Source: Nocardia sp. BSTN01 (GTDB lineage Bacteria > Actinomycetota > Actinomycetes > Mycobacteriales > Mycobacteriaceae). From it: a DNA stretch of 64,000 nucleotides. Location: positions 36,616-100,615 of the forward strand of contig NZ_JADKYP010000023.1 of the NCBI RefSeq assembly GCF_015354405.1, written 5' to 3'. Under the pieces are notes generated by a model that was given only the letters and a program-made list of their open reading frames with translations, was not told where the DNA came from and searched no databases. The position numbers and the translations under genes were made by a program. Below are positions 1 to 64,000 of this stretch, piece by piece (position 1 is the stretch's first letter; each line of letters starts with the position of its first letter).

Positions 1-488
1 CCGGCACCCGCGCGCTGGCGCAAATGCATCTGGACGCCGGGCAGCAGGTGTGGCTGGTCACCGCGACGCCGGTGGAACTCGCACAGGTCATCGCGAAACG
101 CCTCGGGCTGACCGGCGCACTGGGCACGGTCGCCGAAAGTGTGGACGGCGTCTTCACCGGACGGCTGGTCGGCGATATCCTGCACGGCCTCGGTAAAGCA
201 CATGCGGTGCGCACTTTGGCCATTCGCGAGGGTCTCAATCTCAAACGTTGCACGGCCTATTCCGACAGCCACAACGACGTGCCGATGCTCTCGCTGGCCG
301 GTACCGCGGTGGCGATCAACCCGGATTCGGACCTGCGCGAGGTCGCCAAGAACCGCGGCTGGGAGATTCGCGATTTCCGCACCGGCCGCAAGGCCGCCAA
401 GATCGGCGTGCCCACCGCATTGGCGCTGGGTGCGGCCGGTGGCGCCGCGGCCGCCGTGCTCACCCGCAGGCGCGAACAACACGGCTGA
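1..488 (+). CDS. HAD-IB family phosphatase, SerB1-like (5' truncated by window edge)
   Basis: This is the C-terminal part of a haloacid dehalogenase subfamily IB hydrolase; the reading frame is open from base 3 and the start and DxD nucleophile lie outside the window. Visible motifs are VTATP (motif II Ser/Thr region), a conserved Lys in GKAHAV, and [10 protein letters not shown] (the acidic metal-binding motif). The C-terminus has a hydrophobic Ala/Gly stretch followed by Arg residues, as in SerB1-type proteins. Such enzymes hydrolyse small phosphomonoesters; phosphoserine is possible but not shown. In M. tuberculosis serB1 (Rv0505c) sits in the same neighbourhood, which supports the call. 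The stop lies inside a short tandem duplication. Confidence 0.85.
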
Positions 489-521
489 GCCTCCCGGCCG
501 AACAACACGGCTGAGCCTCCC
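473..521. repeat. 23-bp direct repeat spanning the HAD stop codon
   Basis: The 23 bases at 473-495 recur exactly at 499-521 (period 26). The first copy contains the stop codon of the HAD gene, and the second copy feeds the left arm of the following hairpin. It looks like a recent slippage or tandem duplication. Confidence 0.8.
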
Positions 522-540
522 CGCCGGGGCGAGGAGGCTC
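513..540. terminator. Hairpin between convergent genes
   Basis: GAGCCTCC (513-520) pairs with GGAGGCTC (533-540) around a GC-rich 12-base loop, followed by a short T-containing run. It lies between the convergent HAD and acyltransferase genes, so it could end transcription from both sides. Confidence 0.55.
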
Positions 541-553
541 GGTTCGTTCTCGG

Positions 554-1564
554 TCAGCCGGTGAAGGGGTTGCGCCGTTTGGTGAGCAGCTTGTACAGCG
601 TCTGCTGGATGGTTTCGCGAACCTGATCGGTGACCTCGAACATCGTCATCGGATCGTCGGCCGCCTCGGCCGCGTAATCCTCGGTCGCGATGGGCTTGCC
701 GAATTCGATGGTCCACTTCGACGGCAAGGGGATCGCACCCAGCGGTCCCAGATGCGGAAATGTCGGGGTCACCGGGAAATACGGCAATCCGAGCAGCCGC
801 GCCAACGGCTTGATATCGGCGAGTTTCGGATAGATCTCCTCGGACCCGACGATCGAGCACGGAATGATCGGCACACCGGTTTTCACCGCCGCCGAAACGA
901 ATCCGCCGCGGCCGAAGCGCTGCAACTTGTAGCGCTCCGCATACGGCTTGCCGATGCCCTTGAAGCCCTCGGGGAACACACCCGCGACCTCGCCCGACCG
1001 CAGCAGCCGCTCGGCGTCGGCCGGGCAGGCCAGGGTGTGGCCGGCCTTGCGGGCCAGCCCGCCCACCACCGGCATCTCGAACACCAGATCGGCGGCCAGC
1101 AATCGCAGCGACCGATGGGCGGGATGCCGATCGTGTACGGCCAGCTGCAGCATCAGCGCGTCCAGTGCCACCACGCCGGCGTGATTGGAGACGACCAGCG
1201 CACCACCGGAGGACGGAATGTTCTCGATGCCGTTCACGTCCACCCGGAACCACAGATCCGACAGCGGTCGCAGCGTCGGCAGGATGACCGATTGGAGCAG
1301 ATGTTCGTCACGACCGAACTCGTCGACCTGGTAGTCCCCGGTGAGACGGCGGCGGGCGAAATCGGCGGTATTGCGAATACCGTCGGCCACCGCACCCCGC
1401 ACCAGATCACCCAGCGAGCGCGGCGGCGCCGATTCGGCCAGCCGTTCGGTCAACGAGGTCACCGGCTGCAGGGCCGACTCCCCGGGCCAGCGCCGCGATG
1501 CCGGGCGCTGCCGGGCCTCGAAATCCGTCTCGTGCAGGTGAATGACTTTGGCCACGTCGTTCAT
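554..1564 (-). CDS. Lysophospholipid acyltransferase-like protein (PlsC family)
   Basis: A 336-residue protein of the PlsC/LPLAT acyltransferase superfamily, which transfers acyl groups to glycerol or polyol phosphates at the inner membrane face. The catalytic block is SNHAGVVALD (His128 with Asp135), which is the wider H-x6-D spacing rather than the usual H-x4-D. A FPEG block III motif follows. The ATG at 1564 overlaps the upstream epimerase-like stop as ATGA, so the two are translationally coupled and a longer in-frame start inside the epimerase gene is unlikely. The order matches Rv0501-Rv0502 of M. tuberculosis. The acyl acceptor is unknown. Confidence 0.85.
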   Translation of the reverse strand: MNDVAKVIHLHETDFEARQRPASRRWPGESALQPVTSLTERLAESAPPRSLGDLVRGAVADGIRNTADFARRRLTGDYQVDEFGRDEHLLQSVILPTLRPLSDLWFRVDVNGIENIPSSGGALVVSNHAGVVALDALMLQLAVHDRHPAHRSLRLLAADLVFEMPVVGGLARKAGHTLACPADAERLLRSGEVAGVFPEGFKGIGKPYAERYKLQRFGRGGFVSAAVKTGVPIIPCSIVGSEEIYPKLADIKPLARLLGLPYFPVTPTFPHLGPLGAIPLPSKWTIEFGKPIATEDYAAEAADDPMTMFEVTDQVRETIQQTLYKLLTKRRNPFTG

Positions 1565-2667
1565 CGATGTGCTCCCGTCCCGGCCCCGACGAGGCCGAGG
1601 AGTCTGTTTTCTGCAGCGTCGATCCAGCGCGGATCGATGACGGGCCGCAACGCTGCGCCCCCGATGAAGTCGTCGAACGCCTGCACCGTCGTCCAACGCG
1701 GTGCGAAGCCGAGTTCGGTACGCATTCTCGTGGTGTCCAATCCACAGCCGAAGTGGAAGTAATCGATCTGCTCGGTGGTGAACTCACGCATCACCGGGCC
1801 CATGAACGACCGGCCGACCGTCTGGAAAACACTCATCGGCACCGGTAGTTCGACGCGACCCGCGCGGCGGATGGCTTGCGACAATGCCAGCGCTCCGTCA
1901 CCGGCGACATTGAAGGTGCCGCCGGTTGCGGAATGCGCGGCATGCGCCAGCGCCGCGATCGCGTCCTCTTCGTGCAACAGCTGCATACGGGGGTCGCGGC
2001 CGAAGATCGTCGGCGTGATCGGGGAACGGAAATACTGCACGCCCCGGCCCGCCAGACGCGGCCCCACTATCGGTGCGAATCGCAGGATCGCCGCGGCGAT
2101 ATCCGGGCGCCGGCGCGCCATTCCGCGGACGAATCCCTCGACCTCGATCATGTCGCGCGCGAACCAGCCCTTCGGTGGCGTGCGCGCACTCATCTCCTCG
2201 GTGAATTTCGCCGGATCCTTCGGACCGCAGCCGTAGACCGCCGAGGAGGAGCGGATCACGACACGGCGCACACTCGGCGCCTTCTGACAGACCGCCATCA
2301 GCTGCATGGCGCCGAAGACGTTGTAGTCCTTCATCGCCGCCCGGCCGCCACCGGCGGGCGGGCGGGAGAGTACGGCCGGATGCACGACGGTGTCGACCTT
2401 GTTTCCATCGATCACCTTGCGGATCAACGGATTTCGAATGTCGGCGCGGACGAACTCGGCGCGCCCCATCCGGCGTAGCAGATCGCGGCTGGGCATGCGG
2501 GCATCGACGGCGATGACGCGTTCGATCGCGGGATCGGCCGCCAGCCGAGTGACGACGTTGCCGCCGAAGAAGCGGCTCGCGCCGGTGACGAGAACGACTG
2601 TTGGCGGCTGGTCGTCGCGGCCAGCCGTACGCCCGTCCCGCATATCCGAACCCACGCCGAATCCCAC
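1561..2667 (-). CDS. NAD-dependent epimerase/dehydratase-like protein (Rv0501/GalE2-like)
   Basis: A 368-residue extended SDR with an N-terminal nucleotide-binding loop (VLVTGASRFFGG, about residues 25-36) followed by VIAVDARMPSRD and the family blocks RMGRAEFVRADIRNP and TIFGRDPRMQLLHE. It resembles mycobacterial Rv0501. I see no canonical YxxxK catalytic pair at the expected place (the segment reads FARDMIEVEG), so ordinary sugar epimerase activity is doubtful. The GTG start at 2667 is used; ATG at 2643 is an alternative. It is followed with a 4-base overlap by the PlsC-like gene, suggesting a lipid or envelope role for the pair. Confidence 0.8.
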   Translation of the reverse strand: MGFGVGSDMRDGRTAGRDDQPPTVVLVTGASRFFGGNVVTRLAADPAIERVIAVDARMPSRDLLRRMGRAEFVRADIRNPLIRKVIDGNKVDTVVHPAVLSRPPAGGGRAAMKDYNVFGAMQLMAVCQKAPSVRRVVIRSSSAVYGCGPKDPAKFTEEMSARTPPKGWFARDMIEVEGFVRGMARRRPDIAAAILRFAPIVGPRLAGRGVQYFRSPITPTIFGRDPRMQLLHEEDAIAALAHAAHSATGGTFNVAGDGALALSQAIRRAGRVELPVPMSVFQTVGRSFMGPVMREFTTEQIDYFHFGCGLDTTRMRTELGFAPRWTTVQAFDDFIGGAALRPVIDPRWIDAAENRLLGLVGAGTGAHR

Positions 2668-2777
2668 CTGTGCACCCCTGCTTTGGCTAGTTCCGTTAAC
2701 CAGAGTAGCGGCTGTTACGGAGGTGGCCGACAGTATTTACCAGGATCTAACGATGACTTCAGTCACCGGAAACAAAT

Positions 2778-2815
2778 GCTGAAGCCCGCCACCTGAACGG
2801 TGGCGGGCTTTCAGC
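2778..2815 (-). terminator. Rho-independent-type terminator after the bS22 gene
   Basis: A long stem built on GCCCGCCACC (2784-2793) paired with GGTGGCGGGC (2799-2808), extended by GCTGAA/TTCAGC, with a small loop. It sits 20 bases past the stop of the small ribosomal protein gene on the minus strand and is followed there by a T-rich stretch. Confidence 0.75.
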
Positions 2816-2835
2816 AAAATTCCAGCGTGTAAGAC

Positions 2836-2937
2836 TTACTTGCCGAGTTTGCGACGCTGCACGCGCGTACGGCGAAGCAGCTTGCGGTGCTTCTTCTTCG
2901 ACATCCGCTTACGGCGCTTCTTGATCACAGAACCCAT
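2836..2937 (-). CDS. 30S ribosomal protein bS22 (33 residues)
   Basis: A very short, extremely basic protein that begins [19 protein letters not shown] and ends RRKLGK. It matches the actinobacterial AURKAIP1/COX24-like peptide (Rv0500B), which mycobacterial ribosome structures have shown to be the small-subunit protein bS22. The ATG at 2937 is preceded by GAGGAAC. It is followed by its own hairpin terminator and preceded by the HTH gene, the same order as Rv0500A-Rv0500B in M. tuberculosis. Almost every other residue is Lys or Arg, as expected for an rRNA-buried peptide. Confidence 0.93.
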
Positions 2938-3167
2938 AGGGTTGTTCCTCGCGTTCTCTCTCTACCCTCGGCACGCACGCCGGTTACGTACGTCCATCTT
3001 CCGGTTCGCTCGGCGGCCGCCTGGCAACCAGTGTTCAGCTCCCGACCTGACCCAGATCGGCAGCGGGTAACACAACGGTGGTTCATCGTACCGGGCCAAC
3101 CCACGGCGAACGAAACGGGCACCGATGTGCCCGGTCGCCGACACCGCCGTTCGGCGTTCACACCTGT

Positions 3168-3395
3168 CTACCCGGCGTCGAAGTACGACGTCTGCAGGTA
3201 GTCGTGTACCGCCTTGGCGTGTACCCGGAACGATCGACCGACTCTGACAGCGGGTAGTTCTCCCGAGTGAACCAGCCGATACACCGTCATCTTGGAAACC
3301 CGCATCAGATTCGCCACCTCGGCAACGGTGAGGAACTGTGTTCCTCCACCGCCGATGACAGGACCGGAACTCGCAGAGCTGTTTCCAGACATCAT
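3168..3395 (-). CDS. Excisionase-family helix-turn-helix DNA-binding protein (Rv0500A-like)
   Basis: A 75-residue protein made almost entirely of a MerR/excisionase-type winged HTH: FLTVAEVANLMRVSKMTVYR followed by LVHSGELPAVRVGRSFRV and a final helix ending DYLQTSYFDAG. Proteins of this family bind DNA through the helix in VSKMTVYR. Tandem ATGs at 3395 and 3392 follow an upstream GGAGG; the longer frame upstream is low-complexity and not expected to be translated. Its place between proC and the bS22 gene is conserved in mycobacteria. Its target is unknown. Confidence 0.85.
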   Translation of the reverse strand: MMSGNSSASSGPVIGGGGTQFLTVAEVANLMRVSKMTVYRLVHSGELPAVRVGRSFRVHAKAVHDYLQTSYFDAG

Positions 3396-3562
3396 TGCGC
3401 CACTGACCTCCGGCACGTCCGCGCCGCCGGCTTCCCCACCGGCGGAACAGACACGCACGTGCTCCCTCGAGCTTAGCGTGACCAGTGGGATTGCTGCGAC
3501 GGGTGGGAGAAATAGCAGTGTCACCAGCGGATGTCACGTCACACCCGGCGGCCACCGCGCGG

Positions 3563-4381
3563 TTACTCGCCGGTCGCCCCCTGTTCGACCGAGCGGCGCT
3601 TGGCCGCGTGCAGCGCCTCCCAGAACGCCGAGCGCACGCCGCCGCGCTCGAGCTCGCGCACGGCCGCCGCGGTCGTCCCCGCGGGCGAGGTCACCGCGGC
3701 ACGCAACTCCACGGCATCCTGACCGGATTCCTCCAGCAGCGCCGCCGAGCCGAGCATGGTCTGCACCACCAGTTCGGTGGCCACGTCCCGGGTCAGGCCG
3801 AGGCCGACACCGGCCTCCACCATGGCCTCGACCACCAGGAAGAAGTACGCGGGCCCGGAGCCGGACACCGCGGTCACCGCGTCCATCTGCCCCTCGGCGA
3901 CGGTGACGACCTTGCCGACCGCGCCCAGCAGTTCCGAAACCGTATCCAGCTCGGCGGATTTGGCGTAGCGTCCGGCCGCGATCGCGCTCATGCCCTGACC
4001 GACCAGCATCGGGGTGTTGGGCATGACCCGCACCACCGGGAATCCGGCGGGCAACTTCGACTCCACCCGGGCGGTGGTCACGCCGGCGGCCAGCGACACC
4101 AGGATCTGATCGCGATCGTTGTCGAGTTCGAGTTTGCCGAGTTCGGTCAGCACGGCGTCGACATCGTGCGGCTTCACCGCGACCACCAGTACATCCGCAC
4201 CCGCCGCGGCCTCGGCCAGGCTGTCGGTGACCCGGATGCCGAACCGCTCGCTCAACACCTTCGCGCGGGCCGTCACCGTCTCGACCACGACCAGATCCTT
4301 ACCCGGTCGTCCGGCCTCGAGCAGCCCGGCGATCAACGCCTCGCCGATCCGTCCGCCACCGATCACCGCAATTCTCGTCAT
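3563..4381 (-). CDS. proC: Pyrroline-5-carboxylate reductase
   Basis: A 272-residue enzyme that reduces 1-pyrroline-5-carboxylate to proline with NAD(P)H in the cytoplasm, the last step of proline synthesis. The sequence shows the Rossmann loop IGGGRIGEALIAGLL at the N-terminus, then VAVKPHDVDAVL, MPNTPMLVGQGM, and the family signature VSGSGPAYFFLVVEAMVEAG in the C-terminal dimerisation domain. The ATG at 4381 places the Rossmann loop at residues 3-17; an in-frame TTG at 4390 would add three residues. Length is normal for ProC. Downstream lie the HTH and bS22 genes on the same strand. Confidence 0.96.
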   Translation of the reverse strand: MTRIAVIGGGRIGEALIAGLLEAGRPGKDLVVVETVTARAKVLSERFGIRVTDSLAEAAAGADVLVVAVKPHDVDAVLTELGKLELDNDRDQILVSLAAGVTTARVESKLPAGFPVVRVMPNTPMLVGQGMSAIAAGRYAKSAELDTVSELLGAVGKVVTVAEGQMDAVTAVSGSGPAYFFLVVEAMVEAGVGLGLTRDVATELVVQTMLGSAALLEESGQDAVELRAAVTSPAGTTAAAVRELERGGVRSAFWEALHAAKRRSVEQGATGE

Positions 4382-4453
4382 GAGGCCCAAGGCTATCCGT
4401 GCGCGGCGAGCGACGCGGGGCAGGGGCGATCAGGGGGCCGGCGAGACAGCGAA

Positions 4454-5344
4454 TCAGCGAGACAGGGGAATCAACGCGAGCTGGCGGGTCTGCGCCACCA
4501 CCGCGCCGGTGCTGTCGAGCACCAGTTGATCCTCGTCGAACATGCGCTCACCGATCTCGTGGGCGGTCGCGATCACCCGCAGCCAGCCCGATGCGGGACG
4601 ACGCCGCAGGTAGGTGGTGAGCTGCACGGTCGGGGCCCAGCCGAGCCGGCCCATATTCATCGGCACCGGCGGACTCATATCACCCGCCATCATGGCGAAA
4701 TAGGCGGCGACGTCCGGATCGCTGCCGTCGCCGGCGCGCGGACGGATCCACAGGCGCAGCCGCGGCTCGCCCTGCTCGCCGGACAGGAACCGCGCCCAGG
4801 ACGGATCGATCGCCACCGACGCGCCCCGTGCGACGTTGACCAACCGGCCCATCGGAGAATCCGGCGCGTCGTAGCTCAGGGCGTCGGCGGGCGGCTCCGG
4901 CGGCATATCCGCCACGGTCTCGCGCCGATAGGCCGGTTCCGCGTCGTCGAGGTGACCGAAGGTGAACGCCGAATGCACCAGAGTGCGGCCACCCTGGACC
5001 AGATCGGCGTCGACCAGGCAGATCTGGCGGCCGGTCTTGCGGATACGGACCTCGTACCCGACCTCGCCCGGATCCGGGGCGCCGAGGAAATCGGTGCTCG
5101 CCGCGATCGGGAACATCTCGGCCAGATCGCGGTGCGTGGTGCGCAACCGGGTCGTGGCGGCGGCCGCCGACGAGGCGATCATGGTCCCGCCGTGCAGTTT
5201 CTCGCCGATCGTCCACACCGGGTCGATGACGCCGCGATAGCGCGCGAGCTCCGCGGAAGCCTCCACTTCGGTCACCGCGCACACCCGGCTGAACGGTGCG
5301 TCGTCCACCTCCGGTCGTACCGTCTCGACCGCCAGTTCCGTCAC
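4454..5344 (-). CDS. Double-hotdog acyl-CoA thioesterase-like protein (Rv0499-like)
   Basis: A 296-residue protein with two hotdog-like halves. EKLHGGTMIASSAAAA forms the first central-helix region, and YEVRIRKTGRQICLVDADL gives the typical strand pattern of thioesterase/acyl-ACP proteins. The second half (from about residue 180) repeats the pattern, ending with a TARQLALIPL-like strand. It resembles mycobacterial Rv0499, which occupies the same position next to proC. Thioester hydrolysis is a family inference; the acyl substrate is not evident. The ATG at 5344 is the only good start. Confidence 0.7.
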   Translation of the reverse strand: MTELAVETVRPEVDDAPFSRVCAVTEVEASAELARYRGVIDPVWTIGEKLHGGTMIASSAAAATTRLRTTHRDLAEMFPIAASTDFLGAPDPGEVGYEVRIRKTGRQICLVDADLVQGGRTLVHSAFTFGHLDDAEPAYRRETVADMPPEPPADALSYDAPDSPMGRLVNVARGASVAIDPSWARFLSGEQGEPRLRLWIRPRAGDGSDPDVAAYFAMMAGDMSPPVPMNMGRLGWAPTVQLTTYLRRRPASGWLRVIATAHEIGERMFDEDQLVLDSTGAVVAQTRQLALIPLSR

Positions 5345-5462
5345 CCGCCGCTCCTCTCCGTGGGCCCAGCCGGTTCCGACCCGGCTCGTACACCGTATAA
5401 GTCTGCCGGAAGGTCGCTGGATTCCCTACCGGGGGTGACCAAGCTGCACGGGCGCAGGCCGA

Positions 5463-6362
5463 TCACCGCTGCCGGGTCGGTTCCCGCCCCGGCGCCGGCT
5501 GCAGATTGTTCAGATGGGTGCGGGCGAACCGCAGCGACAGCCCCAGCATCGCCGCGCGGTCGGCGGTCGTCCGCGCGTTCTGGGTGTTCACCTCGATCAC
5601 GGCATGACCGCGAAAACCGTTGCGCACCAACGCTTCACACACTTCCACACAGGGCTGGCCGCCCTCGCCGGGGATCAGGTGTTCGTCGTGCGCGGCGCCG
5701 CGGCCGTCGGCCAGGTGCAAGTGCGCCAGACCGCCGCCCATGCGGTCGGCCAATGCCCGCGCGTCCATTCCGGCGGTCGCGGTGTGCGACAGATCCAGGG
5801 TGTAGTGCCGGAAGCCGGTGTCGGTCGGATCGTAGGACGGACTGAACGCGGTCACGGAAAGACCCGGTCCACCACGGCGTTCCAGCCTGCGCGCCGAGCC
5901 GGAGCGGCGCCCGAACAGCGTATCGGCGCGCATGGGGAACATGTTCTCCACCGCGACCACCACCGGACTGCTGTCCTCGAGTTCGCCCACCTGCTGCGCG
6001 AAGCCCTCCGCATAGCGCCGCTGCCAGCGGAAGGGCGGATGCACCACCACGGTCGCCGCCCCCAGCGCCTCCGCGGCCCGCACACTGCGTTCGAGCTTGG
6101 CCACCGGATCGGCGCCCCACACCCGCTGCGAGATGAGCAGGCAGGGCGCGTGCACCGCCAGCACGGGCACCGAGTACCGGCGCACATACGACTGGACGGT
6201 GGCGATGTTCTGGCTGGCCGGTTCGGCCCAGACCATCAGTTCCACGCCGTCGTAACCCAATTCGGCGGCGTACCGGAACGCCGCCTCGGTGTTCTCCGGA
6301 TAGACCGACGCCGTCGACAATCCCACCTGAACGGTGGTCCCCACCTGACCGCTGTACCCCAC
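5463..6362 (-). CDS. Sugar phosphate isomerase/epimerase family TIM-barrel protein (Rv0498-like)
   Basis: A 299-residue xylose-isomerase-like (AP endonuclease 2 fold) protein. Barrel strands carry likely metal ligands: YDGVELMVWAEP, VVVHPPFRWQRRYAEG, VVVAVENMFP, YTLDLSHTAT, LAHLHLADGRG and a late GEGGQP. The GTG at 6362 follows AGGGAG at a good distance and lies 14 bases after the stop of the membrane-protein gene. A longer open frame upstream runs inside that gene and is rejected. The substrate is unknown. Conserved synteny with Rv0496-Rv0499 suggests a shared operon with the phosphatase and the membrane protein. Confidence 0.8.
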   Translation of the reverse strand: MGYSGQVGTTVQVGLSTASVYPENTEAAFRYAAELGYDGVELMVWAEPASQNIATVQSYVRRYSVPVLAVHAPCLLISQRVWGADPVAKLERSVRAAEALGAATVVVHPPFRWQRRYAEGFAQQVGELEDSSPVVVAVENMFPMRADTLFGRRSGSARRLERRGGPGLSVTAFSPSYDPTDTGFRHYTLDLSHTATAGMDARALADRMGGGLAHLHLADGRGAAHDEHLIPGEGGQPCVEVCEALVRNGFRGHAVIEVNTQNARTTADRAAMLGLSLRFARTHLNNLQPAPGREPTRQR

Positions 6363-6376
6363 TTGCTGCTCCCTGC

Positions 6377-8023
6377 TCAGTTCGTGCTGAGAAGAAAGGC
6401 TAGCGGTCCGAGCGTCACGAAGATGCCCACAACGACCGCGATCACCGTGCTGAGGATGTCGTCGGTGCGGCGCAGCACCCGAACCAGCGCGACCAGACCA
6501 AGGATCACGACCATCGCCAGCACCAGGGCCACGAACGGCATGATGTCCCACATCTGCTCGAAGCCCTTGAACAGCAACATTCCCGCGACCGCCGCGCCGA
6601 CGGCCTGGCCACCGAGGATCATCCACTGCCGGCGGTTGAGATCCTCAACCGAGCCCCGGCGGGGAGCCGGCCGGCTCAACTGCGGCAGTTTGTCGCGCAG
6701 CGAGAATCCGCGCGGCGCGGCCCGGCGCCGGCGCGGGGTGGCCTCGATCTCCTCGTCGTCGAGCAGGTCGTCGTCGTAGTCGTCCTCGGGTTCGTCGAGT
6801 TCGACCGGTGCGTAGAACTCGGTGCGCGCCTCCGCCGGATCGAGTAGATCGATGACCCCGCGGCGCGGCCCGCGATCCCGGCGCGCCGCGGCTTCGCGCC
6901 GCTCCTCACGGGCTCCGGCATCACGCAGCAGATCTCCGGCAACGGTCTGCCCGGACAGCAGCGGCTGCTCACGCGCGGCCAGCGACCATCCCGGCGACCG
7001 ATCCTCGGCCGGCTCGTCCTCGTGGCCGCCCGGTCCGGGTTCGTCGAAATCACGCGGAGCCGAAACGGGAGCACCCGGCCGCCGGCGGGCCGACCACGCG
7101 GGGAGACCCTGGCCCGCGTCGGCACCGTTGCGACCGCCCGCGGGACCGCCGGGCGCATCGGCCCCGTCGCGTCCCGGTGTCGCACCGTTGCGGCGCGGCA
7201 GATCCGCCCGGCCCGGTGTGGGGAACTCGGGGGCACCGAACTCGCGGCCTGCCGGAGCACCGAATTCGCGGTGCGGCGAAGGAGTTTCGGGCGGACGCGG
7301 CGGCGCCCAGGCAGTAGTCGGGGGCGTGGCGTCGGTTCCCATTCCGCCCCGGAACGGCGGCACCATCACGGTGTTGCGCTCGTCGGGCTCCGGCCGATGC
7401 CGGCGCCCGGTCCGGCCCGAATCCACCGGCGCCTCCGGCGCCGCGAACGACCCCGCCGCCTCCCGCTCGGCCAGCGCCTCCCGCAGTTCGCGGCGAGCGC
7501 GGCGGCCGGTGGGCGCCGGCGCGGAATCCACGCCGTACGGGGCGGACGCGCCCTCCGGCGCGGCGTGCCGGGTGGAATCGGGCTGGGCACCGTATCCGGG
7601 AGCGTCGAATCCGGGGGCCGCACCGAACTCGGGCGACGAGCCGTATCCGCCCGGCGAATCGAACGAGGCGGGCGGTAAGCCGGTCGCCTCGTATCCCGCC
7701 GGCTCCCAGGAGTTCGGCGCGCTCGGCGCCTCCGGTGCGGCGGCCAGGGGATCGTAGAAGCTGATCGGACCGGACAGCGGTGATTCGGCTTCGTACCCGG
7801 GTACCGAGAGCTGGAAGTCGGGCATCGGCTCCGGATCCGGCCCGGCCTCCGGGGCGGCGTGCGAGGAGGAACCCTCCCGGACCGCCGGCAGGTCGCCGGT
7901 CAGGTCGGTGACCGCGATGCCGCGTCCGCCTCTGCGGCGCCGTCCGCCGCCCGACGCCGGAACTCCCTGGCCGTTGCGCGCCAGCAGTTCGGCGACCGAC
8001 AGCTGGGTCGAATCCTCACTCAT
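6377..8023 (-). CDS. Conserved membrane protein with long disordered N-terminus (Rv0497-like)
   Basis: A 548-residue protein. The first ~430 residues are rich in Pro, Gly, Ala, Glu and Arg and look disordered. A basic region ([19 protein letters not shown]) then leads into a C-terminal domain with about three membrane segments: [39 protein letters not shown] and [20 protein letters not shown]. The N-terminus begins with a short conserved motif ([13 protein letters not shown]). It resembles the mycobacterial Rv0497 membrane protein but the disordered part is much longer. Envelope or division scaffolding is possible; no function can be assigned. It is co-directional with the GppA-like gene upstream and the isomerase downstream. 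Confidence 0.75.
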
Positions 8024-8059
8024 GCCGGCTCCTTTCCGATAGACCGCTGCCCGAATCGA

Positions 8060-10062
<2,003 letters not shown>

Positions 10063-10086
10063 TCCGCCAACCCATTTCGTACGGAT

Positions 10087-10722
10087 ATGGGTATCGCGCC
10101 GGGTACGCCGGCATCAGAGTCCTCCGCCGCCGATGTCGCAAGATCCGATTCCGCGGCCGCATCACACCCCGGGGCGCCTCGAATCCTGTTGATTTCCGGA
10201 AGTACCCGGCCGGGATCCACCAACACCGCCGCGTTGCGCACCTTCGCCGATATCGCCGCACCGCACTGCACCGCGGAATTGTTCACCGGATTGGTCGATA
10301 TTCCGGCCTTCGTTCCCGGCGATCAACCCGCCCCACCGGCGGTACACGCGTTGCGTGAGCGACTCGCGGCCGCCGATGCCGTGGTGTTCTGCGCACCCGA
10401 ATACGCCGGCTTCATTCCCGGCAGTCTGAAGAATCTACTGGAGTGGACCGTCGGGGCCGCGGATCTGCACGAGAAACCGGTGGCCTGGATTTCGGTGGCC
10501 GCCCCGGGTCGCGGTGACGGTGCGATCACATCGCTGCGCACGGTGCTCGGATATGTCGGCGCGGTGGAAATCGAATCCGCGTGCCGGCGAATGCCGGTGC
10601 TGGGCAGCATGGTCGGCGCCGACGGAACGATCGCGGACGCGACGGTGCGACAGGCTCTGGCCGAATCCGTCGCCGCGATCGGCGCCTATCTTTCGGCCGC
10701 GGCGGCGTCACGGGAATTGTGA
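10087..10722 (+). CDS. NAD(P)H-dependent FMN reductase family flavoprotein
   Basis: A 211-residue flavodoxin-fold protein. After a ~30-residue leader comes the FMN phosphate-binding loop ISGSTRPGSTNTAALR, and then the family signature FCAPEYAGFIPGSLKNLLEW. Proteins of this family (SsuE/ArsH/chromate reductase group) reduce FMN or quinones with NAD(P)H. It starts 24 bases after the Rv0495c-like gene and may share its transcript. The N-terminal extension is Ala/Ser rich and the true start could be further in. The physiological substrate is unknown. Confidence 0.85.
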   Translation: MGIAPGTPASESSAADVARSDSAAASHPGAPRILLISGSTRPGSTNTAALRTFADIAAPHCTAELFTGLVDIPAFVPGDQPAPPAVHALRERLAAADAVVFCAPEYAGFIPGSLKNLLEWTVGAADLHEKPVAWISVAAPGRGDGAITSLRTVLGYVGAVEIESACRRMPVLGSMVGADGTIADATVRQALAESVAAIGAYLSAAAASREL

Positions 10723-10785
10723 AGTACCTCTGTACGGTCATCGCCTCGCCATGCGCGCTTCACGTACCCGTGATAGGCATAACCC

Positions 10786-11115
10786 ATGATGAGGAAATTC
10801 TTGGCTACTGCAGCACTCGCCGCCGGTGCGGCCCTGACGCTGGCTCCCGCCGCGCACGCCGACCCCGCCACCGATCCGGCGCACTACTCGCTGCAGAACG
10901 ACAACTTCGTCGTCTACAACGACCCGGCGGTGCTGTCCGCGAAGGAGAACGGCAAGCAGGTCATCGTGAGCCCCTACGGCACCTCCCGCCCGATCGCGTG
11001 CCACGACGACACCGCGCCGCTGGACGACTGCTGGCAGCGTGACGACTTCGGCTGGTTCCAGCTGCAGAAGCAGGAGCTGCCGCAGATCGGCACCGCGTGG
11101 GTGCACGTCGTCTAG
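10786..11115 (+). CDS. Small secreted hypothetical protein
   Basis: A 109-residue protein with a clear Sec signal peptide: MRKF, a hydrophobic core (LATAALAAGAALTLAPAA), then an AHA-D cleavage site near residue 26. The mature ~83 residues contain two Cys (CHDDTAPLDDC) that could form a disulphide and many aromatic residues near the end. I do not recognise the family. It has its own upstream space and is followed by a strong hairpin, so it is probably monocistronic. The start could be either of two adjacent ATGs (10786 or 10789). Confidence 0.75.
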   Translation: MMRKFLATAALAAGAALTLAPAAHADPATDPAHYSLQNDNFVVYNDPAVLSAKENGKQVIVSPYGTSRPIACHDDTAPLDDCWQRDDFGWFQLQKQELPQIGTAWVHVV

Positions 11116-11120
11116 CCCAC

Positions 11121-11165
11121 ACGGGAAAGCCGTGAGGCCCGACGGGTCTCGCGGCTTTCCCGTTT
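11121..11165. terminator. Strong bidirectional terminator hairpin
   Basis: ACGGGAAAGCCG (11121-11132) pairs with CGGCTTTCCCGT (11152-11163), with further pairing inside (GAGGCCC with GGGTCTC). It is followed by TT on the plus strand. It separates the convergent secreted-protein gene and regX3. Confidence 0.8.
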
Positions 11166-11191
11166 CCGCGGCTTTCTCGATCGCGGGAGAA

Positions 11192-11881
11192 TCAGGCCTC
11201 GAGCTTGTACCCGAGCCCGCGCACGGTCACCAGATGTTCGGGCTTGGCCGGATCGGCCTCGATCTTCGATCGCAGCCGCTTGACGTGGACGTCCAGGGTC
11301 TTGGTGTCGCCGACGTAATCGGCGCCCCAGACGCGGTCGATCAGCTGGCCGCGGGTCAGCACCCGGCCGGAATTGCGCAGCAGGTATTCGAGCAGATCGA
11401 ATTCCTTCAGCGGCAACGTCACCGATTTGCCGTTGACCTGCACGGTGTGGCGATCCACATCCATGCGCACCGGGCCGGCCTCGAGCACGCCGCTCTCGCC
11501 GGACCCGTCCATCTCCTCGCCGGCGCCGCGGCGCAGCACGGCCCGGATGCGGGCGATCAGTTCCCGTGAGGAGTACGGCTTGGTGACGTAGTCGTCGGCG
11601 CCCAGTTCCAGGCCGACCACCTTGTCGATCTCGCTGTCGCGCGCGGTCACCATGATCACCGGCACACTGCTGCGGGTGCGCAGCTGCTTGCAGACATCGG
11701 TGCCGCTCATCCCGGGCAGCATCAGATCCAGCAGCACGATATCGGCGCCGGAGCGGTCGAATTCCGACAGCGCGGATGGCCCGTCGCCCACGACCGTGAC
11801 CTCGAAGCCCTCCTTGCGCAGCAGGAACGCGAGCGGATCGGCCAGCGACTCCTCGTCCTCGACGATCAACACACTGGTCAT
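11192..11881 (-). CDS. regX3: Two-component response regulator RegX3
   Basis: A 229-residue OmpR/PhoB-type regulator. The receiver domain shows the acidic pocket (VEDEES), the phosphoacceptor Asp in [12 protein letters not shown], and the Lys in DDYVTKPYS. The C-terminal winged helix includes [20 protein letters not shown] and a recognition-helix region ending [15 protein letters not shown]. RegX3 controls phosphate-starvation genes in mycobacteria. Its ATG (11881) overlaps the senX3 stop as ATGA, so the pair is tightly coupled. This differs from M. tuberculosis, where a repeat-containing spacer separates the two genes. Confidence 0.95.
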
Positions 11882-13128
11882 CGGGTTGCCTCCACACCGT
11901 TTTGTCCGGTCCGCCGGCGCGGACCGTCGTCGTTCTTGCCCACCCCGATTGCGGTGGGGCTCTTCCTCTCCGCCGGGGCGGCGGAATTCTGGTTGCCGGA
12001 TTCGACCGCGGGAATACGCAGCGTGAACGTGGAACCGGTACCCAATTTGCTCCACAACGTGATTTCCCCATTGTGATTGGCGGCCACGTGCTTGACGATA
12101 GCCAGCCCGAGTCCGGTTCCGCCGGTGGCGCGCGAACGCGCCTTGTCCGCGCGGAAGAAGCGTTCGAAGACCCGTTCCTGGTCTTCCTTGGCGATGCCGA
12201 TACCGCGGTCGGTGACGGCGATATTGACGTGGCCGTTGCGCAGGGACCGGCTCACCGACACGTGCGAACCCTTCGGCGAATAGTTGATCGCGTTCTCGAC
12301 CAGATTCGACAGCGCCGTCACCAGCAGGGTTTCGTCGCCGAGTATCTCGAGCCCGCTGTTGGCATCGGTGCTGACGGTGATTCCGGCGGCCTCGGCGGCG
12401 GTGCGGGACCGTTCGATCGCGGCATTGACCACGGTGTCGACGTCGACCGCCTCGAGCTGCGGCAGCTTCTCGGCCCCCTGCAGCCGCGACAGCGCGATCA
12501 GCTCGGTGACCATCTTGCCCATCCGGTTCGATTCGGTGACCAGTCGCTGTCCGAAATGCCGCACCGAATCCGGGTCGTCGGCCGACTCCAGCATGGCCTC
12601 GGCGAGCAGACTCATCGCACCGACCGGGGTCTTGAGCTCATGGCTGACATTGGCGACGAAATCGCGGCGGGTGGCCTCCATACGGGCCTGTTCGGAGTCG
12701 TCGTCGGCGAACAGTACGACGAAGTTGGAATCGCCGCGCGAGAGCGGCCGGGCCACACCGCGCACGGCGATGCTGTTGCGGCCGGGCAGCGGATTCTTCA
12801 GCGTCTGGTCGAACTCGACGTCCTCGCCGGTCGCGATCACCTTCTCCACCGCCGCCCAGGCGCGTTCGTCCAGCAACCGGTTGCGGACCAGGCCCAGTTC
12901 CTCGGCGCGCGGGTTCACCAGCACCACGTCGCGATATTCGTCGACCACGGCGATGCCGCTCTCCGAGGCCAGCACGATCAGATCCAGCACCTGCGACATG
13001 GTCAGGCCGGATTCGGCCGCGCGGCGCTCGGCTTGCCGGGCGTTCATGTACGGGATGACCAGGCCACCGACGGCCAGACCGACTACGGCCGCGAGGACTG
13101 CAAGCAGCACGGCCTGGGGAACGCTCAC
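11878..13128 (-). CDS. senX3: Sensor histidine kinase SenX3
   Basis: A 416-residue kinase partner of RegX3. It has an N-terminal membrane segment ([20 protein letters not shown]), a PAS-like sensory region (about 45-150), and a HisKA domain with the phosphorylated His in [16 protein letters not shown]. The HATPase domain carries the N box [10 protein letters not shown], the G1 box [19 protein letters not shown] and the G2 box [11 protein letters not shown]. The GTG at 13128 gives the usual SenX3 length (about 410) and places the membrane helix at the very start. A longer frame upstream lacks homologous content. The upstream region contains an 11-bp-spaced direct repeat resembling a PHO box. 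Confidence 0.95.
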
Positions 13129-13210
13129 ATAGAGAATCGTACGGTCGCGGACACGTACTCCAAACCCGGGTTGACGAAGTTTCGCGCAGGTCACGGCTGA
13201 TTCCGCGATC

Positions 13211-13239
13211 GTTGGCCGGGTGTTCACACAAAGTTGGCC
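13211..13239. promoter_or_regulatory. PHO-box-like tandem repeats upstream of senX3-regX3
   Basis: Three units at exact 11-bp spacing: GTTGGCC at 13211, GTTCACA at 13222 and GTTGGCC at 13233, each separated by 4 bases. PhoB-type regulators, including actinobacterial PhoP and RegX3, bind 11-bp direct repeats related to GTTCACC. The site lies about 85-115 bases upstream of the senX3 start, suggesting autoregulation by RegX3. Only the middle unit matches the classical consensus well. Confidence 0.45.
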
Positions 13240-13452
13240 GAGCCCCGGATCCGCCTCGACCGGCGGTTTTCGGCCGCGTGGCAATGGTCGCGCGGACAGT
13301 TTGCCTTGCGGCACCGCACATCTCGAGGCCGCGCGAATCGCGCGTGAACACCTCCGGCGTGTCGGTCGGCCCGGCGTCACCCGGCCGACGGCATGCGCCG
13401 GTTGTGACGTGCACCTCAGTGCCGCGCGGTACGTTCCGGCGGAAAACGAAAA

Positions 13453-13488
13453 GTCCCGGGTACGTACGCCGTTGTACGTTCCCGGGAC
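13453..13488 (-). terminator. Rho-independent terminator of the CocE-like gene
   Basis: GTCCCGGG (13453-13460) pairs with CCCGGGAC (13481-13488), with extra pairing between TACGTAC and GTACGT inside. On the minus strand the stem is followed by CTTTTCGTTTTCC, a good U-rich tail. It begins 23 bases past the hydrolase stop. Confidence 0.85.
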
Positions 13489-13510
13489 CGTCGGGGAGCC
13501 CCCTACCGGA

Positions 13511-15562
13511 TTACCAGCCGGAGTCTCCCTTGACCGGGATGTTCACGAAACTCGGGGCATTCGGATCCAGTTGCAGATGCTCGGGTTTCAGGCCGGTGTC
13601 GGCGAGCATCGGCGCGATCGGCAGGCCCTTGGGGAAGTTGCCGGCGAAGACGTCCACCCGCAGCCGATGGCCCGGCGCGAGCACGGCCCGGGTGGCGGGC
13701 AGGGCGATGTTCAGCTCGGTGACCTCACCGGGAACCGTGGGCAGGCGCTTGTCCAGCGAGGTGTAGGCCCGCGGATCGGTGTAGTCGCCGTTCTCGGAAC
13801 GGGTGCTGTTCGCCTCGTCGACCTCACGCAGCGAGGCCATCAACTGCCCCGAGGACAGCACCGTCGACTGCCCGTCGGGCGCGACGTCGTTCACCGTCAC
13901 CGTCCAGTAGCCGTCGGCGGCGTCCTGAACCGTGTTGAGCCGCACCGCGATCGGGCCCGAGATCGTGGTCTCGCCCACGACCGGCGCACTGGTGAAGGTG
14001 AGCGCGTTGGTTTCCGCGATCCGCGAGTCCGCGGCGCAGCCGTTGATGATCGCGAGCACGCCGGCGGTGGCCTGCGCGGCGTCGTTGGAGCACACTGTGG
14101 TCAGACCGGGCGCCACCGTCAGACGCGTCGGCGCACCGGTGAATTCACCGGTCAGCGAGCCGTCGTAGACGCTGTTCGCGGTGCCGCTGCGGTCACCGGA
14201 CAGGTACATGCGGCGATACTTCGCCGCCTCCTCGGCCGGCGCCGACGGCCCGAAACCGCCCTGGGTGACCCAGCCGCCGCCCTGTTCGCGCAGCGTCACC
14301 GGACCGTAGGTGTCGATGCCGTTGTCGATTCCCTTGAGCCACTTGTCGAACCACGCGCGCTGCAGGACGTCCAGCCGCGGCGGCAGACCCGGTTTGCCGT
14401 ACTCGTTGCCCGAGCTGAGGTGGTAGGTGTTGCCCATGAACAGCTGCTTCTGCCCGGGTGGCAACGGGATCTGGTTGTAGATCTTGGATTCGGAGTAGGT
14501 GAACAGATCGTGCCAGCCGCCGGTGACGAAGGTCGGCACCTGGATTCGGCCCGGGTCACCGATCCACGCCTGCCGTTGCGCGGACATGTCGGTCAACATG
14601 TCCTTCACCCGCGGATCGAGGGTGTTCATATCGGTGTTGGTGTAGGCGTTCAGCAGGACATCCATATAGGTGTACGGATCGCTGATCCGGTCGTTCAGCC
14701 ACGTGGTGTCGAATTTGCCGGTCACGATCGACTGCACGTCCGGAACCCACTTGAGGGTGTTGATCGCGGTGAGCCACAACGGAATGAAGTTGAAGCCGAA
14801 GCCGCCGCCCGGGGCGAGCACATCGTCGACCAGATCGCTGCCGGGCACCACCGGGAAGATCGCCTTCAGCGCGGGTGGCTGCTTCTCCGCGACCTGGACC
14901 TGATTGATGCCCGAATAGGAAATGCCGGTCATCCCGACCTTGCCGTCCGACCACGGCTGCCGCGAGGCCCAGTCGATCACCTCGACGGTGTCCTGCTGCT
15001 CGCGCTGCCGCAACATATCCCATTCGCCCTGCGAGAAGCCGGTGCCGCGGACATCGACGACGACCTGGGTGTAACCGCTCTTGATCAGCTGCCGGTCGAC
15101 GGAGAAGTTGCGGAGCTCGCCCCCGCCGAAGGCCTTGGTCAGATCGGTGACCCCGGACAGGGGGGTGCCACTCATATCGATCTGGCGGAACAGTCCCAGC
15201 AGCGCGTCGGACAGACCCGGAATCGAGCCCGCGTGGTCGGCAAGATTCGATACCAGCTTGGTGTACGGCGTCATGTTCACGACGACCGGGGTACGGGTGT
15301 CGACCGGACGGCTGGCGGCATCGGCGGGGCGGTACACATTGCCCTTCAGCACCGTGCCGTCGCTCATGGTGATCGGCACATCCCAGTCGATGTGGATGTT
15401 CGGATACTGCTGCGGGCCGTCCTCGGTGGCGGTCCACGCGGCGCCGGCGGCGCCACCGTCCGGGCCGGTCGCGACGGGTCCGGCCTGGGCCCCGGTGGCG
15501 AAGAACGGGACGGTCACCGCGGCGGCGACGGCGGCGACTGTGGCGCGTAACGCGTACTTCAT
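13511..15562 (-). CDS. Secreted CocE/NonD-family (X-Pro dipeptidyl-peptidase-like) hydrolase
   Basis: A 683-residue exported serine hydrolase. The N-terminus is a Sec signal peptide ([20 protein letters not shown], cleavage near AQA-GP). The alpha/beta-hydrolase domain carries the nucleophile elbow [11 protein letters not shown], a GGWHDLF segment likely holding the Asp, and [10 protein letters not shown] likely holding the His. The last ~220 residues form the jelly-roll galactose-binding-like domain found in S15 peptidases and cocaine esterase. Substrates in this family are X-Pro peptides, esters or acylated beta-lactams; the sequence does not decide between them. It has its own terminator and about 420 bases of upstream space, and interrupts the senX3-gpm order seen in mycobacteria. 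Confidence 0.85.
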
Positions 15563-15984
15563 CGAACGTGATCCGCCTCTCGAAATGGTCGAACGACCGA
15601 GAGTGTATCTACTGCGGAGTAAGTTGCAAACCAGCGGTTACAACTTCCGGAAGGAAAATCTCTCAACTTCTCAGCCCCTCATCCACGTCGATGACCAGCG
15701 GAAAGCCCGGCGGTTCAGCTACCGGAAGTTATCCACACCACTCCCTACCGGCCCGGACGCCACTACCGGTCGCGCACATCGGGCACCAACCGCCGCAGGG
15801 GCAATTCGATAGCTACGAATCGGCAGGAGAGATGCAGCTCACAAAACGCTGAGTATTGCATATTCGCACGCGCCACCGAGGGAACTTCGGCATTCGGAAA
15901 CCATTCGCACGCAGCGGGTTCGAGATATACGACAACGCGCCGCGGTCGATGACCGCGGCGCGTCGGAAAATGCGGGAGCCCGGT
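15563..15984. other. Intergenic region upstream of the CocE-like gene
   Basis: About 420 bases with lower GC than the surroundings and no credible gene. It contains a perfect 10-bp palindrome CTTCCGGAAG (15644-15653), about 80-90 bases upstream of the hydrolase start, with a related half site ACCGGAAGTT about 65 bases further on. The gpm terminator occupies its right end. The palindrome could be an operator for the hydrolase, but this is untested. Confidence 0.5.
15936..15962 (-). terminator. Terminator hairpin after phosphoglycerate mutase
   Basis: A perfect 12-bp stem, CGCGCCGCGGTC with GACCGCGGCGCG, closes on a 3-base GAT loop. It lies 23 bases past the gpm stop on the minus strand and is followed there by TTGTCGTATATC. 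Confidence 0.75.
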
Positions 15985-16722
15985 TTATTTACCGCCCTGG
16001 CTCGCGACCGCGGCCGCGCCCGCGGCTGCCGCCTCGGGGTCCAGATACTCGGCCGGACCGATCGGACGCAGATTTTCGTCCAGTTCGTAGCGCAGCGGAA
16101 TACCCGTGGGAATGTTGAGGCCTGCGATATCCTCGTCGGAAATTCCGTCCAGATGCTTCACCAGCGCGCGCAGTGAATTTCCGTGCGCGGCAACCAGAAC
16201 GGTTTTTCCGGCCACCAGTTCGCGGGAAATCGTGGACTCCCAATACGGGACCATGCGGGCGACGACATCCTTCAGGCATTCGGTCGCCGGCACGTCGGTG
16301 CCGGCGTAGCGCGCGTCGCCGTTCTGGCTGTATTCGCTGTCGGCCTCGATCGGCGGGGGCGGGGTGTCGTAGCTGCGACGCCACATCATGAACTGGTCGT
16401 CGCCGTACTGATCACGGATCTGGGCCTTGTTCTTCCCCTGCAGCGCGCCGTAGTGCCGCTCGTTGAGCCGCCAGTCCCGCACCACCGGAATCCAGTGCCG
16501 ATCCGCGGCGTCCAACGCGATATTCGCGGTGCTGATCGCCCGGCGCAGCAGCGAGGTGTAGACGATATCGGGCAGAATGCCATGCTCGGCCAGCAGTTCA
16601 CCGGCCCGCTTGCCCTCGGCGACACCCTTGTCGGTCAGGTGCACATCCACCCAGCCGGTGAACAGATTGAGAGCATTCCATTCGCTTTCGCCGTGGCGCA
16701 GCAACACGAGGGTGTACGTCAT
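15985..16722 (-). CDS. gpmA: 2,3-bisphosphoglycerate-dependent phosphoglycerate mutase
   Basis: A 245-residue glycolytic enzyme interconverting 3- and 2-phosphoglycerate. The phosphohistidine motif [12 protein letters not shown] lies at residues 4-15, followed by [25 protein letters not shown] and the second catalytic His in [18 protein letters not shown]. The ATG at 16722 gives the family N-terminus; an in-frame ATG nine bases upstream (16731) is also possible. In mycobacteria gpm1 sits directly upstream of senX3-regX3; here the order is kept but the secreted CocE-like hydrolase is inserted between them. Confidence 0.96.
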
Positions 16723-16800
16723 GCAGGTCATGCTAGCGGTGCCGTGTCGGCGAATTTCAGCTGCGCCGGATCGCACGCTTCCGACCGCCGCAGACGCGAC

Positions 16801-17601
16801 CTACCAGCTCACGGTGAGATCGTAGGCGGTCAGTATCGCCTGCAGAGCGGGGTTGATCGGCGGGGGCAACACCTCGGCGCCCGGATCCGCCGATGTGACG
16901 AGTCCGTTCGAGGTATGCGCGAGACCGGTCCGGCGCAGCCAGATGGCCCAGCAGTCCCATTCGCTCCCGTGCCGCGAACCGTAGGCGATGCCGTGTGCGA
17001 GGCTGTCGTCGTCGAGAGTGATCTGCCAGATCCGCGTGGAGATCGCCGTGGTGAGCCAGCGCTCGCCGCCGCGCAGTTCGGCGACCGTGACCTCCCGCAG
17101 ACCGCGCTCCACGAGTGCGAGCGGGGCAAACCGCGCGATCGCCGACAGGCTGGAGGCCGCCTCGATATCGATGAACCATCCGTGCGTCGGCAGCGTCAGG
17201 TGGTAGAGCCGGTATTCGCTGAGCCACAACATGTTCAGCTCGCGGGGCGGTCGATATCCCGAGCTCTGCCATTCCTCTTTGATCAGCGATTCGAGCTCGT
17301 CGTCGGAGGCGACATCATCGAAATAGCGGGACGCGCGCCGGGGAAGTTTGGGTTTGAGCGGCGCGAGAAGCTCACCGTACGCGCCCTGTTCGGTGCTGGC
17401 AGCGTACACGGTCTGCTGGCCTTCGACGTCGTAGCGGTTCCAGTCCGCCCGTGATTCGTCGCTCGAGATCCCGCGCTGGAGCGGATTGAGCGGCCCGTAG
17501 GACGGTTTCGCCAGTCGATAGACCTCACGAGAGGCGGCGGGCAGAAGCGCGAATCCGGTCTTGGCGCAGCGCCGAGCATTTCGGGTTTCGCGCACAGACA
17601 C
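16801..17601 (-). CDS. RES-domain toxin (NAD+ phosphorylase family, MbcT-like)
   Basis: A 266-residue RES-family protein. The three family residues are visible: Arg29 in REVYRLAK, a Glu in the AYGELLAP segment (Glu77) after the YAAST strand, and Ser209 in GIAYGSRHGSEWDCWAIW. Characterised RES toxins such as M. tuberculosis MbcT phosphorolyse NAD+ and kill the cell unless bound by their antitoxin. The GTG start (17601) has an excellent GAGGGAGA ribosome site. It lies 79 bases downstream of a cognate antitoxin-like gene on the same strand. It is longer than MbcT (about 190) through N-terminal and central insertions, so substrate and potency may differ. Confidence 0.82.
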   Translation of the reverse strand: MSVRETRNARRCAKTGFALLPAASREVYRLAKPSYGPLNPLQRGISSDESRADWNRYDVEGQQTVYAASTEQGAYGELLAPLKPKLPRRASRYFDDVASDDELESLIKEEWQSSGYRPPRELNMLWLSEYRLYHLTLPTHGWFIDIEAASSLSAIARFAPLALVERGLREVTVAELRGGERWLTTAISTRIWQITLDDDSLAHGIAYGSRHGSEWDCWAIWLRRTGLAHTSNGLVTSADPGAEVLPPPINPALQAILTAYDLTVSW

Positions 17602-17680
17602 CGGTCTCCCTCTTCCGATAGCTTCCCAAAGAGAAAAGTTTATCGAAAGAGGGCTTCACCGCGCGCCTCGGTCGACCCGC

Positions 17681-18064
17681 TCAGTTGTCCGAGCCGTCGA
17701 CGAATGCCACTGCGGCAGCGATGGTCTCGCGAAATCGGTCCGCACGGATGGCCAAGGCGGGCGACTCCTCACCCAGTCGCGGGTTGGCTCCGATGAACCA
17801 CGACCGCGCCACATCACTGTCCTCGGCGGTCGCCACGATGATCCAGCAACGATGCGCGACCTGCAGGCGAGCCAAGGCGGCATCCCTGGGCGTCGGACCT
17901 TCGGCATGGGACCACTTGTGCGGCAGCTTGCGGTCTCGGACCCCGGCGATCAGCGCCACCAGGGTCGGGCCCAGATGCTGCACGAGCTGCCGCGCGAGCT
18001 CCGCCGGACGCAGCTTGGCCGTATCGACATGACTGGTGATGGCGAGAGCGTTCGCAACGGTCAT
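17681..18064 (-). CDS. MbcA/Xre-type antitoxin (DUF2384-like)
   Basis: A 127-residue protein whose C-terminal half matches the MbcA/ParS/Xre toxin-binding domain: ARLQVAHRCWIIVATAEDSD, then VARSWFIGANPRLGEESPAL and a last helix ending AAVAFVDG. The N-terminal ~55 residues are helical and could carry a degenerate DNA-binding part, but no strong HTH is visible. Gene order (antitoxin before RES toxin) is the standard one. The ATG at 18064 was preferred; a longer in-frame start upstream lies in the control region. The upstream region contains four TACC repeats (18156-18180) that could serve autoregulation. Confidence 0.78.
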   Translation of the reverse strand: MTVANALAITSHVDTAKLRPAELARQLVQHLGPTLVALIAGVRDRKLPHKWSHAEGPTPRDAALARLQVAHRCWIIVATAEDSDVARSWFIGANPRLGEESPALAIRADRFRETIAAAVAFVDGSDN

Positions 18065-18155
18065 CGGTCTCAACCCTCCAGTGCACGAGCCGGCCGCAAC
18101 ACGGGCGGTCAGATCAGTGTAGCCGAAAATGCCACCCAAATGCAACCACTTCTGC

Positions 18156-18180
18156 TACCTTACCTACCTCCGTATCTACC
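18156..18180. promoter_or_regulatory. TACC repeat cluster between antitoxin and SLATT-like genes
   Basis: Four TACC units occur at 18156, 18161, 18165 and 18177 in the 149-base divergent gap. On the antitoxin strand they read as repeated GGTA units. Their position, 92-117 bases before the antitoxin start and 34-58 bases before the SLATT-like start, would suit an operator. Confidence 0.3.
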
Positions 18181-18213
18181 CATCACGCACTCCCGCTAGG
18201 ACCTCCCTGTTCC

Positions 18214-18750
18214 ATGCGACTGTCGAGAAATACGCGCGGAAGTCACTCCTCGGGGCTGCACAGCCCCCCGTCGCCGCCCAGCGATGCCGACGCCCTGACC
18301 GTGAGCCTGCACTACCTGATCTATTACCGGAACGAGTACGAACGCTCCCGCCTGGTCGTCAAGACCCGAGCGAAACGAGTGGTCGTCTGGACTGCCGTCG
18401 CCAACGGTGTCATCGCCGTGCTCGGCACGGCGGTGGCGGTCTTCCAGGCGCCGTGGATCGGCCTGCTCAGCACGGGACTCGCGGCCTCGATCGGCGTGGT
18501 CACCGCATGGGACGGTCTGTATCGCCATCGGGAGATGTGGATTCAGCGCAGCGTCATCATCGGCCAGCTTCAGACATTGCTGCGCGGCGTCGAACTCCGG
18601 CGAGCCCAGCACGAGGACCGTGACGTGCTCGCCCGCGAGGCGATGATCGAACTCAACGCGATCCTCGCGGAAGATCTGGAAGCGTGGACCTCCATGCGCC
18701 GCACCCAGCCGCTCGCGCGCGAAGTCGCCGACCCGGGCAAGGACCGCTAG
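18214..18750 (+). CDS. SLATT/DUF4231-like two-transmembrane protein
   Basis: A 178-residue protein: an amphipathic helix (SLHYLIYYRNEYERSRLVVK), two close membrane segments (VVVWTAVANGVIAVLGTAVA and WIGLLSTGLAASIGVVTAW), then a long helical tail with RHREMWIQRSVIIGQLQTLL and a final LNAILAEDLEAWTSMRR. This layout, especially the Trp-bearing helix after the second membrane segment and the terminal E-xx-W, fits the SLATT/DUF4231 superfamily. Members are predicted pore-forming effectors in bacterial conflict systems, often next to nucleotide-signal enzymes. No such enzyme is nearby; the divergent neighbour is the RES/MbcA pair. Family assignment is by pattern only. Confidence 0.6.
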   Translation: MRLSRNTRGSHSSGLHSPPSPPSDADALTVSLHYLIYYRNEYERSRLVVKTRAKRVVVWTAVANGVIAVLGTAVAVFQAPWIGLLSTGLAASIGVVTAWDGLYRHREMWIQRSVIIGQLQTLLRGVELRRAQHEDRDVLAREAMIELNAILAEDLEAWTSMRRTQPLAREVADPGKDR

Positions 18751-18864
18751 CCGCGCCCTCCTCGAATCTTGTTGATTCGATTACTTTCCCGCCGTCCCGA
18801 CGCCGCCCATGATGACGCCTGATCGCAGGAGTCACGGCGATCGACGGCTATGAGGGAGTCGGCC

Positions 18865-19026
18865 ATGAGTGAACCGGGTGTGGTACCCGACCGGGAAGGT
18901 TCGGGGGCATCCGCCCCGGAACCTTCTGTCTTCCGGCGGATCGGCGTCGACTGGTGGGCGGTGATCGTCGCGGGCGCCTTCGTGCTGCTCGCCGTCGCCG
19001 ACGCCCTGCCGAAGATTCCGTGGTGA
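18865..19026 (+). CDS. 53-residue single-pass membrane protein coupled to the YeiH-like exporter
   Basis: A small protein starting [14 protein letters not shown], with one membrane segment in [20 protein letters not shown] and ending [10 protein letters not shown] strong AGGGAG ribosome site precedes the ATG. Its stop overlaps the GTG of the exporter gene (GTGA), showing translational coupling. From memory, longer members of the YeiH (UPF0324) family begin with a similar segment, DWWAVWxG... ending PKxPKW. This suggests the small gene is a detached N-terminal helix of the exporter; this is inference. Confidence 0.72.
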
Positions 19027-20138
19027 TCGCCGTGGCTACCGAAACGACCACCGCGACAGCGGAATCGGTGAATCCGCGGGGGGCTCTGGCCTATCTGCCG
19101 GGCATAGCGCTGCTGGTGGCGGTCGGCTTGCTCGGCAAGTACACCCAGATCCGGGTGAACGAGTTCGTCCATGATCACCACTGGCGCTTTCCCGATATCG
19201 AATATGTCCTGTGGGCCATCGTCTTCGGGTTGATCATCGCCAATACCGTTGGGGTGCACCGTATTTTCAAGCCCGGTATCGGCACCTACGAATTCTGGTT
19301 GAAGGCCGGCATCGTGGCGCTGGGATCTCGTTTCGTCCTCGGGGACGTCGCCAAGTTGGGCGGCACCAGCTTCGTGCTGATCCTCATCGATATGACGGTG
19401 GCGGGCGCGATCATTCTCACCGTGGCACGGCTGCTCGGCCTGTCCGGCAAGCTGGGATCGCTGCTGGCCGTGGGCACCTCGATCTGCGGCGTCTCGGCGA
19501 TCGTGGCCGCGCGCGGAGCCATCCGGGCCCGCAACGCGGACGTCGGCTATGCCATCGCGGCGATTCTGACGCTGGGCGCGGTATCGCTGTTCACACTTCC
19601 CGCGATCGGCCACGGCCTGGGGCTGACCGATCACGAATTCGGCCTCTGGTCGGGTCTGGCCGTGGACAACACCGCCGAAACCACCGCGACCGGCTACGCC
19701 TACTCCGACGCCGCCGGCAAACTGGCGGTGCTGGTGAAATCGACCCGCAACGCGCTCATCGGATTCGTGGTCCTGGGCTTCGGCCTGTACTGGGCCTCCC
19801 GCGGTGAGGCCGACACCATCGCGCCCGGTCTGCGCGCGAAGGCGGCCTTCGTGTGGGCGAAGTTCCCGAAGTTCGTCCTCGGCTTCCTGGCGGTCTCCGC
19901 GCTGGCGACAGCCCACTGGATCGACAAGGCGCAACTGGCCAACCTGGCCAACCTGTCGAAATGGGCCTTCCTGCTCACCTTCGCGGGCGTCGGTCTCAAC
20001 ACCGATTTCCGGGAACTGGGGCGCAGCGGATGGCGGCCCTTGGCGGTGGCGGTGGTCGGCCTGGTCGTGGTCGCGACGGTCTCGCTCGGGCTGGTGCTGT
20101 TCACCGTCCGGGTGTTGCACTGGGGCGTGGTCGACTGA
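19023..20138 (+). CDS. YeiH-family (UPF0324) putative sulfate exporter
   Basis: A 371-residue polytopic membrane protein with about ten hydrophobic segments. Family blocks include [70 protein letters not shown] and [20 protein letters not shown]. The family is annotated as sulfate or sulfonate exporters on limited evidence. The GTG at 19023 overlaps the stop of the 53-residue gene; the longer upstream frame is an artefact through that gene. No LysR-type regulator, the usual partner of yeiH, is seen here. Confidence 0.85.
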
Positions 20139-20230
20139 CGGACAGCCGGTAGCGGCCGACATTTCTACAAGACGCGCACCCGCGTCCTCCCGGACAGTCA
20201 TGGCATCCGCCATCGTCCTCAGGAGGAGAT

Positions 20231-21151
20231 ATGGGAACTGCCGCTGCCGGCCGAGGCACACGCGCGATGCTGCTGCTGGTCACCGCGCTCACCGCACTGC
20301 TCGTCGGAAACATCGCAGGGGTCGCGACGGCCGCACCGGACGATTCCGTGGACCGGATGGTGCGGCTACCGGACGGCGATATCCACGTCGTCACCAGCGG
20401 GGCGCCGAGCGCACAGGCGGTGGTGCTGATCCACGGGACCGGCGGCTCGGTCTCGTGGTGGGATCCGGTCCTGCCCGCGCTGGCGGACTTCTACGTGGTG
20501 CGCGTCGACCTGCTCGGCCACGGCCGGTCGGCCAAACCGGACAGCGGTTACGGTATGGCCGAGCAGGGACATCGCGTCGGAGCGGTCCTCGACCGGCTCG
20601 GCGTGCGCCGCGCGATCGTCGTCGGGCACTCCACCGGCGGGTACGTGGCGACCGAGCTGGCCGCCCAGCGCCGTGACCTGATCACCGCGATCGGACTGAT
20701 CAGCACCGGGTCGCGCCTGGACGCCTTCACCGACAACGGCCCGCTCGGCAACCTGCTGTTCGTCCCGCAGATCGGGCAACCGCTGTGGCCCCTGCTCCCG
20801 GATGCCGCCATTCGATACGCCATGAGCAGCGCGTTCACTCGCGACGTCGCGATTCCACAGCAGCTCGTGGACGACTTCCACGGCATGACCTACCGCAGTG
20901 TCACCGCGACCTCCGACGCGTCGGACGTCTATCTGCGGGAACGCCGGGAACCCGAGCGCCTCGCCGACCTCGGGCTGCCGAGCCTGGTGCTCTACGGCTC
21001 CCGGGACCACCGCTGGCCGGCGGCATCGTTCCAGGACTACCGGAGCCTGCCGGGGGTGCGGATCGAATCGCTCGACTGCGGGCACAGCCCGATGATCGAG
21101 GAGCCCGGCCGCACCGGAGAACTCCTGCGCGACTTCGCCGAGCAGCACTGA
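20231..21151 (+). CDS. Exported or membrane-anchored alpha/beta hydrolase
   Basis: A 306-residue alpha/beta hydrolase. The N-terminus looks like a signal peptide (RAMLLLVTALTALLVGNIAG with a likely ATA-AP cleavage site). The oxyanion motif is VVLIHGTGGSVSWWDP, the nucleophile Ser is in VVGHSTGGYVA, the Asp is in YGSRDHRWP and the His in LDCGHSPMIEEP. All triad members are present, so it should be active. A GGAGG ribosome site lies just before the ATG. The FAD monooxygenase gene follows after 22 bases, probably in one operon; the substrate is unknown. Confidence 0.82.
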   Translation: MGTAAAGRGTRAMLLLVTALTALLVGNIAGVATAAPDDSVDRMVRLPDGDIHVVTSGAPSAQAVVLIHGTGGSVSWWDPVLPALADFYVVRVDLLGHGRSAKPDSGYGMAEQGHRVGAVLDRLGVRRAIVVGHSTGGYVATELAAQRRDLITAIGLISTGSRLDAFTDNGPLGNLLFVPQIGQPLWPLLPDAAIRYAMSSAFTRDVAIPQQLVDDFHGMTYRSVTATSDASDVYLRERREPERLADLGLPSLVLYGSRDHRWPAASFQDYRSLPGVRIESLDCGHSPMIEEPGRTGELLRDFAEQH

Positions 21152-21173
21152 CGCCACACGATCGGACGATTCG

Positions 21174-22457
21174 ATGCGAATTCTCATCTCCGGCGCCAGT
21201 ATCGCCGGTCCGGTGCTCGCGTATTGGCTCACTCGGCACGGTTACTCCGTCACCGTCGTCGAACGCGCGCCGGCACTGCGCAGCACCGGTGGTCATGCGG
21301 TCGACCTGTTCCGGCCCGCGATGGACATCTCGGAAAAGATGGGCGTCTTGCCGCGGATCACGGAGCGCGCCACCGGGACGAGCCGGATGGTCCTGCACCC
21401 TGAGGGCGGACGCCGGTCCGTGCGGGTCGAGCTCGCCACGATCTTCGGCGCCACGTCGGACCGGCACGCGGAAATCATGCGCGACGATCTGAGCGAGATC
21501 TATTACGACGCCACCCGCGACGACGTCGAATACCTTTTCGGAGATTCGGTCAGCGCGATCTCGCCCGACGGCGAGGTGCGATTCGAGAACGGCGCGCCGC
21601 GTCGCTTCGACCTCGTCGTCGGCGCGGACGGATTGCACTCCACCGTGCGCCGCCTGGTCTTCGGAGACGAATCCGGCTTCAGCGCCCGCACGGGGGCCTA
21701 CCTCGGGGTGCTGACGCTGCCAGAAACCTTCGGTGTGGATCGCGAACTCCATATCCACGTGGGCGTCGGCCGCACCGCCGGCATGTACGGCGAGCGCCAC
21801 CGTGGCGAGGCGCGGGCTCTGTTCCTGTTCCGCAGCGACCGCGAGCTCGAGTATCACCACCGCGATATCGCGCACCAGAAAGACCTGCTGCGCACCGCCT
21901 TTCGCGGATTCGACAGCGAGGTACAGGGATGGCTGGCCGAACTCGACCGCACCCCGGCGTTCTACTTCGACTCGATCACCCAACTGCGCATGGATACCTG
22001 GTCGCGCGGGCGAGTGACACTCGTCGGCGATGCGGGCTACTGCCCGGGCCCGGCAGTCGGCGGGAGTACCACGCTGGCCGTGATCGGAGCGTACGTTCTC
22101 GCCGGCGAGCTGGCACGGGCCGGCGGCGACCACGAACGCGCCTTCCCCGCGTACGAACGAGCGATGGCCGCACACGTCCGCGACAGCCACGCGGTCGCGG
22201 CGAGTGCGGCGAAAACGTTGATCCCCACCTCCCGGCTGGGCGTCACCGGCCTGGTTCAGGCCACGCGTCTGCTCTCGGTACTGCCCGCGAGCGCGGGCCG
22301 CGCCTTTCTCCGTCTCACCACCACGAGCGCCCGCGTGTACAACTCGATGACCGTCGCCGCTTACGCGGCGAGTGACCATGCCGTCGACAGCGGGTGGCTC
22401 ACATCACAGTCGCCCGGCGATGAGTTGTCTCGACCGCGGCCGTCTACACGACCATGA
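21174..22457 (+). CDS. FAD-dependent aromatic-type monooxygenase
   Basis: A 427-residue class A flavoprotein monooxygenase. It has the dinucleotide loop ISGASIAGPVLAYWLTRHGY, the DG-type motif in VVGADGLHSTVRRL and the second FAD motif VTLVGDAGYCPGPAVGG. Related enzymes (TetX and PHBH-like) hydroxylate small aromatic or polyketide molecules using NAD(P)H and O2. It follows the hydrolase by 22 bases and its stop overlaps the start of the DUF4287 gene (ATGA). No biosynthetic cluster surrounds it, so a detoxifying or catabolic role is as likely as a biosynthetic one. Confidence 0.85.
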   Translation: MRILISGASIAGPVLAYWLTRHGYSVTVVERAPALRSTGGHAVDLFRPAMDISEKMGVLPRITERATGTSRMVLHPEGGRRSVRVELATIFGATSDRHAEIMRDDLSEIYYDATRDDVEYLFGDSVSAISPDGEVRFENGAPRRFDLVVGADGLHSTVRRLVFGDESGFSARTGAYLGVLTLPETFGVDRELHIHVGVGRTAGMYGERHRGEARALFLFRSDRELEYHHRDIAHQKDLLRTAFRGFDSEVQGWLAELDRTPAFYFDSITQLRMDTWSRGRVTLVGDAGYCPGPAVGGSTTLAVIGAYVLAGELARAGGDHERAFPAYERAMAAHVRDSHAVAASAAKTLIPTSRLGVTGLVQATRLLSVLPASAGRAFLRLTTTSARVYNSMTVAAYAASDHAVDSGWLTSQSPGDELSRPRPSTRP

Positions 22458-22675
22458 GCGCACAGAGCACCACCGCGGTGAAGGGTCCCGCCTCCTACTT
22501 TCCCGCCATCGAGAAGAAGTACGGGCGGCCCGTCGAGGACTGGTTCGCGATCATTCGCGGCTCCGAGCTGACCAAGCATATGGAGCTGGTCGCCTGGTTG
22601 AAGAGCGAACACGGTCTCGGACACGGGCATGCGAATGCGCTTGTGGCGCATGTGCGCAGTATCGACAACGGATAG
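22454..22675 (+). CDS. DUF4287 domain protein
   Basis: A 73-residue protein matching the DUF4287 pattern: SYFPAIEKKYGRPVEDWFAI, then ELTKHMELVAWLKSEHGLG and HGHANALVAHVRS. The family is small and alpha-helical with no established activity. The ATG lies within the monooxygenase stop (ATGA overlap), so it is the third gene of the hydrolase-monooxygenase operon. Confidence 0.85.
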   Translation: MSAQSTTAVKGPASYFPAIEKKYGRPVEDWFAIIRGSELTKHMELVAWLKSEHGLGHGHANALVAHVRSIDNG

Positions 22676-22741
22676 CAGCGCAAGACCGCCCCGGCAGCGC
22701 GGGGCGGGAGTGGCGACGGCCCGGCGAACGGTTGCCGGTCC

Positions 22742-23697
22742 TCACTCGCTCGCGAGAGCCGCCGCGCCCACCAGCGTGGCGCCGTCCGTGATGGGGGATT
22801 CCAGGACCCGGAGCTCGCGGATGAAGCCGAGGCGGGCATGTCTCGCCACCGCCGCGCGCAGTGGTTCCCAGAGCGGGCCGCCGGATTTCGCGAAACCGCC
22901 GCCGATCACCACGCGGTCGATGTCGAGCGTCGCGGCGGCGGACGACACTGCTTGTCCCAGTGCGGTTCCCGCGCGCGACAGCGCCGCGAGGGCGATCGGG
23001 TCGCCGGCTTCGGCGGCGCGCGCCAATTCCGCCCCGGAGGTTCCGGGCCAGCCTTGTTCGCGCGCCCAGCGGACCGACGACATCCCACTCGCGACGGCCT
23101 CCACACATCCGACCCCGCCGCAGGCGCACGGCACATCCCAGCCGGGCACCACGATATGCCCGACGTGCCCGGCATTTCCGGTGCGGCCGAACACCACTCG
23201 GCCGTCGCTGACGATGCCGCCACCGATGCCGGAGGAGACCGTCATCGCCAATCCGGAACGAACACCGCGTAATCCGCCGACCCGATACTCCGCCAACGCC
23301 AATGCCGCGCCGTCGATCGCGAATCGAATATCGGCCTCCGGGAACAGTTCTCGCACGGCGGCGACGATCGGGAAACCGTCGCGCCATTCGGGAATGTTCA
23401 GCGGTGCGGTGCTGCCGGTACGGACATCCACCGGTCCGGCGGCGGCGATACCGACCACCGTCACCTCGAAATCCGCACCACCACACGCCTCGTCGGCCGA
23501 TGCGGCGCCGACCACCCGGCGCAGCAACGCACGGCAGGTCTGCCACAGTCGCGCGCGGGGACGCCGACCTGGTGGATATGCCGCAATGCGACCGACCGCG
23601 CGGCGGCGGACTCGTCGCCCGGCACCGCGCCGATCGGCGATACCGCGACGGCGGCCGCGAATTTGGTCGCGCCGATATCCACAGCCAGCACAGCCAC
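22742..23697 (-). pseudogene. ROK-family sugar kinase-like gene with a frameshift
   Basis: The N-terminal ROK segment MAVLAVDIGATKFAAAVAV is encoded from 23697, but the frame is lost near 23549. The rest (LWQTCRALLRRVV, then VSSGIGGGIVSDG, NAGHVGHIVV, the zinc-type CACGGVGCVE motif, and VIGGGFAKSGG) continues in another frame to 22742. One extra base after the VPAR codons would restore a normal ROK kinase of about 318 residues. The break is beside a GCGCGCGGGG run, so a sequencing error or a real mutation are both possible. If intact it would phosphorylate glucose, N-acetylglucosamine or a similar sugar. Confidence 0.8.
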
Positions 23698-23776
23698 GTC
23701 GCCACCGCCTCCTCAGCGCATCACCCGATCGGATGCACGGTACCCGGCGCCGGACATCGGGCGGGGCGGACGGTCC

Positions 23777-24280
23777 TCAGGATTCCTCGGTGTCGACCAG
23801 ATGCTCGAACGCCCGCAGGTTCTTCAACGATTCACCGCGCGAGACACGCCATTTCCATTCGCGCCGAATGGATTCCGCGAAACCGAGCTCCAGCAGCACG
23901 TTGAAGTCGCCGTCGACCGCCTCGAGGATCTGGCCGAAGACGCGGTCCAGTTCGTCCGGGGTCACGGCATGGGTCGCGATGCGGCCGACCAGATAGATGT
24001 CGCCGACCCGGTCCAGGGTGTAGGCGACACCGTAGAGGCGGCGGTTGCGGCGCAGCAGATATTTGTAGACACCCTCGAAGTTCTCGTCGGGCTTGCGGCA
24101 GACGAAGCATTCGACGCGCACACCGTGCTTGCCGACCGTCAGCATGACCGTCGTCTTCAGCTTGCGCTCACCGGGCAGCACCACGACGAAGGTGTCCCGG
24201 CCCTCGCGGGTGTAGTCGATCTCACGCTCACGCACGGTGTCGTCGATCAGCTGCGCGGTCTGCGCGATGGTGTCACTCAC
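23777..24280 (-). CDS. YbjN-domain protein downstream of mshA (Rv0487-like)
   Basis: A 167-residue protein of the YbjN (type III chaperone-like) fold. Characteristic segments are [57 protein letters not shown] and DIYLVGRI. The GTG at 24280 overlaps the mshA stop as GTGA, so it is translated with mshA. The same pair (Rv0486-Rv0487) exists in mycobacteria, implying a link to mycothiol metabolism, but no activity is known. A longer ATG/GTG-type start inside mshA (24310) is less likely. Confidence 0.85.
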
Positions 24281-25629
24281 CGGCGTACCACTCCCATCCG
24301 GCGCCGCCACAGCGCCCGCGACCTGGCTTGACTGCCCTCTGTCAGCAACGTACCCGGCATTCGCGAACGCACACCCCGATGTCCGGCCAATGCCTCGCCG
24401 TAGCAGTCGAGCAAACCGTCGGCCGTATGTTCCCAGGAGAAGCCGGCCGCATGATCCACCGCGGCCGCGCCCATCCGCCGCAGCCGTTCCGGATCATCGA
24501 GCAGTCCGCGCAGGGCCGCCGCCCACTCGTCGGCCTGGTGGCCCGACACCAACATGCCCGAAACACCGTCTCGCACAGCCGTACTCAACCCGCCGACGTC
24601 GGCGGCCAGCACCGGCGTGCCACTGGCCTGCGCCTCGATGGCGACCAGGCCGAACGACTCGTTGTAACTCGGCACCGCGACCATATCCGCGGCCCGGTAC
24701 ACCTGCACCAGACGATGCGGCGGCTGCGGCGGCAGGAACGTCACCCGATCCGAGATGCCGAGCGTGGCGGCCAACTCGATCAACGCGTCCGGACGATCCA
24801 GCCCCGTTCCCGAGGGCCCGCCCACGATGAGCACGCGCAGCTTGCGCTCGGGTTCGGCGCGCAGCACCTCGGCCGCGGCGAACACGAGCACATCGGGGGC
24901 CTTGAGCGGCTGGATCCGGCCGACGAAGGCCACCACCTGCTCGTCCTGCTCGATACCGAATTCGGCGCGCGCGGCCGCCCGGTCACCGGGCCGGTAGCGG
25001 GACAGATCCGCACCCGGCGGCACCACGTCGATACGTCCGGATTCGGCGCCGTACAGCTCGACGAGCTGGCGGGCCTCCTCCGCGGTATTGGCGACCAGCC
25101 GATCCGATTCGGCGATGATCTGCTTCTCGCCCACCACCCGCGACAGCGGTTCCGGCGCATCACCCTCGGCCAGGAATGCGTTCTTCACCGCGGCCAGCGT
25201 GTGCGCGGTATGCACCAGCGGCACCCGCCACCGATCCCGGGCCAGCCAGCCCACCTGCCCTGACAGCCAGTAGTGCGAATGAATCAGGTCGTAGTAGCCG
25301 GGCAGCTGCCGGGCCTCCTGACGCAACACCTCCGCCGCGAACGGACACAGCTGAGTCGGCAGATCGTGCTTGTCCAGCCCCTCGAACGGTCCCGCCACCA
25401 CGTGCCGCACCAGCACCCCCGGCGCGGCCTCGACCACCGGCTCGTCGTTGGAGGACGTCGCCCGCGTGAAGATCTCCACCTCCACACCGCGGCGAGCCAG
25501 CTGGAGCGCCGACTGCAGCACGTAGACGTTCATCCCGCCCGCATCGCCGGTACCCGGCTGCGCGAGTGGAGAGGTGTGCACCGACAACACCGCGATCCGA
25601 TGCGGACGTTGATCCGGGCGATAACTCAC
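24277..25629 (-). CDS. mshA: D-inositol-3-phosphate glycosyltransferase (mycothiol synthesis)
   Basis: A 450-residue GT4 retaining glycosyltransferase that joins UDP-GlcNAc to 1L-myo-inositol-1-phosphate, the first committed step of mycothiol synthesis. N-terminal donor/acceptor features are [20 protein letters not shown] and [14 protein letters not shown]. The C-terminal half has [13 protein letters not shown] and the EX7E motif in [19 protein letters not shown]. Length and motifs match MshA closely. Mycothiol is specific to actinobacteria, which supports the host assignment. The last codon overlaps the YbjN gene start. Confidence 0.96.
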
Positions 25630-25727
25630 ACACTCCAGTGTGCACGCCGCGGCGCGTCAACCGTTATGCGCGCGCGGCTCGAGTGAGCGTAGTCACACCC
25701 AAGGCTGGGAGGTGGGTGTGCGCGGGA

Positions 25728-26552
25728 TCACCGTAGCGACGCAACGAATTCGGTCAGTTCATCGGCGAAGCGCTGGGGATCCTCGACGAACAGGCCGTGC
25801 TGGGCGTCGTCCCAGAACGAGGTGCGTGCCTGCGGCGCGTGTTCGGCGATGTAGCGGCCGTTCTCGACGGGCACCACCGGGTCAGCGGTGCCGTGCATGA
25901 CGAAGACCGGAACGTCGAGGTTGCGCAGCGTCTCGGTGTTGTCGACGGTGCGGTAGAACAGCGCCTTGCGGACCCGGGGCGGGGTCGCGAGGCTGCCGCC
26001 GAACAGGCGCTGGGCGTCTTCGCCCTTGTCCCGGCCGGGCCCGGTGTTGGCGTTGCCGAAGGCGGCGAAGCCCCGCATCGCCCGGCCGGCGCTCTCCTCG
26101 AATACGTCGGGAATGGCCTTCTGCATCGCCGGCCCGGGCTGGGCACCCTCGACGCCCCGGCCGATACCGGCCTGCGATCCGCAGTACACGACCCCGGCCA
26201 GGGCGCCGGTGCCGTACGCGGTCAGATAGTCGCTGAGCACGATGCCGCCGTAGGACCAGCCCAGCAGCACCGCACCGGCCGTGATGTCCTCGGCGGCCAG
26301 CACCGCGGCGACATCGGCCGCCCAGTTCTTCGGATCGTCGTATCCGGCCTCGGGCGCACCGGAGTAACCGTGCCCGCGCAGATCGACGGCGACCACCCGG
26401 AACGTCTCGGCCAGAATCTCCGCCGTACGACCCCAGCACCGCAACGTGCCGGCCCACCCGTGCAGCAACACCAGCGGACGTCCCTGTTCGGGCCCGGAGA
26501 CCTGATACACGATATTGGTTCCGTCCGCGCTGACCACTTCCCGAATCGCCAT
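25728..26552 (-). CDS. Alpha/beta hydrolase (non-haem chloroperoxidase/esterase-like)
   Basis: A 274-residue cytosolic alpha/beta hydrolase. The oxyanion region is LVLLHGWAGTLRCWG, the nucleophile lies in LLGWSYGGIVLSDY (GWSYGG), the Asp in MHGTADPVVPVENG and the His in DAQHGLFVEDP. It belongs to the group containing cofactor-free haloperoxidases and esterases; the real substrate is unknown. The ATG at 26552 is used, and the long frame further upstream is antisense to the SDR gene. It is divergent from that SDR gene with 57 bases between them and is extra relative to the mycobacterial order. Confidence 0.85.
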   Translation of the reverse strand: MAIREVVSADGTNIVYQVSGPEQGRPLVLLHGWAGTLRCWGRTAEILAETFRVVAVDLRGHGYSGAPEAGYDDPKNWAADVAAVLAAEDITAGAVLLGWSYGGIVLSDYLTAYGTGALAGVVYCGSQAGIGRGVEGAQPGPAMQKAIPDVFEESAGRAMRGFAAFGNANTGPGRDKGEDAQRLFGGSLATPPRVRKALFYRTVDNTETLRNLDVPVFVMHGTADPVVPVENGRYIAEHAPQARTSFWDDAQHGLFVEDPQRFADELTEFVASLR

Positions 26553-26609
26553 GCTCGCCAGGCTAACGGGCCGGAATTGCGGCAATGCCCGCACGCTAGG
26601 CTCGGTTCC

Positions 26610-27344
26610 ATGAGCACCCGTCATGCCGTCGTCACCGGAGCGAGTTCGGGAATCGGTGAGGCTACCGCCCGTGAGCTCGCCAAACAGGGCTATCACGTCT
26701 ACGTGGGAGCGCGCCGGATGGATCGGCTGCAGGCGCTGGCCGACGAAATCGGCGGTACCGCAATCGAATTGGATGTCACCGACGAGTCGTCGGTGCGCCT
26801 GTTCACCGATGCGGTCGAACGCGCCGACGTGCTGGTCAACAACGCCGGCGGAGCGAAAGGTCTGGCGCCGGTCACCGAGGCCGACCTCGACGACTGGCGG
26901 TGGATGTGGGAGACCAACGTGCTGGGCACGCTGCGGGTGACCAAGGCGTTGCTGCCGAAACTGATCGACTCGGGTGACGGACTGATCGTCACCGTCACCT
27001 CGGTCGCCGCCCTGCAGCCCTACGACAACGGCTCCGGCTACACCTCGGCCAAGCACGCGCAGGCCGTCCTGCACCGCACGCTGCGCGGGGAACTGCTGGG
27101 TAAGCCGGTGCGGCTCACCGAGATCGCGCCGGGCGCGGTCGAAACCGAATTCTCGGTGGTCCGGTTCGGCGGCGACACCGAGCGCGCTGCCAAGGTCTAC
27201 GAGGGCATCGACCCGCTGTTCGCCACCGACATCGCCGAAATCATCGGCTTCGTGGCGAGCCGCCCACCGCACGTCAACCTCGACACCATCGTGGTGAAGC
27301 CGCGCGACCAAGCCGACGCCGGCCGATTCGCCCGCCGCAGCTGA
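26610..27344 (+). CDS. Short-chain dehydrogenase/reductase (Rv0484c-like)
   Basis: A 244-residue classical SDR. It has the cofactor loop AVVTGASSGIGEATA, the NNAG motif in VLVNNAGGAKGL, the catalytic Ser in VTSVAALQPYDNG and the YxxxK pair in YTSAKHAQ. The Arg residues after the first strand (VGARRMDR) favour NADP(H). Closest familiar relatives are YdfG-like serine/3-hydroxy acid dehydrogenases and mycobacterial Rv0484c, found in the same place and orientation. It is convergent with the L,D-transpeptidase gene with 22 bases between the stops. Confidence 0.88.
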   Translation: MSTRHAVVTGASSGIGEATARELAKQGYHVYVGARRMDRLQALADEIGGTAIELDVTDESSVRLFTDAVERADVLVNNAGGAKGLAPVTEADLDDWRWMWETNVLGTLRVTKALLPKLIDSGDGLIVTVTSVAALQPYDNGSGYTSAKHAQAVLHRTLRGELLGKPVRLTEIAPGAVETEFSVVRFGGDTERAAKVYEGIDPLFATDIAEIIGFVASRPPHVNLDTIVVKPRDQADAGRFARRS

Positions 27345-27366
27345 GCCGGGGTGGTGAGCGAGTTCG

Positions 27367-28614
27367 CTAGCTCCCGCCGCGAACAGGCCCCGGCGCCACC
27401 GGGGTCGCCGACACCACCGGCGCCGGCTCGCCCTGGATCGCCGACATGGTCTTCCACGCGTCCCAGTCGATGGTCCAGTCGTAGAGGTCGCCGTCGGCGG
27501 CGGACAGGGCGATCGAGGTGCCGGTGACCTCGACCGGGTCGCCGTACATCGCCGTCGGGAAGTACTGCTGGGCGTCGCTGGTGCTCAGGTTGATGCAGCC
27601 GTTGGTGACGTTGGTATTACCCTGCGCGGACGCCGATTCCGGGTTCGCGTGGATGAATTCGCCGTTGTTGGAGATGCGTACCGCCCAGCGTTCGCGAACG
27701 TTGGTGTAGAACGGCGGATTCGACATCAGGAAGTCTTCGTACTTCTCGGTCACCACGTGGATACCCGAACGCGTCACATTGCGCGCCTCGTTGCCCTCGC
27801 CGTAGCTGCACGCGAAGTCGAACAGCGTGGACCCGTCGCGGATCACCTGCACCCGATGGCTGGGTGCGTACCCCTTCACGATCTGGCTGCGGCCGATGGT
27901 GAACTGGGAGGACAGATCCGAGTTGCCGTAGGCGCCGCCGCCCAGGTCCAGGCCGTACAGCTTGGCCGCGAAGGTCACCGCCGTGCCGGGCGACCAGTAG
28001 TTGCGCGGGCGCCAGTGCGCGCGGGAGCCGCCGTTCTCGTCCGGCAGCCAGGCCCAGCCGCCCTCGGCTGCCGGGGTGGTCGTGACGGTCAGCGCCTTCT
28101 CGACCGCTTCCTTGTTCTCGACGTGCTTCTTGAACTGCAGGATGATCGGCGCGGCGATGCCGACCTCCTGACCGTCGCCGATATTGATGGTGGCCGGCAC
28201 GGTCTGCTTGGGGGCGAGGGTGGTGAATTTCGACGCGATCGACACGGGCTTGTTGTCGGTACCGACCGCCGTGCCCGACCAGGTGTAGGTGACGCCGTAA
28301 CCGAGCGGCTCGGTGACCTTGAAACTGCTCTTGTCGGGCGACAGGGTGCCGGTGACCTGCTTACCGTCCGGATTGGTCAGCGCGACCTGGTCGATGCGGC
28401 CGCTGGTGACCGTCACCGAGACGGGTGCGACCGGGTTGACGTCGTCGGCTCCGCTGCCGGGCTCGAATGTCAGCTTCGCGACCGGGCCGGACTCCTTCGG
28501 CGCGGACGAACCGCTCCCGCCACTGCCCGAACATCCGGCCACCAGCGCGGCCACCGCCAGCTGGCCGGCCCCGACCAGTACGGCCCGGCGGCCGGCAATT
28601 CCTCGAATGTTCAC
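27367..28614 (-). CDS. Lipoprotein L,D-transpeptidase (Rv0483/LprQ-like)
   Basis: A 415-residue peptidoglycan cross-linking enzyme. The N-terminus is a lipoprotein signal ([18 protein letters not shown]; lipobox LVAGC, about residue 28). Immunoglobulin-like domains (about 50-250) precede the YkuD domain. Catalytic features are [12 protein letters not shown] and [13 protein letters not shown], where the Cys is the nucleophile; the first shell residue is Asn-Gly rather than the usual Ser-His-Gly. These enzymes make 3-3 cross-links typical of mycobacterial-type walls. It lies beside murB on the same strand, as in M. tuberculosis Rv0482-Rv0483, so both act in peptidoglycan assembly. Confidence 0.92.
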
Positions 28615-28677
28615 TTCCGCGAATTTACCGCGCCCCTCCGACAGCCCGGCCCGATCGCGACGTGGCGCACGCCACCC

Positions 28678-29784
28678 CTAGAGCTCCAGGCCGACGGTCA
28701 CCGGTTCGGGTTCCAGCCTGATTCCGAAGCGCTGTTCGACGCCCGCCCGCACGGTGCGCGCCAGGTCCACCAGGTCCGCGGCGCGGGCAGAACCCCTGTT
28801 GGTCAGGGCGAGCGTATGTTTCGTCGACAACCGGACGGGAGCCTCCGGACCTGGGAAACCCTTACCGAAACCCGCTCGTTCGATCAGCCAGCCCGCGGAG
28901 AATTTCACCCCGCCCTCGGCGGCATAGGTCGGAATAGTGATATCTCCCACATGTGCCCGGATCGTGTCGAGGACGGCCGGTGCCCGATCCTGCGCCACGA
29001 CGGGGTTGGTGAAGAACGATCCCGCACTCCAGGTGTCGTGGTCGGCCGGATCGAGCACCATGCCCTTGCCGGCCCGCAGCGCCAGCACCGCCTCGCGCAC
29101 CGCCGCGGCGGGACGGGATTCGCCGGCGGTGGCGTCGAAGGCGCGGGCCAGTTCGCCGTATCGCAGCGGGGCGCTGGCACCGTCCGGATTCACCGCGAAC
29201 TCCACCGCCAGCACCACCGCGCGATCGGAATGCTTGAGCACGGAGGTGCGGTAACCGAAGCCGAGTTCCTGCGGTGCGGCCCAGCGGATCTCGCCGCTGA
29301 CACGATCCAGCAGCCGAATCCGGCGCAGCACCTGGGCCACCTCGACGCCGTAGGCGCCGACGTTCTGCACCGGCGTCGCGCCGGCCGAACCCGGAATTCC
29401 GGACAGGCACTCGAGTCCGCCGAATCCGGCCGCGACCGTCGCCGCGACCACACCGTCCCAGTCCGCGCCCGCCTCGGCCGTCACGCTGCCGGATCCGAGT
29501 TCGACGGCGTCGGTGGCGATACGGACGACCACCCCGGCGAACCCGCTGTCGGCGATCAGCAGATTGGAACCACCGGCCACCAGCAACACCGGAACGCCCG
29601 CGGCGTCGAGGGTGCGCACCGTCTCGACGAGTGCCTCCGTGGTGCGACATTCGGCGACCGTCGCGGGTCCGCCGACCCGCAGCGTGGTCAGCTGCGCCAG
29701 CGGCACCGATTCGCGCACCCGCGCGCCGGTCGCGCTCAGCAACTCACGCACGTTGTCGAATGCCACCACTCGAGATGTCTGCAC
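28678..29784 (-). CDS. murB: UDP-N-acetylenolpyruvoylglucosamine reductase
   Basis: A 368-residue FAD enzyme reducing UDP-GlcNAc-enolpyruvate to UDP-MurNAc with NADPH in the cytoplasm. Motifs are [43 protein letters not shown], the active-site Ser in [11 protein letters not shown] and a late Glu in [10 protein letters not shown]. The start is uncertain: GTG at 29784 gives a normal N-terminus and leaves 26 bases before the divergent DUF2505 gene, whereas GTG at 29820 would overlap that gene. It is the first gene of the murB/L,D-transpeptidase pair. Confidence 0.93.
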
Positions 29785-29810
29785 ATCGAAAGACGGTAGC
29801 GTGTCCCACC

Positions 29811-30296
29811 ATGGCGACACCCCTGGCGTACACAGCTCACTACGCGCACCCCGCCGCGGCGGTGCGTGCTGCGCTCGCCGACGAGCAGTACTGGAAGGAC
29901 CGCATCGAGGAGGTCGGCGGGCCCGGTGCGCGGCTGGACTCCTTCGCGGCCGACGGTGACCGGCTCCGCGTGGAGATGGTGCAGACCATCCCCGCCTCCG
30001 AACTTCCCCCCGCCGTCACCTCGGTGCGCCCGGGCGATCTGATCATCCCGCGTACCGAGAACTACGAGGGCCTGTCCGGCGTTTTCGAAGCCCATGTCGA
30101 GGGTGCGCCCGCGAAGGTGCGCGGCACGGTCACCCTGACCGGTTCCGATACCGCCTCCGAGGCCGTCGTCGACGGCTCGGTCGAGGTGACGATCCCGTTG
30201 TTCGGCAAGAAGATCGAGGCCGTGGTGGCCGAGAAACTGCTGGAACTGCTGGCCTCGGAGACCGACTTCACCAACACCTGGATCACCAACCACTGA
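29811..30296 (+). CDS. DUF2505 family protein (first of a tandem pair)
   Basis: A 161-residue START/SRPBCC-like actinobacterial protein: [20 protein letters not shown], then [28 protein letters not shown], and [20 protein letters not shown]. The pattern of a phosphatidylinositol-transfer-like lipid-binding fold is inferred from the family. Rv0481c occupies the same position near murB. It is followed after 37 bases by a paralogue, so the pair probably arose by duplication and forms one transcript. No catalytic residues are apparent. Confidence 0.85.
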
Positions 30297-30333
30297 TCCG
30301 GGCGCGCGTCCGGGACCAGTACCCTGGTCCCCC

Positions 30334-30849
30334 ATGGCCCGCCGACTGGACTATTCCGCTCGCTATCCGCTGCACACCACCGAAGAGGTGTACGCGGCGC
30401 TGTCCAACCGCGCCTACTGGGATGCGCGGATGGAGGAGATGCGCAAGCACTCGCCGAACGAGGTGGTCAACCTGCAGGCCGACGGGGACGGTATCGAACT
30501 CGAACTCCGGCACATCCTGCCGCGCGACATGCTGCCCGAGATCGCGCAGACCGTGATGCGCAAGGATCTCGTGATCACCCGCAAGGAGAGCTACGGACCG
30601 TTCGGCCCCGAGGTGGAGGGCGATTTCAGCGCCTCGATTCCGGCCGGTCCGGGCACGCTGACCGGCACCGTGCGGTTGTTTCCCACCGAGACCGGCTGCA
30701 CCCTGCGCACCTCACCCGTCGCGAAGGTCTTCATTCCGATGCTGGGCCCCAAACTCGAGCAGATGATGCTGGTCAACCTCGTCGACCTGTTCCGCGCCGA
30801 AGCCGAATTCACCCAGCAGTGGCTGGAAGAGCAGCGCCCGACGGCTTGA
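30334..30849 (+). CDS. DUF2505 family protein (second of a tandem pair)
   Basis: A 171-residue paralogue of the preceding gene. It has YSARYPLHTTEEVYAALSNR, LELRHILPRDMLPEIAQTV, LVITRKESYGPFG and FIPMLGPKLEQMMLVNLVDL. Both proteins share the helix-grip layout with a C-terminal amphipathic helix that could line a lipid pocket. Identity between the two is modest, so the duplication is old. Function is unknown. Confidence 0.85.
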   Translation: MARRLDYSARYPLHTTEEVYAALSNRAYWDARMEEMRKHSPNEVVNLQADGDGIELELRHILPRDMLPEIAQTVMRKDLVITRKESYGPFGPEVEGDFSASIPAGPGTLTGTVRLFPTETGCTLRTSPVAKVFIPMLGPKLEQMMLVNLVDLFRAEAEFTQQWLEEQRPTA

Positions 30850-30883
30850 GTTCGTTGTTCCACCGCACGCCCGCGTCACCGCA

Positions 30884-31669
30884 ATGAGATCGCAAGCCCG
30901 GACCGCGCCGGTGGGCGCCGTCACCCGCGGAACCACCGGAATCAATCGGCTGCGCCGCAGCGACCGCTGGCTGATCCACGACCCGCTGGTGGCGCAGCGG
31001 CTGCAGTCGGCCGCCGATCCGCTGGTGGTTGATCTGGGCTACGGGGCGAGTCCGGTGACCACGCTGGAGTTGGCGGCCCGGTTACACCGGGTTCGTGACG
31101 ACATCCGCGTGGTCGGTCTGGAGATCGATCCCGCACGCGTCGTTCCCGATCGTGACGGCGTGCGCTTCGCCCGGGGCGGATTCGAACTCGCGGGCCTGCG
31201 ACCGGTGCTGGTGCGGGCGTTCAACGTGCTGCGGCAATACGACGAGAGCGAGGTCGCGCAGGCGTGGGCGACCATTCTCGGCGGATCGGCGCCCGAGGGG
31301 CTCCTGCTCGAAGGCACCTGCGACGAACGGGGCCGCCGCTGCGCGTGGATTCTGCTCGACCGTGCGGGCCCGATCTCGCTGACGCTGGCCTGGGATCCGT
31401 TCACCGTCGACAAACCCTCCGATATCGCCGAACGCCTGCCGAAGGCGCTGATCCACCGCAATATCCCCGGCGAACGGGTGCACACGCTGCTGACCGCGGC
31501 CGACCGGGCGTGGTCGCATGCCGCGCCGATGGCGGTGTACGGTCCGCGCGTGCGCTGGCGGACGGCGGCGGAACTGTTGCGGGAGCAGGGTTTTCCGGTG
31601 CGGAACTATCGCCGCCGGATGCGTGACTGTGTGCTCTCGGTGCCGTGGGAGTGCGTGCGGCCCGGCTGA
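30884..31669 (+). CDS. Class I SAM-dependent methyltransferase-like protein
   Basis: A 261-residue protein with the SAM-binding loop PLVVDLGYGASPVTTLELA (motif I) and VVGLEIDPARVVPD (motif post-I, acidic end of strand 2). The C-terminal part has no recognised substrate domain. A WAPMAVYGPRVRW-like region and an Arg-rich end (NYRRRMRDCVLSVPW) are notable. It lies 35 bases after the second DUF2505 gene in the same direction. The target is unknown, and it could also be a non-catalytic Rossmann protein. Confidence 0.7.
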   Translation: MRSQARTAPVGAVTRGTTGINRLRRSDRWLIHDPLVAQRLQSAADPLVVDLGYGASPVTTLELAARLHRVRDDIRVVGLEIDPARVVPDRDGVRFARGGFELAGLRPVLVRAFNVLRQYDESEVAQAWATILGGSAPEGLLLEGTCDERGRRCAWILLDRAGPISLTLAWDPFTVDKPSDIAERLPKALIHRNIPGERVHTLLTAADRAWSHAAPMAVYGPRVRWRTAAELLREQGFPVRNYRRRMRDCVLSVPWECVRPG

Positions 31670-31698
31670 ATCGGAAGGGCTTCGGGGAACGGTGCGCT

Positions 31699-32340
31699 CT
31701 ATGCCGCGGCGAGGGCCCGGCGCACCCGCGCGGCCGCGTGCGGGGCCAAATCCGCACTCGCCGAGGCGATTTCGTGTGGAATGCAGCGATGGATGGCGAC
31801 CGCGTCGGCGACCACCTCGTCCAGCGCCCCCTGACCGATCCCGGTCTCGGCGAGATCGAGTACGGTCCGCACGGGCGTGGTCACCAGGAACGCACCGGCC
31901 GATTCCACATCATCGCGATGCAGATCGCGGCGCAGGACCACCAGTCGGGGCGCCGCGGGCGGGCGGCCCGCGCTCGCCGACAGGTGCAGGAAGCGCGGGC
32001 GCAACCGGCCCAGGCCGTGCAGTTCGGCGGCACTGTGGTGGGAGACGGCGGCGGCGCCGTCGAACCAGGCCGCCCACATGGCGTATTCGTCGAGCGGGCC
32101 GTCCGGCCAGTCGGCCATCCGCAGGAGGCCGAGGCCGACGCGGATCACCGAACCGTCGGAGAGGGCGCCGCGGATCCGGTGCTCGCATCCGGCCCGCAAC
32201 ACGATGCGGGTGGTGAAGTATCCGGCGTGCCGGTCGGCGAGCTGGCGCAGCACCCACCACCCTTGCTCGGAATCTCGGAGCGGGTCGGAATCCCCCGGTC
32301 GGCGCGCAGCCGCGGCATCTCCTGCATCGTGCGCGGGCAT
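31699..32340 (-). CDS. AbiEi-like protein (type IV antitoxin domain), orphan
   Basis: A 213-residue protein with the AbiEi winged-helix N-terminus: VLRQLADRHAGYFTTRIVLR, then a wing ending GSVIRVGLGLLRMADWP. The next block is AAAVSHHSAAELHGLG, typical of this family, followed by VTTPVRTVLDLAETG. In AbiE systems this protein represses and counteracts an AbiEii nucleotidyltransferase toxin. No AbiEii gene is adjacent, so this may be a stand-alone regulator, which is common in actinobacteria. It is divergent from the LmeA-like gene. Confidence 0.72.
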   Translation of the reverse strand: MPAHDAGDAAAARRPGDSDPLRDSEQGWWVLRQLADRHAGYFTTRIVLRAGCEHRIRGALSDGSVIRVGLGLLRMADWPDGPLDEYAMWAAWFDGAAAVSHHSAAELHGLGRLRPRFLHLSASAGRPPAAPRLVVLRRDLHRDDVESAGAFLVTTPVRTVLDLAETGIGQGALDEVVADAVAIHRCIPHEIASASADLAPHAAARVRRALAAA

Positions 32341-32455
32341 GGGACCAGGTTACGCCGGACCGATGTGCCTCATGTCACAATCGGCGTGCCTCTGCATGAC
32401 AAGCCTCACAGGCTCCACAGAGCGGGCTCAGAAAGCTCGGGAAGAATCGGTTGCC

Positions 32456-33211
32456 ATGACCACTCCGGACACCGCGGTACCCGCTCCCGCACCGGCGGGT
32501 GAACCCCGACGCCGCAACGGGCGGCGCATAGCACTGATCATCGGACTCGTCGTGCTGCTCGCATTGGTCGGCACCGCGGCGGGCGCCGAAACCTATCTGC
32601 GGCACAAGAACCAGCAGTGCATGGCCTCCCAGGTCGAGAAGGAGCTGGGGTCGAAGGTCGATGTGGGATTCGGGCCGAAGCCGTTACTGCTCACCGCTGT
32701 CGACCACAAGGTCCAATACATCACCGTCGACAGCGACGATGCGAAGTTCGGCCCGGCCGTGGACATGAAGGTGCACGCCAAGCTCAACGACATCACCCTG
32801 CTCGACGGCGGGCGCGGCGGCGCGAAGGTCGGCAGCAGCTCCGCCGATGCGACCTGGAGCAACGAAGGCATCGCCCAGACCCTGACCGGACTCGTCTCCG
32901 GCGTGGAATCGGATCCGGCCGGCGGCACGCTGGACGTCAAGGTGCTCGGCGGGATCGCCGATCTGAAGGTTCAGCCGCACATCGTGGACGGCAAGATCGA
33001 GGTCAGCACGCAGTCGGCGTCACTGCTCGGTCTGGGGCTGCCCACCGATCTGGTCGACAGCATCGTCGGTTCGATGACGCAGAGCCTGCAGAACTACCCC
33101 CTGGGTATGCAGCCGACCAGCGTGAAGGTCACCGACAACGGGATCTCGGTGTCGCTGCGCGGCGGGCCGACCACCCTGCAGGGCGGTGGCGACACGGAGA
33201 TCCGCTGCTGA
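32456..33211 (+). CDS. LmeA/DUF2993 family phospholipid-binding protein (Rv0479c-like)
   Basis: A 251-residue envelope protein with a Pro-rich start, a single membrane anchor (IALIIGLVVLLALVGTAAG, about 25-43), and a periplasmic DUF2993 domain with MASQVEKELGSKVDVGFGP and repeated beta strands such as VQYITVDSDDAKFGP. The related mycobacterial LmeA (Rv0817c) binds phospholipid and supports lipomannan elongation. The paralogue Rv0479c sits next to deoC just as here. A lipid-handling role in the mycolate envelope is likely. It is convergent with deoC across a terminator. Confidence 0.85.
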   Translation: MTTPDTAVPAPAPAGEPRRRNGRRIALIIGLVVLLALVGTAAGAETYLRHKNQQCMASQVEKELGSKVDVGFGPKPLLLTAVDHKVQYITVDSDDAKFGPAVDMKVHAKLNDITLLDGGRGGAKVGSSSADATWSNEGIAQTLTGLVSGVESDPAGGTLDVKVLGGIADLKVQPHIVDGKIEVSTQSASLLGLGLPTDLVDSIVGSMTQSLQNYPLGMQPTSVKVTDNGISVSLRGGPTTLQGGGDTEIRC

Positions 33212-33220
33212 TCGAACCGC

Positions 33221-33252
33221 GAGGTGCCGGGGTCCGGCGGGCCCGGCACCTC
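33221..33252. terminator. Bidirectional terminator between lmeA-like and deoC
   Basis: GAGGTGCCGGG (33221-33231) pairs perfectly with CCCGGCACCTC (33242-33252) around a 10-base loop, followed by TTCGG on the plus strand. It serves two convergent genes that end 10 and 21 bases away. Confidence 0.8.
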
Positions 33253-33272
33253 TTCGGCACCGCTCGCGGGCT

Positions 33273-33947
33273 CTACTCCGGGAAGCCGGCGAGAACATCG
33301 GCCGAGCGGGACAACCCCAGCCGGGTCGCACCGGCGGCGATCAGTTCGGCGGCCGCCGAAGCGGTGCGAATTCCGCCGCTGGCCTTGATACCGAGCCGCC
33401 CGCCGACGGTCTCGTGCATCAACCGCACGGCCCGCACCTCGGCTCCGCCCGCGGGGTGGAATCCGGTGGAGGTCTTCACGAAGTCGGCGCCGGCGCGTTC
33501 GGCGGCGCGGCACACCTCGACGATCGCCGCGTCGGACAGCGCCGCAGACTCCATGATCACCTTGAGCAGCGCCCGGTCCTCGACCGCCTCGCGCACGGTG
33601 ACGATATCGGCGAGCACCGCGTTGTAGTCCCCCGCGATCGCCGCGCCGACGTCGATCACCATGTCGACCTCGGCCGCGCCCTGCTCTACCGCGAATCGCG
33701 CCTCGGTCCCCTTCACCAGCGAGTGATGTTTGCCGGAGGGAAAGCCCGCGACCGTGGCGACGGCCAGCCCGGGCGCGGTCACCGGCAGCATCGACGGTGA
33801 CAGACATACCGCGTAGACGCCCAGTTCACGCGCCTCGGCGATGGTGTTCGCGACATCGGCGGCGGTCGCCTCGGGGGCCAGCAGCGTGTGATCGATCATC
33901 GCGGCGACCTGGGCGCGGGTGTAGGCGGTGGGAACGGTGTCCGACAT
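33273..33947 (-). CDS. deoC: Deoxyribose-phosphate aldolase
   Basis: A 224-residue class I aldolase cleaving 2-deoxyribose-5-phosphate to acetaldehyde and glyceraldehyde-3-phosphate in nucleoside catabolism. Motifs are [25 protein letters not shown], the [11 protein letters not shown] strand, [14 protein letters not shown] with the Schiff-base Lys region, and [11 protein letters not shown] with the second essential Lys. The ATG at 33947 gives the same length as the mycobacterial enzyme; an in-frame start at 33965 is less likely. Position next to the DUF2993 gene is conserved. Confidence 0.95.
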
Positions 33948-34056
33948 GAGGACCAAGTCTGGCACAGCACACGAATTCGATTACCCCGGACCGGCTTTGC
34001 GGCTCGCTGCCCGGGCGGCGTGATCGAACTGCGCGCGACCTGCGAGGATCGTGCGC

Positions 34057-34944
34057 ATGAGTGGCACCGTGTCAGCCGATGATCGGCGTTTCGTCCTGAG
34101 CCTGGGCTGTCCCGACCGACCGGGCATCATCGCCCGCATCACCTCGTTCATCGCCGAATTCGGCGGGTCGATCGTGGAGGCCGGTTATCACTCCGACCCC
34201 GACACCGGGTGGTTCTTCACCCGCCAGGCCATCGCGGCCGCGACGGTGCCGTTCGGCATCGACGAGTTGCGCGAGCGGTTCACCGTCGTGGCCGCCGAAC
34301 TGGGCCCGCAGACCGACTGGCAACTGCTGGATTCCGGGCGCCGCCGCCGCGCCGTGCTGCTGGTCAGCCGCGACGGGCACTGCCTGCACGATCTGCTCGG
34401 GCGGGCCGCCAGTGGCGAATTGCCCGCCACCATCGAGGCGGTGATCGGCAACCATCCGGATCTGGGCGAGATGACCCGCGCGCACGGTATTCCGTTCCAC
34501 CACGTGCCCTTTCCCGCCGATCCGGCCGAACGCGGCCCCGCCTTCGAGCGGGTACGCGAGCTCACCGACGCCCACGATCCGCACGCGGTGGTGCTGGCGC
34601 GGTTCATGCAGGTGCTGCCGGCCGACCTGTGTGAGCACTGGGCCGGGCGGGCGCTGAACATCCATCACAGCTTCCTGCCCTCGTTCGTGGGGGCGCGGCC
34701 GTACCATCAGGCCTTCGCGCGCGGTGTGAAGCTGATCGGCGCGACCTGTCATTACGTCACCGCCGATCTGGATGCGGGGCCGATCATCGAACAGGACGTC
34801 AGCCGCATCGACCATGCCGACACCGTGCGCGACATGGTCCGGCAGGGCCGCGACATCGAACGGGTGGTGCTGGCGCGCGGACTGCGCTGGCATCTGGAGG
34901 GGCGAGTGCTGGTGCACGGGCGGCGCACCGTGGTCTTTTCCTAG
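34057..34944 (+). CDS. purU: Formyltetrahydrofolate deformylase
   Basis: A 295-residue enzyme that hydrolyses 10-formyl-THF to formate and THF, balancing one-carbon pools. The N-terminal ACT domain starts FVLSLGCPDRPGIIARITSF; the C-terminal formyltransferase-fold domain has the catalytic Asn-His in ALNIHHSFLPSFVGARPYHQ and the Asp in VTADLDAGPIIEQD. The ATG at 34057 is preferred over the GTG two codons earlier. It is divergent from deoC with about 110 bases between them. It is extra relative to M. tuberculosis at this locus. Confidence 0.94.
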   Translation: MSGTVSADDRRFVLSLGCPDRPGIIARITSFIAEFGGSIVEAGYHSDPDTGWFFTRQAIAAATVPFGIDELRERFTVVAAELGPQTDWQLLDSGRRRRAVLLVSRDGHCLHDLLGRAASGELPATIEAVIGNHPDLGEMTRAHGIPFHHVPFPADPAERGPAFERVRELTDAHDPHAVVLARFMQVLPADLCEHWAGRALNIHHSFLPSFVGARPYHQAFARGVKLIGATCHYVTADLDAGPIIEQDVSRIDHADTVRDMVRQGRDIERVVLARGLRWHLEGRVLVHGRRTVVFS

Positions 34945-35178
34945 CGGTGCCTTCTCCTAGCGGGGGCTTCTCGTAACGCGGCGGGCCAAGACCGGGCGCC
35001 CTTGACCGGCCTTGGCGGACAACACGATTCAGCATCGTGTTGCCGTCCTCGCCGCGCGGAGCCGGCAGCGCGGCTCCGCTACGACAGGTCTCGTGGCGAC
35101 TTCCCGATCCGAACGTGGGTCACCAGGATGCACCCGCGCCGCGGGTACGTCCAGCCCCGGCGGGCCGTCGCGGCGCGC

Positions 35179-36195
35179 TCAGCCCGCCACCGCACGGCGG
35201 CCGAAGCGGGTGACCCCGATCAATCGGCGGAGTTCGGCGTTGAATTCCGCGCTCGCTTCGATATTCGCCAGATGTCCGGTGGCGAGGACCGAGTAGCGAT
35301 CGAGATTTCCCGCCGCGGCGAGTTCGTCGGCGATCTTGCGCGACATACTCTCCGGCAGCAGATTGTCGTAGGCGCCGGCCATGACGCTGGTGGGGATGCA
35401 CAGATTCGCTGCGGCGCCGTGGATTTCGAGTTCCATCAGCGCCAGGGCGTATTTCGCCCGCACCAGCGGACGGCAGGAGCGCACGATCGACAGGCCGAAA
35501 TCCACCTGGTCCGCCGTGGCGTATCGATTCATGATGCGCGCCTTGAAGATTCCGCGCACCGGGGCGCCGGCCGGGAACGGCACGGGCTGACCGAACAGGG
35601 CACGTCCCAGCCAGTTGGGGGCCGGGACGATGTCGTTGAAGATGGGGAGCACTCGCGTCTCGGCGGCGATATCGCCCGCCGTCGTGGTGAGCAGCAGGGC
35701 CGCGCTCGCGCGCTGCGCCACCTGGTCCGGGTGGAATTTGGCCCAGGCCTGAATCGTGATGCCGCCCATGCTGTGTCCCACCAGCACGGCCTTACGTCCC
35801 GCGGGCACCGCCGCGTCCAGGACGGCGCACAGATCGTCGGCGAGTTGTTCGGCGTCGAACCGGCCCGTTCCCAGGGTGCTGGCGCCGTGACCGCGCTGGT
35901 CGAACGCGATGACGCGGTGGTCGCGGGCGAAGGCGTTGATCTGCGGGTTCCAGTACTCGAGGCAGCAGGACCAGCCGTGCACGAAGACGATCACATCGCC
36001 GTCGGCCGGGCCGTACGCGTGGACGCGCAGCCGGGCACCGTCTGTGGTCGTGACCGAGAGAACCTCGGCGTCGGGTGCGCAGTTCAACTCGGCCGTGCGG
36101 TAGGTGCGCGAACGCATTTTCGCGCGATATCCGCCGGTCAGCGCGCCGATGCCGGTCCGTAGATCGGCAACGTTCTCGGGCAGGTTCACCAGCAT
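35179..36195 (-). CDS. Alpha/beta hydrolase, paralogue A with CCxEYWNPQINAF lid motif
   Basis: A 338-residue alpha/beta hydrolase. The oxyanion/cap region reads VFVHGWSCCLEYWNPQINAF, the nucleophile is in VLVGHSMGGITIQAWAKFHP, the Asp in VMAGAYDNLLP and the His in LATGHLANIEAS. It is a close paralogue of the gene at 36451-37479, sharing the unusual two-Cys motif. The ATG at 36195 follows AAAGGAG at ideal spacing. Its upstream region has the same 17-base palindromic motif as the paralogue, so both are probably controlled by one regulator. Substrate unknown; lipase/esterase activity is likely. Confidence 0.85.
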   Translation of the reverse strand: MLVNLPENVADLRTGIGALTGGYRAKMRSRTYRTAELNCAPDAEVLSVTTTDGARLRVHAYGPADGDVIVFVHGWSCCLEYWNPQINAFARDHRVIAFDQRGHGASTLGTGRFDAEQLADDLCAVLDAAVPAGRKAVLVGHSMGGITIQAWAKFHPDQVAQRASAALLLTTTAGDIAAETRVLPIFNDIVPAPNWLGRALFGQPVPFPAGAPVRGIFKARIMNRYATADQVDFGLSIVRSCRPLVRAKYALALMELEIHGAAANLCIPTSVMAGAYDNLLPESMSRKIADELAAAGNLDRYSVLATGHLANIEASAEFNAELRRLIGVTRFGRRAVAG

Positions 36196-36220
36196 GAGCA
36201 CTCCTTTGTGTCCTACCGCA

Positions 36221-36257
36221 CGTTACCGCGCTAGCAACGATGCTTGCTAGTGCAAGC
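36221..36257. promoter_or_regulatory. Operator-like palindromes upstream of hydrolase A
   Basis: GCTTGC-TAGT-GCAAGC (36242-36257) is a perfect inverted repeat identical, with one flanking T, to the one upstream of hydrolase B. It overlaps CTAGCAA-N6-TTGCTAG (36230-36249) and is preceded by an imperfect CGTTAC-N7-GCAACG (36221-36239). It lies about 45-60 bases before the hydrolase start, suitable for repressor or activator binding. Confidence 0.6.
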
Positions 36258-36450
36258 AGCGAAGAATTTCCGGTTTCGCACTTTTGTCCGGCAAAGCCGC
36301 ACCTCAGCGCTGCTCGTACCCCCGCATAGACCGAATACCCATTCCGCCCAACGGCATTCACGACCGTCGGCGCAACGTCCCACTACCCGCATCTATCGCC
36401 CGGCGGCACGGAAGCGCTACGCCGAATTCGCTATGTGATTGCCGAACCGG

Positions 36451-37479
36451 CTAAGCGATCGCCTCGCGCATGCGCCGCGCGGCGTAGGTTTCGACCAGCA
36501 CCTCGGCGAGTTCGTCGTTGAACGCCTCGTATGCCTCGACGTTGCCGAGGTGGCCCGTCGGCAGTTCGACCAGCTTGCGGAACGCGCCGACCGAGCGCAA
36601 CTCCTCGGCCAGGCGCTCGGAGTGCACCGGCGGCGTCATATCGTCCGCGGAACCGGCGATCACCGTGGTCGGGACGGTCACGCAGCGAGTACAGCTCTGC
36701 AGGGCCAGTTCGGCCAGCAGGAAACCGAATCGCGAACGCACCATCGCCGGGCACGAGCGCACGATCGCCAGCGCGAAGTCGACCACCTCACCGGTCGACG
36801 CCAGACTCATGATCTGGCGGCGGAAGATCCACTTCACCGGCCCGATCGGCGGGAATACCACCGGCAGGCCGAGCCCGAGGCGCCCGACCGGGAACGGCAG
36901 CGCGAGCGGGCCCCGGTTGAACCGCGGGACCACGGTGGTCTCGGCGATCAAGTCGCCGGAGGCGGTATTGGCCAGCACCACCGCATCGGCCCGCGCGGCG
37001 ACCTGGCGCGGATACCGGCCGGCCCAGGCCTGAATGGTCATCCCGCCGAGACTGTGCCCCACCAGGACCGCACGCTGACCGGGACGCAGGGTGGCGTCCA
37101 GCACGGCCGCGAGATCGTCGGCCAGCAGGTCGGTGGACAGCGGCGCGGTGCCGGATTCGCTCTCGCCGTGACCGCGCTGGTCGTAGGCGATCACGCGGTA
37201 TTCACCGGCGAAGGCGTTGATCTGCGGGTTCCAGTATTCGATGCAGCAGGTCCAGCCGTGCGCCAGCACGATCGCCTCGCCGTCGGCGGGACCATAGCTG
37301 TGCACGCGCAGCCGGGCGCCGTCGGAGGCGGTCACCGTGGTCACCTCACACGGCACCGCGGGCGAATTCAGTGCGGGCAGGTCGTAGGACCGGGTGCGCA
37401 GGGCGGCGCGATGGGCGGACAGCAGCCCGCGGAGACGCTGCGCGATCCCCGCCGCCGTGCTGGGCAACGTTGCCTGCAT
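36451..37479 (-). CDS. Alpha/beta hydrolase, paralogue B with CCxEYWNPQINAF lid motif
   Basis: A 342-residue paralogue of hydrolase A: VLAHGWTCCIEYWNPQINAF, nucleophile region VLVGHSLGGMTIQAWAGRYP, Asp in VIAGSADDMTPPVH and His in LPTGHLGNVEAYEAF. The triad is complete. An AAAGGAG ribosome site precedes the ATG at 37479, as in paralogue A. The two genes are separated by about 255 bases and each has its own promoter region, so they are tandem duplicates rather than a simple operon. The paired Cys residues next to the oxyanion hole are unusual for the fold. Confidence 0.85.
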   Translation of the reverse strand: MQATLPSTAAGIAQRLRGLLSAHRAALRTRSYDLPALNSPAVPCEVTTVTASDGARLRVHSYGPADGEAIVLAHGWTCCIEYWNPQINAFAGEYRVIAYDQRGHGESESGTAPLSTDLLADDLAAVLDATLRPGQRAVLVGHSLGGMTIQAWAGRYPRQVAARADAVVLANTASGDLIAETTVVPRFNRGPLALPFPVGRLGLGLPVVFPPIGPVKWIFRRQIMSLASTGEVVDFALAIVRSCPAMVRSRFGFLLAELALQSCTRCVTVPTTVIAGSADDMTPPVHSERLAEELRSVGAFRKLVELPTGHLGNVEAYEAFNDELAEVLVETYAARRMREAIA

Positions 37480-37497
37480 GAGAACACTCCTTTGTGT

Positions 37498-37548
37498 GTT
37501 ACTGATCGATACAGTAACCCGAAGGAGTGAGTGCTTGCTAGTGCAAGC
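37498..37548. promoter_or_regulatory. Two palindromes upstream of hydrolase B
   Basis: GTTACTG-N7-CAGTAAC (37498-37518) is a perfect 7-7-7 inverted repeat typical of TetR-family operators, 18 bases before the start codon. A second site, TGCTTGCTAGTGCAAGC (37532-37548), is identical over 17 bases to the one upstream of hydrolase A. Two regulators may therefore act here. Confidence 0.65.
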
Positions 37549-37563
37549 GCGGAGACGGCGGGT

Positions 37564-37860
37564 TCACCAGCGCGGACCGCGCTGAATTTCGTCGACCTTA
37601 GGCCGCACATCGGCCAGATAGATGCCCGTGGCGATCACCGCGGCGATCCCCAGCAACCCGACCGGCGTGCGGGCGAGCAGGAGGAATCCGAGGGCGACCG
37701 CGAGGATCGAGACCCAGATGGGTTTGGTGAGCTTGTCCACGGCCGTGAACGCGTCGGCACGCTGCCGAATCGCATGCACCAGCGCGAAGATGGTCGCGGC
37801 CATCGCGGCGAGCCAGAGCAGCCACAGGATTGCACTAGTCAGCTGGTACACAGCACCCAT
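37564..37860 (-). CDS. DUF2516 family small membrane protein (Rv0476-like)
   Basis: A 98-residue protein with three membrane segments: AILWLLWLAAMAATIFALVH, PIWVSILAVALGFLLL and VGLLGIAAVIATGIYLADVR. It ends with a short polar tail. The ATG at 37860 is chosen because the upstream extension lies in a terminator hairpin. Rv0476 is found in the same place after hbhA in mycobacteria. Function unknown. Confidence 0.85.
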   Translation of the reverse strand: MGAVYQLTSAILWLLWLAAMAATIFALVHAIRQRADAFTAVDKLTKPIWVSILAVALGFLLLARTPVGLLGIAAVIATGIYLADVRPKVDEIQRGPRW

Positions 37861-37867
37861 GATAGGA

Positions 37868-37905
37868 GCAACGCCCGCATGCGGCAGTGCGCATGCGGGC
37901 GTTGC
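37868..37905 (-). terminator. Hairpin between hbhA and the DUF2516 gene
   Basis: GCAACGCCCGCATGC (37868-37882) pairs perfectly with GCATGCGGGCGTTGC (37891-37905), a 15-bp stem with an 8-base loop. It lies 76 bases past the hbhA stop and immediately before the DUF2516 start, with no strong U-tract, so it may attenuate rather than fully stop transcription. Confidence 0.65.
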
Positions 37906-37980
37906 GGGATCCGGTACCACCCGGATCCGCGTGGCGGTTCCGGATTACCCCTCGGCCGGTTCTCTCCTGCGGCCGAATTA

Positions 37981-38655
37981 CTACTTGGCCGGAGGGGTCT
38001 TCTTCGCGGCCGGGGCGGCGGTCTTGGCCGGCGCCTTCTTGGCGGGGGCCTTCTTCGCCGGGGCCTTCTTCGCCGGGGCGGGCTCCTCGGCGGCGGCCTC
38101 GGTGGTCACCGCGACGACCTCGGCGTCGACGACCGCGGCGGCCTCGTCGGCCTCCTCGGCCGCTTTGCCCAGAAACCCGCGGGCCTGATCGGACACCTTG
38201 TTCAGGACGTCCTCGGCGCGAGTGACGACATCGGTGTAGATGCCCTCGACCTTGTCGAAACGCTCGTCGAAGCCGGGGTTGGAACGCAGCCGGTCGACGG
38301 TCTCCTCACCGCGCACGACCAGATCCGAGTACAGATCCACCAGCTGGCGGTAGTACTGGTCGACCAGCTTGCGCAGCTCCTCCGGGGTGAACTTCTCGCG
38401 CAGTTCGGCGAGGTCGTCCGGCAGCTCGGAGGGCAGTCCGGTCAGGCGGCCGCGCAGCGTCTCGATCTGGTCCTGCACATCGGCGGGCAGATTCGACAGG
38501 CGCTCGCGAGCCTCCTCGACGCGGGAGTTCACATCGACGGTGGCGGCGCGGTCGCGAACACGGTCGACGATGTCGTTGACCGCCGCGTAGAGCGCGTCAC
38601 CGGCTCCGACGGTCGCGTAGATCGGCTTGGTGACAGTGACGTTGGGCTGGGTCAT
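37981..38655 (-). CDS. hbhA: Heparin-binding haemagglutinin-like adhesin
   Basis: A 224-residue protein with a coiled-coil body and a Lys-rich tail. The body shows long helices (DALYAAVNDIVDRVRDRAAT, VDQYYRQLVDLYSDLVVRGE). The tail is made of KKAPA repeats ending AKKTPPAK, the heparin-binding type region seen in mycobacterial HbhA. In mycobacteria HbhA binds host glycosaminoglycans and is linked to intracellular lipid inclusions. Its ATG overlaps the stop of the XRE regulator gene (ATGA), so the two are co-translated. The tail DNA contains a 15-bp tandem repeat at roughly 38031-38079. Confidence 0.92.
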   Translation of the reverse strand: MTQPNVTVTKPIYATVGAGDALYAAVNDIVDRVRDRAATVDVNSRVEEARERLSNLPADVQDQIETLRGRLTGLPSELPDDLAELREKFTPEELRKLVDQYYRQLVDLYSDLVVRGEETVDRLRSNPGFDERFDKVEGIYTDVVTRAEDVLNKVSDQARGFLGKAAEEADEAAAVVDAEVVAVTTEAAAEEPAPAKKAPAKKAPAKKAPAKTAAPAAKKTPPAK

Positions 38656-39269
38656 GGTTGTTCGTTCTCCTGGCGTGGCGAGATTTCGGTAGTACTGCCA
38701 TCGGTGGCATGGTGCGGAACCTCGTTGTCCCTTGGGCTTTCGGGTGCACCGCCCCTCGGGCTCTCGGGCACACCGCCCCTGCTCCCCCCTGGAACGCCCC
38801 CCTCGGATTCCCCCTGAACGGATTCCGAGACGTTCCCTCCGTCGTCGTTGCCCCCGTTTTCGCGGCGGAACGACTCGTAGATGTCCAGGAGCACCTGCTT
38901 CTGCCGCTCCGTGATGTCGGTATCGGCCAGCAGTGCGTCCCGCACCGGGCTGTGCTCCCTCTGTTCGAGGTAGCCGGCCCGGACGTACAAGACCTCCGAA
39001 GACACGCGCAGACCCTTGGCGATCTGCGTGAGTACCTCGGCGGACGGGTTGCGCAATCCACGCTCGATCTGACTCAGGTACGGATTGCTCACCCCCGCCA
39101 GCTGTGCGAGCTGACGCAACGAGACCTGAGCGGCCTCCCGCTGCGCCCGGATGAAGCCTCCGATGTCGTGCGCCGCGTTGGCTACGCGACCCACCCGGTC
39201 TCCGGGAACCGCAGACGTCTCTGCGGTTTCCCCCGTGTTCCGATCAGAAACCTCTGGTTCCTGTGCCAT
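38652..39269 (-). CDS. XRE-family regulator upstream of hbhA (Rv0474-like)
   Basis: A 205-residue protein. The HTH is VSLRQLAQLAGVSNPYLSQI followed by ERGLRNPSAEVLTQIAKGL, a Cro/CI fold. A helical segment (ALLADTDITERQKQVLLDIY) follows, and the last ~65 residues are a low-complexity Gly/Ser/Pro/Glu tail that is absent from shorter mycobacterial homologues. The ATG at 39269 has GGTGAG seven bases upstream; a GTG four codons earlier is possible. It is the first gene of the hbhA transcript and its promoter carries nested inverted repeats, suggesting autoregulation. Rv0474 has been described as a copper-responsive regulator. Confidence 0.88.
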   Translation of the reverse strand: MAQEPEVSDRNTGETAETSAVPGDRVGRVANAAHDIGGFIRAQREAAQVSLRQLAQLAGVSNPYLSQIERGLRNPSAEVLTQIAKGLRVSSEVLYVRAGYLEQREHSPVRDALLADTDITERQKQVLLDIYESFRRENGGNDDGGNVSESVQGESEGGVPGGSRGGVPESPRGGAPESPRDNEVPHHATDGSTTEISPRQENEQP

Positions 39270-39312
39270 CACACTGCTCACCTTCCGGCGGTTGTACGGT
39301 CGATTCTAAATG

Positions 39313-39347
39313 AGGGTGCTAACTCTTGCAAGCACCCTTGTTAGCAC
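39313..39347. promoter_or_regulatory. Nested inverted repeats upstream of the XRE-hbhA operon
   Basis: AGGGTGCT-N10-AGCACCCT (39313-39338) and GTGCTAAC-N16-GTTAGCAC (39316-39347) overlap each other, and CTTGCAAG sits between the arms. The region is 44-78 bases upstream of the regulator start. Mutually exclusive hairpin or dimer binding is possible. Confidence 0.6.
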
Positions 39348-39387
39348 TATTTCGGCAAACTTCCGGCGGTGGTTGCCGGAGAGGTTG

Positions 39388-40779
39388 TCAGAAGCCTGGG
39401 AACAGTAAATGCGATACGGCGTAAATCGCCAGGCCGGCAAGTGATCCGACCACGGTGCCGTTGATCCGGATGAATTGCAGATCGCGTCCCGCCTGCAATT
39501 CGATCTTGCGACTCGCCTCATCGGCATCCCACCGGGCAACCGTGTCGCTGATCAGGGCGGCGATCTCGGAACCGTAGTTGGCGACGAGATACCTCACCCC
39601 GCGCTCAACCCAAGCGTCCACTTGTTTTGTCAGTTCCGGTTCGTCGACCAGACGCTGACCCAACTGCTGCACATTCTCCGAAATCTTGCGGCGCAAGGTG
39701 CTGCCCGGATCGTCGGCCGATTCCAGGATCATCCGTTTGGCCGCACGCCAGGTCGCGCGCGCCATTCCGGTAATTTCCTCGCGGCCCATGATCTCGGTCT
39801 TCACCCGCTCGGCCTTGGCGATCATCGCCTCGTCGTACTGCAGATCGCGGGCGAAATCCTCGAGAAATCGGTTCGCCGCCAATCGCACCTCGTGATCGGG
39901 TTGCGAGCGAATCTTCCAGGTGAATTCCACCAATTCCCGGTAGATCTTCTCCGACAACAGGATATTGGCGAATTTCGGCGCCCAGGACGGGGCATCGCGC
40001 ATGACGATCCGGTCCAGGGTCTCCTGACTCGCCAGAGCCCACTGGTGGGCGCGTTCGGCCAGCAGATCCAGCAGCGGCTCCTGCCGGTTCTCGGCCAGCA
40101 GCTCGGCGAGTACCCGCCCGATCGGCGGCCCCCACTGCGGTTCGGCGATGCGCTTGACGATGGTCTGGTCGATCACCTGCTCGACATCGGAGTCGCGCAG
40201 CGCGCCGATCACCGCTCGCAGAATGGTCGACGACTCCTCCGACACCCGCGCGGCATGCCGGGGATCGGCCATCCAGGTCCCCAACCGCAACGAGATCTGC
40301 GCCGAGTTCACCTTCGTCGCCACGGTGTCGGGCGAGAGGAAATTGGTGCGCACGAAATCGCCCAGGCTGGTGCCGAGTTGATCTTTCTTCTTGCGGATGA
40401 TCGCCGTGTGCGGAATGGGCAGGCCGAGCGGATGCCGGAACAGCGCGGTGACCGCGAACCAGTCCGCCAGCGCGCCGACCATGCCGGCCTCCGAGGCCGC
40501 GCGCACATAGCCGACCCAGCTGCCGCCGATATCGCGTGAACCGAGCCAGCAACAGACCAGATAGACGACCGTGGCCGCGGCCAGGAATCCGGTCGCGACC
40601 ATCTTCATCTTGCGCAGATCGCGTTTCTTCCCGGATTCGTCCATCAGGTCGGCGAACGACGACGGTGGTTCGGGCGCGCCCCGGCTCCCGGACCGTGTGG
40701 CATTTCCCACTCCCGCCCGGGTCTCGGGGTGCGCGTTCGCTTCCGCCAGGACGGGGGCGCTGCCGGCAGATTGCTCCAT
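39388..40779 (-). CDS. DUF445 family membrane protein (Rv0473-like)
   Basis: A 463-residue protein of the DUF445/YheB family. An N-terminal polar segment leads to a membrane helix (MVATGFLAAATVVYLVCCWL), then the family signature GYVRAASEAGMVGALADWFA and VTALFRHPLGLPIPHTAII. Long helical repeats follow and a last membrane helix (VVGSLAGLAIYAVSHLLF) ends the chain. The family has no established activity. It follows the mycobacterial order (Rv0473 beside Rv0474/hbhA) and is divergent from the TetR gene. Confidence 0.88.
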   Translation of the reverse strand: MEQSAGSAPVLAEANAHPETRAGVGNATRSGSRGAPEPPSSFADLMDESGKKRDLRKMKMVATGFLAAATVVYLVCCWLGSRDIGGSWVGYVRAASEAGMVGALADWFAVTALFRHPLGLPIPHTAIIRKKKDQLGTSLGDFVRTNFLSPDTVATKVNSAQISLRLGTWMADPRHAARVSEESSTILRAVIGALRDSDVEQVIDQTIVKRIAEPQWGPPIGRVLAELLAENRQEPLLDLLAERAHQWALASQETLDRIVMRDAPSWAPKFANILLSEKIYRELVEFTWKIRSQPDHEVRLAANRFLEDFARDLQYDEAMIAKAERVKTEIMGREEITGMARATWRAAKRMILESADDPGSTLRRKISENVQQLGQRLVDEPELTKQVDAWVERGVRYLVANYGSEIAALISDTVARWDADEASRKIELQAGRDLQFIRINGTVVGSLAGLAIYAVSHLLFPGF

Positions 40780-40961
40780 ATCCCCATTCTGGCTGGAATA
40801 TCGGCGCCGCCGACGTGCGCCCGCTCACCCCGCGTCCCTCGCCGCCTCGGCCGAACGGCACGCGCCGGGGGCGGGCCCGCTCGGCGAACCGGGAACATCA
40901 CCTCGGCGGAGGACTTAAGCTGGTGGTGCCCATATCCCCGGATCCAGGAGTCCCCTCGAGC

Positions 40962-41684
40962 ATGACCACACATCGTGCCGCGAGCGCTGCCGTCGACACC
41001 CCCGCGGTGCGCCCCGGCCGGGTGGACGGTCGCAAGCGGCGCTGGCACCAGCACAAGATCGACCGCCGGGAAGAACTCGTCGACGGCACCCTCGCGGCTA
41101 TCCGCAACCGCGGCGGCGATGTCGGAATGGACGAGATCGCCGCGGAGATCGGCGTATCCAAAACCGTCCTGTACCGCTACTTCTCGGACAAGTCCGACCT
41201 GACCCGCGCCACCATGGAGCGGTTCATCGAGACCACGCTGATGCCGCGGATCTACGAGGCGATCAGCGACGACGCCGACGAATATCAGCTCGTCCGCAAC
41301 ACCCTGGCCGCCTATGTGCACACCGTCGAGGCCGATATCGACGTCTACCGCTTCATCATGGGCAACGGCTCCACCACCGACAAGTCCAGCCTCGCCGATT
41401 TCGAGAAGCTGTTCGCCGACGTGGTGTCGGTCGTGGTGCAGACCAAGGCCTTCGATCGCGGCGTCGACACCGAGGGTGTGCTGCTGTATTCCTACGTCAT
41501 CGTCGGCGGTGTGCAGCTGGCCACCGACTGGTGGATCAGCAATCGCTCGATGTCGGCCGATCGCATGCTCGACCACCTGGCGATGATGGTGTGGAGCGCC
41601 ATCGAGGGCATGGTCCGCGCGGGTGGTTCGCCGGAGAAGTTCAACGCCGTGCCGCACGAACTTCCCGAGGCCGACCTGGGCTGA
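40962..41684 (+). CDS. TetR-family transcriptional regulator (Rv0472c-like)
   Basis: A 240-residue repressor-type regulator. The N-terminal HTH is VGMDEIAAEIGVSKTVLYRY followed by FSDKSDLTRATMERFIE; the C-terminal ligand-binding domain is all-helical (FIMGNGSTTDKSSLADFEKL, VIVGGVQLATDWWISN). The ATG at 40962 is preferred because the frame upstream is antisense to the DUF445 gene. It matches Rv0472c in position and orientation. In mycobacteria the neighbours include mycolic acid genes; here the downstream neighbour is the AarF kinase, so its target is uncertain. Confidence 0.9.
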   Translation: MTTHRAASAAVDTPAVRPGRVDGRKRRWHQHKIDRREELVDGTLAAIRNRGGDVGMDEIAAEIGVSKTVLYRYFSDKSDLTRATMERFIETTLMPRIYEAISDDADEYQLVRNTLAAYVHTVEADIDVYRFIMGNGSTTDKSSLADFEKLFADVVSVVVQTKAFDRGVDTEGVLLYSYVIVGGVQLATDWWISNRSMSADRMLDHLAMMVWSAIEGMVRAGGSPEKFNAVPHELPEADLG

Positions 41685-41783
41685 TTCGCCCGCGAAGGAA
41701 TCCGTGCTCGCCGTCTCTGGGCCGACGGCTCACGCTTGGTTACGCTGAACACCGGCCAGGCGGGGCATCAACGGAGGTCATCA

Positions 41784-43226
<1,443 letters not shown>

Positions 43227-43246
43227 TCGGGCACTACGAGAATGGG

Positions 43247-44494
43247 ATGGGCATGACCGACAGGGAATTCGACCTCGTACTGTTCGGCGCGACGGGGTTC
43301 GTCGGCCGGCTGACCGCGCAGTATCTGGCCGAGACCGCGCCCGAGAACGCGCGCATCGCCCTCGCGGGCCGCTCGCCGGAGAAGCTCACCGCGGTGCGCG
43401 ACGAACTCGGCGGCGCCGCGGCGATCTGGCCGCTGCTGGTCGCCGATTCCTCTGACCAGGCGGCGCTGGACGCGCTGGCGGCCCGGACCAAGGTCGTGGT
43501 CACCACCGTGGGGCCGTACCTGCGTTACGGCCTGCCGCTGGCCCAGGCCTGCGCGAACGCCGGCACCCATTACGCGGATCTGACCGGCGAGCCGCTGTTC
43601 ATCCGCGAATGTATCGATCGGTTCGGTGAGCGGGCCGCCGAAACCGGCGCGAAGATCGTGAATTCCTGTGGGTACGACTCGATTCCGTCGGACCTGAGCG
43701 TGTATCGGCTCTTCCGGCGGTCCGTCGAGGACAACACCGGGGAACTCACCGACACCACGCTGGTGGCGTGGCTCAAGGGCGGCGCCAGCGGCGGCACCAT
43801 CGATTCCGGGCGGGCGATGATGGAGGCCATCGCCACCGATCCGGCCAAGGGTTCGGTGCTCTCGCACCCGTATTCGCTGAGCCCGGACAAGTCGATGGAA
43901 CCCGATGTGGGCCGGCAGTCCGATCAGGCTCTCTCGCGCGCCTCGGCCATCGACCCCAGCCTCGACGGCTGGGTCGCCACCTTCGTGATGGCCGCGCACA
44001 ACACCAAGGTGGTGCGGCGCAGCAACGGCCTGCTGGGCTGGGTGTACGGCAAGAACTTCCGCTACCGCGAGGTGATGAGCGCCGGGAGCTCGCCGGCGGC
44101 CCCGCTGGTCGCCGCCGGAATGGCCGGCGGCATCGTCGCCGGTATGACCGCCGGTGCGCTGCTCTCCCGCGTGTCGGTGGGGCGCCGGCTCCTGGACCGG
44201 ATCCTGCCGAAGCCGGGGACCGGTCCCGGCGAGGACGCCCGCCGCAGCGGCTGGTTCACCATGAAGACCTTCGCCGACACCACCTCCGGCGCGCGCTACG
44301 TCTGCACCTTCGCCGGGCAGGGCGATCCGGGCTATCAGGCCACCTCGGTCATGCTCGGTGAGGCCGGACTGTGCCTGGCCTTCGACGAACTGCCCGAGCT
44401 GGCGGGCATCCTCACCCCCGCCTCCGCCATGGGCGATCCGCTCACCGATCGTCTGCGGCGGGCCGGGCTGACCATCGAGGTCGATCGGGCCTGA
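43247..44494 (+). CDS. Trans-acting enoyl reductase/saccharopine dehydrogenase-like protein
   Basis: A 415-residue Rossmann protein with FDLVLFGATGFVGRLTAQYL at the N-terminus, VVTTVGPYLRYGLPLAQACA, and NSCGYDSIPSDLSVYRLF. A central hydrophobic patch (PLVAAGMAGGIVAGMTAGAL) may associate with membrane. The family includes mycobacterial Rv2449c and the Rv2953 trans-acting enoyl reductase of phthiocerol/phenolphthiocerol lipid synthesis. A role in complex-lipid modification is plausible but not shown. The start is either ATG 43247 or 43253. Confidence 0.85.
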   Translation: MGMTDREFDLVLFGATGFVGRLTAQYLAETAPENARIALAGRSPEKLTAVRDELGGAAAIWPLLVADSSDQAALDALAARTKVVVTTVGPYLRYGLPLAQACANAGTHYADLTGEPLFIRECIDRFGERAAETGAKIVNSCGYDSIPSDLSVYRLFRRSVEDNTGELTDTTLVAWLKGGASGGTIDSGRAMMEAIATDPAKGSVLSHPYSLSPDKSMEPDVGRQSDQALSRASAIDPSLDGWVATFVMAAHNTKVVRRSNGLLGWVYGKNFRYREVMSAGSSPAAPLVAAGMAGGIVAGMTAGALLSRVSVGRRLLDRILPKPGTGPGEDARRSGWFTMKTFADTTSGARYVCTFAGQGDPGYQATSVMLGEAGLCLAFDELPELAGILTPASAMGDPLTDRLRRAGLTIEVDRA

Positions 44495-44518
44495 ACGACG
44501 GATTCGCTTGCGGCGCAG

Positions 44519-44551
44519 ACCCGTTCACAGGTCCTCGGGCAGTGAACGGGT
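44519..44551. terminator. Hairpin overlapping the 3' end of the diiron protein gene
   Basis: ACCCGTTCAC (44519-44528) pairs perfectly with GTGAACGGGT (44542-44551) with a 13-base loop. It sits at the convergent junction of the enoyl reductase-like and AurF-like genes and includes the latter's stop codon. Confidence 0.6.
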
Positions 44552-45451
44552 CAGCCGCCACAGCGTGTGCACCGCCGCGCCGTCGAGCATGCCGACCTCG
44601 TCGAAATAGCGCAGCATCGGCTCGGACAGAAAACTCATCGTCCGCCGGTACTGCGGTCCGGTGAAGGCCGCGGCGAATCCACGCCGGGGGTCGATGCCCA
44701 CCGCGCGATAGACCTGTGGATTGACGAGCATCGGATACAGCACCAGCGCGAAGTAGGCCAGCAGGAGTTGATGCGGCAGCCGCTGCCACCGCGAACGCCG
44801 GGCCATCCCGCGGGCCAGCGCATCGCGGGCGAAGCCGATGTGCCGCGCCTCCTCGAGCACGTGGATACGCATCAACTGCCGCACATGCGGCTGAACAGCG
44901 CTGTCGGCCATGGCTTCTCGTTGGCCACGATCGAGAATTTCCTCGATCAGCAGCGTGCCGGCGTATACGACCGGGCCGATCGGGAAGTGTTCGGCGACGC
45001 GCAACTGCATCCGGTTCAGCGCCACCGGCCGATACGGCGGTATGCCGGTCTTGTCGATGAGCCGCGCGAACATGATCGAGTGGCGCGCCTCCTCACTCAG
45101 TTCGGTGAGCGCGTACATCGCGTGCTGCGAGGTCGGATCGCGCGCGACGATGCGCAGCAGATATTTGCTGAGCAGCCCCTCGGCGACGATCCCGAACGAC
45201 AGCAGGCTCACCAATTCGTGTTTGCCGAGTTCAATGCGCTGCTCTGGGGTGAGGCGATCCCACAGCGGGGTGCCGTAGAGGGAGATCCGGTGTTCGGGCA
45301 GCCAGGCCTTGTCCGGCTGCCACGGCTGCTCCCAATCGATATCGATATCGGCGTCGTAGAAGTGTTCCGCCGACGAGCGAAGCAGCCGCTGGGCCACGCG
45401 CTCGCGCCCGTCGGAACCGTCCCCCGCGAAATTCTCGATGTGCTGTGCCAT
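44525..45451 (-). CDS. AurF-like diiron oxygenase
   Basis: A 308-residue four-helix-bundle ferritin-like protein. Iron-ligand helices are visible as EHLVSL-type GKHELVSLLSFG, ALTELSEEARHSIMF and MRIHVLEEARHIGFARD (two E-x2-R-H patterns). The family includes AurF N-oxygenase and aldehyde deformylase-like proteins; many actinobacterial copies have no known substrate. The ATG at 45451 follows GGTGAAG; upstream ATGs (45490) and a GTG exist but precede low-complexity sequence. It is divergent from a DUF4873/methyltransferase pair, with an 11-bp-arm dyad between them. Confidence 0.85.
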   Translation of the reverse strand: MAQHIENFAGDGSDGRERVAQRLLRSSAEHFYDADIDIDWEQPWQPDKAWLPEHRISLYGTPLWDRLTPEQRIELGKHELVSLLSFGIVAEGLLSKYLLRIVARDPTSQHAMYALTELSEEARHSIMFARLIDKTGIPPYRPVALNRMQLRVAEHFPIGPVVYAGTLLIEEILDRGQREAMADSAVQPHVRQLMRIHVLEEARHIGFARDALARGMARRSRWQRLPHQLLLAYFALVLYPMLVNPQVYRAVGIDPRRGFAAAFTGPQYRRTMSFLSEPMLRYFDEVGMLDGAAVHTLWRLTRSLPEDL

Positions 45452-45493
45452 CGGCTTCACCGTCCTGCCGCCCGACCGCGGCCCGCGCATTGT

Positions 45494-45527
45494 GCTCACG
45501 TCGGCGCGTTTGCCGACCGATGTGAGC
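45494..45527. promoter_or_regulatory. Dyad in the AurF/DUF4873 divergent promoter region
   Basis: GCTCACGTCGG (45494-45504) and CCGATGTGAGC (45517-45527) form an inverted repeat with 10 of 11 pairs and a 12-base spacer. It lies 43-76 bases before the diiron start and 85-118 bases before the DUF4873 start, suggesting a shared operator. Confidence 0.45.
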
Positions 45528-45611
45528 GGTGGCACACTCGATATTACCTATTACTCATTGTCACGGCTATAGTCCGGGCAGGGCACTCTCGCGCAGCTCA
45601 GGAAGGCGACC

Positions 45612-45935
45612 ATGCGGCAACCCGAAGCGGATTACCAGGGGCCGGCCGTTGTCGTGCTCGGCGATCGGGAATTCGCCGTCCGGGTGCGGCTGCGCGGCCA
45701 TCGCCAGCCGATCGACGGCATCTACCGCTGGTACGGACGCCTCGATCCGGATGCCGCGCTGGATGCGGCGGCCGGCAACCGGAAACAGCGCGTCGAAGTG
45801 CGCACCGCCGAAGGCACCGCGGCGGCGATCCTGGGTGATCGCGACTTCTGGGGGCGACTGCGGCTGCTCGGGCACAGCGCACCGCCGTATCGGATCTCGA
45901 CAGTGGACGACCTCGACGCGAGGATGACCCGGTGA
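45612..45935 (+). CDS. DUF4873 domain protein
   Basis: A 107-residue beta-rich protein: YQGPAVVVLGDREFAVRVRL, RQPIDGIYRWYGRLDP, then GTAAAILGDRDFWGRLRLLG and PPYRISTV. It matches the DUF4873 pattern, a domain often fused to or encoded with flavin monooxygenases. The ATG has AAGGCG upstream. Its stop overlaps the next gene (GTGA), so it is coupled to the methyltransferase. Confidence 0.8.
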   Translation: MRQPEADYQGPAVVVLGDREFAVRVRLRGHRQPIDGIYRWYGRLDPDAALDAAAGNRKQRVEVRTAEGTAAAILGDRDFWGRLRLLGHSAPPYRISTVDDLDARMTR

Positions 45936-46567
45936 ATCTCGCACGCCGCACCATGAACAACCCGGTTTTCGCCCTGCTCTACGAGCGGGCGTGGCGGCCG
46001 ACCAGTTTTCTGCTCGCCACCGGGCGGACCATGCACGCCGATCGCCGTGACGCGGTGCGCACCCTGCGCCTCGGCGCGGGCGATCGGGTGCTCGACATCG
46101 CCTGCGGGCCGGGCAATTTCACCCACTATCTGAGTGAGCACGTCGGCGCCGGATATGCGGTGGGCATCGATTTCTCGGTGCCGATGCTGCGGCAGGCCGT
46201 CGCCGACAACGCCGGCCCGCGAGCCGGTTACGTCCGCGGCGACGCACGCCGGCTGCCGTTCCCCGACAACAGCTTCGACGCGGTCTGCTGTTTCGGTGCG
46301 CTGTATCTGATTCCGGATCCGCTGACCGCCGCCGCCGAGATGATCCGGGTGCTCGCGCCCGGCGGCCGCATCGCGATCAGCACCAGTCATCGCCCGCGGG
46401 GCTGGGTGGGGCAGGTGTCGAGCGCGGTCGGCGGCGCGGGCGGGCTGCGCGTATTCGACCTCGACACCTTCCCGAAGCTGTTCGCCGAATGCGGATTGGT
46501 GGATATCGAACAGGAAGTGCACGGCCTGTTGCAGTACGTCAGCGCCCGGGCGGCCGAGGCGGCGTGA
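45932..46567 (+). CDS. Class I SAM-dependent methyltransferase
   Basis: A 211-residue UbiE/COQ5-like methyltransferase. SAM motifs are VLDIACGPGNFTHYLSEHV (motif I), VGIDFSVPMLRQAV (post-I), YVRGDARRLPFPDNSFDAVC (motif II) and AAEMIRVLAPGGRIAIS (motif III). The GTG start overlaps the DUF4873 stop. Together with the divergent diiron protein this forms a small oxidation/methylation cluster of unknown product. Confidence 0.9.
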   Translation: MNLARRTMNNPVFALLYERAWRPTSFLLATGRTMHADRRDAVRTLRLGAGDRVLDIACGPGNFTHYLSEHVGAGYAVGIDFSVPMLRQAVADNAGPRAGYVRGDARRLPFPDNSFDAVCCFGALYLIPDPLTAAAEMIRVLAPGGRIAISTSHRPRGWVGQVSSAVGGAGGLRVFDLDTFPKLFAECGLVDIEQEVHGLLQYVSARAAEAA

Positions 46568-46602
46568 AACTGGCAGCGACACAGTGATTTACACATTTGT
46601 CT

Positions 46603-46618
46603 CGCACATCGATGTGCG
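46603..46618. promoter_or_regulatory. 16-bp perfect palindrome upstream of the ESX-like cassette
   Basis: CGCACATCGATGTGCG is a perfect 16-bp palindrome located 89-104 bases upstream of the GTG start of the helical protein. The flanks are comparatively A/T-rich. It could be an operator controlling the cassette. Confidence 0.45.
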
Positions 46619-46706
46619 CATTCACAATGCGCCGCCGCGCGCCGGGCACCGGTCGCTCCGGTAAGCTCGCCGAGGAAAAGTCTCGGGGCGGAAGGGGATC
46701 ATCGCG

Positions 46707-47093
46707 GTGCCGATTCCGGAGACCGGTCAGCATCTGGCGCGCGAGTTGTACGCCGCGGCAACAGGTTCCGGACCCGAGGTGTTCGAGATCGCCGAGGACA
46801 CCGCCCGCAATCTCGCGGCGGCCTGCGACCGGCTCGTCGAGGATCTCCACGCCGCCCGCAGCGGCGGTGCGGTCCCGGCCGCGGTGCGCGGCTTCGGCGA
46901 ACTCGCTTCCGGGCGCGCCCTGGCACGCGGATTCTCCCGCAAGAGCGGCGAATACCTCGACACCATGCTCTCGTTCCAGCAGACGGCGCTGCTGTTCAAG
47001 GCCGCCTATCTGGCCGCGGGGAAGCATTTCGACGAGGCCGAAGCCGCCAATCGCGCGGCGCTGGCGCTGATCCGGCCCGAGCCGGGAGCCTGA
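46707..47093 (+). CDS. Small helical protein, first gene of the ESX-like cassette
   Basis: A 128-residue, nearly all-helical, Ala-rich protein (DTARNLAAACDRLVEDLHAA, EYLDTMLSFQQTALLFKAAY, AAGKHFDEAEAANRAALALI). I do not recognise the family. No WxG motif is visible. The next gene begins one base after its stop (TGA-C-ATG) and encodes a PPE-like protein, so this may be a secretion partner analogous to a PE protein. It starts with GTG at 46707. Confidence 0.65.
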   Translation: MPIPETGQHLARELYAAATGSGPEVFEIAEDTARNLAAACDRLVEDLHAARSGGAVPAAVRGFGELASGRALARGFSRKSGEYLDTMLSFQQTALLFKAAYLAAGKHFDEAEAANRAALALIRPEPGA

Positions 47094-47094
47094 C

Positions 47095-47667
47095 ATGGCC
47101 GACGCGTCCCGCTTCGATCCGCCCTTCGTCGCGGATCGGGAGGTCTACGGCTCCTACAGCCACCGGCAACTCTGGGAACTGGTGCACGAGGCACTGGCCC
47201 CGGCCGCACTGGGCGAGGCGGCGGCGGCCTGGCAACGGCAGGCGGCCGCCGTCGCCGCGGCGTTCCGGACCTTCGCCGACACCACCCACGCCGAATTCGA
47301 GCGCTGGTCCGGGCATGCGCGCGCGGCGGCCGAACCCGCGACGGCGGCATTCGTCGAACGGGGCGCCGCCGCCGCCGAGGTCTGCACCCGGCTGCGACAC
47401 CTGCTGGAGGCCGATGCCGAAGCGGCGCAATCCATTCGAGACGCGCTTCCCGCGCCGGCGAACTATGTCCCGCTGCCCGACCCGGTCGCCGAGGTGGTGC
47501 ACGGCGGCGCCCGGCGGATGACACACGACATCGCCGCCGCCGCGGCCCTGGCCGACGCCCGCGACATCATGACCTTCCGCTACAACAGCACCCTGGCCGC
47601 CTCCGGCGATCGGGTGCCGCGCTTCGTTCCCGCACCCGGGCCGGATTCGGGTGGGGGTCACCCGTAG
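47095..47667 (+). CDS. PPE-like/WXG-like putative type VII secretion substrate
   Basis: A 190-residue Ala-rich helical protein. AAAWQRQAAAVAAAFRTFAD and a Trp-Ser-Gly turn in EFERWSGHARAAAEPATAAF (W71-S-G73) match the helix-turn-helix layout of PPE and WXG100 proteins. Long helices continue to about residue 120. The N-terminus is not the canonical PPE start (no Pro-Pro-Glu), and the last 50 residues are a different domain. The preceding helical gene and the following EspG-like chaperone strongly support a type VII substrate. No ESX core genes are in the window. Confidence 0.62.
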   Translation: MADASRFDPPFVADREVYGSYSHRQLWELVHEALAPAALGEAAAAWQRQAAAVAAAFRTFADTTHAEFERWSGHARAAAEPATAAFVERGAAAAEVCTRLRHLLEADAEAAQSIRDALPAPANYVPLPDPVAEVVHGGARRMTHDIAAAAALADARDIMTFRYNSTLAASGDRVPRFVPAPGPDSGGGHP

Positions 47668-48392
47668 TGAAGTGGGTGCTGACGCCGGACGAATTCGCCC
47701 ACGTCTGGGCCACCGAAACCGATCTCGACCGCCGCCCCTATCCGGTGAACATGATCCCGGAATCCGCGGTGCGCACCGAAACCGAATATGCCGCACTGGG
47801 ATTGCGCGCCCGCTACGCGCGCAACACCGATCCGGATCTCACCGCCGCACTGCTGCTGTGCACCCGGCCGGACGCCACCACCATCACCGTCTCCGGCCGG
47901 CGCTCCACACCGCCGGACGAGCCGGAACTGATCCTCGCCTTCGCCGCCGTCGTCCACCGGCACGCGGGATTGCTGATCGCGCGGCCCGACGCCGTCACGG
48001 TCGCCGTCTGCCATGCGCGCGGGCTGGGCGAACGGCTCGTGGACGCGATCGGCTCGGCGCCGGCGGGCAGATGCGGGCCGATGCGCGAACCGCAGCAGGC
48101 GGTGCTCGACACCGGGACCGACGCCCGGCCCGGCGGTGATATCGGCACACCGCGGGATCCGGGCGCCGCCCGCTTCCGCCGCACCCTACGCGCGCCGGTC
48201 GACGCGCGCGGGTTCATCACCGTCACCGTCGCACCGGACAATCCCATGTCGCCGCCGACGCGGCACCGCACCTGGCTCGATATCACCGGCGACGGCCGCT
48301 ATCTGCTCACCACGGCCGCCGAGCTGGTGCTGACCCCGGTCGACGACGCCGAATTCGCCGCACAGTTGACGAGACTGGCCGGAATCGGCTGA
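47667..48392 (+). CDS. EspG-family ESX secretion-associated chaperone
   Basis: A 241-residue protein with the EspG pattern: an N-terminal LTPDEFAHVWATETDLDRRP segment, central strands (TAALLLCTRPDATTITVSGR), and a C-terminal block GRYLLTTAAELVLTPVDDAE. EspG proteins bind the tips of PPE proteins and keep PE-PPE pairs soluble before export. The GTG start shares one base with the stop of the PPE-like gene, indicating a tight operon. This is the most recognisable of the three cassette genes. Confidence 0.75.
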   Translation: MKWVLTPDEFAHVWATETDLDRRPYPVNMIPESAVRTETEYAALGLRARYARNTDPDLTAALLLCTRPDATTITVSGRRSTPPDEPELILAFAAVVHRHAGLLIARPDAVTVAVCHARGLGERLVDAIGSAPAGRCGPMREPQQAVLDTGTDARPGGDIGTPRDPGAARFRRTLRAPVDARGFITVTVAPDNPMSPPTRHRTWLDITGDGRYLLTTAAELVLTPVDDAEFAAQLTRLAGIG

Positions 48393-48446
48393 TTCGCGGC
48401 ACGATCACCGCCCAGCTGTCGGGGCCGCCGACCATACTCGACGGTT

Positions 48447-49295
48447 ATGGCGAAATCTCCGTGGACCGAACCTGCCACCACCGCGTTGCGAGCCGCCGGG
48501 GTCCGGCTCGATTCCTACGATCTCTCCGCTACCCCCGGATTCACCGGCGACAAGAAACTCGGCGAGCAATTGCTGCCCGAACGCGGCGAGGTGCTGTCGG
48601 ATCTGCAGGAGATGCTGTTCGCGAACGGCCGTTCCGGTGACGACCGCAATCTGCTGCTCATTTTGCAGGGGATGGACACCGCGGGAAAGGGCGGTGTGGT
48701 GCGGCACGTGATCGGCATGGTCGACCCGCAGGGCGTGCGGCATGCCGCCTTCGGCGTGCCCACCGACGAGGAACGCCGCCACCACTATCTGTGGCGAATC
48801 CGCCATCGACTGCCGGCCGGTGGGCAGATCGGCGTCTTCGACCGGTCGCATTACGAGGACGTCCTCGTGGTGCGGGTGCAGAACCTGGTGTCGCGCGAGG
48901 TGTGGGAGCCGCGCTACGACGAGATCAACGAGTTCGAACGGGAGATCACCGAGTCGGGCACGACGATCGTCAAGGTCGCGATGTTCGTCTCGCTGGACGA
49001 ACAGAAACGCCGGCTCGGCGAGCGGCTGGAACGCTCGGACAAATACTGGAAGTACGACCCGAGCGATATCGACGACCGCGCCCTCTGGCCCGAATATCAG
49101 CAGGCGTATCAGGACGTGCTGGACCGCACCGATACCGAGCACGCACCGTGGTACGTCGTCCCGGCCGACCGGAAATGGTTCGCCCGGCTGGCGGTCACCG
49201 AATTGCTCGTCGACGCCCTGGGCGGCCTGAAGCTGACCTGGCCCGCGCCGCATTTCGACATCGAGACCGAGAAGGCGCGGCTCGCCGCCGGCTGA
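48447..49295 (+). CDS. Polyphosphate kinase 2 family protein
   Basis: A 282-residue PPK2. The Walker A loop is ILQGMDTAGKGGVVRHVIGM, the Walker B region IGVFDRSHYEDVLVVRV, and the lid region includes EQKRRLGERLERSDKYWKYD. PPK2 uses polyphosphate to phosphorylate nucleoside mono- or diphosphates, or makes polyphosphate from them. The single-domain length fits class I or III enzymes; the preferred nucleotide cannot be read from the sequence. Start ATG at 48447; 55 bases separate it from the EspG gene, so it may or may not share its transcript. Confidence 0.92.
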   Translation: MAKSPWTEPATTALRAAGVRLDSYDLSATPGFTGDKKLGEQLLPERGEVLSDLQEMLFANGRSGDDRNLLLILQGMDTAGKGGVVRHVIGMVDPQGVRHAAFGVPTDEERRHHYLWRIRHRLPAGGQIGVFDRSHYEDVLVVRVQNLVSREVWEPRYDEINEFEREITESGTTIVKVAMFVSLDEQKRRLGERLERSDKYWKYDPSDIDDRALWPEYQQAYQDVLDRTDTEHAPWYVVPADRKWFARLAVTELLVDALGGLKLTWPAPHFDIETEKARLAAG

Positions 49296-49506
49296 TCCGC
49301 GCGGAGACACCGGTCACCGCTGGGCAGATTTCGGCCGGAATCTCGGGGATCTCTCAGGTTGAGCGGGAATCATGTGGTGCCGAGTGTGCCCGGTGCGGCG
49401 GCCCGCTGATCATGCGGCACCGCGACGGCGCGGCGGACGGCCCGTACGATCGCAGGCGGCGCCCGGCCGCACGATGTCGCACACATACACGTAACACAGG
49501 AAAGGC

Positions 49507-50295
49507 GTGGTGAACTCCGAGGTGAGCAAGAATCCGCGTGGGAAGAACTCGCTGACGGCGGTGCGAGGCGGAGATCGCACGCGCACGATCCTGATTCAGG
49601 TGGGCGTCGCGGCCGTGCTGATCGCGCTCATCGCGGCCATCGGCATCAGCATCGCCGTCAAACAGTCCAACAAGAACGACACCGGGCCGGTGCCCTCGGT
49701 CGCCGCGCAGCCGGCCTCACCCGACGCGGTCACCGGATCCATCACCGATCAGGGCGAGATCAAGATCGGCAAGCCCGGTGCCAAGGTCGACATCCGCGTC
49801 GTCGCCGACCTGCAGTGCCCGGCCTGCAAGATGTTCGAGACCGCCAACGCCAAGGCCATCGAGGATGCTGTGAACGCGGGCACGGCCAGCGTGCGCTACA
49901 ACATCATCGCCTTCCTGGACCAGTCCTCGGGCGGCACCCGCTACTCTTCGCGCGCGGCCAACGCCGCCTACTGCGTCGCCGGATCCGACCCCACCAAATT
50001 CCTGCCGTGGCTGACCACCATGTACGAGCAGCAGCCCCCGGAGGGCGGCACCGGCCTGCCCGACGAGAAGCTGGTGCAGATCGCCCAGGCCGCCGGATAC
50101 ACCGATCCGGCCGTGGCCGAGTGCATCACGTCGGACAAGTACGACAAGTACGTGCAGAAGACCACCAAGGACGTGCTCAACAGCGGCATCAAGTCCACGC
50201 CGACGGTGTACGTCGACGGTAAGCAGATCACCAGCTCGCAGCAGCTGATGCAGCCCGACGGTCTGCGCCCGGTGATCGAGGCCGCGGCCAAGTGA
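49507..50295 (+). CDS. Membrane-anchored DsbA-like thiol oxidoreductase
   Basis: A 262-residue protein with a basic cytoplasmic start, one membrane anchor (IQVGVAAVLIALIAAIGISI, about 30-49) and a periplasmic thioredoxin-fold DsbA-like domain. The active site is VVADLQCPACKMFE (CPAC) and the cis-Pro loop is KSTPTVYVDGKQ. It introduces disulphides into exported proteins. GTG codons at 49507 and 49510 follow AGGAAAGG; the first is used. Its last bases overlap the VKOR gene (GTGA), so the oxidant and its recycling enzyme are made together. Confidence 0.92.
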   Translation: MVNSEVSKNPRGKNSLTAVRGGDRTRTILIQVGVAAVLIALIAAIGISIAVKQSNKNDTGPVPSVAAQPASPDAVTGSITDQGEIKIGKPGAKVDIRVVADLQCPACKMFETANAKAIEDAVNAGTASVRYNIIAFLDQSSGGTRYSSRAANAAYCVAGSDPTKFLPWLTTMYEQQPPEGGTGLPDEKLVQIAQAAGYTDPAVAECITSDKYDKYVQKTTKDVLNSGIKSTPTVYVDGKQITSSQQLMQPDGLRPVIEAAAK

Positions 50296-50858
50296 TCACC
50301 GTCCGGCCCCGCCCCGCGTGGCTGCTCCTGCTCGGCACCCTGCTGGGCTGGCTGGCCGCGGTGACGTTGACGATCGAAGATTTCAAGCTGCTGAAGGATC
50401 CGTCCTATCGGCCGTCGTGCAGTATCAATCCGATCCTGTCCTGCGGTTCGGTGATGGCGACCCATCAGGCGTCGGTGTTCGGATTCCCGAATCCAATCAT
50501 CGGCGTGACGGGATTCTCGGTGGCGGTCACCATCGCGGTGCTCGCGGTCGCCGGCGTCGCCCTGCCGCGCTGGTTCTGGGGCGGACTGTGGATCGGCCTG
50601 ATCGCCGGCATGGGCTTCGTCTTCTGGCTGATCTTCCAGAGCCTCTACCGCATCGGCGCGCTGTGCCCGTACTGCATGGTGGTGTGGACGTTCACGCCGG
50701 TCTGCCTGGCGGTGGTCACCGATCAACTGTGGGGCGGGGCCCGCGGGATCATGGGCATCATCGCGCAGTGGCGGTGGACGATCGTGGTGGTCTACTACGC
50801 GATCGTGCTGCTGCTGGTCTTCCTGCGCTTCCAGGATTACTGGCTCTCGCTGTTCTGA
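50292..50858 (+). CDS. Vitamin K epoxide reductase (VKOR) family protein
   Basis: A 188-residue integral membrane protein with five hydrophobic segments. Loop cysteines occur in PSCSINPILSCGSV and the redox CxxC in RIGALCPYCMVVWTF. Bacterial VKOR reoxidises DsbA with quinone, replacing DsbB; mycobacteria use this system. The GTG overlaps the DsbA-like stop. The stop abuts the stop of the convergent protease gene with no spacer, and no terminator hairpin is visible there. Confidence 0.95.
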   Translation: MITVRPRPAWLLLLGTLLGWLAAVTLTIEDFKLLKDPSYRPSCSINPILSCGSVMATHQASVFGFPNPIIGVTGFSVAVTIAVLAVAGVALPRWFWGGLWIGLIAGMGFVFWLIFQSLYRIGALCPYCMVVWTFTPVCLAVVTDQLWGGARGIMGIIAQWRWTIVVVYYAIVLLLVFLRFQDYWLSLF

Positions 50859-51971
50859 TCAGTTGGGCGGGCCGGCGGCCAGCGTCACCGCGAGCGCGCG
50901 GTGGGTGCCGTCCGGCTCGACCAGATCCAGCCGGATCATCTCGTCCGGCCGGCGCACATTGAGTGCGGCCTTGAGGCTCTGCGCCGAAGTGACCGGAGTG
51001 TCGTCGACCGCGACGATCACCTCGCCGGAATTCAGCCCGGCCGCGAAGGCCGGCAGCCCGTAGATCGCCACGTCCACCCGGGCGCCGGTGGGTTTGGCAT
51101 CGGAGGTCAGCACACCGAGAGTCGCGGTCGGGCCGACATGGACGGTGTCGGTGGGAATGCCGGTGCGGATCTGGCGCACCACGCTCAACGCCCGATCGAT
51201 CGGCACCGCGTATCCGCTGGCCTGCCCCTGCTGCCGGGACAGTTCTCCCGAGGCGGCGGTCACCACCCCGATCACCGCCCCGGACCGGTCGACCAGGGCG
51301 CCACCGGACTGTCCGGAGACCACCGGCGCGGCCACCTCGATCATCCCGATCAACGCCTTGCGCGACAGATCGGCGGTGTCCCGCGCGACGATCGAGGCGT
51401 CCAGTGCGGTGACCGTGCCCGGTGTCGCGGTCGGCGAACCGGTTCCGCCCGCATTGCCGATCGCCAGCGCCTGATCGCCGACCCGGACCCCGGCGGAGCT
51501 GCCGATGCGGGCCACCGCCAGTGCCGCCGCGCCGGTCAGCGACAGCAGGGCGATATCAGCGTCGGAGTCGTAGCCGAGCACCCTCGCCGGATAGTGCCCG
51601 CCGTTGCCGAGATCGCCGACGGTGATGGTCTCCGCCCCCTTCACCACATGGTGGCTGGTCAGGATCTCCCCGTCGGGGCTGAGCACGATGCCCGAACCGG
51701 CCGCGCCCATCCCGCTGGGCCGGATCGACACGTTGATGTTCACCAGTTCGGGTTCGACGGCCGAGGCCACCGCCGCGGGATCCATCGGCGGCACGGGCGG
51801 GCCGAACAGCGCCGAGGTGGAGTGGCCGGCGGGTACCGCCCAGCGCGGCAGATCGCCGCGGTAGCCCAGAAACGCCGCGCCGACCAGGGCCATGACGAGC
51901 ACGAAGACGACCGTCGACAGCCACCCGCCGCGAGCCGGACGCGATTGCCGGCCCGAATGCTGCTCGTCCAT
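50859..51971 (-). CDS. Membrane-anchored trypsin-like PDZ serine protease (S1C/HtrA-like)
   Basis: A 370-residue protease with an N-terminal anchor (WLSTVVFVLVMALVGAAFLG) and an S1C catalytic domain. The triad is His in ILTSHHVVKGAET, Asp in YDSDADIALLSL and Ser in VVSGQSGGALVDRSG. The C-terminal PDZ domain includes DVAIYGLPAFAAGLNSGEV and AVDDTPVTSAQSLKAAL. It faces the periplasm and probably degrades damaged exported proteins or cleaves a signalling target. The ATG at 51971 follows GGGAG; upstream ATGs add a low-complexity segment. It is convergent with the DsbA/VKOR pair. Confidence 0.9.
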   Translation of the reverse strand: MDEQHSGRQSRPARGGWLSTVVFVLVMALVGAAFLGYRGDLPRWAVPAGHSTSALFGPPVPPMDPAAVASAVEPELVNINVSIRPSGMGAAGSGIVLSPDGEILTSHHVVKGAETITVGDLGNGGHYPARVLGYDSDADIALLSLTGAAALAVARIGSSAGVRVGDQALAIGNAGGTGSPTATPGTVTALDASIVARDTADLSRKALIGMIEVAAPVVSGQSGGALVDRSGAVIGVVTAASGELSRQQGQASGYAVPIDRALSVVRQIRTGIPTDTVHVGPTATLGVLTSDAKPTGARVDVAIYGLPAFAAGLNSGEVIVAVDDTPVTSAQSLKAALNVRRPDEMIRLDLVEPDGTHRALAVTLAAGPPN

Positions 51972-52053
51972 CGCCGCTCCCGATTCTGCATGCCCGGGGT
52001 GGGCTGGCGGAGTTTGTGCTTTCATGTGTACCAAATCGGCGCGGCGCCCGGTA

Positions 52054-52785
52054 TCACTCCTGCAATGCCGCCACCGCGAACATCAGCGCGGCGCCCGCGA
52101 TCGTGCAGAACAGCACGGCCCGCGACGGCCGGCCCGAATGCGCTTCCGGCAGAATGTCACTCGTTGCCAGATACAGCAGGAATCCGGCGAAATATCCCAG
52201 ATACAGGCCCGCGACGTCGGCGGGCACCCGGATCACCGTGCCGATGACCGCGCCCGCCACCGGCGCCAGCGCGTCCAGGACCAGCAGGGTCAGCGCCCGC
52301 CGCCGCGCGTTGCCGTACAGCGTGGGAATGGTGAAGGCGTTGAATCCGTCGGCGAAATCGTGCGAGATCACCGCGATCGCGACCGAGACGCCCAGCGCCG
52401 TCCCGGTCTGGAACCCGACGCCGATACTCAGGCCGTCGAGCATGCTGTGGAAGATCAACCCTCCGGTGGCGACCAGGCCGACCGAGGGAAAGTCGTGGGT
52501 GTGGCGGCCGAAATCCTGTTCGTGACCGACGTGGATCGCCATCTCGCGTTCGATGATGTGAATGGTGAAGAAGCCGATCACCGCGGCCACGAGCACTCCT
52601 GGCACCCCCGCGACGAGCTGACCGGATTCGGCCAGCGCATCGGGAATCAGGTCGAAGGCGACCACACCGAGCATGATTCCGGCGGCCAGCCCGAGGATCA
52701 GCCGCTTGCGCTCACCGATGCGCGCGGCCACCAATCCGCCTGCCAGCGTCGAACACATCGAGAGCAGGGCCAGCAGGATCGCCAC
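52054..52785 (-). CDS. ZIP-family divalent metal transporter
   Basis: A 243-residue transporter with eight hydrophobic segments. Metal-site helices are [14 protein letters not shown] (TM4) and [13 protein letters not shown] (TM5), where His and Asp replace some usual Glu positions. A His-rich loop ([14 protein letters not shown]) between TM3 and TM4 is typical of ZIP proteins. It imports zinc or a similar cation into the cytoplasm. The start is uncertain: GTG at 52785 begins just before TM1, GTG at 52824 adds 13 residues. It is divergent from the zinc-dependent alcohol dehydrogenase gene. Confidence 0.85.
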
Positions 52786-52924
52786 CGGACCAGCATCCGA
52801 TATCGGCGCGAGCCCGCCGAGCACATCCGACCGGCGGGTCGCCCGGGTGCTGTGTTCAATGGCACCCTGCGCAGCTTCGCGGGATAGTTTGCATAGGCAA
52901 CCATGCGGGGGTAGGCATGAACGC

Positions 52925-53977
52925 ATGACGACAGCTGCCGCGTATTCCGTGTCCGCGCCCGACGGCCGGTTCACCAAGACCACCATCGAACGCCGCGCAC
53001 TCGGCCCGCACGACGTGCTGATCGATATCAAGTACGCCGGCATCTGCCACTCCGACATCCACACCGCGCGCAACGAGTGGCACGGCACCAAGTACCCCTG
53101 CGTCCCGGGTCACGAGATCGCGGGTCTGGTGGCCGCGGTCGGCTCGGAGGTGACCAAGTTCGCGGTCGGCGACCGGGTCGGCGTGGGCTGCATGGTCGAT
53201 TCGTGCGGACAGTGCGAGCCCTGCCTGGCCGGTGAGCAGCAGTACTGCGTGCGCGGCGCCACCATGACCTACAACGGCACCGTCCCGGAGGAAATCCAGG
53301 CCGGCGGCTACACCCTGGGCGGGTATTCGACCCAGGTGGTGGTGACCGACGGCTTCGTGGTGGGCATTCCGGAGGGCATCGGACTCGACGAGGCCGCGCC
53401 GCTGCTGTGCGCGGGAATCACGCTGTATTCGCCGCTGCGGCACTGGAACGCCGGCCCCGGCAAGCAGGTGGCCATCATCGGCATGGGTGGCCTGGGCCAT
53501 GTCGGGGTGAAGATCGCGGCCGCGATGGGCGCCGAGGTGACGGTGCTGAGCCATTCGCTGAACAAGGAGGACGACGGCCGGCGGTTCGGCGCGCACCACT
53601 ACTACGCCACCACCGACCGCCAGATCTTCCGCGATCTGCGCAACCGATTCGACCTGATCGTCAACACCGTCTCGGCCGATCTGCCGATCGACACCTATAT
53701 GCGCCTGCTGAACCTCGACGGCACCATGGTGATCCTCGGCCTGCCCGATCAGCCGCTCGCGGTGCGGCCGTTCACCCTCACCGGCAACCGCCGGTCGCTG
53801 GCCGGCTCGAATATCGGCGGCATCCCGCAAACCCAGGAGATGCTGAACTTCTGCGCCGAACACGGCATCGGCGCCGAGATCGAGGTCATCTCCGCCGATC
53901 GCATCGACGAGGCCTACGAGCGCGTGGTCGCCAGCGACGTGCGGTACCGGTTCGTCATCGACGCCGCCACCATGTGA
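52925..53977 (+). CDS. Zinc-dependent NAD(P) alcohol dehydrogenase (AdhC/CAD-like)
   Basis: A 350-residue medium-chain dehydrogenase. Catalytic zinc ligands are in GICHSDIH and GHEIAG; the structural zinc site is [15 protein letters not shown]. The Rossmann loop is [20 protein letters not shown]; the Ser-His residues in [10 protein letters not shown] after strand 2 favour NADP. It resembles mycobacterial AdhC and cinnamyl-alcohol dehydrogenase types, which reduce aldehydes. The ATG at 52925 is used. Its 3' end overlaps the convergent PapA-like gene by 23 bases. It faces the ZIP transporter across a 139-base divergent region. Confidence 0.93.
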
Positions 53978-55460
53978 ATTTCGGGGCGACGCCGTCGTCC
54001 GCGCGCCCGGCGTCGTCACCGGACCGGAAGACCGTGCCGTCCCCGGACGCCGGAACCGAACCGGCGCCGGATCGCGCTGCCCCGCCGTAGCCGGACGACG
54101 CTCCCGTGCTGTCGCCCGATGACGCCCCCGCGCTGTCGCCCGATGACGCTCCCGCGCCGCCGCCCGATGAGGCCCCCGCGCCGATGGCGGTGCGGTGCAA
54201 CAACTCCGCGAGATTGCGGCGCACCCGGCCCATCTGGGCGCGGCTGTGATCGTTGGTGTCGTATTCGACCTGCACCGTCAGCCGCTCCCCCAGGGTGAAG
54301 GCGGTCAGCTTGGGCGGCATCCCGGGCCCCATGGCCAGCAGGTTGTCGCGCACCAGCCGCACCCCGTCGGGGACGATGTGGTCCGGCACCCGGCCGATGT
54401 TCGACAGCGCGATACTGGGCTGTTCCGCGAGCATCCGGGCGGTGGCCTCGTCGCGAATGTATCGGCCCGCCAACGCCATTCGCGCGGGGTCGCGACGCTC
54501 GAGCGCCGCGCGGACGTCGGCGTGCACCACCTGTCCCAGTTCGAACGGATCGGCGGATTCGGCCACCGCCAGGAGCGTGCCCCAGCCGGAGGCGCAGTTG
54601 AGCACCGTCTCGTCGGGCAGCCACGGATCCAGCGCCGCACGCATATCGGCGGCATAGCCGCAGACCATCGGCAGTGCGCCGACGCCGCCCAGTTCGGCGC
54701 GCACCGCGGCCAGCGCACACCCGCTCAGCAGGGCGTTCACCCCGATTCCGGCCGCGCGCGCCGCCGCGGCGAAGGCCGCGGTCACCTCCGGTTCCAGTTC
54801 GATCCGCTCGGCGACGAAGAGTCCCCGTCCCGATCCGGCCGTGCCGTCGCGCGGCAGGCGGGCGGGCGCCTCACCGATGATCGTGCGCATCGCCGCGAGC
54901 AGTTCGGTGACCTCCGCCTCGGAGACGACGGCGGTGAGGCGCTCGTCGACCGCTTGCGGCAGTTCGTGATTCGCGCGCACGGGCATCGGCGCGCCACGAC
55001 GGTGGGCGGTATAGCGCCGCCACATCTCATCCAGCAGCGCGAAAGCCGAACGGCCGTCGGTGATTCCGTGATGGATGACGAGCACGATGCGGGCGCGGTC
55101 GTCCTCGCGGAACACCCGCGCGAAGAACAACCCGTCGTCCCACGGTTGCGGCTGGTTGACGAAATCGACGTATTCGATGTCACCACCGGCGCTTTCGGTG
55201 ACCGGGGGCCGGTAGCCCTCGACATGGCGGAGCACGAGCATCCCGCCGTCGTCGACTCGGCGGCAGCTGAGCAGCGGATTGTCGGCGGCCAGTTCGGCCA
55301 GCACCGTGCGCAGCAGTTCGGTGTCGAATTCCCCCTCGACGGTCGATCCGATGAACAGCGCCATTCCGCCGACCGGCACGGAACCGAAGGTGGCGTGTTC
55401 CTGGAAGTAACCCGACTCGAAGGGCGATATCGGACGTTGCGTGACCATACGGAGAACCAT
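53955..55460 (-). CDS. PapA-like condensation-domain acyltransferase
   Basis: A 501-residue BAHD/condensation-fold acyltransferase. The catalytic motif is [15 protein letters not shown] (HHxxTDG, about residues 130-136). The second domain carries a SGWGTLL segment where related proteins have DFGWG. Such enzymes (mycobacterial PapA5 type) move acyl chains from carrier proteins or CoA to lipid alcohols. The first ATG at 55460 is used; 55448 is possible. The last ~80 residues are a Gly/Ala/Ser-rich tail encoded partly by a 24-bp tandem repeat, overlapping the alcohol dehydrogenase gene. A divergent TetR gene and a long palindrome suggest dedicated repression. Confidence 0.82.
54091..54186 (-). 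repeat. Four-unit 24-bp tandem repeat in the acyltransferase 3' end
   Basis: Four imperfect 24-bp units (54091-54114, 54115-54138, 54139-54162, 54163-54186) share the core CCCGATGACGC. They encode an eight-residue repeat of the GAGASSGD type in the PapA-like protein tail. The repeat count is likely to vary between strains. Confidence 0.85.
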
Positions 55461-55466
55461 ACATCC

Positions 55467-55501
55467 GTTTCAAACAAATGTCACAAACATTTGTTTGAAA
55501 C
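55467..55501. promoter_or_regulatory. 14-7-14 perfect palindromic operator between PapA-like and TetR genes
   Basis: GTTTCAAACAAATG (55467-55480) and CATTTGTTTGAAAC (55488-55501) are perfect inverted arms with a 7-base spacer. The site is A/T-rich in very GC-rich DNA, lies 6 bases upstream of the acyltransferase start and 32 bases upstream of the TetR start. It is the best candidate operator for this TetR regulator. Confidence 0.85.
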
Positions 55502-55533
55502 ATGCGTCAGCGAGCACTTGCTACCCTGCCGAC

Positions 55534-56097
55534 GTGGGAACTCGTGAGGATCTGCTCTCAGCGGCCAAACACTGCCTGGCCGAACGCGGCTACGCCCGCA
55601 CGACGGTGCGCGATATCGTCGCCGCCTCGGGCAGCAACCTCGCCGCGATCAACTACCACTTCGGCACCCGAGACGCCCTGCTCACCCAGGCCATGATCGA
55701 ATCGTCCGCCGAGGCGGTGCAGCAGATCCTCGACGCGCTCGCCGAGAGCAGCGAACCGCAGCCGGCCGAGCGGCTGCTCACATTTCTGCGGCGTCTCATC
55801 GCCACCTTCACCGACCAGCGGGCGCTGTGGGCGGCCAATATCGAAAGTCTCGCCCAGGCATTGCATTCCGGTGAGGTCAAGGCCGACATCGCGGCCAAAC
55901 AGCGCGAGGGAAAAGCCGCACTGACTCGAATGTTGTTGCCCGCCAGAGATATCGAGGACGACGACGGCGGCCCGATCGGCGCGCTGCTCTGGACGCTGCT
56001 CGACGGCCTGCTCGTCCAGTGGTTACTGGACCCGAAGTCCGCGCCCTCGGCGGAGCAGCTCGTCGCCGGTCTGCGCACCCTCGCCCCGATGCTGTAA
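55534..56097 (+). CDS. TetR-family regulator divergent from the PapA-like gene
   Basis: A 187-residue TetR regulator. The HTH is TTVRDIVAASGSNLAAINYH followed by FGTRDALLTQAM. The C-terminal domain (LWAANIESLAQALHSGEV, GALLWTLLDGLLVQWLL) is helical and probably binds a hydrophobic ligand. The GTG at 55534 places the HTH at the usual distance from the N-terminus; the frame upstream crosses the operator and is rejected. The mRNA leader is short. It should repress itself and the divergent acyltransferase through the 35-bp palindrome. Confidence 0.92.
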   Translation: MGTREDLLSAAKHCLAERGYARTTVRDIVAASGSNLAAINYHFGTRDALLTQAMIESSAEAVQQILDALAESSEPQPAERLLTFLRRLIATFTDQRALWAANIESLAQALHSGEVKADIAAKQREGKAALTRMLLPARDIEDDDGGPIGALLWTLLDGLLVQWLLDPKSAPSAEQLVAGLRTLAPML

Positions 56098-56182
56098 TCG
56101 ACGGGAAGGACGCGGCCGTCGACGAATCGCGCCGGTCACGCGGGCCGGCATCCGGTCGTCGGCGCACCGGCACCGACCAACC

Positions 56183-57184
56183 TCACCCGCCGAGGACCAC
56201 GCGGAGCACACTCCCCGTCCCCGTGGTGACCAGCAGCGCACGATCGTCGGTGGGGATTCTCGAGACCGAGGTGGCCGGCACACCCAGGTCGGCGACCGTG
56301 CAGACTCCGCCGGTGGCCGGGTCGACGCGGACCACGCGAGCGGTCGTGGTCGCGACGTAGAGCATGCCCTCCGGGCCCACGGTGAGATCGTCGGGCAGAG
56401 CGGTCAGCGGGAGCGCGCCGACGGTGACCGAGGCGACGGTCGTCTGCGCCTGCGGAGCGTCGACGGGGATGCGGACGATGCGGCCGTCGAGACTCTGGTA
56501 GAGCGTCGCGTAGAGCGAATCACCCTGCCACACAATGCCGTTGACACCGGTCGCCGCCGCGCGTGCGGTCCAGTCCGCGTCGACGGAGCCGCCGGGGCGC
56601 ACCTTCACCACGCCGTGCGCGGTGTCGGCGACATACAGATTGCCCGCCCCGTCGAAGGTCGCGCCGTTGGCCATGCCGAGACCGGAGACGTAGACCTGTG
56701 GCACCGGATGGTCGGCGCCGGGATCGAACCGCACCACGCCGGAGTTGTGCGCGCCGGGCAGCAGTCCGGCCGACGAGTCGCCGAAGACGACGTACAGCGC
56801 ACCGTCGGGGCCGAGCCGGATCGCACCGGGCGCGTCCACCGGCACCTCCGCGGTGACGTGGCCCGCGGAATCGTAGCGCTGCACCACATTTCGGAACACC
56901 CGCGAAACCCACAGGTTGCCGCGAGCGTCGTAGCCGAGGTTCTCGGCGAAATCCAGCAGCGGAGCCGAGGCGGGCAGCACCTGCTCCACCGAGGCGGCCG
57001 GGCAGCCGGGCGCCTCGGCGTGCACCGGGGCGAGCGCGGCCGGAAGTACGGCCGCGGCGCTCACCCACACTGTCGCGAGGGCGCCCACCGCTACGACGTG
57101 GCCGACGCCGTGCGTACCGCCCGGGCCGAGCCGAGAGATCCGTCGCCGGCCGCGGCGTGCACCCCACGGGAACGAACCACCCAT
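56183..57184 (-). CDS. Secreted SMP-30/NHL-like beta-propeller protein
   Basis: A 333-residue protein with an N-terminal basic segment and a signal/anchor helix (HVVAVGALATVWVSAAAVLP, mature part after AHAEAPG). Repeated blades are visible: LGYDARGNLWVSRVFRN, IRLGPDGALYVVFGDSS, ATFDGAGNLYVADTAHG and LTVGPEGMLYVATTTA. This is a six-bladed propeller of the gluconolactonase/NHL type. Catalytic or ligand residues cannot be assigned. The ATG at 57184 follows GGAGGG. It is convergent with the TetR gene and divergent from the GMC oxidoreductase. Confidence 0.78.
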   Translation of the reverse strand: MGGSFPWGARRGRRRISRLGPGGTHGVGHVVAVGALATVWVSAAAVLPAALAPVHAEAPGCPAASVEQVLPASAPLLDFAENLGYDARGNLWVSRVFRNVVQRYDSAGHVTAEVPVDAPGAIRLGPDGALYVVFGDSSAGLLPGAHNSGVVRFDPGADHPVPQVYVSGLGMANGATFDGAGNLYVADTAHGVVKVRPGGSVDADWTARAAATGVNGIVWQGDSLYATLYQSLDGRIVRIPVDAPQAQTTVASVTVGALPLTALPDDLTVGPEGMLYVATTTARVVRVDPATGGVCTVADLGVPATSVSRIPTDDRALLVTTGTGSVLRVVLGG

Positions 57185-57638
57185 CACGGCCCTCCTGCCG
57201 TTCGCCTGCATACCCGTGCGACCGTCTGCACGCCGGGCGTCGACGCCACCCGGGAACCGGGCGGCGGGTCCGGCCGAATCCTACGTGCCGCGGTCCGGAT
57301 ACGCCCGGGCTCACGCACACCGGCAACACCCCGCTCGGCAGCCCGCCGCAGACGGCGGTACGGGCCGCGGTCGACCGCCGCCCGGCCCGAATACGTCGCG
57401 TGACCTGTAATCGTCTGCGTACCTTGATATTCGGAGGCGCTACGACCCCGCGCCGGCGCCGCGCACGACGCCGCCGGCCGCCACCCCGATTCGCCGGTAC
57501 CGAACTCCGCTCCCGACCGCCCCGCACAGCGTAAGGTCGACCCTGGAACCGGGTCCGGGACTGTCTCTACGGCTATCACCGCAGGTCCGCCCGCCCGGAT
57601 CCGTGTCGGTGTTCGGCAACCGTGCTGGAGGTCCTCGC
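57185..57638. other. Intergenic region upstream of the GMC oxidoreductase
   Basis: About 450 bases between divergent genes, GC-rich and without a convincing open frame of typical codon use. A slightly A/T-richer stretch at about 57405-57440 (TGTAATCGTCTGCGTACC) could hold a promoter for one of the two genes. I see no strong palindrome or RNA element. Confidence 0.5.
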
Positions 57639-59270
57639 GTGCCCGACCGTGAATCGTTCGACTACGTCATCATCGGAGCGGGGAGCGCGGGCTGCGTCCT
57701 CGCCCATCGCCTCACCGAGGATCCCCAGGTCTCGGTCCTGCTGCTGGAGGCCGGTCCCGACGACCGGGCCGACGAGATCAAGATACCGGCGGCATGGGGG
57801 AAATTGATTCGCACCCAATGGGATTGGCGATACGAGACCACACCACAGAAACATCTCGGCGGCCAGCGCGCGTACTGGCCGCGGATGAAGGCGCTGGGCG
57901 GCTGCTCGTCGATGAACGCGATGATCTTCATCCGCGGCAATCGCGCCGACTACGACGGCTGGCGGCGTGACTTCGGCGCGGTCGGCTGGAGCTACGAGGA
58001 CGTCCTACCCTATTTCGTGCGGTCGGAGACCAACACCGGCCTGCGTTCGCCCTATCACGGCACCGACGGCCCGTTGCACGTCGAGAACCGCCGCTTCACC
58101 CACGAACTGACCGATGCCTGGATCGCCGCCGCCGCGGCCGCGGGCCTGCCCCGCACCGACGATTTCAACGGCGCGGCGCAGGAGGGTGTGGGCCGCTACC
58201 AGGTCACCCATCGCAACGGCCGCCGCTGGTCCACCGCCGACGGCTATCTGCGCCCGGCGCTGGACCGGCCGAATCTGACGGTGCGGACCGAGGCGCACGC
58301 CACCGGGCTGGTACTCGACGGCGCCCGCGCGGTCGGCGTCACCTATCGCCGCCACGGCAGCGAGCACACGGTGCACGCCGAGGCCGAGGTGCTGCTGTCC
58401 GGCGGTGCGGTCAATTCGCCGCAGTTGCTGATGCTCTCCGGGATCGGGCCCGCGGCGCATCTGCGTGACCTGGGCATCGAGGTGGTGGTGGATCTGCCCG
58501 GCGTCGGCGAGAACCTGCACGACCACCCGGTGACACCGATTCTGTGGCGCACCCGCGGCGTCTCCGATCTCGCCGATTTCGAGACCCCGTTGCGGCTCGC
58601 GCAGTGGCAGGCACTCGGTCGTGGGCCGCTGACCTCCAATGTCGGCGAGGGCGGCGGATTCGTGCGCACCCGCGAGGGCCTCGAAGGCCCCGACATCCAG
58701 TACCACGTCGCGCCGACAGCGTTCTACGACAACGGTTTTCACGAGAACATCGCTCCGATGTTCACGGCCGGGCCGACGCTGGTCGAGGTGCACAGCCGCG
58801 GCCGGTTGCGCTTGCGGTCGGCCGATCCGCTGTGGAAGCCGGAGATCGATCCGGCCTACTTCTCCGACCCGCGCGACGCGGATGCCCTGCTCGCCGGCTG
58901 CCGGCAACTGCTCGAGATCGCGCGGCAGCAGCCGCTGTCCGCCCACCTCGACCGCTCCTACCTGCCCGAAGACGCCGACCGCATCGACGAGGACGGCTGG
59001 CGGGCCCATATCGCCCGTTGGACGCAGACACTGTTCCACCCCGTCGGCACATGCGCCATGGGCACTGGCGAGACCGCGGTGGTGGACCCCGAACTGCGCG
59101 TCCACGGCGTGAGCGGACTGCGCGTGGTCGACGCCTCGGTCATGCCCCGCATCGTCCGCGGCAATACCAACGCGCCGACCGTCATGATCGGCGAGAAGGC
59201 GGCCGATCTGATCCGCGGCCGCACCCCGTCGTCCACCACCGGCACCGCGACGAAGGAGGCCACCCGATGA
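57639..59270 (+). CDS. GMC-family oxidoreductase (choline/alcohol dehydrogenase-like)
   Basis: A 543-residue FAD flavoprotein. The N-terminal FAD loop is YVIIGAGSAGCVLAHRL; GMC signature 1 is in ALGGCSSMNAMIFIRGNRAD, signature 2 in GAVNSPQLLMLSGIGP, and the catalytic His in LFHPVGTCAMGTGE. Family members oxidise alcohols to aldehydes. The GTG at 57639 follows GGAGG at seven bases and matches the family N-terminus. The gene overlaps the aldehyde dehydrogenase start (ATGA), resembling betA-betB, though the alcohol could be something other than choline. Confidence 0.92.
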   Translation: MPDRESFDYVIIGAGSAGCVLAHRLTEDPQVSVLLLEAGPDDRADEIKIPAAWGKLIRTQWDWRYETTPQKHLGGQRAYWPRMKALGGCSSMNAMIFIRGNRADYDGWRRDFGAVGWSYEDVLPYFVRSETNTGLRSPYHGTDGPLHVENRRFTHELTDAWIAAAAAAGLPRTDDFNGAAQEGVGRYQVTHRNGRRWSTADGYLRPALDRPNLTVRTEAHATGLVLDGARAVGVTYRRHGSEHTVHAEAEVLLSGGAVNSPQLLMLSGIGPAAHLRDLGIEVVVDLPGVGENLHDHPVTPILWRTRGVSDLADFETPLRLAQWQALGRGPLTSNVGEGGGFVRTREGLEGPDIQYHVAPTAFYDNGFHENIAPMFTAGPTLVEVHSRGRLRLRSADPLWKPEIDPAYFSDPRDADALLAGCRQLLEIARQQPLSAHLDRSYLPEDADRIDEDGWRAHIARWTQTLFHPVGTCAMGTGETAVVDPELRVHGVSGLRVVDASVMPRIVRGNTNAPTVMIGEKAADLIRGRTPSSTTGTATKEATR

Positions 59271-60766
59271 CGACCGTGAACGAGATCGGTGGGATCGACA
59301 CGCACACCACCTTCGATGTGCACGATCCCGGTACCGGCGAGGTGGTGGGCACCTACCCGGTCCACACCGAGGCCGATATCGAGGCGGCGGTGGCCCGGGC
59401 CCGCACGGCATTCGACTGGTGGTCCGGCCTCGACTACGCCGAACGGGCCCGGCGGCTGGCCGGATTCGCCGGACTGCTGGCCCGGCGGATGCGCCAGCTG
59501 GCCGCGGTGATGCACGACGAGACCGGCAAGCCGTATTCCGATGCCGCGCTCGAGGTGGCGCTGAGTCTCGACCATCTGAAGTGGGCGGGCCGCAACGCCC
59601 CGAAGGTGTTGGGCCGCAAGAGCGCCCGGGTGGGACTGCTCACGATCAACCAGGCGGCATCGGTGGAGTACAAGCCGCTCGGCGTCATCGGCGTGATCGG
59701 CCCCTGGAACTATCCGGTGTTCACGCCGCTGGGTTCGATCGTGTACGCGCTGGCAGCGGGTAACGCCGTGGTGTTCAAACCCAGCGAATATTCCCCCGGC
59801 GTCGGCCGCTGGCTGGTCGACATGTTCGCCGAGGTCGTCCCGGAACAGCCCGTGCTGCAACTGATCACGGGCGAGGGGCCGACCGGTGCCGCGCTGTGCC
59901 GATCGGGTGTGGACAAGATCGCCTTCACCGGCTCCACGGCGACGGCCAAGAAGGTGATGTCCGCTTGCGCCGAGAGCCTTACACCGCTGGTCGCCGAATG
60001 CGGTGGCAAGGATGTGCTGCTCGTCGACGCCGACGCCGATCTGGACGCCGCGGCCGGCGCCGCGCTGTGGGCCGGGATGGCCAATGCCGGCCAGTCCTGT
60101 ATCGGCACCGAACGGGTCTACGTGCACGAGCGCGTCTACGACAGCTTCGTCGAGACCTTGGTGGCGAAGGCGAAACAACAACGCGCGGGCGTTGATTCGG
60201 GCGCCAAGATCGGGCCCATCACGATGCCGAAGCAGCTCCAGGTGATCCGGCGCCACATCGAGGACGCCGTCGCGCGGGGCGGGCGGGCGCTGACCGGCGG
60301 CGCCGACTCCATCGTCGGGCAGGTGGTGCAGCCGACCGTGCTGGTCGACGTGCCCGAGGACGCCCCGGCCGTCACCGAGGAAACCTTCGGGCCCACCCTG
60401 ACCGTCGCGAAGGTGCCCGATATGGATACCGCGATCGCCAGCGCCAACGACAGCCGCTACGGACTGTCCGCGGCCGTGTTCTCGAGGGCGCGCGGGCGCG
60501 AGCTGGCCGACCGGCTGCGCACCGGGATGGTCAGCGTCAACGCGGTTTTCACCTTCCCGCAGATTCCGTCGCTGCCCTTCGGCGGTGTCGGCGACTCGGG
60601 CTTCGGCCGCATCCACGGCCCCGACGGCTTGCGTGAATTCACCTACGCCCACGCCGTCGCGCGGCAGCGTTTTCCCTCGCTGCTCGCCCTGACGACCTTC
60701 GATCGCACCCAGAAGGCCGACGACACCATGGCGACCCTGATGGCGTTGCTGTTCGGCCGGCACTGA
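59267..60766 (+). CDS. Aldehyde dehydrogenase
   Basis: A 499-residue NAD(P)-dependent aldehyde dehydrogenase. It has the Asn motif VIGPWNYPVFTPLG, the coenzyme-site AFTGSTATAKKV, the general-base Glu in LVAECGGKDVLL and the catalytic Cys in NAGQSCIGTERV. The C-terminus ends with a hydrophobic helix (TMATLMALLFGRH) that may contact membrane. It is coupled to the GMC oxidoreductase by an ATGA overlap, giving a two-step alcohol to acid pathway. The substrate is undetermined; betaine aldehyde, fatty or aromatic aldehydes are all possible. Confidence 0.94.
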   Translation: MTTVNEIGGIDTHTTFDVHDPGTGEVVGTYPVHTEADIEAAVARARTAFDWWSGLDYAERARRLAGFAGLLARRMRQLAAVMHDETGKPYSDAALEVALSLDHLKWAGRNAPKVLGRKSARVGLLTINQAASVEYKPLGVIGVIGPWNYPVFTPLGSIVYALAAGNAVVFKPSEYSPGVGRWLVDMFAEVVPEQPVLQLITGEGPTGAALCRSGVDKIAFTGSTATAKKVMSACAESLTPLVAECGGKDVLLVDADADLDAAAGAALWAGMANAGQSCIGTERVYVHERVYDSFVETLVAKAKQQRAGVDSGAKIGPITMPKQLQVIRRHIEDAVARGGRALTGGADSIVGQVVQPTVLVDVPEDAPAVTEETFGPTLTVAKVPDMDTAIASANDSRYGLSAAVFSRARGRELADRLRTGMVSVNAVFTFPQIPSLPFGGVGDSGFGRIHGPDGLREFTYAHAVARQRFPSLLALTTFDRTQKADDTMATLMALLFGRH

Positions 60767-60778
60767 TCCGCACAGCAC

Positions 60779-60815
60779 GAAGGCCACGTCCGGCGCGGAG
60801 CCGGGCGTGGCCTTC
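60779..60815. terminator. Bidirectional terminator after the aldehyde dehydrogenase
   Basis: GAAGGCCACG (60779-60788) pairs perfectly with CGTGGCCTTC (60806-60815), and the loop itself contains CCGGC/GCCGG pairing. It lies between two convergent genes. Confidence 0.75.
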
Positions 60816-60838
60816 GCCCCGTGTACGACCGGTGTGGA

Positions 60839-61036
60839 CTACTTCCCGGTCTGCTCGTGCAGTGCCTTCTTCGCGGCCTGCTGTGCGGCGTCGACCTGCT
60901 TTTCGAACTTGCCGCTGGTCTGCTTGTCGACCAGATCGCCGACCTTGTCGATCACCGGGTCGAGTTTGTCGGCATTCTTGGCCGCCAGGTCGGCTGCCTT
61001 ACCGGCGGCATCCTTGAGCTGGTCGAACATACCCAT
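60839..61036 (-). CDS. Small Rv0909-like antitoxin-family protein
   Basis: A 65-residue helical, Lys/Ala/Asp-rich protein: MFDQLKDAAGKAADLAAKNA, then DPVIDKVGDLVDKQTSGKFE and a KQVDAAQQAAKKAL helix. It fits the MT0933/Rv0909 family annotated as antitoxins in mycobacteria. No toxin-like gene is adjacent, so the antitoxin label should be treated with caution; these proteins are often stress-induced and solitary. GGAG precedes the ATG by eight bases. Confidence 0.75.
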   Translation of the reverse strand: MGMFDQLKDAAGKAADLAAKNADKLDPVIDKVGDLVDKQTSGKFEKQVDAAQQAAKKALHEQTGK

Positions 61037-61079
61037 GAGCGGTTCTCCTGATCTCGAAACAGTAGTCGTAGGCTAACGC

Positions 61080-63383
61080 CTATTCAGCCGCTTCGGCACG
61101 GCGCCGCACCCGGCGAGCCGCGGCGACCATATTGCGCAGCGACGGGTCCAGCTGCCAATAATGGCGGGTCTTCAATCCGCCGTCCGGATTCGCCCACAGC
61201 CGCTGCGGTGTCACGGCTTCGGCTGCGGCGGTGAGCAATTCGTCGATCTCGTCGATGTCGGGAATGCGCGCCGAACGGCTCTCGTACACACCGGGACCCA
61301 CGCCGTGGCTCAGGCCGTGCCCCTCCTCGACATCCTCGGTCAGCGCCTTGAGCACCCATTCCAGCGAGCGGGTCGCGACGATGGCGGTGACGTCGGCGTC
61401 GAGTTCCTCGATGGCACGCACGATTTCGGAGCGGGCCGAGTAGGCGATGTGGGTGTGGATCTGAGTGTCGGGCCGCACCCCGGAGGTCGCCAGCCGGAAC
61501 GCGTTGACCGCCCAGCGCAGATATTCGGTGCGCCCGTCCGGACGCAGCGGCAGCAGTTCCCGCACCGCCGGTTCGTCGACCTGGATGATCGCCACACCGG
61601 CCTTCTCGAGATCGGCCAGTTCGTCGCGGATCGCGAGCGCCACCTGATCGGCGGTCTCGTACAGCGGCTGGTCCTGGCGCACGAACGAGCGGGCCACCAT
61701 CGTCACCGGACCGGTCACGATGCCCTTCACCGGTTTGTCGGTGAGCGACTGCGCGTAGGTGATCCACTCCACCGACATCGGCTTCGGCCGCGACACGTCG
61801 CCGTAGATGATCGGCGGCCGCACACACCGCGAACCGTAGACCTGCACCCAGCCGAAGTGGGTGGTGGCGAAACCGTCGAGCAGTTCGGCGAAGTACTGGA
61901 TCATGTCGTTGCGTTCGTGCTCGCCGTGCACGAACACGTCGAGGCCGATGTCCTCCTGCAGGCGGATGGTCGACTCGATCTCGGCCTCGATCCGCTTGCG
62001 GTACTCCTCGTAGGACAGCCGGCCTTCGCCCAGGTCGTAGCGGGCCTGGCGCACCGCGGCGGTCTGCGGGAAGGAACCGAGCGTGGTCGCCGGAACCAGC
62101 GGCAGATTCAGGCGCTCCCGCTGCGCCTTGGCCCGCACCTCGTACGGTTCGCGCTCGCGCATCTGCGGGGTCACCGCGTAAACCCGTTGCCGCACAGCGT
62201 GTTTCTGCTTGAAATGCACCGAGGTCGGCCGCTTCGCCCACTTCTCGGACGGTCCTTCGGTCAGTGCCTTCGCCAGCGAAACGACTTCGAGCACTTTCTG
62301 TTTCGCGAAAGCGAGGCGGTCGGCGACGTTGCCCTCGATATCGTATTCGACCAGCAGGTCGTAGGGCACGTGCAGCAACGTGGTCCCGGTGGACACGACG
62401 AGGTCCGGGCACACCTTCGACAGCGCGTTCAGGTATTCCAGGGTGACCAGCCGGTCGGCACGCCACACGTTGGTGCCGCTGATCACGCCGGCGTAGAGCC
62501 GCTTGCGCCGGATGCCGGGAATCTCGGCGAGTTCCTCGGGCCGGGTGCGGTGGCTGGCCAGGTCCAGGCCGATCGCCTCCACCGCGGTACCCGCCAGAAT
62601 CCGCACGGCCTCACCGAAATCGCCGTACTGGCCGGTGACGAGGATGCGCGGACGCAGCGCGGACGTCGACAGTCGCTGATAGGCCCGCTCGAACGCGGCC
62701 AGTTCCTCCGGGGTGCGCTCACTGGTGAAGCAGGGCTCATCGAACTGCACACAGGTGGAACCGCGCTTGGCCAGGATCTCGAGCAGCTGTTCGTAGACCG
62801 GCAGCAGCTCGTCCAGCAGGGTCAGCTTGTCGAATTCGGTCTCACCCGGCACCTGCCCGGCCTTCGACAGCAGCAGCAGCGACAACGGGCCCAGCACGAC
62901 CGGCCGCAGTTCGATCCCGCGGTCCATCGCCCGATCCCACTCCTCCAGCAACGCCTCGGGATGCAACGAGAATTCGGTGTCGGCGTCGAGTTCGGGCTGC
63001 CGGTAGTGGTAGTTGGTGCCGAACAGCCGGACCAGCTCCAGCGGCGGCAGATCGGGCCGGCCGCGCGCCATCAGGAAGTAGAAGTCGAGCGGGTGCAGCT
63101 CCTCGCGATACGGCTCGAACCGCTTCGGGACCGCGCCGAACAGCAGCGCGTTGTCGAGGATGTGGTCGTAGAAGGAGAAGGTGTTACCGGGTACCTGCGT
63201 CAGTCCGGTCGCGGCCAGCTCGGAGAACTGGGTGTCCTGGATGTCGCGCCCGACCGCGAGCAACTCCTCGCGGGACAGGGCGCCGTGCCAGTAGGACTCC
63301 AGTGCGCGCTTGAGCTCCCGGTGCGGACCGATCCGCGGGTAACCCAGGATGCTCGATCCGAAACCGTCGGTGACGTTGACCAT
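61080..63383 (-). CDS. metE: MetE-family cobalamin-independent methionine synthase homologue lacking zinc ligands
   Basis: A 767-residue full-length MetE homologue; MetE transfers a methyl group from methyl-tetrahydropteroyltriglutamate to homocysteine. The N-terminal barrel has LGYPRIGPHRELKRALESYW, and homocysteine/folate residues are kept in DVFVHGEHERNDM and IIQVDEPAVRELLP. The zinc site is altered. The family motif HxC reads THIAYS (His645 kept, Cys to Ala647), the Glu at the end of DADVTAI is Val669, and the usual NPDCGLKTR is NPDGGLKTR (Cys to Gly735). Zinc activates the homocysteine thiol in characterised MetE, so normal activity is doubtful. It could be a decayed copy or a paralogue with a different job. 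The gene is otherwise intact and conserved in length. Confidence 0.85.
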   Translation of the reverse strand: MVNVTDGFGSSILGYPRIGPHRELKRALESYWHGALSREELLAVGRDIQDTQFSELAATGLTQVPGNTFSFYDHILDNALLFGAVPKRFEPYREELHPLDFYFLMARGRPDLPPLELVRLFGTNYHYRQPELDADTEFSLHPEALLEEWDRAMDRGIELRPVVLGPLSLLLLSKAGQVPGETEFDKLTLLDELLPVYEQLLEILAKRGSTCVQFDEPCFTSERTPEELAAFERAYQRLSTSALRPRILVTGQYGDFGEAVRILAGTAVEAIGLDLASHRTRPEELAEIPGIRRKRLYAGVISGTNVWRADRLVTLEYLNALSKVCPDLVVSTGTTLLHVPYDLLVEYDIEGNVADRLAFAKQKVLEVVSLAKALTEGPSEKWAKRPTSVHFKQKHAVRQRVYAVTPQMREREPYEVRAKAQRERLNLPLVPATTLGSFPQTAAVRQARYDLGEGRLSYEEYRKRIEAEIESTIRLQEDIGLDVFVHGEHERNDMIQYFAELLDGFATTHFGWVQVYGSRCVRPPIIYGDVSRPKPMSVEWITYAQSLTDKPVKGIVTGPVTMVARSFVRQDQPLYETADQVALAIRDELADLEKAGVAIIQVDEPAVRELLPLRPDGRTEYLRWAVNAFRLATSGVRPDTQIHTHIAYSARSEIVRAIEELDADVTAIVATRSLEWVLKALTEDVEEGHGLSHGVGPGVYESRSARIPDIDEIDELLTAAAEAVTPQRLWANPDGGLKTRHYWQLDPSLRNMVAAARRVRRRAEAAE

Positions 63384-63807
63384 GAGCGGGACTCCCTTTC
63401 GAGCTGCGGTCGAGGACCTTACTGCAGCTTATGCCCGGTAACGGTGATACCCGCCGCACGAGGCGGAGGGTACAGCTGGTGTGGATGAAGTTGTGGACGA
63501 GATATCGGATCCGCGCTACTCGCGTACTCCGACCAGCGATGGAAACCGGAGGTCACCTCCCTCGCACCCCGCACGGATCGAGTCTTACGAGCGACCGTTC
63601 GCGGCCGGCTCGCCGTTCGGGTGCCGCTGCGTAGGCGAGGAAGAAGCAAGCAGCGGTGCCCGAACGGCGAGCCCTAGGGGCCGCGAACACGCCGAGCCGA
63701 GCGAGGCCGAAAAACACAGCGCGAACATTTCCGAGACGGTAGACGCGAAGGGCCTCCCGGAACGGGCGATGTCCATGCCGCGGCTTCCGAGCCGACGGTC
63801 CCTGCGC
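63384..63807. other. Intergenic region upstream of metE
   Basis: About 420 bases between the FadB2-like stop and metE. It includes a 90-base imperfect palindrome (63598-63687) and a metE leader of about 200 bases. I looked for a cobalamin riboswitch and an S-box or SAM-type leader and saw no B12-box or recognisable core. No gene of credible composition is present. Confidence 0.6.
63598..63687. repeat. 90-base intergenic palindrome
   Basis: The left arm (63598-63630) and right arm (63650-63687) are inverted copies. GGCTCGCCGTTCGGG and GCCGCTGC pair almost perfectly with the right arm, with one TG/CA mismatch pair and a 5-base bulge (around CCTAG) near the base. The outer TTCGCGGCC/GGCCGCGAA also pair. 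The 19-base loop is purine-rich. It may be a terminator/attenuator or a dispersed palindromic element. Confidence 0.85.
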
Positions 63808-64000
63808 TTACCCCCGGTTGTACTGGTAGAAGCCGGCTCCCGTCTTCTTACCGAGCAGCCCGGCCTCCACCATGCGCATCAGCAGCGGCGGCGCCGAGTA
63901 GAGCGGCTCCTTGAATTCGGCGTACATGGAGTCGGCGATCGACTTGACCGTGTCGAGGCCCACCAGGTCGGTCAGGGCGAGCGGGCCCATTGGGTGGGCG
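63808..64000 (-). CDS. fadB2: 3-hydroxybutyryl-CoA dehydrogenase, C-terminal part (FadB2-like; cut by window edge)
   Basis: The last ~63 residues of a 3-hydroxyacyl-CoA dehydrogenase. The visible part begins AHPMGPLALTDLVGLDTV, the typical start of the C-terminal helical domain, and ends EAGLLGKKTGAGFYQY, a nearly invariant family signature. The enzyme oxidises 3-hydroxybutyryl-CoA with NAD(P). The N-terminal Rossmann domain lies outside the window. In M. tuberculosis fadB2 (Rv0468) lies a few genes from the hbhA region, so this restores the conserved order after the 20-kb accessory block. Confidence 0.92.
   Translation of the reverse strand, partial: AHPMGPLALTDLVGLDTVKSIADSMYAEFKEPLYSAPPLLMRMVEAGLLGKKTGAGFYQYNRG

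Follow-up and report, generated by a model that had tools for sequence, protein, structure and literature searches.

A conserved zinc-less relative of MetE encoded next to isocitrate lyase and fadB2 in Nocardia and related genera

The 64,000-nucleotide stretch of Nocardia sp. BSTN01 analysed here (referred to as the window) carries on its reverse strand, at 61080..63383, a gene for a protein of 767 aa that has both domains of the methionine synthase MetE and has lost three of the four zinc ligands. We call this zinc-less MetE-like protein MetEv. Related proteins with the same loss form a single clade, and their genes lie in a fixed array with those for isocitrate lyase and FadB2. Judged from sequence and gene order, and with a probability of roughly 0.58, MetEv would be a neofunctionalised zinc-free protein on the MetE fold that is not a methionine synthase and takes part in the FadB2 pathway when cells grow on acetate or fatty acids.

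Zinc site and surrounding active site

The reading frame is uninterrupted from the ATG to the stop codon, and its product matches Meth_synt_1 (345.8 bits) and Meth_synt_2 (405.7 bits) of Pfam. Two homologous barrels are present and residues 7-765 are covered by model and structural alignment. The initial annotation of a full-length MetE homologue without stop or frameshift is thus borne out by 767 open codons and both Pfam domains. MetEv passes the looser NCBI model NF003556 (938.9 against a cut-off of 541) and stays below the equivalog cut-off of TIGR01371 (865.9 against 929.95 bits). Among the matches listed, the closest named relatives come from Nocardia, with N. cerradoensis (L113) at 99.1% identity, and no recognisable description of the clade was found among the matches listed from the open-access literature.

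The zinc positions were set by alignment to the canonical MetE of the same genome (P0002, with the ligands His-Cys-Glu-Cys) and to PDB chain 1u1h. This alignment places His645, Ala647, Val669 and Gly735 where the initial annotation had put them, and the E. coli MetE ligands His641, Cys643, Glu665 and Cys726 to which it referred agree with the available text of PMC7857596. His645 (codon 61449..61451, reverse strand, as for all codons below) is the sole zinc-ligand position retained and is His in 131/131 variants. The first Cys ligand, Cys in 31/31 canonical proteins, is replaced by Ala647 (61443..61445), a position that reads G in 64 variants, T in 23, A in 21, P in 13, S in 5, N in 4 and E in one. 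Val669 (61377..61379) takes the place of the Glu ligand (V 127 and I 4 of 131; E in 31/31 canonical MetEs). Gly735 (61179..61181) stands at the last Cys ligand (C in 31/31 canonical MetEs) and is G in 130 variants and F in one, part of this set having been fetched with a pattern that itself requires Gly735. Ligands two to four are absent from all 131 distinct full-length variants; the complete His-Cys-Glu-Cys site occurs in 0/131 variants as against all 31 canonical MetEs compared. The same three ligands are missing from 71 variant loci found by protein or family similarity, a set that counts the window gene and some genomes twice.

The differences go beyond zinc and thereby extend the initial annotation: the pterin-stacking Trp is replaced as well, and so is the DIHSP motif. 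Residue roles were mapped from the T. maritima MetE described by Pejchal and Ludwig (PMC539065, available text). Trp539 of that enzyme stacks on the pterin. Its position is occupied by Arg565 in MetEv (61689..61691) and reads R in 123, F in 5, L in 2 and G in one of 131 variants, so that the stacking Trp, found in 31/31 canonical proteins, occurs in 0/131; the pterin-gripping Glu609 is retained in 123/131. His672 of the DIHSP motif is one of three candidate catalytic acids, the others being Asp467 and His111 (PMC539065). In MetEv the motif reads ESRSA, and Arg703 (61275..61277, within YESRSAR) stands at the His672 position (R 129 and H 2 of 131 variants; H in 31/31 canonical). Asp467 is kept as D493 in 131/131 variants and His111 as H126 in 106/131.

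Other parts of the active site are kept. The homocysteine cradle S437, E488, D603 and M494 is invariant in variants and canonical MetEs; S437, E488 and D603, which contact the amino and carboxyl groups of homocysteine, are found in 131/131 variants, as the initial annotation of retained homocysteine-site residues had implied. The residues for the first glutamate of the folate are likewise retained, R519 and R522 in 131/131 variants, R22 in 129/131 and K25 in 128/131 (gaps in two, one T). A further group is specific to the variants: R128, C211, Y253 and Y297 in 131/131, Q129 and T250 in 130 and R703 in 129. All of these except R703 lie in the N-terminal half, at positions that hold other residues in nearly all canonical MetEs, and R128 and Q129 come straight after the NYHY motif that holds His111 of T. 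maritima. Taken together, the alignments indicate conserved remodelling of the active site rather than random loss.

Compared with MetE from T. maritima, A. thaliana and Candida albicans, MetEv has three zinc ligands, the pterin Trp and the DIHSP motif replaced. The core methionine synthases MesA to MesD are related to the C-terminal barrel and have no N-terminal barrel, whereas MetEv matches both Pfam domains. According to the available text of PMC7857596, MesA, MesB and MesD show high conservation of the zinc residues, and Price et al. report Chloroflexales MesB-like proteins without them (FSHG, YCDQ, YREQ), for which another function is proposed. These proteins are a precedent for a MetE relative without a zinc site. 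As described there, however, they are core proteins from another phylum with other residues at the site, while in MetEv both the His and the N-terminal barrel are present.

Distribution, descent and selection

A variant-level match was obtained in 71/71 genomes of the window's genus, including its own (in G015 as a contig-edge fragment). Across the family, where 401 genomes were searched, 24 of the 31 genus codes gave a match at E <= 1e-280, and the zinc site was read in one or more members of all 24. Seven genus codes are without MetEv, and in g35, g38, g40 and g48 it is present in some members only. Named carriers, among the matches listed, are Nocardia, Rhodococcus, Gordonia, Williamsia, Hoyosella, Lolliginicoccus, Skermania, Smaragdicoccus, Aldersonia, Prescottella and Tomitella. 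A tree was built from 37 variants and 29 canonical MetEs with nine trait columns left out; in it the variants make up one side of a branch with an SH-aLRT of 100. The A/V/G variant, for which the initial annotation had proposed a clade test, thus belongs to a single clade, separate from MetE, whose stem measures 0.71 changes per column.

The strict pattern NPDGGLKTR, which misses L056 (Phe) and L043 (GLKAR), for example, as well as other signatures, matched 4/394 genomes of the class, every one belonging to the window's genus, and revealed no independent zinc losses elsewhere. In a named genome collection at least 118 stretches matched the pattern; with the window protein as query, 110 held a variant-type hit, among them an R. 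opacus record (L153), and 8 held none. The latter comprise two chance matches (L100, L164), one metE remnant (L143) and five variants cut at the end of the stretch. The remnant, from Oceanisphaera litoralis, consists of 115 residues with an internal deletion and Gly at the last Cys ligand, and looks like an ordinary pseudogene.

Purifying selection is tighter on MetEv than on the canonical MetE of the same genomes. Across 17 genomes of the genus, which give 136 pairs, median dN/dS was 0.137 for MetEv and 0.222 for canonical MetE, and the MetEv protein distance was the smaller one in 136/136 pairs. As dS of MetEv exceeds 0.5 in 118/136 pairs, where the method is rough, the argument rests on close pairs. 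In the six closest (G000, G035, G037, G056), dN/dS was 0.024-0.061 for MetEv compared with 0.139-0.175 for canonical MetE. The dN/dS test suggested at the outset therefore gave a low value, below that of the canonical enzyme.

The source genome (7.79 Mb, 206 contigs) also encodes, on another contig, a canonical full-length MetE with His-Cys-Glu-Cys and has two matches to the MetH activation domain, so that the proposed search for a second canonical metE or metH found both. A third MetE-barrel homologue of 350 aa (L003) is located just downstream of a frame that we take to resemble a tRNA-thiouridylase. Outside this genome, we picked 27 genomes for a single MetE-like match and repeated the search with canonical MetE as query. 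One match per genome resulted, at the MetEv position wherever a position was listed. The MetH activation domain exceeded its family cut-off in 27/27 of these genomes with MetEv and without canonical MetE; thus, no genome in the sample depends on MetEv alone.

The array with isocitrate lyase and fadB2

Isocitrate lyase, FadB2 and MetEv were encoded in the same order and on the same strand at 50/50 loci, the first two families being named by NCBIfam at one locus. The gap between fadB2 and the MetEv gene ranges from 5 to 609 bases with a median of 106, and is at most 100 in 22/50 and at most 200 in 37/50 loci. Many loci of the window's genus have gaps of several hundred bases, and given these distances co-transcription of the two genes in this genus is only putative. 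Eight loci of the family without MetEv retain isocitrate lyase and FadB2; a ninth, L255, from a genus code without MetEv, and L256-L258, from other families of the order, retain isocitrate lyase only. The two fetched loci of g58 and g59, presumably mycobacteria, have isocitrate lyase and FadB2 and no MetEv. The closest described arrangement is icl-fadB2-umaA1 of M. tuberculosis, which is named as an operon in the available text of PMC2566814. It shares the first two genes, and its third gene is umaA1 in place of the MetEv gene of the Nocardia array.

This array is invisible from the window because the contig breaks at 64000, cutting fadB2. Only the 3' end of the gene, which encodes 3-hydroxybutyryl-CoA dehydrogenase, is present (63808..64000, reverse strand; match to residues 228-287 of FadB2), and FadB2 residues 2-212 together with isocitrate lyase are found on contig C199 of the same assembly. 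The intervening gap of 424 bases (63384..63807, reverse strand) contains a strong stem-loop at 63607-63673 with arms at 63607-63629 and 63651-63673; a 231-nt fold has -126.3 kcal/mol and a z of -4.46. Its 23-base arm occurs once in the window. The 14-base core was present in 5/300 fetched loci, two of them the same place, indicating that the stem-loop is a feature of the window species and its near kin, where it is perhaps an attenuator or a repeat element.

Several other genes of the window were recorded. At 57603-60766 on the forward strand, a GMC oxidoreductase (Pfam) is followed by an aldehyde-dehydrogenase-like frame (from its translation), both convergent with the MetEv gene. They look like a choline-to-betaine style pair, and the GMC gene belonged to no shared cluster among the other loci. 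A PapA_C/condensation-type acyltransferase is encoded at 53955-55460 (reverse strand) and a zinc alcohol dehydrogenase, of a family that recurs near MetEv in many but not all loci, at 52673-53977 (forward strand). The region from about 3500 to 49300 includes PPK2 (Pfam) and frames that we take to be mshA-like, murB-like, deoC-like and HbhA-like. Its content, as far as we can judge, recalls Rv0467-Rv0505 of M. tuberculosis, which suggests a possibly old synteny around icl1-fadB2.

FadB2 was also compared between genomes with and without MetEv. For 56 genomes belonging to six of the genus codes and chosen among the 401, FadB2 and isocitrate lyase were each scored by identity to a single reference protein; by coordinates, the FadB2 compared adjoins isocitrate lyase in each genome having FadB2. 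In g38, FadB2 identity was 85-89% with MetEv (4 genomes) and 67-84% without (11, plus one lacking a close FadB2), in g48 85-88% (4) and 68-78% (4), and in g35 85-87% (8) and 76-83% (12). FadB2 identity was thus lower without MetEv in three of four genera (p 0.005, 0.023 and 0.0002). The fourth, g40, went in the reverse direction, with 84-85% in the presence (4) and 86-87% in the absence (2) of MetEv (p 0.085). The six genomes of g58 and g59, which have no MetEv, showed 70-73%. For isocitrate lyase, none of the four genera showed a difference in identity between genomes with and without MetEv (p 0.74 to 1).

Our interpretation is that constraint on FadB2 has been relaxed several times over where MetEv is missing. 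The comparison is correlative, drawn from related species whose FadB2 rows do not count as independent. In a FadB2 tree of 62 rows with and 16 rows without MetEv, the MetEv label needs 7 changes, 4 of which are forced by starred branches. Most rows without MetEv from g35 and g40 cluster by genus and have longer branches, a branch of 0.11 leading to those of g40, and those from g38 are found near their own genus in a poorly resolved part of the tree. Several fall outside their own genus, L249 and L250 (g48) with L285 (g38) and L248 (g35) with L252 (g59), which transfer of a replacement FadB2, or else long-branch error, may partly explain. FadB2 showed no internal stop in 17/17 MetEv-less loci examined and thus still has work of its own. 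The positions that drift without MetEv (14) are scattered.

Possible roles of MetEv

The view taken in the initial annotation, that the protein is a paralogue whose role has changed and not a decaying copy, is supported by the clade, by dN/dS and by the canonical MetE in the same genome; the content of that role is what we infer here. With three ligands lost, MetEv would be unable to form the zinc-homocysteine thiolate, and without it the MetE reaction would be impossible in the usual way. Residue patterns suggest that the old homocysteine cradle probably binds an amino-acid-like or carboxylate ligand, beside which the former metal site would now be lined by small and hydrophobic residues. A second ligand is probably anionic, such as a polyglutamyl folate or another negatively charged compound, and may be held by the old basic groove (Arg22, Lys25, Arg519, Arg522) together with the new arginines. 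Gene order and coupled conservation make a catalysed step in the FadB2 pathway most likely, and its setting would be growth on acetate or fatty acids with the glyoxylate shunt running. A more specific version can be put forward tentatively, at somewhat less than even odds: the MetE fold would have given rise to a new class of zinc-free reaction, in which MetEv, with FadB2, handles an intermediate that lies between short-chain acyl-CoA and either glyoxylate/amino-acid or one-carbon metabolism. In that version the enzyme is produced alongside the glyoxylate shunt in Nocardia, Rhodococcus and related genera and has been misnamed methionine synthase.

The sequence would fit an enzyme and a ligand-binding regulator alike, and the main rival is a silent partner of FadB2 or a sensor. 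Such a pseudoenzyme would perform no chemistry; it would bind an amino acid or folate and thereby sense it, or else stabilise or regulate FadB2. Loss of the zinc ligands, the pterin Trp and the DIHSP His with the amino-acid cradle left intact is what it predicts, and it also accommodates the coupled conservation in three of four genera and the scatter of the drifting FadB2 positions. What makes it rather unlikely in our estimation are the variant-specific residues that are fixed or nearly so (R128, C211, Y253, Y297, Q129, T250, R703). They look like a reshaped site, and R128 and Q129 after the NYHY motif and R703 in the DIHSP motif are near candidate acids in the sequence.

A zinc-independent backup methionine synthase, useful for instance under zinc shortage, is much less probable still. 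It would account for the retained homocysteine cradle, glutamate-tail residues and Glu609, and for the 27 MetEv genomes without canonical MetE; the kept cradle and Glu609 (123/131) also speak against the reading we prefer, as they fit a residual methionine-synthase-like reaction. In MetE, however, it is zinc that activates homocysteine (PMC539065, available text), and MetEv has lost the pterin Trp and the DIHSP His as well. Moreover, a MetH domain is found in every one of those 27 genomes, and the constant neighbours at the 50 loci are isocitrate lyase and FadB2. Decay of a spare copy or a sequencing artefact, to which the loss of catalytic residues taken alone might point, has practically no chance of being correct: relatives have full-length open frames, 131 distinct sequences carry the same signature, and the low dN/dS of the six closest pairs rules it out. 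A canonical site in close relatives, a variant confined to one strain and relaxed selection, which had been named in advance as outcomes against a changed role, are all contradicted by these results.

Our preferred reading, a zinc-free protein of the FadB2 pathway, bears on genera known for lipid storage, lipid degradation and opportunistic infection, namely Nocardia, Rhodococcus and relatives. As the looser NCBI model would name such proteins methionine synthase, methionine pathways in Nocardia and Rhodococcus may be misread, and 27 of the genomes examined carry MetEv and no canonical MetE. The constant association of MetEv with isocitrate lyase and FadB2 suggests that a step in the use of acetate and fat has gone unrecognised. 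MetEv would also be a natural experiment in which a double-barrel methyltransferase was refitted after the loss of its metal.
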